From assembly GCA_016212735.1 (NCBI GenBank), contig JACRDZ010000177.1:1-15332 (forward strand): a stretch of 15,332 nt of DNA, given 5' to 3'. Source of the DNA: Candidatus Firestoneibacteriota bacterium. Its GTDB lineage: Bacteria; JACRDZ01. Under the pieces are notes generated by a model, which was not told the DNA's origin, ran no database searches, and saw only the letters and a program-made list of their open reading frames with translations. The translations under genes and the position numbers were made by a program. Positions 1-15,332 of this stretch are shown one piece after another; the first letter of the stretch is position 1, and each line of letters starts with the position of its first letter.

Positions 1-16
1 ACTTCACCTATATAAT

Positions 17-44
17 ATGATTAAATTATATATTATTTAATCAT
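17..44. repeat. Perfect 10-bp inverted repeat, terminator or operator
   Basis: ATGATTAAAT at 17-26 is mirrored exactly by ATTTAATCAT at 35-44 around an 8-base AT loop. On the plus strand the right arm is followed closely by a T-run (TCTTTTTT, 45-52), the layout of an intrinsic terminator for a plus-strand gene ending at or just left of the window. Read on the minus strand, the right arm overlaps a possible -10 (see 35-63), so it could instead be an operator. The stem is almost all A-T, so its stability is doubtful. Confidence 0.45.
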
Positions 45-63
45 TCTTTTTTAACAACGTCAA
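35..63 (-). promoter_or_regulatory. Possible minus-strand promoter leading out of the window
   Basis: On the minus strand a TTGACG -35 (58-63) and a TTAAAT -10 (35-40) are separated by 17 bases. Nearer the window edge, positions 1-10 read TAGGTGAAGT on the minus strand, which contains a Shine-Dalgarno-like AGGTGA. Together they could serve a minus-strand gene starting left of position 1. The alternative reading of the same stretch as a plus-strand terminator competes with this. Confidence 0.3.
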
Positions 64-168
64 GAAGAAATATTAAAATTTTGCTTATTTTATTAATTTT
101 ATTTAGGGTTAACATTTTTTTATTAAATCTGCCAATCTTTTTGCTGCAAACAAAACCTGGGAACTGAA

Positions 169-3100
169 TTATCTGTGGATAATTTTCAATACATTATTTT
201 TTACAGCAACTCTACCTTCTTTTGTATCTACAATACTTATATTATATGCTCCTGGAGAAATATTATCTGGGACATCGAAACTTAAACTATTTTCACTTTG
301 ATCAAATATCTTATTTATTATTATCGGTAAATAATAAACATTCAAACCAAAATTATTATCAGCAATATAAACTTTTTTATTATCAATATATATGTTATAA
401 GATGTTCCCAATGTGTTGTAATTAGCTATAATCATAGGATTTTGCGGATTACTTATATCAATAAAATATACACCAGATGAACCGCATGCCAGTATTGCAA
501 TATTTCCATCTATTTTTATTCCATTAGCATATCCTTCTGTTTTACACGAAGATATAAATTTAGGATCACTCTTATTTGATATATCAATAATAGTTAATCC
601 CATATCATTTGCAGCAATATATGCATAGTTACCTTTTATCTCCACATCATTAGCATATCCTTTTGTACTTGTGCTTCCTATCTCTTTTACTAAAATAGGA
701 TTAGAAATATCTGCAATAAATAGACCTTTGGAATAGTCAGCAACATAAGCATAGTTATCCTGTATAAATGTTTGATAAGCTTTATCTTTGGTTTTAAAAG
801 ATCCTAATATTTTAATATCCCTTGGATCTTTGATATCCACTATATACACCCCCTCATCCACGCAGGAAATATAAGCTTTATTTTTATTAATACATATATT
901 GTATGCATCTCCAAGAGGCATAGGCAGCTTACTTGTCAGAGACGGTTTTTTTGAATCTTCCAATGAAAAAATTTGTAATCCTTCATTTCCAGTAGTAATG
1001 TAAGCAAAATTATCTTTTATTTCTATACCCATTGGTTTACCTGATAAAGGGATTACTCCTTCTACATTGAACCTTGGATTATTAGTATTTACTATAACTA
1101 GACCTTTGTTCTGGTCAAGTACATAACATAAATCTTTATATGTTGCCATATCAATTGCTCTGTCAGGATTATTAGAAAAACCAACCTGCATAGGATTTAA
1201 CGGAGAGCTTATATCAACTATATCTAACCCGGATTTTGAGCTGGCCAAATATGCTAGGTTATCCCTGATAGTAATATCATTAACTGTATCTTCCAGTTTA
1301 AAAGAGGCAACAGGATAAGGATTTTCAGGAAATTTTATATCAAAAATATATATACCTTTTTTTTCTGATGTAACATAGGCATATTCCTTTTTTGAATCTA
1401 TAAAAACATTTAATAAATTTGCTTTTAAACTTATTCCCCCCAAGTAAACAGGGTCACCTGGTTTTGTCAAATCTAATATAATAAGACCTCCTTCTCCGCA
1501 TGCTGCAAATAAATAATTATCAACAATTTGCAAAGCATTTGCTGACCCCGATGTCTGGTAAATAGATTTAAGTTTGGGTTTTTCAGGGGTAGTAATATCG
1601 AGTATAACTATTCCATCACCTTTAAGTACACCTATATCCCCGCTTGCCAGATACATATAATTATCTTTTATTGCAATACTATATATTGCTCCAATTGTCT
1701 TAAAAGTTGCAATTTGTATTAAGTTATATGGATTTTCCATAAAATATATACTGAAGCCTGCTTTGCCATCAGCCACATAGAGATATTGGTTTTTTATTAA
1801 AACATCATATGCATATCCAGGTGTATCACACGACCATATAAATGATGGTATATGCGGATTACTATTATCTAATACCTGTATTCCATATTCACCATCCGCA
1901 ATATAAGCCCAACTGTGAAATAATGCTAAACCTGTTGCAATTCCAGGAGTATCACGTCTTCCTACAATAGCAGGTGCAATTGGATTACTTATGTCTATAA
2001 CTGTAAATCCTGCCAATTCGTCAGCAATAAAACAATAATTCTGAGCTGCAAAAACAGCTAATGCACTGCCTGGAGTATCGCAATTACTAACGCGATATGG
2101 GCCATTTCCCCATAAAACTACTTTTTCAGCTTTATCAAGTTTTTTCCCAGCAACAACAATGTTTCTTTTATTATCATCATCAAAATAACTTTCTGGTGAA
2201 ATACTGTCTATATTTAATGTTTTTTCTACAATACAAAATCCTTTTTTATATGTTGTACTCTGTTCATCAGGATTTGTTACTGTAATATCATAACAGCCAA
2301 CAGGGAAATCTCCATGATAAGTTGCCTTCAATTTTGCCTGTGAAAATATTTCAATATTTGTACATAGTGTGGTATCAACCTTTACAATTGCTCCTGGAAC
2401 GAAATTTTCACCAATTATAGTAATCTGTCTAGTGGAACCTATAACTACTTGAGCAGGATTTATAAAATTAATTTTTGGCTGAGGTTTTGTAATTTTAATT
2501 GCATTATTTGCAATTCCAATTTCTTTTGTTACCTGATTTATAATTTGTAAATCATATGTATCAAAAGGAATTCCCTCTGAAATAGCAATTACAATAAGAG
2601 CGTTATCTCCATATCTGTAATTTTTTATTTTCCACATTGTTGCAAGAACTTGAAAATCACCTGCAAGATCAATAACATACAAATTTTCATTTGAAGCAAT
2701 CAGTTTATTCAGCTTTGAATCTGATGCCCATCTTTTAATTGGTTTTGGACTGCTTATATTTGATACATCAAACATCACTATTTCGTTGTTAGACATGGAA
2801 TAAAGATAATTATTATTTTTATATAAATATTTAATCTCGTTTGGAATATCTATTTTTAGTAAAAAAACCGCATTATTCTTATTAGAACTCTCATATATTT
2901 GAATCCCTTCTTTTCCTGCAGCCAAAAATATAAAATTATTTTCAGCATATAAAGAACTCACAAATCCTGATACTTTAAAATTGTTAATTAGTAATGGAGT
3001 TTGAGGATTATTATTGTCAAATATAAAAAAACCATTTTTTCCGCTGGCAATATAAAGATATTTATCGACAATCATAAAATCATAAGCTTTAACTGAATTA

Positions 3101-3699
3101 AACTGCCATATAATCTGAGGCTTTTCAGGTTTTTTAACACTCGCTATTTGTGCATCTTTTTTTTCATATCCAATATAAACCAACTCATTAAAAGCATATA
3201 GAGATATAGGACGTTCAGGTAAAAATAATTCTCCAATTATATGTGGTAAAGATATATTTTTTATATCTACAATATATAATTTGCTGTTATCCGTTAAATA
3301 AGCATAATTACCATTAATAAATACTTTGTTTATTACTGTATTAGTTGTTAAAGATCCGATAAATCTCATAGGTTGAAATGCATCTTTAATTTGTAAAATA
3401 ACAAATCCCTTTATACCGCATGCAAGAAAAACATAGTCATTGATTAAATAAATATCTTCTATTGATTGTATAGAATTCCATGCAGATATTTTTGTCATTT
3501 TATTGCTTGAAAGAAAAATATTCAGGTCTTTTTCAAAATTTTTTCCAACTACAGTTACTTTAGCAGGGTCACCATAAGGTATAGATGAAGGTTCTATATA
3601 ATATATCTCTGGAGGAATAGCAGTAATATTACATTTTAAACTTATAAATATGATTATAAAAATGAAATAATATTTAATTATTTTATTTTTGCTTTTCAT
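169..3699 (-). CDS. Exported LVIVD beta-propeller / IPT-TIG domain protein
   Basis: A 1176-residue secreted protein of unknown binding role. Residues 1-27 form a signal peptide (basic start, long Ile/Phe core, cleavage near ITA). I count 21 LVIVD-type blades (pattern YAYIA..xGLxIIDISNPxxP): seven at about 75-357 and fourteen at about 538-1125, matching one plus two seven-bladed propellers. TIG-like sequence lies at about 30-72, 365-404, 408-491, 496-535 and 1137-1174. Only 408-491 looks like an uninterrupted TIG domain; the other pieces read as the two halves of TIG domains split by propellers. No membrane anchor or sorting signal is visible at the C terminus. The frame stays open 50 codons further upstream, but that stretch lacks a signal-peptide layout and overlaps the neighbouring promoter, so the ATG at 3699 is chosen. 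It is divergent from the thioredoxin-thiG pair. LVIVD and TIG domains occur in surface adhesion or binding proteins; a binding role here is inference. Confidence 0.85.
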   Translation of the reverse strand: MKSKNKIIKYYFIFIIIFISLKCNITAIPPEIYYIEPSSIPYGDPAKVTVVGKNFEKDLNIFLSSNKMTKISAWNSIQSIEDIYLINDYVFLACGIKGFVILQIKDAFQPMRFIGSLTTNTVINKVFINGNYAYLTDNSKLYIVDIKNISLPHIIGELFLPERPISLYAFNELVYIGYEKKDAQIASVKKPEKPQIIWQFNSVKAYDFMIVDKYLYIASGKNGFFIFDNNNPQTPLLINNFKVSGFVSSLYAENNFIFLAAGKEGIQIYESSNKNNAVFLLKIDIPNEIKYLYKNNNYLYSMSNNEIVMFDVSNISSPKPIKRWASDSKLNKLIASNENLYVIDLAGDFQVLATMWKIKNYRYGDNALIVIAISEGIPFDTYDLQIINQVTKEIGIANNAIKITKPQPKINFINPAQVVIGSTRQITIIGENFVPGAIVKVDTTLCTNIEIFSQAKLKATYHGDFPVGCYDITVTNPDEQSTTYKKGFCIVEKTLNIDSISPESYFDDDNKRNIVVAGKKLDKAEKVVLWGNGPYRVSNCDTPGSALAVFAAQNYCFIADELAGFTVIDISNPIAPAIVGRRDTPGIATGLALFHSWAYIADGEYGIQVLDNSNPHIPSFIWSCDTPGYAYDVLIKNQYLYVADGKAGFSIYFMENPYNLIQIATFKTIGAIYSIAIKDNYMYLASGDIGVLKGDGIVILDITTPEKPKLKSIYQTSGSANALQIVDNYLFAACGEGGLIILDLTKPGDPVYLGGISLKANLLNVFIDSKKEYAYVTSEKKGIYIFDIKFPENPYPVASFKLEDTVNDITIRDNLAYLASSKSGLDIVDISSPLNPMQVGFSNNPDRAIDMATYKDLCYVLDQNKGLVIVNTNNPRFNVEGVIPLSGKPMGIEIKDNFAYITTGNEGLQIFSLEDSKKPSLTSKLPMPLGDAYNICINKNKAYISCVDEGVYIVDIKDPRDIKILGSFKTKDKAYQTFIQDNYAYVADYSKGLFIADISNPILVKEIGSTSTKGYANDVEIKGNYAYIAANDMGLTIIDISNKSDPKFISSCKTEGYANGIKIDGNIAILACGSSGVYFIDISNPQNPMIIANYNTLGTSYNIYIDNKKVYIADNNFGLNVYYLPIIINKIFDQSENSLSFDVPDNISPGAYNISIVDTKEGRVAVKNNVLKIIHR

Positions 3700-3706
3700 C
3701 TTATGA

Positions 3707-3735
3707 AATATAACATTACAAAATAAAATAGTCAA
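3707..3735 (-). promoter_or_regulatory. Promoter of the LVIVD/TIG gene, possibly leaderless
   Basis: On the minus strand TTGACT (3730-3735) and TATATT (3707-3712) are separated by exactly 17 bases. A start point about seven bases below the -10 would fall at the ATG itself (3699), leaving essentially no 5' leader. No clear Shine-Dalgarno sequence precedes this ATG, which agrees with leaderless initiation. Confidence 0.55.
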
Positions 3736-3756
3736 TCTGACATCTAAAAATTTAAT

Positions 3757-3786
3757 TTGACTTTTTTCCATATATGCAAGTAAAAT
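3757..3786 (+). promoter_or_regulatory. Promoter of the thioredoxin-thiG operon
   Basis: TTGACT (3757-3762) and TAAAAT (3781-3786) are separated by 18 bases, each one mismatch from the sigma70 consensus. The expected start near 3793 leaves a leader of about 43 bases containing the GGGGGAA ribosome binding site (3821-3827). Confidence 0.6.
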
Positions 3787-3835
3787 ACATCTGTTTAAAA
3801 TATTGAACAAATTATACGATGGGGGAATTATTATT

Positions 3836-4402
3836 ATGAAAATATGCAAATCATCAAATAAAAAAATAGCCTTTTTGATATTTTTTATACTATCTTTTTA
3901 TTTATCTTCATGCAATAAAACAAACGATAACGCAAATATATCTTCAAATGAAATACCAAAGACTAAAAAAGAAGAACCTGCAGTAAATAATACAAAAAAA
4001 GCACCTGATTTCACTTTAAAAAATATTAATAACGAAAATATAACTCTTTCCAGTTTTGATGGGAAAGTAATTATTTTGAATTTCTGGGCAACATGGTGTC
4101 CACCATGCAGAAATGAAATTCCCGGGTTTATAGAACTATATAATTCTTATAAAGATAAAAATTTTGTGATAATTGGAGTTTCTCTTGATAATGATGGGAA
4201 AGCAGTTCTTGAGTCCTTTATTAAAGAACACGGAATAAATTACCCTGTATTGCTGGGAAATAATGAAGTAACAAGGTTATATGGCGGGATAAGAGGTATT
4301 CCAACTACGTTTATTATTAACAAAAACAGAGATATTGTTCAATCTTTTATAGGTTTCAGAGATAAAGCTATTTTTGAGAATGAAATAAAAAAATTGTTAT
4401 AA
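3836..4402 (+). CDS. TlpA/ResA-like thioredoxin-fold lipoprotein
   Basis: A 188-residue thiol-disulfide oxidoreductase anchored outside the cytoplasmic membrane. It has a lipoprotein signal peptide with lipobox LSSC (lipidated Cys26), a low-complexity linker rich in Lys, Asn and Glu (27-53), then a thioredoxin-like domain of the AhpC-TSA/redoxin class. The active site is WCPPC (Cys88 and Cys91) within WATWCPPC, and the cis-proline loop is GIPTTF (Pro156). The length is typical of ResA/TlpA proteins, which reduce disulfides in exported proteins such as apocytochromes. No cytochrome-maturation genes are nearby, so the partner is unknown. The ATG at 3836 is chosen over a TTG at 3803 because GGGGGAA lies about eight bases before it and the signal peptide begins there. 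thiG follows after 18 bases. Confidence 0.9.
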   Translation: MKICKSSNKKIAFLIFFILSFYLSSCNKTNDNANISSNEIPKTKKEEPAVNNTKKAPDFTLKNINNENITLSSFDGKVIILNFWATWCPPCRNEIPGFIELYNSYKDKNFVIIGVSLDNDGKAVLESFIKEHGINYPVLLGNNEVTRLYGGIRGIPTTFIINKNRDIVQSFIGFRDKAIFENEIKKLL

Positions 4403-4420
4403 TTCTAAAAGGAATTATTA

Positions 4421-5197
4421 ATGAGTAATGATGATTTTCTTATACTCGGAGACAAAAAATTTAATTCAAGATTACTGGTTGGTACAGGGAAATACCCAAA
4501 TTTCTCTCTTATGAAAGAGGCTATTATTGCTTCTGGAGCAGAAATTGTTACTGTTGCTATAAGACGTATTAATCTTGAAGATAAAAAAACAGAATCACTT
4601 CTTAATTATATTGATACAAATAAGATCACAATTCTTCCGAATACAGCAGGTTGTTACACAAAAGAAGAAGCCGTAAGAACCGCTCGTCTTGCAAAAGCAG
4701 CAGGGCTGCCAAATATAATCAAACTGGAAGTTATCGGTGACGAAAAAACTCTATTCCCTGATACTTCCGCTCTTCTTGAAGCTACTAAAATACTTGTTAA
4801 AGAAGGATTTATAGTATTGCCTTATACGAATGATGACCCCATAATAGCTAAAAAATTAGAAAGTGTCGGTGCAAGTGCTATTATGCCTCTTGGCGCACCA
4901 ATTGGTTCCGGATTAGGGATATTAAATACTATAAATATCAGAATTATTCTCGAACAGGCAAAAGTCCCTGTTATTGTTGATGCCGGTGTTGGAACCGCTT
5001 CAGATGCCGCGCTTGCAATGGAACTTGGAGTTGATGGTGTATTAATGAATACAGGTATTGCAGGGGCTAAAGATCCGATAAAAATGGCAACTGCTATGCG
5101 TAAAGCTGTCGAAGCAGGAAGATTGGCTTATCTTGCAGGCCGTATACCAAAAAAAATGTATGCAACTGCTTCAAGTCCAATTGAAGGATTAATATAA
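4421..5197 (+). CDS. thiG: Thiazole synthase ThiG
   Basis: A 258-residue cytoplasmic (beta/alpha)8-barrel enzyme that builds the thiazole phosphate of thiamin from 1-deoxy-D-xylulose 5-phosphate, ThiS-thiocarboxylate sulfur and dehydroglycine. Family signatures are continuous: LLVGTGKY near 18-25, LPNTAGC at 72-78, the Schiff-base lysine Lys101 in IKLEVIGD, the [12 protein letters not shown] loop at 155-166, and the phosphate-binding segments [12 protein letters not shown] (186-197) and MNTGIAGA (209-216). The length is normal. An AAAGGA ribosome binding site precedes the ATG. It shares a promoter with the upstream lipoprotein. thiS, thiF and thiH/thiO are not in this window, so the rest of the pathway must be elsewhere. 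Its base composition is visibly less AT-rich than its neighbours, as expected for a conserved enzyme. Confidence 0.97.
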
Positions 5198-5270
5198 GTG
5201 TTTCAGCTTTCAGAGCCTATCAGTCTTATTCATTTGTAACAGTAAAGCAGAATATAATGAAAGAATAAAA

Positions 5271-5325
5271 AAAGACAGTAATGTAAAAAGTATTTGATAT
5301 AGTTTACTTTATTAGTACTGTCTTT
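5271..5325. terminator. Bidirectional terminator between thiG and the lipoprotein gene
   Basis: AAAGACAGTA (5271-5280) is the exact reverse complement of TACTGTCTTT (5316-5325), with a partly pairing interior (GTAAA against TTTAC). It lies between convergent genes. On the minus strand the stem runs straight into a stretch of seven Ts, and on the plus strand it is followed by an AT-rich tail (AAATAATTTTT). The loop is long, so efficiency is uncertain. Confidence 0.6.
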
Positions 5326-5352
5326 AAATAATTTTTATATGTTTAGACTAAA

Positions 5353-6273
5353 TTAAGGATTTAATGTTGGATATTGTTTTTTATAATTTTCAATTTCTAC
5401 TATTTTGGAATCTTTAATTAAATCTAGTAATTCACTCATTGTTTTCTTTTGTTCAGAAGTATATTGCAGTCTTCTTGTTGTAGCTAAATCATCATGTAAA
5501 GGATCCATAAGTAAAAAACCAGCAAGGAAATCGTATATTTCAACAGGATGATATTCAGCTTCTCCACCAAGAAAGAAGAATCCAATTTTTCCTCCTATGC
5601 CCCAATAGTCCCTATAATCTTGATAAATATTTTCACTTGGTTTATGCAATGTCAATGCGCTGGCTGTACTAGCCATTCCATTTAGCCCAATTCTGCCGCC
5701 TGCAACTGCTGTTCCACCTACTGGTCCTGCAGCAAAATCAACACTACCTTCTGATCTTAAACCAATACCTGTTTTCTGGTAATAGCCATAACCAACTGTT
5801 CCGCCAGTATATGCAACTGTTTGTACTGCTCTTGTAGCCCATGCGCCAGCGCCAAGTTGAGGTCCAAAATTTACTTCTAATGTGACCATGTCAATAAAAT
5901 CTTTTAATCTATCAGGTATATACCATAATATTTTTTCAGTTTTTGATGGAGTTATGTCAGCGCGCATTCTTGATTTATTTATACCTAATAAAGGATTTAC
6001 TTCAAGAATTTCTCTTTTATTTGCCGGCACTTTATTAAGAGCATCTTTTATACTTTGATCATTAGGGTGAAGCTTATTAACAATATTAATCATTTTAACA
6101 CCTTCTTCAACTTTTCCCTGATCAATTAAACTTTTCCCATCTTTATAAGCCTTATTTGCCAAAGTATTCATATCTTTTAAATTAGTTTTGCCACCACATC
6201 CGCATAAAAAAATTAGTAAAAAGATAAACAAGAAATTTAATGAAAATTTAGTAATTTTTATTCTATTTTTCAT
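5353..6273 (-). CDS. Unrecognised glycine-rich lipoprotein
   Basis: A 306-residue predicted lipoprotein whose family I do not recognise. The signal peptide ends in LCGC (lipidated Cys26), followed by two more glycines that suit export through the lipoprotein pathway. Residues 37-82 look like one or two short helical repeats of the TPR kind (KAYKDGKSLIDQGKVEEG, then KLHPND). Residues about 132-250 are rich in glycine and aromatic residues with alternating patterns, suggesting beta structure, and end in a distinctive block (YWGIGGKIGFFFLGGEAEYHP, split here at 223-243). The tail from 275 is helical and charged. The start has AAAGGG about eight bases upstream. It stands alone: thiG converges on it, and the SWIB gene lies 267 bases upstream on the same strand. 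An outer-membrane location is inference. Confidence 0.75.
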   Translation of the reverse strand: MKNRIKITKFSLNFLFIFLLIFLCGCGGKTNLKDMNTLANKAYKDGKSLIDQGKVEEGVKMINIVNKLHPNDQSIKDALNKVPANKREILEVNPLLGINKSRMRADITPSKTEKILWYIPDRLKDFIDMVTLEVNFGPQLGAGAWATRAVQTVAYTGGTVGYGYYQKTGIGLRSEGSVDFAAGPVGGTAVAGGRIGLNGMASTASALTLHKPSENIYQDYRDYWGIGGKIGFFFLGGEAEYHPVEIYDFLAGFLLMDPLHDDLATTRRLQYTSEQKKTMSELLDLIKDSKIVEIENYKKQYPTLNP

Positions 6274-6319
6274 ACATTTTCCCTTTCTTTAACATTTTCA
6301 ATAAGTAAGTTTAAAAAAT

Positions 6320-6325
6320 ATTATA
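6320..6325 (-). promoter_or_regulatory. Possible -10 box of the lipoprotein gene
   Basis: A consensus TATAAT lies on the minus strand about 46 bases before the lipoprotein start. No good -35 box is at the right distance (the best is a TTGTAT-like site at a 15-base spacing), so this is only a candidate. Confidence 0.35.
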
Positions 6326-6400
6326 CATTGCAATAACTATATACAATAAAATACCAAAAAATAATTTCTCTGTCTTAAATCACCCCCCATAAAAATTAAG

Positions 6401-6457
6401 TTAGTTTTAAGTCTTAAGTTTTTAGTTATAAACTCATAACTTACTACTTAAAACTAA
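6401..6457. repeat. Nested inverted repeat between SWIB and lipoprotein genes
   Basis: TTAGTTTTAAGT (6401-6412) pairs perfectly with ACTTAAAACTAA (6446-6457), and inside it AGTTAT (6424-6429) pairs with ATAACT (6436-6441). It lies 84 bases downstream of the SWIB stop and is followed on the minus strand by CTTAATTTTTATGG, so it could terminate that gene. The rest of the 267-base gap holds a run of six Cs (6383-6388) and nothing else I can name. Confidence 0.45.
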
Positions 6458-6540
6458 TAACTTTGAAATTTCCATACATCAAGACGATTCAAAAAAAGTA
6501 TATAAATTTTTTAGCAAATTGCTATTTTTCTTTTTTATAC

Positions 6541-6867
6541 TTATTCTATATTTGCAGCAACAACAGATGCTAGTTGCATCATATCAATTGTTTCGCCTTC
6601 TTTTATATTTGTTAGGTCAGTAAGTTTTCCTGATTTGCTTGTAGATTTGGTATTTTTAAATATCGGAAGCAATTTAGCATCAGTCACAATAAATTTACCT
6701 GCGTTTTCCGGCTTTCCATTCTTAGTTTTGGCTTGAAGTTTATTTTCTTTTATATAGTCCCATAGTTTTTTTGTTATCTCTGTTCTAGGAAGTTCAGTTG
6801 CTCCTAAAAATTCTGCTAAATTTTTTTTCAATTTTACTGCCTTATTCAATCCTTTTGATTCTGTCAT
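6541..6867 (-). CDS. SWIB/MDM2-domain protein
   Basis: A 108-residue protein made almost entirely of one SWIB domain. A basic N terminus (1-15) is followed by LAEFLGATELPRTEITKKLW (17-36) and DYIKENKLQ (37-45), the helix pair that opens the SWIB fold, then VTDAKLLPIF (61-70) and the closing helix MMQLASVVAANIE (96-108). A lysine/serine/threonine-rich loop at 71-92 is longer than I expect in short bacterial SWIB proteins. In eukaryotes the domain occurs in SWI/SNF chromatin complexes, and in Chlamydia it exists as a small protein and as a fusion to topoisomerase I, so a DNA-associated role is plausible but not shown. The start has AAAGGGG just before it. It is a single-gene unit with its own promoter. 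Confidence 0.88.
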   Translation of the reverse strand: MTESKGLNKAVKLKKNLAEFLGATELPRTEITKKLWDYIKENKLQAKTKNGKPENAGKFIVTDAKLLPIFKNTKSTSKSGKLTDLTNIKEGETIDMMQLASVVAANIE

Positions 6868-6928
6868 TTTTTTCCCCTTTGTATTAAGATTTAGATGGAT
6901 GATATAAAAATTAAAATTTCTGATTAGA

Positions 6929-6957
6929 ATTTAAACATGGAAAAACATAGATGTCAA
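6929..6957 (-). promoter_or_regulatory. Promoter of the SWIB gene
   Basis: On the minus strand a perfect TTGACA (6952-6957) and a TTAAAT (6929-6934) are separated by 17 bases, giving a leader of about 55 bases before the SWIB ATG at 6867. Confidence 0.5.
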
Positions 6958-7054
6958 TAAGATTTTATAAAATTTTTAATAAAATTTTATATATTTCTTA
7001 TTATATATGTAAAAATTACAATAATTTTTAGTTATTTATAAGAATTTTAAATTG

Positions 7055-7078
7055 AAAAAATCAATTCTATTGATTTTT
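7055..7078 (-). terminator. Terminator of the radical-SAM operon
   Basis: AAAAATCAAT and ATTGATTTTT pair across a 3-base loop (arms 7056-7065 and 7069-7078). On the minus strand the hairpin begins 27 bases after the stop of the radical-SAM gene, and its second arm ends in a run of six Ts. The stem has only one G-C pair, so strength is doubtful. Confidence 0.45.
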
Positions 7079-7104
7079 AGATATATTACTCCTGTTGATT
7101 AGTA

Positions 7105-7962
7105 CTAACTTGTTAAAGAATACTTATTTTCAAAATAACTGCCAAACGCATGTACATAAATTTTATATTTTCTACCAAATACTCTGGCTTTTTCATCAAT
7201 ACTATTTTTTATCTCTTTCCATATATTATCGTAAAATCTTTTATCTTCTAACATTTTTCTGTAATTACTTGAAATAACAGGATTTATTTCATTAATTTTA
7301 TTTATTATTTCATTAATATTTTTTAATCTGAAATTAAGACATTCAAACTCAATATACTGAGCTTTATCAAATTCTAAAAAAATATTCTCAAAATCAGATA
7401 TCCACGGAAGTATGGGTGAAAAATAGGGAACAATAGGTATGCCCGCATCCAGAAGTGTATTTATTGCATTAATTCTTAAGTTAAATTGAGGGCTTTCAGG
7501 TTCCATGCTAATTTTATATTTTTTTTCAAATTTATTTATTGTAAAGTAAATCTTCTTACAATAGCCCTTTTCTAAAATATTCAGATAATTCAAAATAAAT
7601 GGAGACCGTGTAAGTATTATATAATTTACTTTGTGTTTATTTAATATTTCAAGTATTTTTTTTGTAATTAAATATTTATTTTCTATTGGTTGAAAACATT
7701 CTGTAGTCGACCCGAGCAGAACTGTTTCAGGTTTTTTATCCTGCAATTCTTTTTCCAGCAGCTCAGGTGCGTTTATTCTTATATCAAGATATTCACCCCA
7801 TGGCCTATTTTTTTTACATGCAGCTGTGCTGGACCTTGCATAACAATACAGACAGGAGAATTCACATCCTGAATAAGGATTAATCACATATTCACCCAGG
7901 TCAATAGATGTAGGATTTAAAATTCTATTAATTTCAACTTCATTAATTTGTGTTTTGCTCAT
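7105..7962 (-). CDS. Radical-SAM protein, SPL/DNA photolyase-like (COG1533 type)
   Basis: A 285-residue enzyme with the radical-SAM cluster motif C33-x3-C37-x2-C40 (GCEFSCLYCYAR), which binds the 4Fe-4S cluster that cleaves S-adenosylmethionine. The opening INPYSGCEFSCLYCYAR and the later LLGSTTECFQPIE (82-94), ILTRSPFI (115-122) and PYFSPILPWISD (178-189) are the layout of the SplB-related 'DNA repair photolyase' family. Most members have no proven substrate, and a true spore photoproduct lyase would normally be longer, so I do not call it SplB. Its ATG follows the stop of the upstream fragment after three bases, so it was probably co-transcribed and translationally linked with the B12-radical-SAM gene that is now broken. 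No strong ribosome binding site is visible (GAAAAGAA only). Confidence 0.88.
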   Translation of the reverse strand: MSKTQINEVEINRILNPTSIDLGEYVINPYSGCEFSCLYCYARSSTAACKKNRPWGEYLDIRINAPELLEKELQDKKPETVLLGSTTECFQPIENKYLITKKILEILNKHKVNYIILTRSPFILNYLNILEKGYCKKIYFTINKFEKKYKISMEPESPQFNLRINAINTLLDAGIPIVPYFSPILPWISDFENIFLEFDKAQYIEFECLNFRLKNINEIINKINEINPVISSNYRKMLEDKRFYDNIWKEIKNSIDEKARVFGRKYKIYVHAFGSYFENKYSLTS

Positions 7963-7965
7963 TAT

Positions 7966-8436
7966 TTAGTTCTTTTCAATTAAATTTCCCAGAAAAGCAT
8001 TTGTATATTTGAAATTATTTTTTTTAATCTCGTTTATAAAAATATTCATTTTTTCCAATGAAACTGAATTAATTTTGTAATCATTGGATTTAAGAGTATT
8101 TGTTCCGTCATAATATGTAAATGGATTAATTTGTTCTATTTTAGGGATTAGATTTTTATTATTAATAACGAAATCCAGACTTTCTTTAAAATCTTCATCA
8201 GTTTCTCCTGGATATCCTGTAATTAAGCTGATACCAAAAAATAAACCAGTATCATTCAGCTTTTGAAAAAAAATCTGTGCTTCTTCTTTTGTAAATCCTT
8301 TATTCATGTGTTTTAGTGTATTATTACATCCGGATTCCAATCCTATAAATAAGTTGTAACATCCGCTTTTTTTTATTTTATCGAATATATTTCTATCCAT
8401 ATCATTCCGTACAGCTATTTGTGCTTCCCAATTACA
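7966..8436 (-). pseudogene. C-terminal fragment of a B12-binding-type radical-SAM gene
   Basis: This is the back half of a radical-SAM protein. From the first ATG (8400) it encodes 144 residues (MDRNIFDKIKKSGCYNLFIG, then LESG and ITGYPGETDEDF), the downstream strands of the SAM barrel. The frame stays open above the ATG to a TGA at 8437-8439, and those codons also read as conserved protein (WEAQIAVRND before MDRN), so the ATG is an internal methionine, not a true start. The CxxxCxxC cluster motif is absent from this fragment and from its partner upstream. The fragment could be translated but could not be a functional radical-SAM enzyme by itself. A sequencing or assembly error is the main alternative. 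Confidence 0.8.
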
Positions 8437-8714
8437 TCATATTGCAGCATCTTATTAATAGTATTATCAAACTGAGAAGGATAGTCTTGTTGTATTACAG
8501 AAATGATATTTTCCTCTAAAGATTTATTGCAGCTTATAAGCCATGATTTTTTTAATTTACTATGTGCTAAATTATAGTAGTAATTATTTAAATCCAATAT
8601 ATCAACATAAATACCTTTGTTTCTAAGATAGCTTTCTAAATAAGCAATACCAAGAGGAGGCATTTTTGGCCAAAATATTGGAAGAATACATAGTAATACT
8701 TTATTATAGAACAT
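8415..8714 (-). pseudogene. N-terminal fragment of the same B12-binding-type radical-SAM gene
   Basis: Ninety-nine residues that begin like a B12-binding radical-SAM protein: KVLLCILPIFWPKMPPLGIA (5-24), then YLESYLRNKGIYVDILDLNN (25-44), the start of the cobalamin-binding-type Rossmann domain. The DxHxxG cobalamin motif is not present, which is common in this superfamily. The frame runs through YDVIG (92-96) and then enters KHK and a TAG stop within the first codons of the C-terminal fragment's reading frame. The two fragments overlap in different frames at 8415-8436. Normal members have several hundred residues between these points, so the middle, with the iron-sulfur motif, is missing. The ATG at 8714 has GGA nine bases upstream. 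Confidence 0.8.
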
Positions 8715-8932
8715 ATCTATTTATCCAAAAACAATAATATGATGAAAAATGGGGATTATTTATTCTGATTTTAATAAAATTATTATAACATATTTATATA
8801 TCTATTACATTAATATTTTAATATTAATATTTTTCTGTTACGTTATTTATTTTAATATAAATAATTATGAAAAATATACCGAAAATATTATATTAAAAAA
8901 TATCTATTAAAAAATTTTATTGCTATTTTAAA
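8715..8932. other. Divergent intergenic region
   Basis: This 218-base, nearly pure AT stretch separates the radical-SAM operon from the transglycosylase gene. It holds the extended -10 site for the former and tandem ATTAATATT-like repeats at about 8810-8832. I cannot single out a convincing plus-strand promoter in it. Confidence 0.4.
8782..8790 (-). promoter_or_regulatory. Extended -10 promoter of the radical-SAM operon
   Basis: On the minus strand TGTTATAAT gives an extended -10 (TG, one base, then TATAAT at 8782-8787). No good -35 is visible, which the extended -10 type can tolerate. The predicted leader is about 60 bases. Confidence 0.45.
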
Positions 8933-9832
8933 ATGAAACGGACTTATATGAAAAATTTTTGCTGTGTTTTAACACTATTTATTTTTTATATTTTTTTTAT
9001 AAATATTGTAAATGCGAAAGATGCAAATTATGAAATTCTTGTAAAAAGACTGTCTGATGATGGTTTTGATTCATCATTTATAGAAAATTTATATAACAAC
9101 AACGAAGCAGTATTTATGCCAAATTTAATTGTTATAAATGTAAAAAAAGATGAGGAACGAATTGATTATAAACAGTATTCCAGTGATTCTATGATAATAA
9201 AAAGTAAAGACTATTTTATTGAATATAAAAAATTCCTTAAGGAAATACAAAAGGAGTTCGGGATTAAGCCCGAATTTATAGTAACAATTCTTTTAGTAGA
9301 GACAAGATTGGGGACATATTTAGGTAAACATAAAGTTATAAATGTATTATCAAGTCTTTCTGTTTCAAATAAAAAAGACGCAATTGATGATATTTATAAA
9401 AAATATATTGAAGATAAATTCCTCAATGAAAATCAGAAGCTTTCAATAGACGAAGTTGCAATAAGAGTTAAAAAAAGATCCGACTGGGCTTATAAAGAAT
9501 TAAAAATATTTCTAAAATATGTTTTAGAACAAAATCTTAATCCATATGAAATAAATGGATCTTTATCAGGAGCTTTTGGATTCGCTCAATTTATACCTTC
9601 TGCTGTTATTTATTATGGTAAGGACGGAGATAAAGATGGGAATATTGATATGTTTAATCATTATGATGCCATTGCAAGTATTGCCAATTACTTAAAAGGA
9701 AATGGGTGGATAGAGGAAGATATTCCTGAAAATAAAATAAAATCAGTTATCGAAACTTATAATCATAGTATTTACTATGTAAATGGAGTTTATGAAAGTG
9801 CAATTAAGCTTAAACAAAAATTGGATAATTAA
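8933..9832 (+). CDS. MltB-type lytic murein transglycosylase
   Basis: A 299-residue exported enzyme of the SLT_2/MltB family, which cleaves the MurNAc-GlcNAc bond of peptidoglycan to leave 1,6-anhydro ends. A signal peptide covers residues 1-28 (cleavage near VNA); it lacks a lipobox, so the protein looks soluble rather than lipid-anchored as in E. coli MltB. Residues 98-150 carry the catalytic segment VETRLGT with Glu123. GAFGFAQFIPS is at 213-223 and the closing NHYDAIASIANYLKGNGW at 242-259. DGDKDGNID (231-239) matches the calcium-binding EF-hand loop known in the E. coli MltB fragment Slt35. No clear ribosome binding site precedes the ATG at 8933, and an in-frame ATG at 8948 is an alternative. 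It is a single gene that converges on the release-factor-like gene with a 26-base gap. Confidence 0.92.
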   Translation: MKRTYMKNFCCVLTLFIFYIFFINIVNAKDANYEILVKRLSDDGFDSSFIENLYNNNEAVFMPNLIVINVKKDEERIDYKQYSSDSMIIKSKDYFIEYKKFLKEIQKEFGIKPEFIVTILLVETRLGTYLGKHKVINVLSSLSVSNKKDAIDDIYKKYIEDKFLNENQKLSIDEVAIRVKKRSDWAYKELKIFLKYVLEQNLNPYEINGSLSGAFGFAQFIPSAVIYYGKDGDKDGNIDMFNHYDAIASIANYLKGNGWIEEDIPENKIKSVIETYNHSIYYVNGVYESAIKLKQKLDN

Positions 9833-9858
9833 TTAAAGGTGTGTTGTAATCTTTTTTA

Positions 9859-10251
9859 TTATTCTATATGCAAATGCAATAAATATTTTTTTCTTAATTC
9901 TTTTTTAGCAGATATAATTTTTTTATTTTTTAACATTTCTTCTTTGGCCTTTTTTGATTTTTTCCTTTTCTGCCGTTTAAGTTTTTCGATTAATTGCTGT
10001 TTTTCTTTTTTTTCATTAAATAATCTATTTTCTATTTTTTTTATCAGAAGACGCTTTGCAATTATTCTATTTAAACTCTGTTTTCGTTCTTCCTGCACTT
10101 TTACTTTAATTCCAGTAGGTATATGTTCAAGGAATACACATGTTGAAGTTTTATTCACATTCTGCCCTCCTTTGCCCTGAGAACAAATAAATTTTTCAAC
10201 AATATCCTTTTCCATAATTCCCAGTTCTTCCATTTGTTTCTTGATTAACAT
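9859..10251 (-). CDS. Small GGQ release-factor-like protein (ribosome rescue type)
   Basis: A 130-residue protein containing only the catalytic RF-1 domain. SQGKGGQNVNKTST (24-37) carries the GGQ motif (28-30) that triggers hydrolysis of peptidyl-tRNA in the ribosome, and is followed by HIPTGIKVKVQEERKQSLNR, the domain's other signature. There is no codon-recognition domain. The C-terminal third is very basic (runs of Lys and Arg, 82-125), like the tail that ArfB/YaeJ threads into the empty mRNA channel of stalled ribosomes. ArfB or a C12orf65/MTRFR-type peptidyl-tRNA hydrolase is therefore the likely role, though the subfamily is not fixed by this sequence. The start has AGGA seven bases upstream. 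It lies 27 bases behind the membrane-protein gene and is probably co-transcribed with it. Confidence 0.88.
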   Translation of the reverse strand: MLIKKQMEELGIMEKDIVEKFICSQGKGGQNVNKTSTCVFLEHIPTGIKVKVQEERKQSLNRIIAKRLLIKKIENRLFNEKKEKQQLIEKLKRQKRKKSKKAKEEMLKNKKIISAKKELRKKYLLHLHIE

Positions 10252-10278
10252 ATATATTCCTCGAAGAATAATATCTTC

Positions 10279-10800
10279 CTAAATTGTTTTTACTGCACTT
10301 CCTGGACAAACCTTTCTCATAACACAAAAACCACATCCTTTTTTTCTTATAGGAAAAGTCACAATATTAAGAATTATATAAATAAATAAGACAGACCAGT
10401 ATATCCATGAAAATTTATTAAAAAAACCTGATATAATTGATATCACTAAAATAAGCGGTGGTGGTACAATATAAAATAAAGACAGTTTCATTCCAGTATC
10501 CGGATTCCCACTGTTCTGTTTAAACAAAGCTCGCGATAATTTACCCCACCCAAGATGACATAATTTGTCATAATAATAACAACCACTGCAATTGTGTTTT
10601 TTTAATAAAATTTGTATTATCAGAACTGATATTATCCAGATAATTGTAAGCAATGGAAATCCATTAAAAATCAATATTGGCCAGAGTAAATAACCTGCCA
10701 ATATCCATATTGATAAATAAAGCAGATTCTCAGATATAATCCAGTATAAAGGGAAAGATTCTTTTCCATTGGTAATACCATTTTCATAGCATTTATACAT
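10279..10800 (-). CDS. Four-helix membrane protein with two cysteine clusters
   Basis: A 173-residue integral membrane protein of a family I cannot name. Hydrophobic segments lie at about 25-43, 48-66, 106-125 and 131-150. A cysteine cluster follows the second helix (C71-x2-C74-x6-C81, NCSGCYYYDKLCHLGWG) and another follows the fourth (C156-x2-C159-x5-C165, GCGFCVMRKVCPGS), so both clusters should lie on the same membrane face, where six cysteines could bind a metal or iron-sulfur cluster or form disulfides. Cys4 sits in the short N terminus (MYKCYENGITNGKESFPLYW). Its start is supported by AAAGGA about eight bases upstream and by a strong promoter with a palindrome. The next gene in the unit is the GGQ protein. 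A redox or metal role is inference. Confidence 0.78.
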   Translation of the reverse strand: MYKCYENGITNGKESFPLYWIISENLLYLSIWILAGYLLWPILIFNGFPLLTIIWIISVLIIQILLKKHNCSGCYYYDKLCHLGWGKLSRALFKQNSGNPDTGMKLSLFYIVPPPLILVISIISGFFNKFSWIYWSVLFIYIILNIVTFPIRKKGCGFCVMRKVCPGSAVKTI

Positions 10801-10844
10801 ATATAGTTCCTTTTTCTGATGTTAAAATAGTTTCTCTACCAATA

Positions 10845-10873
10845 ATTATAGTTTCTGTTTCTGATATTGTAAA
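10845..10873 (-). promoter_or_regulatory. Strong promoter of the membrane-protein/GGQ unit
   Basis: On the minus strand TTTACA (10868-10873) and a perfect TATAAT (10845-10850) are separated by 17 bases, the best sigma70-like match in the window. The leader to the ATG at 10800 is about 39 bases. Confidence 0.65.
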
Positions 10874-10880
10874 ACAATAT
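10864..10880. promoter_or_regulatory. Palindrome overlapping the -35 box, possible operator
   Basis: ATATTGT (10864-10870) and ACAATAT (10874-10880) form a perfect 7-bp dyad around AAA and cover the whole -35 box. Its size suits a dimeric repressor site. It has no T-run next to it on the minus strand, so it is a weaker fit to a terminator of the upstream gene. Confidence 0.45.
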
Positions 10881-10881
10881 T

Positions 10882-10922
10882 TTATTTATGGATACAGTTT
10901 TTTCGTAAACTTATTTATGGAT
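10882..10922. repeat. Direct repeat upstream of the -35 box
   Basis: TTATTTATGGAT occurs twice, at 10882-10893 and 10911-10922, 29 bases apart, just upstream (minus-strand sense) of the promoter and palindrome. It could be a paired activator site, or chance in an AT-rich region. Confidence 0.35.
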
Positions 10923-10934
10923 TGGTATATAAAA

Positions 10935-11408
10935 TCACATTCCATCTGCAAAAGTCAGGATCATTAAAGGTGGTTCATGTGTATTGAGGTTTTTAAAAAG
11001 AAGATTTATTACTTCTTCAAATGCTTTATTAAAATTGAAATCTTTGACTTCAACTGATAATACAATCTCATTATTCCCAATACAAACAATTGAATAACTA
11101 CCATTACTTTCAGGTGTTATATTAATTTCAATATATAAATCTGCATCTTTTGATGTTTTAACTGTTCTCATAGACAGTGTACTGATTAATTTATCTGAAA
11201 TTATTTGTTTTAATTGATTTGCAGTTTTCAAACAGAAATTGAAGTCAGGTCTATTGACATCTTCAACTTTTGATATTCTGTCTAATCTATTATCAATAAA
11301 AAAAGAATAATCCTGCCAGGAGTCAAGATAATCTGCATTTATTTTTCTTGTGATAAAAATTAGAGTAAATAATATTATTGTGAATAAAAAAACTTTTCTA
11401 CTTTCCAT
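10935..11408 (-). CDS. Small exported protein of unknown function
   Basis: A 157-residue protein I do not recognise. Residues 1-25 form a signal peptide (MESRKVFLF, then a hydrophobic core ending KINA), so the mature part, from DYLDSWQDYSFF, should be periplasmic or secreted; there is no lipobox. The mature domain is small and mixed alpha/beta: a helix with CLKTANQLKQIISDKL (57-72), a strand pair including ADLYIEINITPE, and a final helix KAFEEVINLLFKNL (131-144). The pattern of a helix plus 'DADLYIEI' strand resembles small envelope proteins of the LptE/DUF4136 sort, but that is only an impression. AAGGA lies six bases before the ATG. It follows the dCMP deaminase gene after 55 bases, with a possible promoter of its own in between. 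Confidence 0.7.
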   Translation of the reverse strand: MESRKVFLFTIILFTLIFITRKINADYLDSWQDYSFFIDNRLDRISKVEDVNRPDFNFCLKTANQLKQIISDKLISTLSMRTVKTSKDADLYIEINITPESNGSYSIVCIGNNEIVLSVEVKDFNFNKAFEEVINLLFKNLNTHEPPLMILTFADGM

Positions 11409-11429
11409 CTTAATTCCTTAAATCTACTT

Positions 11430-11458
11430 TTTATATACTTAATCGGATAATTAAACAA
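11430..11458 (-). promoter_or_regulatory. Possible promoter of the small exported protein gene
   Basis: On the minus strand TTGTTT (11453-11458) and TATAAA (11430-11435) are separated by 17 bases in the gap after the dCMP deaminase gene. The -35 is a weak match, so read-through from the upstream operon is equally possible. Confidence 0.35.
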
Positions 11459-11463
11459 ATACT

Positions 11464-12021
11464 TTACTTTATTTTTTGTTTTTCCTTATAATTTGTCTCA
11501 TACTTAATAACATCCTGAGTCATATCTTTTTTCTTCCATTCATAAACCCAGTCTGAAATTCTAAATGTTTTTATCAAACCGTCCTTCATAAAACAAACAA
11601 CTTCTTTAAGCCCTGAATTTATAACCATTTTTTTGCAAATAAAACAGGGGACAGCATCTATCAATTGAGGAATATCAACATTATATTTTCTAATCCCATA
11701 TATATAGAGAGTTCCATCAAGAACAGAAACCCCGGCTCTTGCTGCATTAATTATAGCATTTTGTTCAGCATGTACAGATCTGCATAATTCATATCTTTGC
11801 CCGGAGGGAATTCCCATTGCTCTTCTTAAACATTCACCATATTCCAGACAATCCTTTGTTTTTCTCGGTGCTCCAACGTAACCAGTAGCAATTATCTGAT
11901 CTTCTTTTACTATAATCGCACCTATATTTACCATACGGCAATTGCTTCTTGCAGCAACTTCTTTTGCAATATTCATATAATATTCTATTTTTGAAGGTCT
12001 TTTTATTTTTTTATCCGGCAT
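11464..12021 (-). CDS. Deoxycytidylate (dCMP) deaminase family protein
   Basis: A 185-residue zinc-dependent cytidine-deaminase-fold enzyme of the dCMP deaminase/ComEB type, which would convert dCMP to dUMP, the precursor of dTMP. The zinc site is complete: His84 and catalytic Glu86 in HAEQNAI, then Cys126 and Cys129 in PCFICKKMVINSG. The substrate-side segment GYVGAPR (47-53) and the cysteine-containing KDCLEYGECLRR (57-68) followed by C80 are also typical of this family. The C-terminal 25 residues are charged and probably unstructured. Its ATG lies 19 bases inside the end of the kinase gene, with a strong GGAGG seven bases upstream, so translation is likely coupled. Substrate specificity is inferred from the family and not from a tested residue. 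Confidence 0.92.
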   Translation of the reverse strand: MPDKKIKRPSKIEYYMNIAKEVAARSNCRMVNIGAIIVKEDQIIATGYVGAPRKTKDCLEYGECLRRAMGIPSGQRYELCRSVHAEQNAIINAARAGVSVLDGTLYIYGIRKYNVDIPQLIDAVPCFICKKMVINSGLKEVVCFMKDGLIKTFRISDWVYEWKKKDMTQDVIKYETNYKEKQKIK

Positions 12022-12554
12022 AATATATCCTCCACTTTTTTATTTAAATCATCAATACTGCCTGAATTATAAATTTTAAAATCAGCAAGATCAATACATA
12101 CTTTCAGATTCTGCTTGCCAGGGTCGTTTGATGTCATTTCTCTTTCTTCATCTGCAACAAATGTTTCAAAAGTAATACTGTCTGTGGCACTCTTTCTTGC
12201 AGTAATTCTGTTATAACGTGTCTTTTTATCAGCATCAACTGCAATTAGAAAAAACTCATCTTTACCTCTCAAAGCATCAACTTCACCTTTTGTTCGTATA
12301 CTCTCAATAATACAATTACCGCCTTTCTGTTTTGCTTCCTTATACAATTCTTCAACAATATAGCTTGGTGTATGTTTAGCTCTTAACTCATTACCAACAG
12401 TAACCATGCTGTCTCTGTTAACAGTCATTCCTCTTTTTTCAATAATTTTAATTAAATAATCCCTGACAGAATAATGTTTAAATTCTTTCTTCATTAAATA
12501 ATCAACAATAGTAGTTTTTCCAGCACCTAATGTACCGGTAATCCCAATAATCAT
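12003..12554 (-). CDS. P-loop nucleotide kinase, UPF0200 / dephospho-CoA kinase-like
   Basis: A 183-residue kinase-fold protein. A Walker A motif at 7-15 (GTLGAGKTT) is followed by YSVRDYL (28-34), NRDSMVTVGNELRAKH (46-61), IIESIRTKGEVDALR (82-96), AVDADKKTRYNR (105-116) and SNDPGKQNLKVCIDLADFKI (142-161). This order is what I recall for UPF0200-type proteins, best known from archaea, and it resembles dephospho-CoA kinases and deoxynucleotide monophosphate kinases. The immediate partner is dCMP deaminase, which makes a dNMP kinase role attractive but unproven. GGAGGA lies about eight bases before the ATG. It overlaps the deaminase gene by 19 bases and follows the methyltransferase gene after 34 bases. 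Confidence 0.85.
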   Translation of the reverse strand: MIIGITGTLGAGKTTIVDYLMKKEFKHYSVRDYLIKIIEKRGMTVNRDSMVTVGNELRAKHTPSYIVEELYKEAKQKGGNCIIESIRTKGEVDALRGKDEFFLIAVDADKKTRYNRITARKSATDSITFETFVADEEREMTSNDPGKQNLKVCIDLADFKIYNSGSIDDLNKKVEDILCRIKK

Positions 12555-12588
12555 AACTCATTCCTCCAGAATATATTTGAAACAAAAA

Positions 12589-13452
12589 CTAATTTGTCTT
12601 TTGCCCTGCGACACAAATAGCTATACTTGTTGTTTGTACGCTTCCATCCTCTAAAACAAATTGTTCTGACGCTTCTGAAAAATCCTTCCAAAATTCAGTT
12701 TGTTTTTCTTTTGTTTGAGTGTCCAAAATAGAAATAATCGGAGCTGGAATATCATGCATATATTCTATGAGTTTTTCTTTCGAATCAAATTTAAAATTAA
12801 CTATTAAATCCTCTCTAATAATATTTGAAAAACCTGCTCTTTTCATTGCTTTTTCTATAATCCCGTCAGCCAGACCGTATAATGTTGGAGTTCCAGGTAA
12901 AGGTGGGGGTAATTGGAACTTCTTCTGAGCTAATTCCATTGCCAGACTAATTGGATTAATTTTTACTGGTTTATCCCAAACTGAAGTAGCAAATTTACTT
13001 TGAGGTTTTAAAACTTTATAAATATTTTCTAAAGCAGATGAAATATCAGGAAGAAACATTAATCCCCATCTGCAAATAATTGCATCAAAACTATTTTTTG
13101 GGAAATTCAATATTTCTGCATCCATTTCTTTAAAACTTATATTTTTAAGCCCAAGAGTTCCTGCTCTTTCTTCAGCAATTGCAAGCATTTGAGAAGATTG
13201 ATCTGTTGCAATAATAGTACCTTTTTTACCAACTTTGATAGCTGCACTAAACGCAGGTTCACCAACACCGGTAGCGATGTCTAATACTCTATATCCATCT
13301 TTTATTACAGCAAATTCAACTAATGTATCACTAACTTTCTGACTTGATTTCTCAAAAGTCTTCCACCACTTCTTCCAGCCTGCAGCAACACTATTCCATT
13401 GCTTCTGTTGAGATAATTTATACTGTTTGGGATCAAAATCTTTTGTACTCAT
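12589..13452 (-). CDS. Class I SAM-dependent methyltransferase (UbiE/Coq5-like)
   Basis: A 287-residue methyltransferase with the Rossmann fold. Motif I is VLDIATGVGEPAF (56-68), which binds S-adenosylmethionine; the acidic end of the second strand is Asp84 in IATDQSS; KEMDAEILNFP (108-118) and FDAIICRWGLMFLPDISSAL (122-141) follow, with KVLKPQSKFATSVWD (146-160) as the post-motif segment. The N-terminal helix rich in Trp and Gln (about 10-40) and the C-terminal lid at 190-260 fit quinone or small-molecule methyltransferases, but the substrate cannot be read from the sequence. AAGGAG lies seven bases before the ATG. It heads the kinase-dCMP deaminase operon and is divergent from the permease gene. 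Its link to deoxynucleotide metabolism is only positional. Confidence 0.9.
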   Translation of the reverse strand: MSTKDFDPKQYKLSQQKQWNSVAAGWKKWWKTFEKSSQKVSDTLVEFAVIKDGYRVLDIATGVGEPAFSAAIKVGKKGTIIATDQSSQMLAIAEERAGTLGLKNISFKEMDAEILNFPKNSFDAIICRWGLMFLPDISSALENIYKVLKPQSKFATSVWDKPVKINPISLAMELAQKKFQLPPPLPGTPTLYGLADGIIEKAMKRAGFSNIIREDLIVNFKFDSKEKLIEYMHDIPAPIISILDTQTKEKQTEFWKDFSEASEQFVLEDGSVQTTSIAICVAGQKTN

Positions 13453-13480
13453 CAGATACTCCTTCTATTTTTCTTTGTAT

Positions 13481-13507
13481 ATTATATGGAATATTTATAA
13501 TAGTCAA
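13481..13507 (-). promoter_or_regulatory. Promoter of the methyltransferase-kinase-deaminase operon
   Basis: On the minus strand TTGACT (13502-13507) and a perfect TATAAT (13481-13486) are separated by 15 bases, shorter than the usual 17, which may lower or regulate its strength. The leader to the ATG at 13452 is about 22 bases. Confidence 0.5.
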
Positions 13508-13559
13508 ACCAAAATTTCACTCAAATCCACATAACTCTAACTTTGTACTTAAAAATTTG

Positions 13560-13588
13560 TTGACTTTTTACATTTCCCATTATTAAAT
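13560..13588 (+). promoter_or_regulatory. Possible promoter of the permease gene
   Basis: TTGACT (13560-13565) and TTAAAT (13583-13588) are separated by 17 bases. The -10 is a poor match, and TATTAA two bases earlier is an alternative. The expected leader is about 25 bases. Confidence 0.4.
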
Positions 13589-13619
13589 AAGCATTTAATA
13601 TTTCTATATAGGGAAAAAT

Positions 13620-15023
13620 ATGTCTATAATAATGATTTCATTTTCAATCTTATTTTCTGTTTTTGTTGCAATTCGTCCATTTAAAATTGGCAAAATTCAA
13701 TTTGACATTGTAACAGGACCATTAATTTCACTTTTTATGCTATTTGCTTTTAAAATACTCGATTTTGAAACAATAAAAATCGGAATTATTGGAAAAGGCA
13801 ACATAAAACCATGGGAAATTATTATAATATTTTTTTCTGTTGCTTATGTTAGTATAAGTACTGATGTAACCGGAGTCTTTGACTATTTAGCATATAGAAT
13901 TGTTAATATGGCAAAAGGAAATAAATTTAAATTATTTCTGTTTTTCTATCTTTTTGCATGTGTCTTAACCACATTTACATCAAATGATATTGTTATTCTT
14001 ACACTTACTCCAATTATTTTTTATCTCGGTAATCACTCAGATATAAATGTTGTCCCTCTTCTTTTTGCAGAATACTTCGGTGCCAATACACTAAGCATGT
14101 TCCTTTATATTGGGAATCCGACAAATATAATTGTGGGAAACGCGCTTCAATTAGGATTTCTGGAATATACTAAAATAATGTGGCTGCCAACTATAATTGC
14201 AACAATAATAAACTTTATACTATTATCCATGGTTTTCAGAAAACAAATAACAGGAGAATATATAATTAGAAACAATACCAAATTTTATATTCGTAATAGA
14301 GCAGGAGCATTATTAAGTTCATTTCTTATGCTGGTAATGCTTGCAGTTCTTGCATCTTCTCAGATACTTGGGATTCCTATCTGGGTTATCACTCTTGTAT
14401 CTGCATTTATTTTTATAATCGAAGATATAGCTTTTGGTATTTTTTTTACAATGAAAGAAAACTTTGTTTTATCAACTGAATTAGAAATAAATAAACATAA
14501 GTTATATAGTATATACGGTATCCCGGAACAAAAAAATGAGTTCTGGATGGCATTCAAAGATACACCATGGAAAATACTGCCATTTATCTTTTCTGTTTTT
14601 ATATTTGTACATGGGCTAAATCAATATGGGGTTGTTAATTGGGTTGCTGATATAATTTCAAATTCATCAAAAACACTTTTAAATGGAATTATTTTAAACG
14701 GTATTTTAGGTTTAATTCTTACAAATATAATTAATAATCAACCTATGACAATTTTCTTAAGCAGTGTACTTGTTAGTCAGTCATTTAATGTTCCGCATAA
14801 TATACAAATTGGAAGTTCATATTCTATAATAATTGCGAGTAATTTAGGTGCAAATATCACATTAGTTGGAGCTTTAGCAGGATTTATGTGGAAAAATATA
14901 TTAGAGACAAAAGGTCTAAAAATCACTTATACAGACTTTTTAATAAAAGGACTTTTAATTACACCAATAACATTTTGCGTAACTCTATCTGTACTTTATT
15001 TTGTTTTATCGAAAGTCAAATAA
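13620..15023 (+). CDS. ArsB/NhaD-like ion transporter (IT superfamily permease)
   Basis: A 467-residue integral membrane protein with about ten to twelve hydrophobic segments. Its two halves carry the paired hairpin signatures of the ion transporter superfamily: TSNDIVILTLTP (120-131) with GNPTNIIV (165-172), and NIINNQPMTI (369-378) with NLGANITLVGALAG (408-421). These are closest in pattern to ArsB arsenite pumps and NhaD-type Na+/H+ antiporters. Two charged cytoplasmic-type loops lie at about 206-228 and 285-318. No arsR, arsA or arsC gene is in the window, so arsenite transport is only one possibility, with sodium/proton exchange or an organic anion as others. The start has AGGGA six bases upstream. 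It is transcribed away from the methyltransferase operon, and a MITE-like element begins 14 bases behind its stop. Confidence 0.88.
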   Translation: MSIIMISFSILFSVFVAIRPFKIGKIQFDIVTGPLISLFMLFAFKILDFETIKIGIIGKGNIKPWEIIIIFFSVAYVSISTDVTGVFDYLAYRIVNMAKGNKFKLFLFFYLFACVLTTFTSNDIVILTLTPIIFYLGNHSDINVVPLLFAEYFGANTLSMFLYIGNPTNIIVGNALQLGFLEYTKIMWLPTIIATIINFILLSMVFRKQITGEYIIRNNTKFYIRNRAGALLSSFLMLVMLAVLASSQILGIPIWVITLVSAFIFIIEDIAFGIFFTMKENFVLSTELEINKHKLYSIYGIPEQKNEFWMAFKDTPWKILPFIFSVFIFVHGLNQYGVVNWVADIISNSSKTLLNGIILNGILGLILTNIINNQPMTIFLSSVLVSQSFNVPHNIQIGSSYSIIIASNLGANITLVGALAGFMWKNILETKGLKITYTDFLIKGLLITPITFCVTLSVLYFVLSKVK

Positions 15024-15027
15024 ACAC

Positions 15028-15167
15028 GAGTCTTCTCAGAAATTTCCCAAAATGTTTTTTTTCTGTAGTTGCTCAATTCATTGAGCTTAAAAGAGCTTGA
15101 TAAATCAAGCAACTACAATTATGAAAATTAGCAATTTTGTCTAAATAGGGAATTTCTGGAGTCTTCT
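15028..15167. mobile_element. MITE-like element with flanking 9-bp duplication
   Basis: GAGTCTTCT occurs at 15028-15036 and again at 15159-15167. Exactly between the copies (15037-15158, 122 bases) is an element whose ends are inverted repeats, CAGAAATTTCCC on the left and GGGAATTTCTG on the right, differing by one base insertion. The direct copies touch both ends with no gap, which is the signature of a target-site duplication. It has no coding capacity, so it would depend on a transposase elsewhere. A 9-bp duplication is seen with several IS families, so the parent element cannot be named. Confidence 0.7.
15064..15117. repeat. Paired REP-like hairpins with GTAG feet
   Basis: TGTAGTT (15064-15070) pairs with AACTACA (15111-15117), enclosing two further hairpins: GCTCAA/TTGAGC with a TTCA loop (15071-15086) and GCTTGA/TCAAGC with a TAAA loop (15095-15110), separated by TTAAAAGA. 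Each unit reads outward-in as GTAG, TT, then a 6-bp hairpin, and the second is the inverse of the first. GTAG at the foot of a hairpin is the hallmark of REP elements moved by RAYT transposases, and the head-to-head pair resembles a BIME. It sits inside the MITE-like element and may also end permease transcription. Confidence 0.65.
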
Positions 15168-15332
15168 TTTTACTGCAAAATTTTTCCCGAAAATGTAATG
15201 CCTCAGTTATCAGTGGCAATACTTGAAAAAGATGAGAATAAAAATTTAATTAAAAAAACACAAAAGCTATCAAGTTAAACAACAATATAGCCGAAATAAA
15301 AATATAACCGAAATATGTAGGAGATTATTGAT
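15168..15332. other. Right-end intergenic region with a weak 26-codon open frame
   Basis: Beyond the element I see no convincing gene. An open frame at 15198-15278 (26 residues, MPQLSVAILEKDENKNLIKK then TQKLSS) has ordinary amino-acid composition but no ribosome binding site, so it may be a gene remnant or chance. ATATAGCCGAAAT (15285-15297) and ATATAACCGAAAT (15302-15314) form a near-perfect direct repeat with a 17-base period just before the last ribosome binding site. Confidence 0.3.
15319..15323 (+). promoter_or_regulatory. Ribosome binding site of a gene starting at the right edge
   Basis: AGGAG is followed by seven bases and then AT as the last two bases of the window. If the next base is G, an ATG with ideal spacing begins at 15331. 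The gene itself is outside the window. Confidence 0.5.

What the first reader, a model, noticed from the sequence alone, without database searches (positions are those of the whole stretch)
169..3699. Seven-bladed LVIVD propellers apparently inserted into the same loop of TIG domains
Seen: 21 LVIVD-type blades fall into groups of 7 and 14. The TIG-like sequence before the first group (residues about 30-72) ends at the mid-domain strand, and the matching second half (about 365-404, with the GIPFDTYDLQIINQV pattern) comes after the group. The same happens around the 14-blade group (first half 496-535, second half 1137-1174, with DNISPGAYNISIVD). A whole TIG domain (408-491) lies between. Known: the usual TIG order is an IxPxxG strand, a GxxF strand, then a PxGxYDxxVxN strand. 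Inference: one TIG domain carries one propeller and another carries two, in the same loop, giving a rod of TIG modules with propeller heads. The usual arrangement I know of is domains in tandem, not nested.
Basis: partly seen in the sequence, partly recalled or inferred. Interest (0 to 1): 0.72.

Follow-up and report, generated by a model that had tools for sequence, protein, structure and literature searches.

The report
Propellers nested inside small TIG domains
A secreted-looking bacterial protein carries ring-shaped propeller domains threaded into the middle of much smaller immunoglobulin-like domains, and the same arrangement recurs in related and some unrelated bacterial proteins, at the same point and nearly always with 7, 14 or 21 blades.

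Summary
The 1176-residue protein (window 172-3699, minus strand) reads TIG1[7 LVIVD blades] - intact TIG2 - TIG3[14 LVIVD blades], both arrays cutting the TIG at the same alignment position. An AlphaFold2 model of residues 495-1176 (pLDDT 92.3, pTM 0.89) gives two tandem rings matching seven-bladed WD40 domains, with both TIG halves confident. An earlier shallow model failed on every TIG and matched eight-bladed rings. The architecture recurs: of 287 LVIVD arrays examined, 27 carry both halves, 2 only the first, 3 only the second, 255 neither (its profiles were partly trained on these proteins). A held-out test also pairs the halves (p=2.2e-4; 0 of 182 arrays with halves on the wrong sides). 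In 25 of 27 the insert is 7, 14 or 21 blade lengths; two in one draft genome are 9.4 and 11.4. Ten literature searches showed no description of it. Likely role, inferred only: a secreted binding protein in which a small TIG clasps propeller heads. New variant of a known kind (domain insertion).

The parts
169..3699 (-). Gene for the 1176-aa nested TIG/LVIVD protein (stop codon included; an upstream in-frame start gives the 1200-aa version P0002)
3619..3699 (-). Residues 1-27, hydrophobic export signal (read by eye; the lipobox-like Cys is not kept in orthologue P0004)
3496..3615 (-). TIG1, first half (residues 29-68)
2638..3495 (-). Propeller A, residues 69-354: starter strand d, six full blades, strands a-c of the seventh (strand assignment by eye)
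2488..2637 (-). TIG1, second half (residues 355-404)
2224..2484 (-). TIG2, intact (residues 406-492)
2095..2217 (-). TIG3, first half (residues 495-535)
1204..2094 (-). Propeller B, residues about 536-832 (model residues 39-338)
331..1203 (-). Propeller C, residues about 833-1123 (model residues 341-631)
178..330 (-). TIG3, second half (residues 1124-1174)

Best explanation
A secreted protein in which two small TIG (immunoglobulin-like) domains are each interrupted, after their third main strand, by whole seven-bladed LVIVD propellers: one in TIG1, two in tandem in TIG3, with an uninterrupted TIG2 between. The chain leaves the TIG straight into the outer (d) strand of a propeller, runs round, and re-enters the TIG after strand c of the last blade, so the usual 'velcro' closure of a propeller sits next to the TIG that hosts it. 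Shown by computation: the split, its shared position, insert lengths that fit whole rings, and recurrence. Inferred: the TIG acts as a clasp that holds the closure and sets each propeller sideways on a short TIG stalk, and the propellers are the binding surfaces, most likely for a protein or glycan outside the cell.
For: Full-length layout kept in two orthologues. Joined halves match TIG as one domain in relatives, and the empty-site profile matches intact TIG2 contiguously. Deep model pLDDT 92.3, pTM 0.89, with two rings. Both halves flank 27 of 287 arrays, first only 2, second only 3, neither 255 (seeds overlap, and the proteins are the best listed hits of two capped searches plus 12 frames from genomes). 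Held-out profiles, 182 arrays with room: both 3, first only 5, second only 1, neither 173 at E<0.01, p=2.2e-4; at E<1 5/4/3/170, p=4.2e-6; wrong-side control 0 of 182. Inserts span 7, 14 or 21 blade lengths in 25 of 27 arrays, 19 of 21 after dropping six rows that I judged orthologous. Twelve of the 14 frames with Pfam LVIVD matches in three genomes of the Desantisbacteria phylum have both halves. In L049, L050 and L055 the TIG profiles match only the first half, ending at position 37-40.
Against: The window's own halves score weakly against Pfam TIG. With the halves of P0126 swapped, Pfam TIG still scores 40.5 bits as two stretches, against 49.7 in the right order, so joining adds only about 9 bits there. 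The shallow model had all TIG regions under pLDDT 50 and matched eight-bladed rings over residues 797-1126; the deep model contradicts it, but both are predictions. Some rows run from residue 28-34 to 632 with about 275-285 aligned, so which ring the starter strand closes is not fully settled. Two paralogues have 9.4 and 11.4 blade lengths. Several held-out arrays show only one half by profile. No neighbour gene supports a function, and no solved structure is a sequence relative.
Confidence: 0.87

Rival explanations
1. The TIG-like stretches are separate, degenerate or half domains next to LVIVD arrays in ordinary tandem order, with no shared fold.
For: Pfam sees only the first half in the window's TIG1 and nothing in TIG3; held-out profiles find only one half in several arrays; swapped halves of P0126 still score as TIG in two stretches.
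Against: The halves are complementary, first half before and second half after the array (0 of 182 held-out arrays reversed), and join at neighbouring profile positions. Intact TIG2 matches the joined profile in one stretch, and both halves are confident in the deep model.
Confidence: 0.05
2. The 14-blade group closes differently: one 14-bladed ring, or rings of 8 and 6 blades.
For: The shallow full-length model aligns residues 797-1126 to eight-bladed rings (Tako8, 310 residues, 2.2 A).
Against: That model has pTM 0.41 and gaps of pLDDT under 50 inside the array. The deep model gives two rings that align to seven-bladed domains. Inserts of 7, 14 and 21 blade lengths fit rings of seven, and 146 of 240 LVIVD arrays without TIG halves are 7 or 14 blade lengths long (there is also a small peak of 13 at 22).
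Confidence: 0.06
3. The anatomy is as described, but the protein is not a binding or adhesive protein: the propellers are enzymes or periplasmic scaffolds, and the TIG clasp is incidental.
For: Some relatives carry a subtilase or a peptidase C13 match in the same chain, so the module travels with enzymes; the role was not tested here.
Against: Pfam finds no catalytic domain in the window protein; many listed relatives carry PKD, fibronectin, FlgD-Ig or type IX sorting domains (domain names recalled for most accessions).
Confidence: 0.3
4. TIG1 and TIG3 received their propellers by independent insertions into a favoured loop, rather than by copying one TIG-propeller module.
For: Intact TIG2 sits between them.
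Against: Insert point, starter strand and last-blade exit agree between the two and across the relatives aligned, which a copied module explains more simply. Not tested with a tree.
Confidence: 0.15

Closest known systems
LVIVD repeat, Pfam PF08309 (42-residue repeat described from Methanosarcina surface proteins, PMC2447325, abstract seen; predicted as propellers by Adindla 2007, seen only as a citation in PMC3192720)
   Same: The blades are LVIVD repeats (3e-78), and arrays without TIG halves also peak at 7 and 14 blade lengths.
   Different: Here the arrays lie inside another domain; the parts of PMC2447325 and PMC3192720 that I saw do not mention TIG.
IPT/TIG domain, Pfam PF01833, and NCBIfam NF058597 (choice-of-anchor Z repeat)
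   Same: TIG2 is an ordinary member; split domains match as a first half or, joined, as a whole in some relatives.
   Different: The host is cut at about position 40 by 286-910 residues; in the relatives scanned the profiles show the first half only (L049, L050, L055) or no TIG at E 0.001 (L048, P0011, P0020, P0028, P0044, P0146; each scanned with one or both libraries).
Integrin alpha-I domain (PMC12422189, start of abstract in a search listing; PMC3192720, passages)
   Same: A cell-surface protein with domain nesting that involves a seven-bladed propeller.
   Different: Nesting is the other way round: there the propeller is the host and a von Willebrand A domain is inserted between its blades.
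A1-B-A2 domain insertions surveyed in PMC13114784 (abstract, outline and one passage seen)
   Same: The same formal architecture.
   Different: The abstract gives inserts as smaller than hosts (median 115 against 199 residues); here the insert is about 3 to 11 times larger than its host of about 85-90 residues. The words propeller and TIG do not occur in its main text; its supplements were not seen.
Tandem 2x7 WD40 proteins (Aip1 1nr0, Utp21 4nsx)
   Same: Two rings in tandem; both are in the Foldseek list (TMq 0.40 and 0.35).
   Different: Whole-chain fit is poor (13.7 and 15.7 A), no sequence kinship was found, and as far as I recall no host domain is interrupted in these.

Membership tests
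LVIVD repeat (PF08309) | Match above the curated cut-off over the 42-residue repeat | tested here: met
   257.4 bits against 20.2, 13 stretches
LVIVD repeat (PF08309) | Four-stranded blades closing into a propeller | tested here: met
   Deep model, rings 39-338 and 341-631; prediction only
IPT/TIG (PF01833) | Contiguous match above the cut-off (TIG2) | tested here: met
   32.2 bits against 20.9, profile 1-78
IPT/TIG (PF01833) | Split TIG1 and TIG3 of the window, joined, match above the cut-off | tested here: not met
   TIG1 17.1 bits (cut-off 20.9, first half only), TIG3 no hit. Orthologues: P0003 TIG1 22.0, P0004 TIG1 21.4 (positions 1-55) and P0004 TIG3 26.7 bits pass, P0003 TIG3 has no hit
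IPT/TIG (PF01833) | TIG fold of the split domain seen in coordinates | not testable with these tools
   Model coordinates were not readable, and the fold search was filled by propellers
A1-B-A2 domain insertion | Two parts of one domain flank a complete other domain | tested here: met
Choice-of-anchor B family (TIGR04312) | Score above the family cut-off | tested here: not met
   71.6 bits against 100; of six split-TIG relatives four pass (L055, P0011, P0020, P0044) and two do not
Secreted adhesin or binding protein | Surface location and ligand binding | not testable with these tools
   Signal-like N-terminus by eye only

The most novel reading that the evidence does not exclude
The split TIG is a general socket: a small immunoglobulin-like clasp into which whole propellers are plugged in units of seven blades. 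Blades are gained, lost and homogenised, yet selection on ring closure holds the count at 7n, giving bacteria a stock of exchangeable surface recognition heads built from one host domain.
Probability: 0.3. Interest if true: 0.68.

Novelty: new variant of a known kind. Interest (0 to 1): 0.55.

Why it matters
In the relatives scanned, domain profiles draw this host as a truncated TIG or miss it, so an architecture class is easily mis-drawn. It reverses the usual size rule for inserted domains (large insert, tiny host). It gives a natural test of whether closing a propeller's ends with a host domain stabilises it, and the 7, 14, 21 series suggests selection on ring closure.

Tried and rejected
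A first AlphaFold2 run on the full protein with three sequences failed for every TIG, intact TIG2 included, so it says nothing about the halves; it also matched eight-bladed rings. A homologue search with the TIG part alone found, besides the window's own protein, only two multi-TIG proteins in which no blades were found. Adding intact TIG2 to the alignment for folding did not align across the gap and was dropped. Block duplication: among the eight arrays long enough to test, offset seven blades gives the highest mean likeness in one (L055) and not in the other seven, so expansion by seven-blade blocks is not generally supported. The reversed-order empty-site profile also matches tandem-TIG proteins P0122 and P0123 across neighbouring domains, so that control discriminates only on isolated TIG2. 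Surveys: a scan of species genomes with two peptide patterns from A1 found one orthologue (L001) and one distant LVIVD locus (L002). The model with TIG ends matches through both ends only in G001, G003 and G004 among the rows listed for 98 genomes around G001, and the first-half model only in G004 among the rows listed for 193 genomes around G046; both lists were cut, so weaker cases may be missed. No fold-library match to a TIG was listed; that part was not tested by the search. L017 (an LVIVD frame in G001 without TIG halves by eye) was never scanned; L016 (broken frame) was scanned but has no span. A further LVIVD-like frame, G003:C49, was not fetched. No tRNA, and no Rfam family at gathering score, in the window. 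Literature: ten searches (one search asked only for the organism) and passages or outline of PMC2447325, PMC4882317, PMC3192720, PMC8078820 and PMC13114784; in the listings and passages seen there was no description of a propeller inside a TIG. Subscription papers are mostly not held.
Full report
The observation. The minus strand of window 169-3699 encodes a 1176-residue protein. Pfam finds 13 LVIVD stretches and 2 TIG stretches; nothing in the PDB is a sequence relative at E up to 1. A profile built from relatives finds blades at 82, 124, 167, 205, 249 and 293 in group one, with the truncated seventh seen in orthologue P0003, and 14 blades at 546-1121 in group two. By eye each array starts with a lone strand of the d type and ends with a blade that lacks its d strand, which is the usual velcro arrangement of propellers (recalled).

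Are the flanking stretches halves of one TIG? Tried alone, three of four first halves match Pfam TIG from position 1 or 2 to 38 or 39, and two of four second halves match from 42 to 73 or 77; the window's TIG3 halves and its TIG1 second half do not match. Joined, three paralogues give one match over most of the profile (3.8e-13, 2e-9 and 6.8e-7), orthologue P0004 TIG3 5.8e-6, P0003 TIG1 1.7e-4, and P0004 TIG1 2.4e-4 (positions 1-55 only); the window's TIG1 matches only in its first half, and its TIG3, like P0003 TIG3, not at all. The intact TIG2 scores 1.1e-7. As a control, P0126 halves in swapped order still give 40.5 bits in two stretches against 49.7 in one when joined correctly, so this test alone is modest. 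A profile of 22 joined half-pairs matches TIG2 of the window and both orthologues in one stretch from profile position 2 or 3 to 90 or 91, at 35.0, 33.9 and 38.4 bits, about the sum of the halves; in reversed order the halves match only separately there.

Recurrence. Among the listed hits (120 of 1100) only two near full-length relatives appear, P0003 (Candidatus Desantisbacteria, 53%) and P0004 (labelled Candidatus Poribacteria, 50-51%). The genome with P0003 (G001) holds paralogues with the same split. Four genomes of its phylum are held; three have LVIVD. Of their 14 frames with Pfam LVIVD matches, 12 have both halves (in L048 the first half is weak, E 0.007), one has only the second half, its frame being broken upstream (L016), and one has none by eye (L017). 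Outside that phylum, profiles trained only on Desantisbacteria and window halves found P0011, P0020 and P0044 with both halves at E<0.01; reading the flanks added P0005 and P0028 (two modules each), P0018, P0138, P0146 and P0167. With these as extra seeds, 287 arrays in a set of 239 protein entries, four duplicates skipped, gave both halves 27, first only 2 (P0026 and P0185, whose sequences end inside or right after the array), second only 3 (P0018 second array, L016, L048), neither 255. Because seeds overlap the test set, the fair test is the held-out one: 182 arrays with room for both flanks gave 3 both, 5 first only, 1 second only, 173 neither at E<0.01 (Fisher p=2.2e-4), or 5, 4, 3, 170 at E<1 (p=4.2e-6), and none with the halves on the wrong sides; 87 arrays without room were dropped. 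All these proteins are top hits of capped searches, so the share of split TIGs among LVIVD proteins at large is not known.

Rings of seven. Between the halves, 25 of 27 arrays span 7, 14 or 21 blade lengths within 0.8 of a blade; without six rows that I judged orthologous, 19 of 21. The exceptions, L013 (9.4) and L015 (11.4), lie in one draft genome; their blades are very alike, so assembly collapse is possible but unproven. Of 240 arrays without TIG halves, 44 are estimated at 7 and 102 at 14 blade lengths, with smaller peaks at 13 (22) and 22 (13). Blade likeness peaks at offset seven in one of eight testable arrays, so copying of whole rings is not the general rule.

Structure. The second model, residues 495-1176 with 11 sequences, ten of them with both TIG halves aligned and one (P0185) with the first only, reached pLDDT 92.3 and pTM 0.89 with no residue below 50. 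VIA-align rows put one ring at model 39-338 (279 residues, 2.0 A, beta-TrCP) and one at 341-631 (277 residues, 2.1 A, alpha-COP), both seven-bladed as I recall. Other rows run from residue 28-34 to about 632 with 275-285 aligned; a range gives only its ends, so it is not fully settled which ring the starter strand closes. Both TIG halves carry the strands expected of the fold (ten-residue means 77-94, last two residues 68), but I could not read coordinates, so their pairing is inferred.

Mechanism. The ends of a propeller lie side by side on one blade, so it can enter a loop of another domain without spreading that domain apart; this is established knowledge of the fold. The most likely reading is that the TIG closes over the velcro seam and mounts the propeller sideways. 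The binding role is inferred from a signal-like N-terminus, from the absence of a catalytic Pfam domain, and from relatives that join the module to PKD, subtilase and dockerin-like domains. Ten neighbouring frames were scanned and show no link, and those beside P0003 look different by eye; the gene lies at the window's edge, so one side is unseen.

What is known. LVIVD repeats and their propeller fold are known, TIG domains are known, and domain insertion is common: a 2026 survey (PMC13114784, abstract) counts 48,551 events, with inserts usually smaller than hosts. The integrin alpha-I case nests a domain inside a propeller, the reverse of this one. In ten searches of the open library I saw no account of propellers inside TIG domains, and in the relatives scanned the public profiles report the first half only or no TIG. 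I call it a new variant of a known kind.

Noticed in passing
window 7966-8714, minus strand: Two adjacent frames look like remnants of one B12-binding radical SAM gene: a 99-aa piece with a weak B12-binding match and a 144-aa piece matching only the end of Radical_SAM.
   Followed up: no
L016 (G001:C304): A further LVIVD gene of G001 is split over two overlapping frames and ends in a TIG second half; probably a frameshift or a sequencing error.
   Followed up: partly
L013, L049, L055: These three have a cysteine in each TIG half near the insertion point, a possible disulfide across the insert; the other seed rows have one or none (alignments).
   Followed up: no
P0011, P0146: These split-TIG proteins carry a peptidase C13 match just above the Pfam cut-off after the module; P0005 and P0138 list the same family.
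   Followed up: no
G001:C101:2136-2336 and G003:C13:32911-33027: Further matches to the TIG first half in short frames, the first with part of a blade, the second without one.
   Followed up: no
P0018 second array, residues about 1320-1650: A second split TIG with about seven blades is visible by eye, but the profiles catch only its second half.
   Followed up: partly
window 9859-10251, minus strand: A 130-aa protein with an RF-1 domain and a GGQ motif, possibly a ribosome-rescue factor.
   Followed up: no
window 6541-6867, minus strand: A short protein with a SWIB/MDM2 domain, uncommon in bacteria as far as I recall.
   Followed up: no
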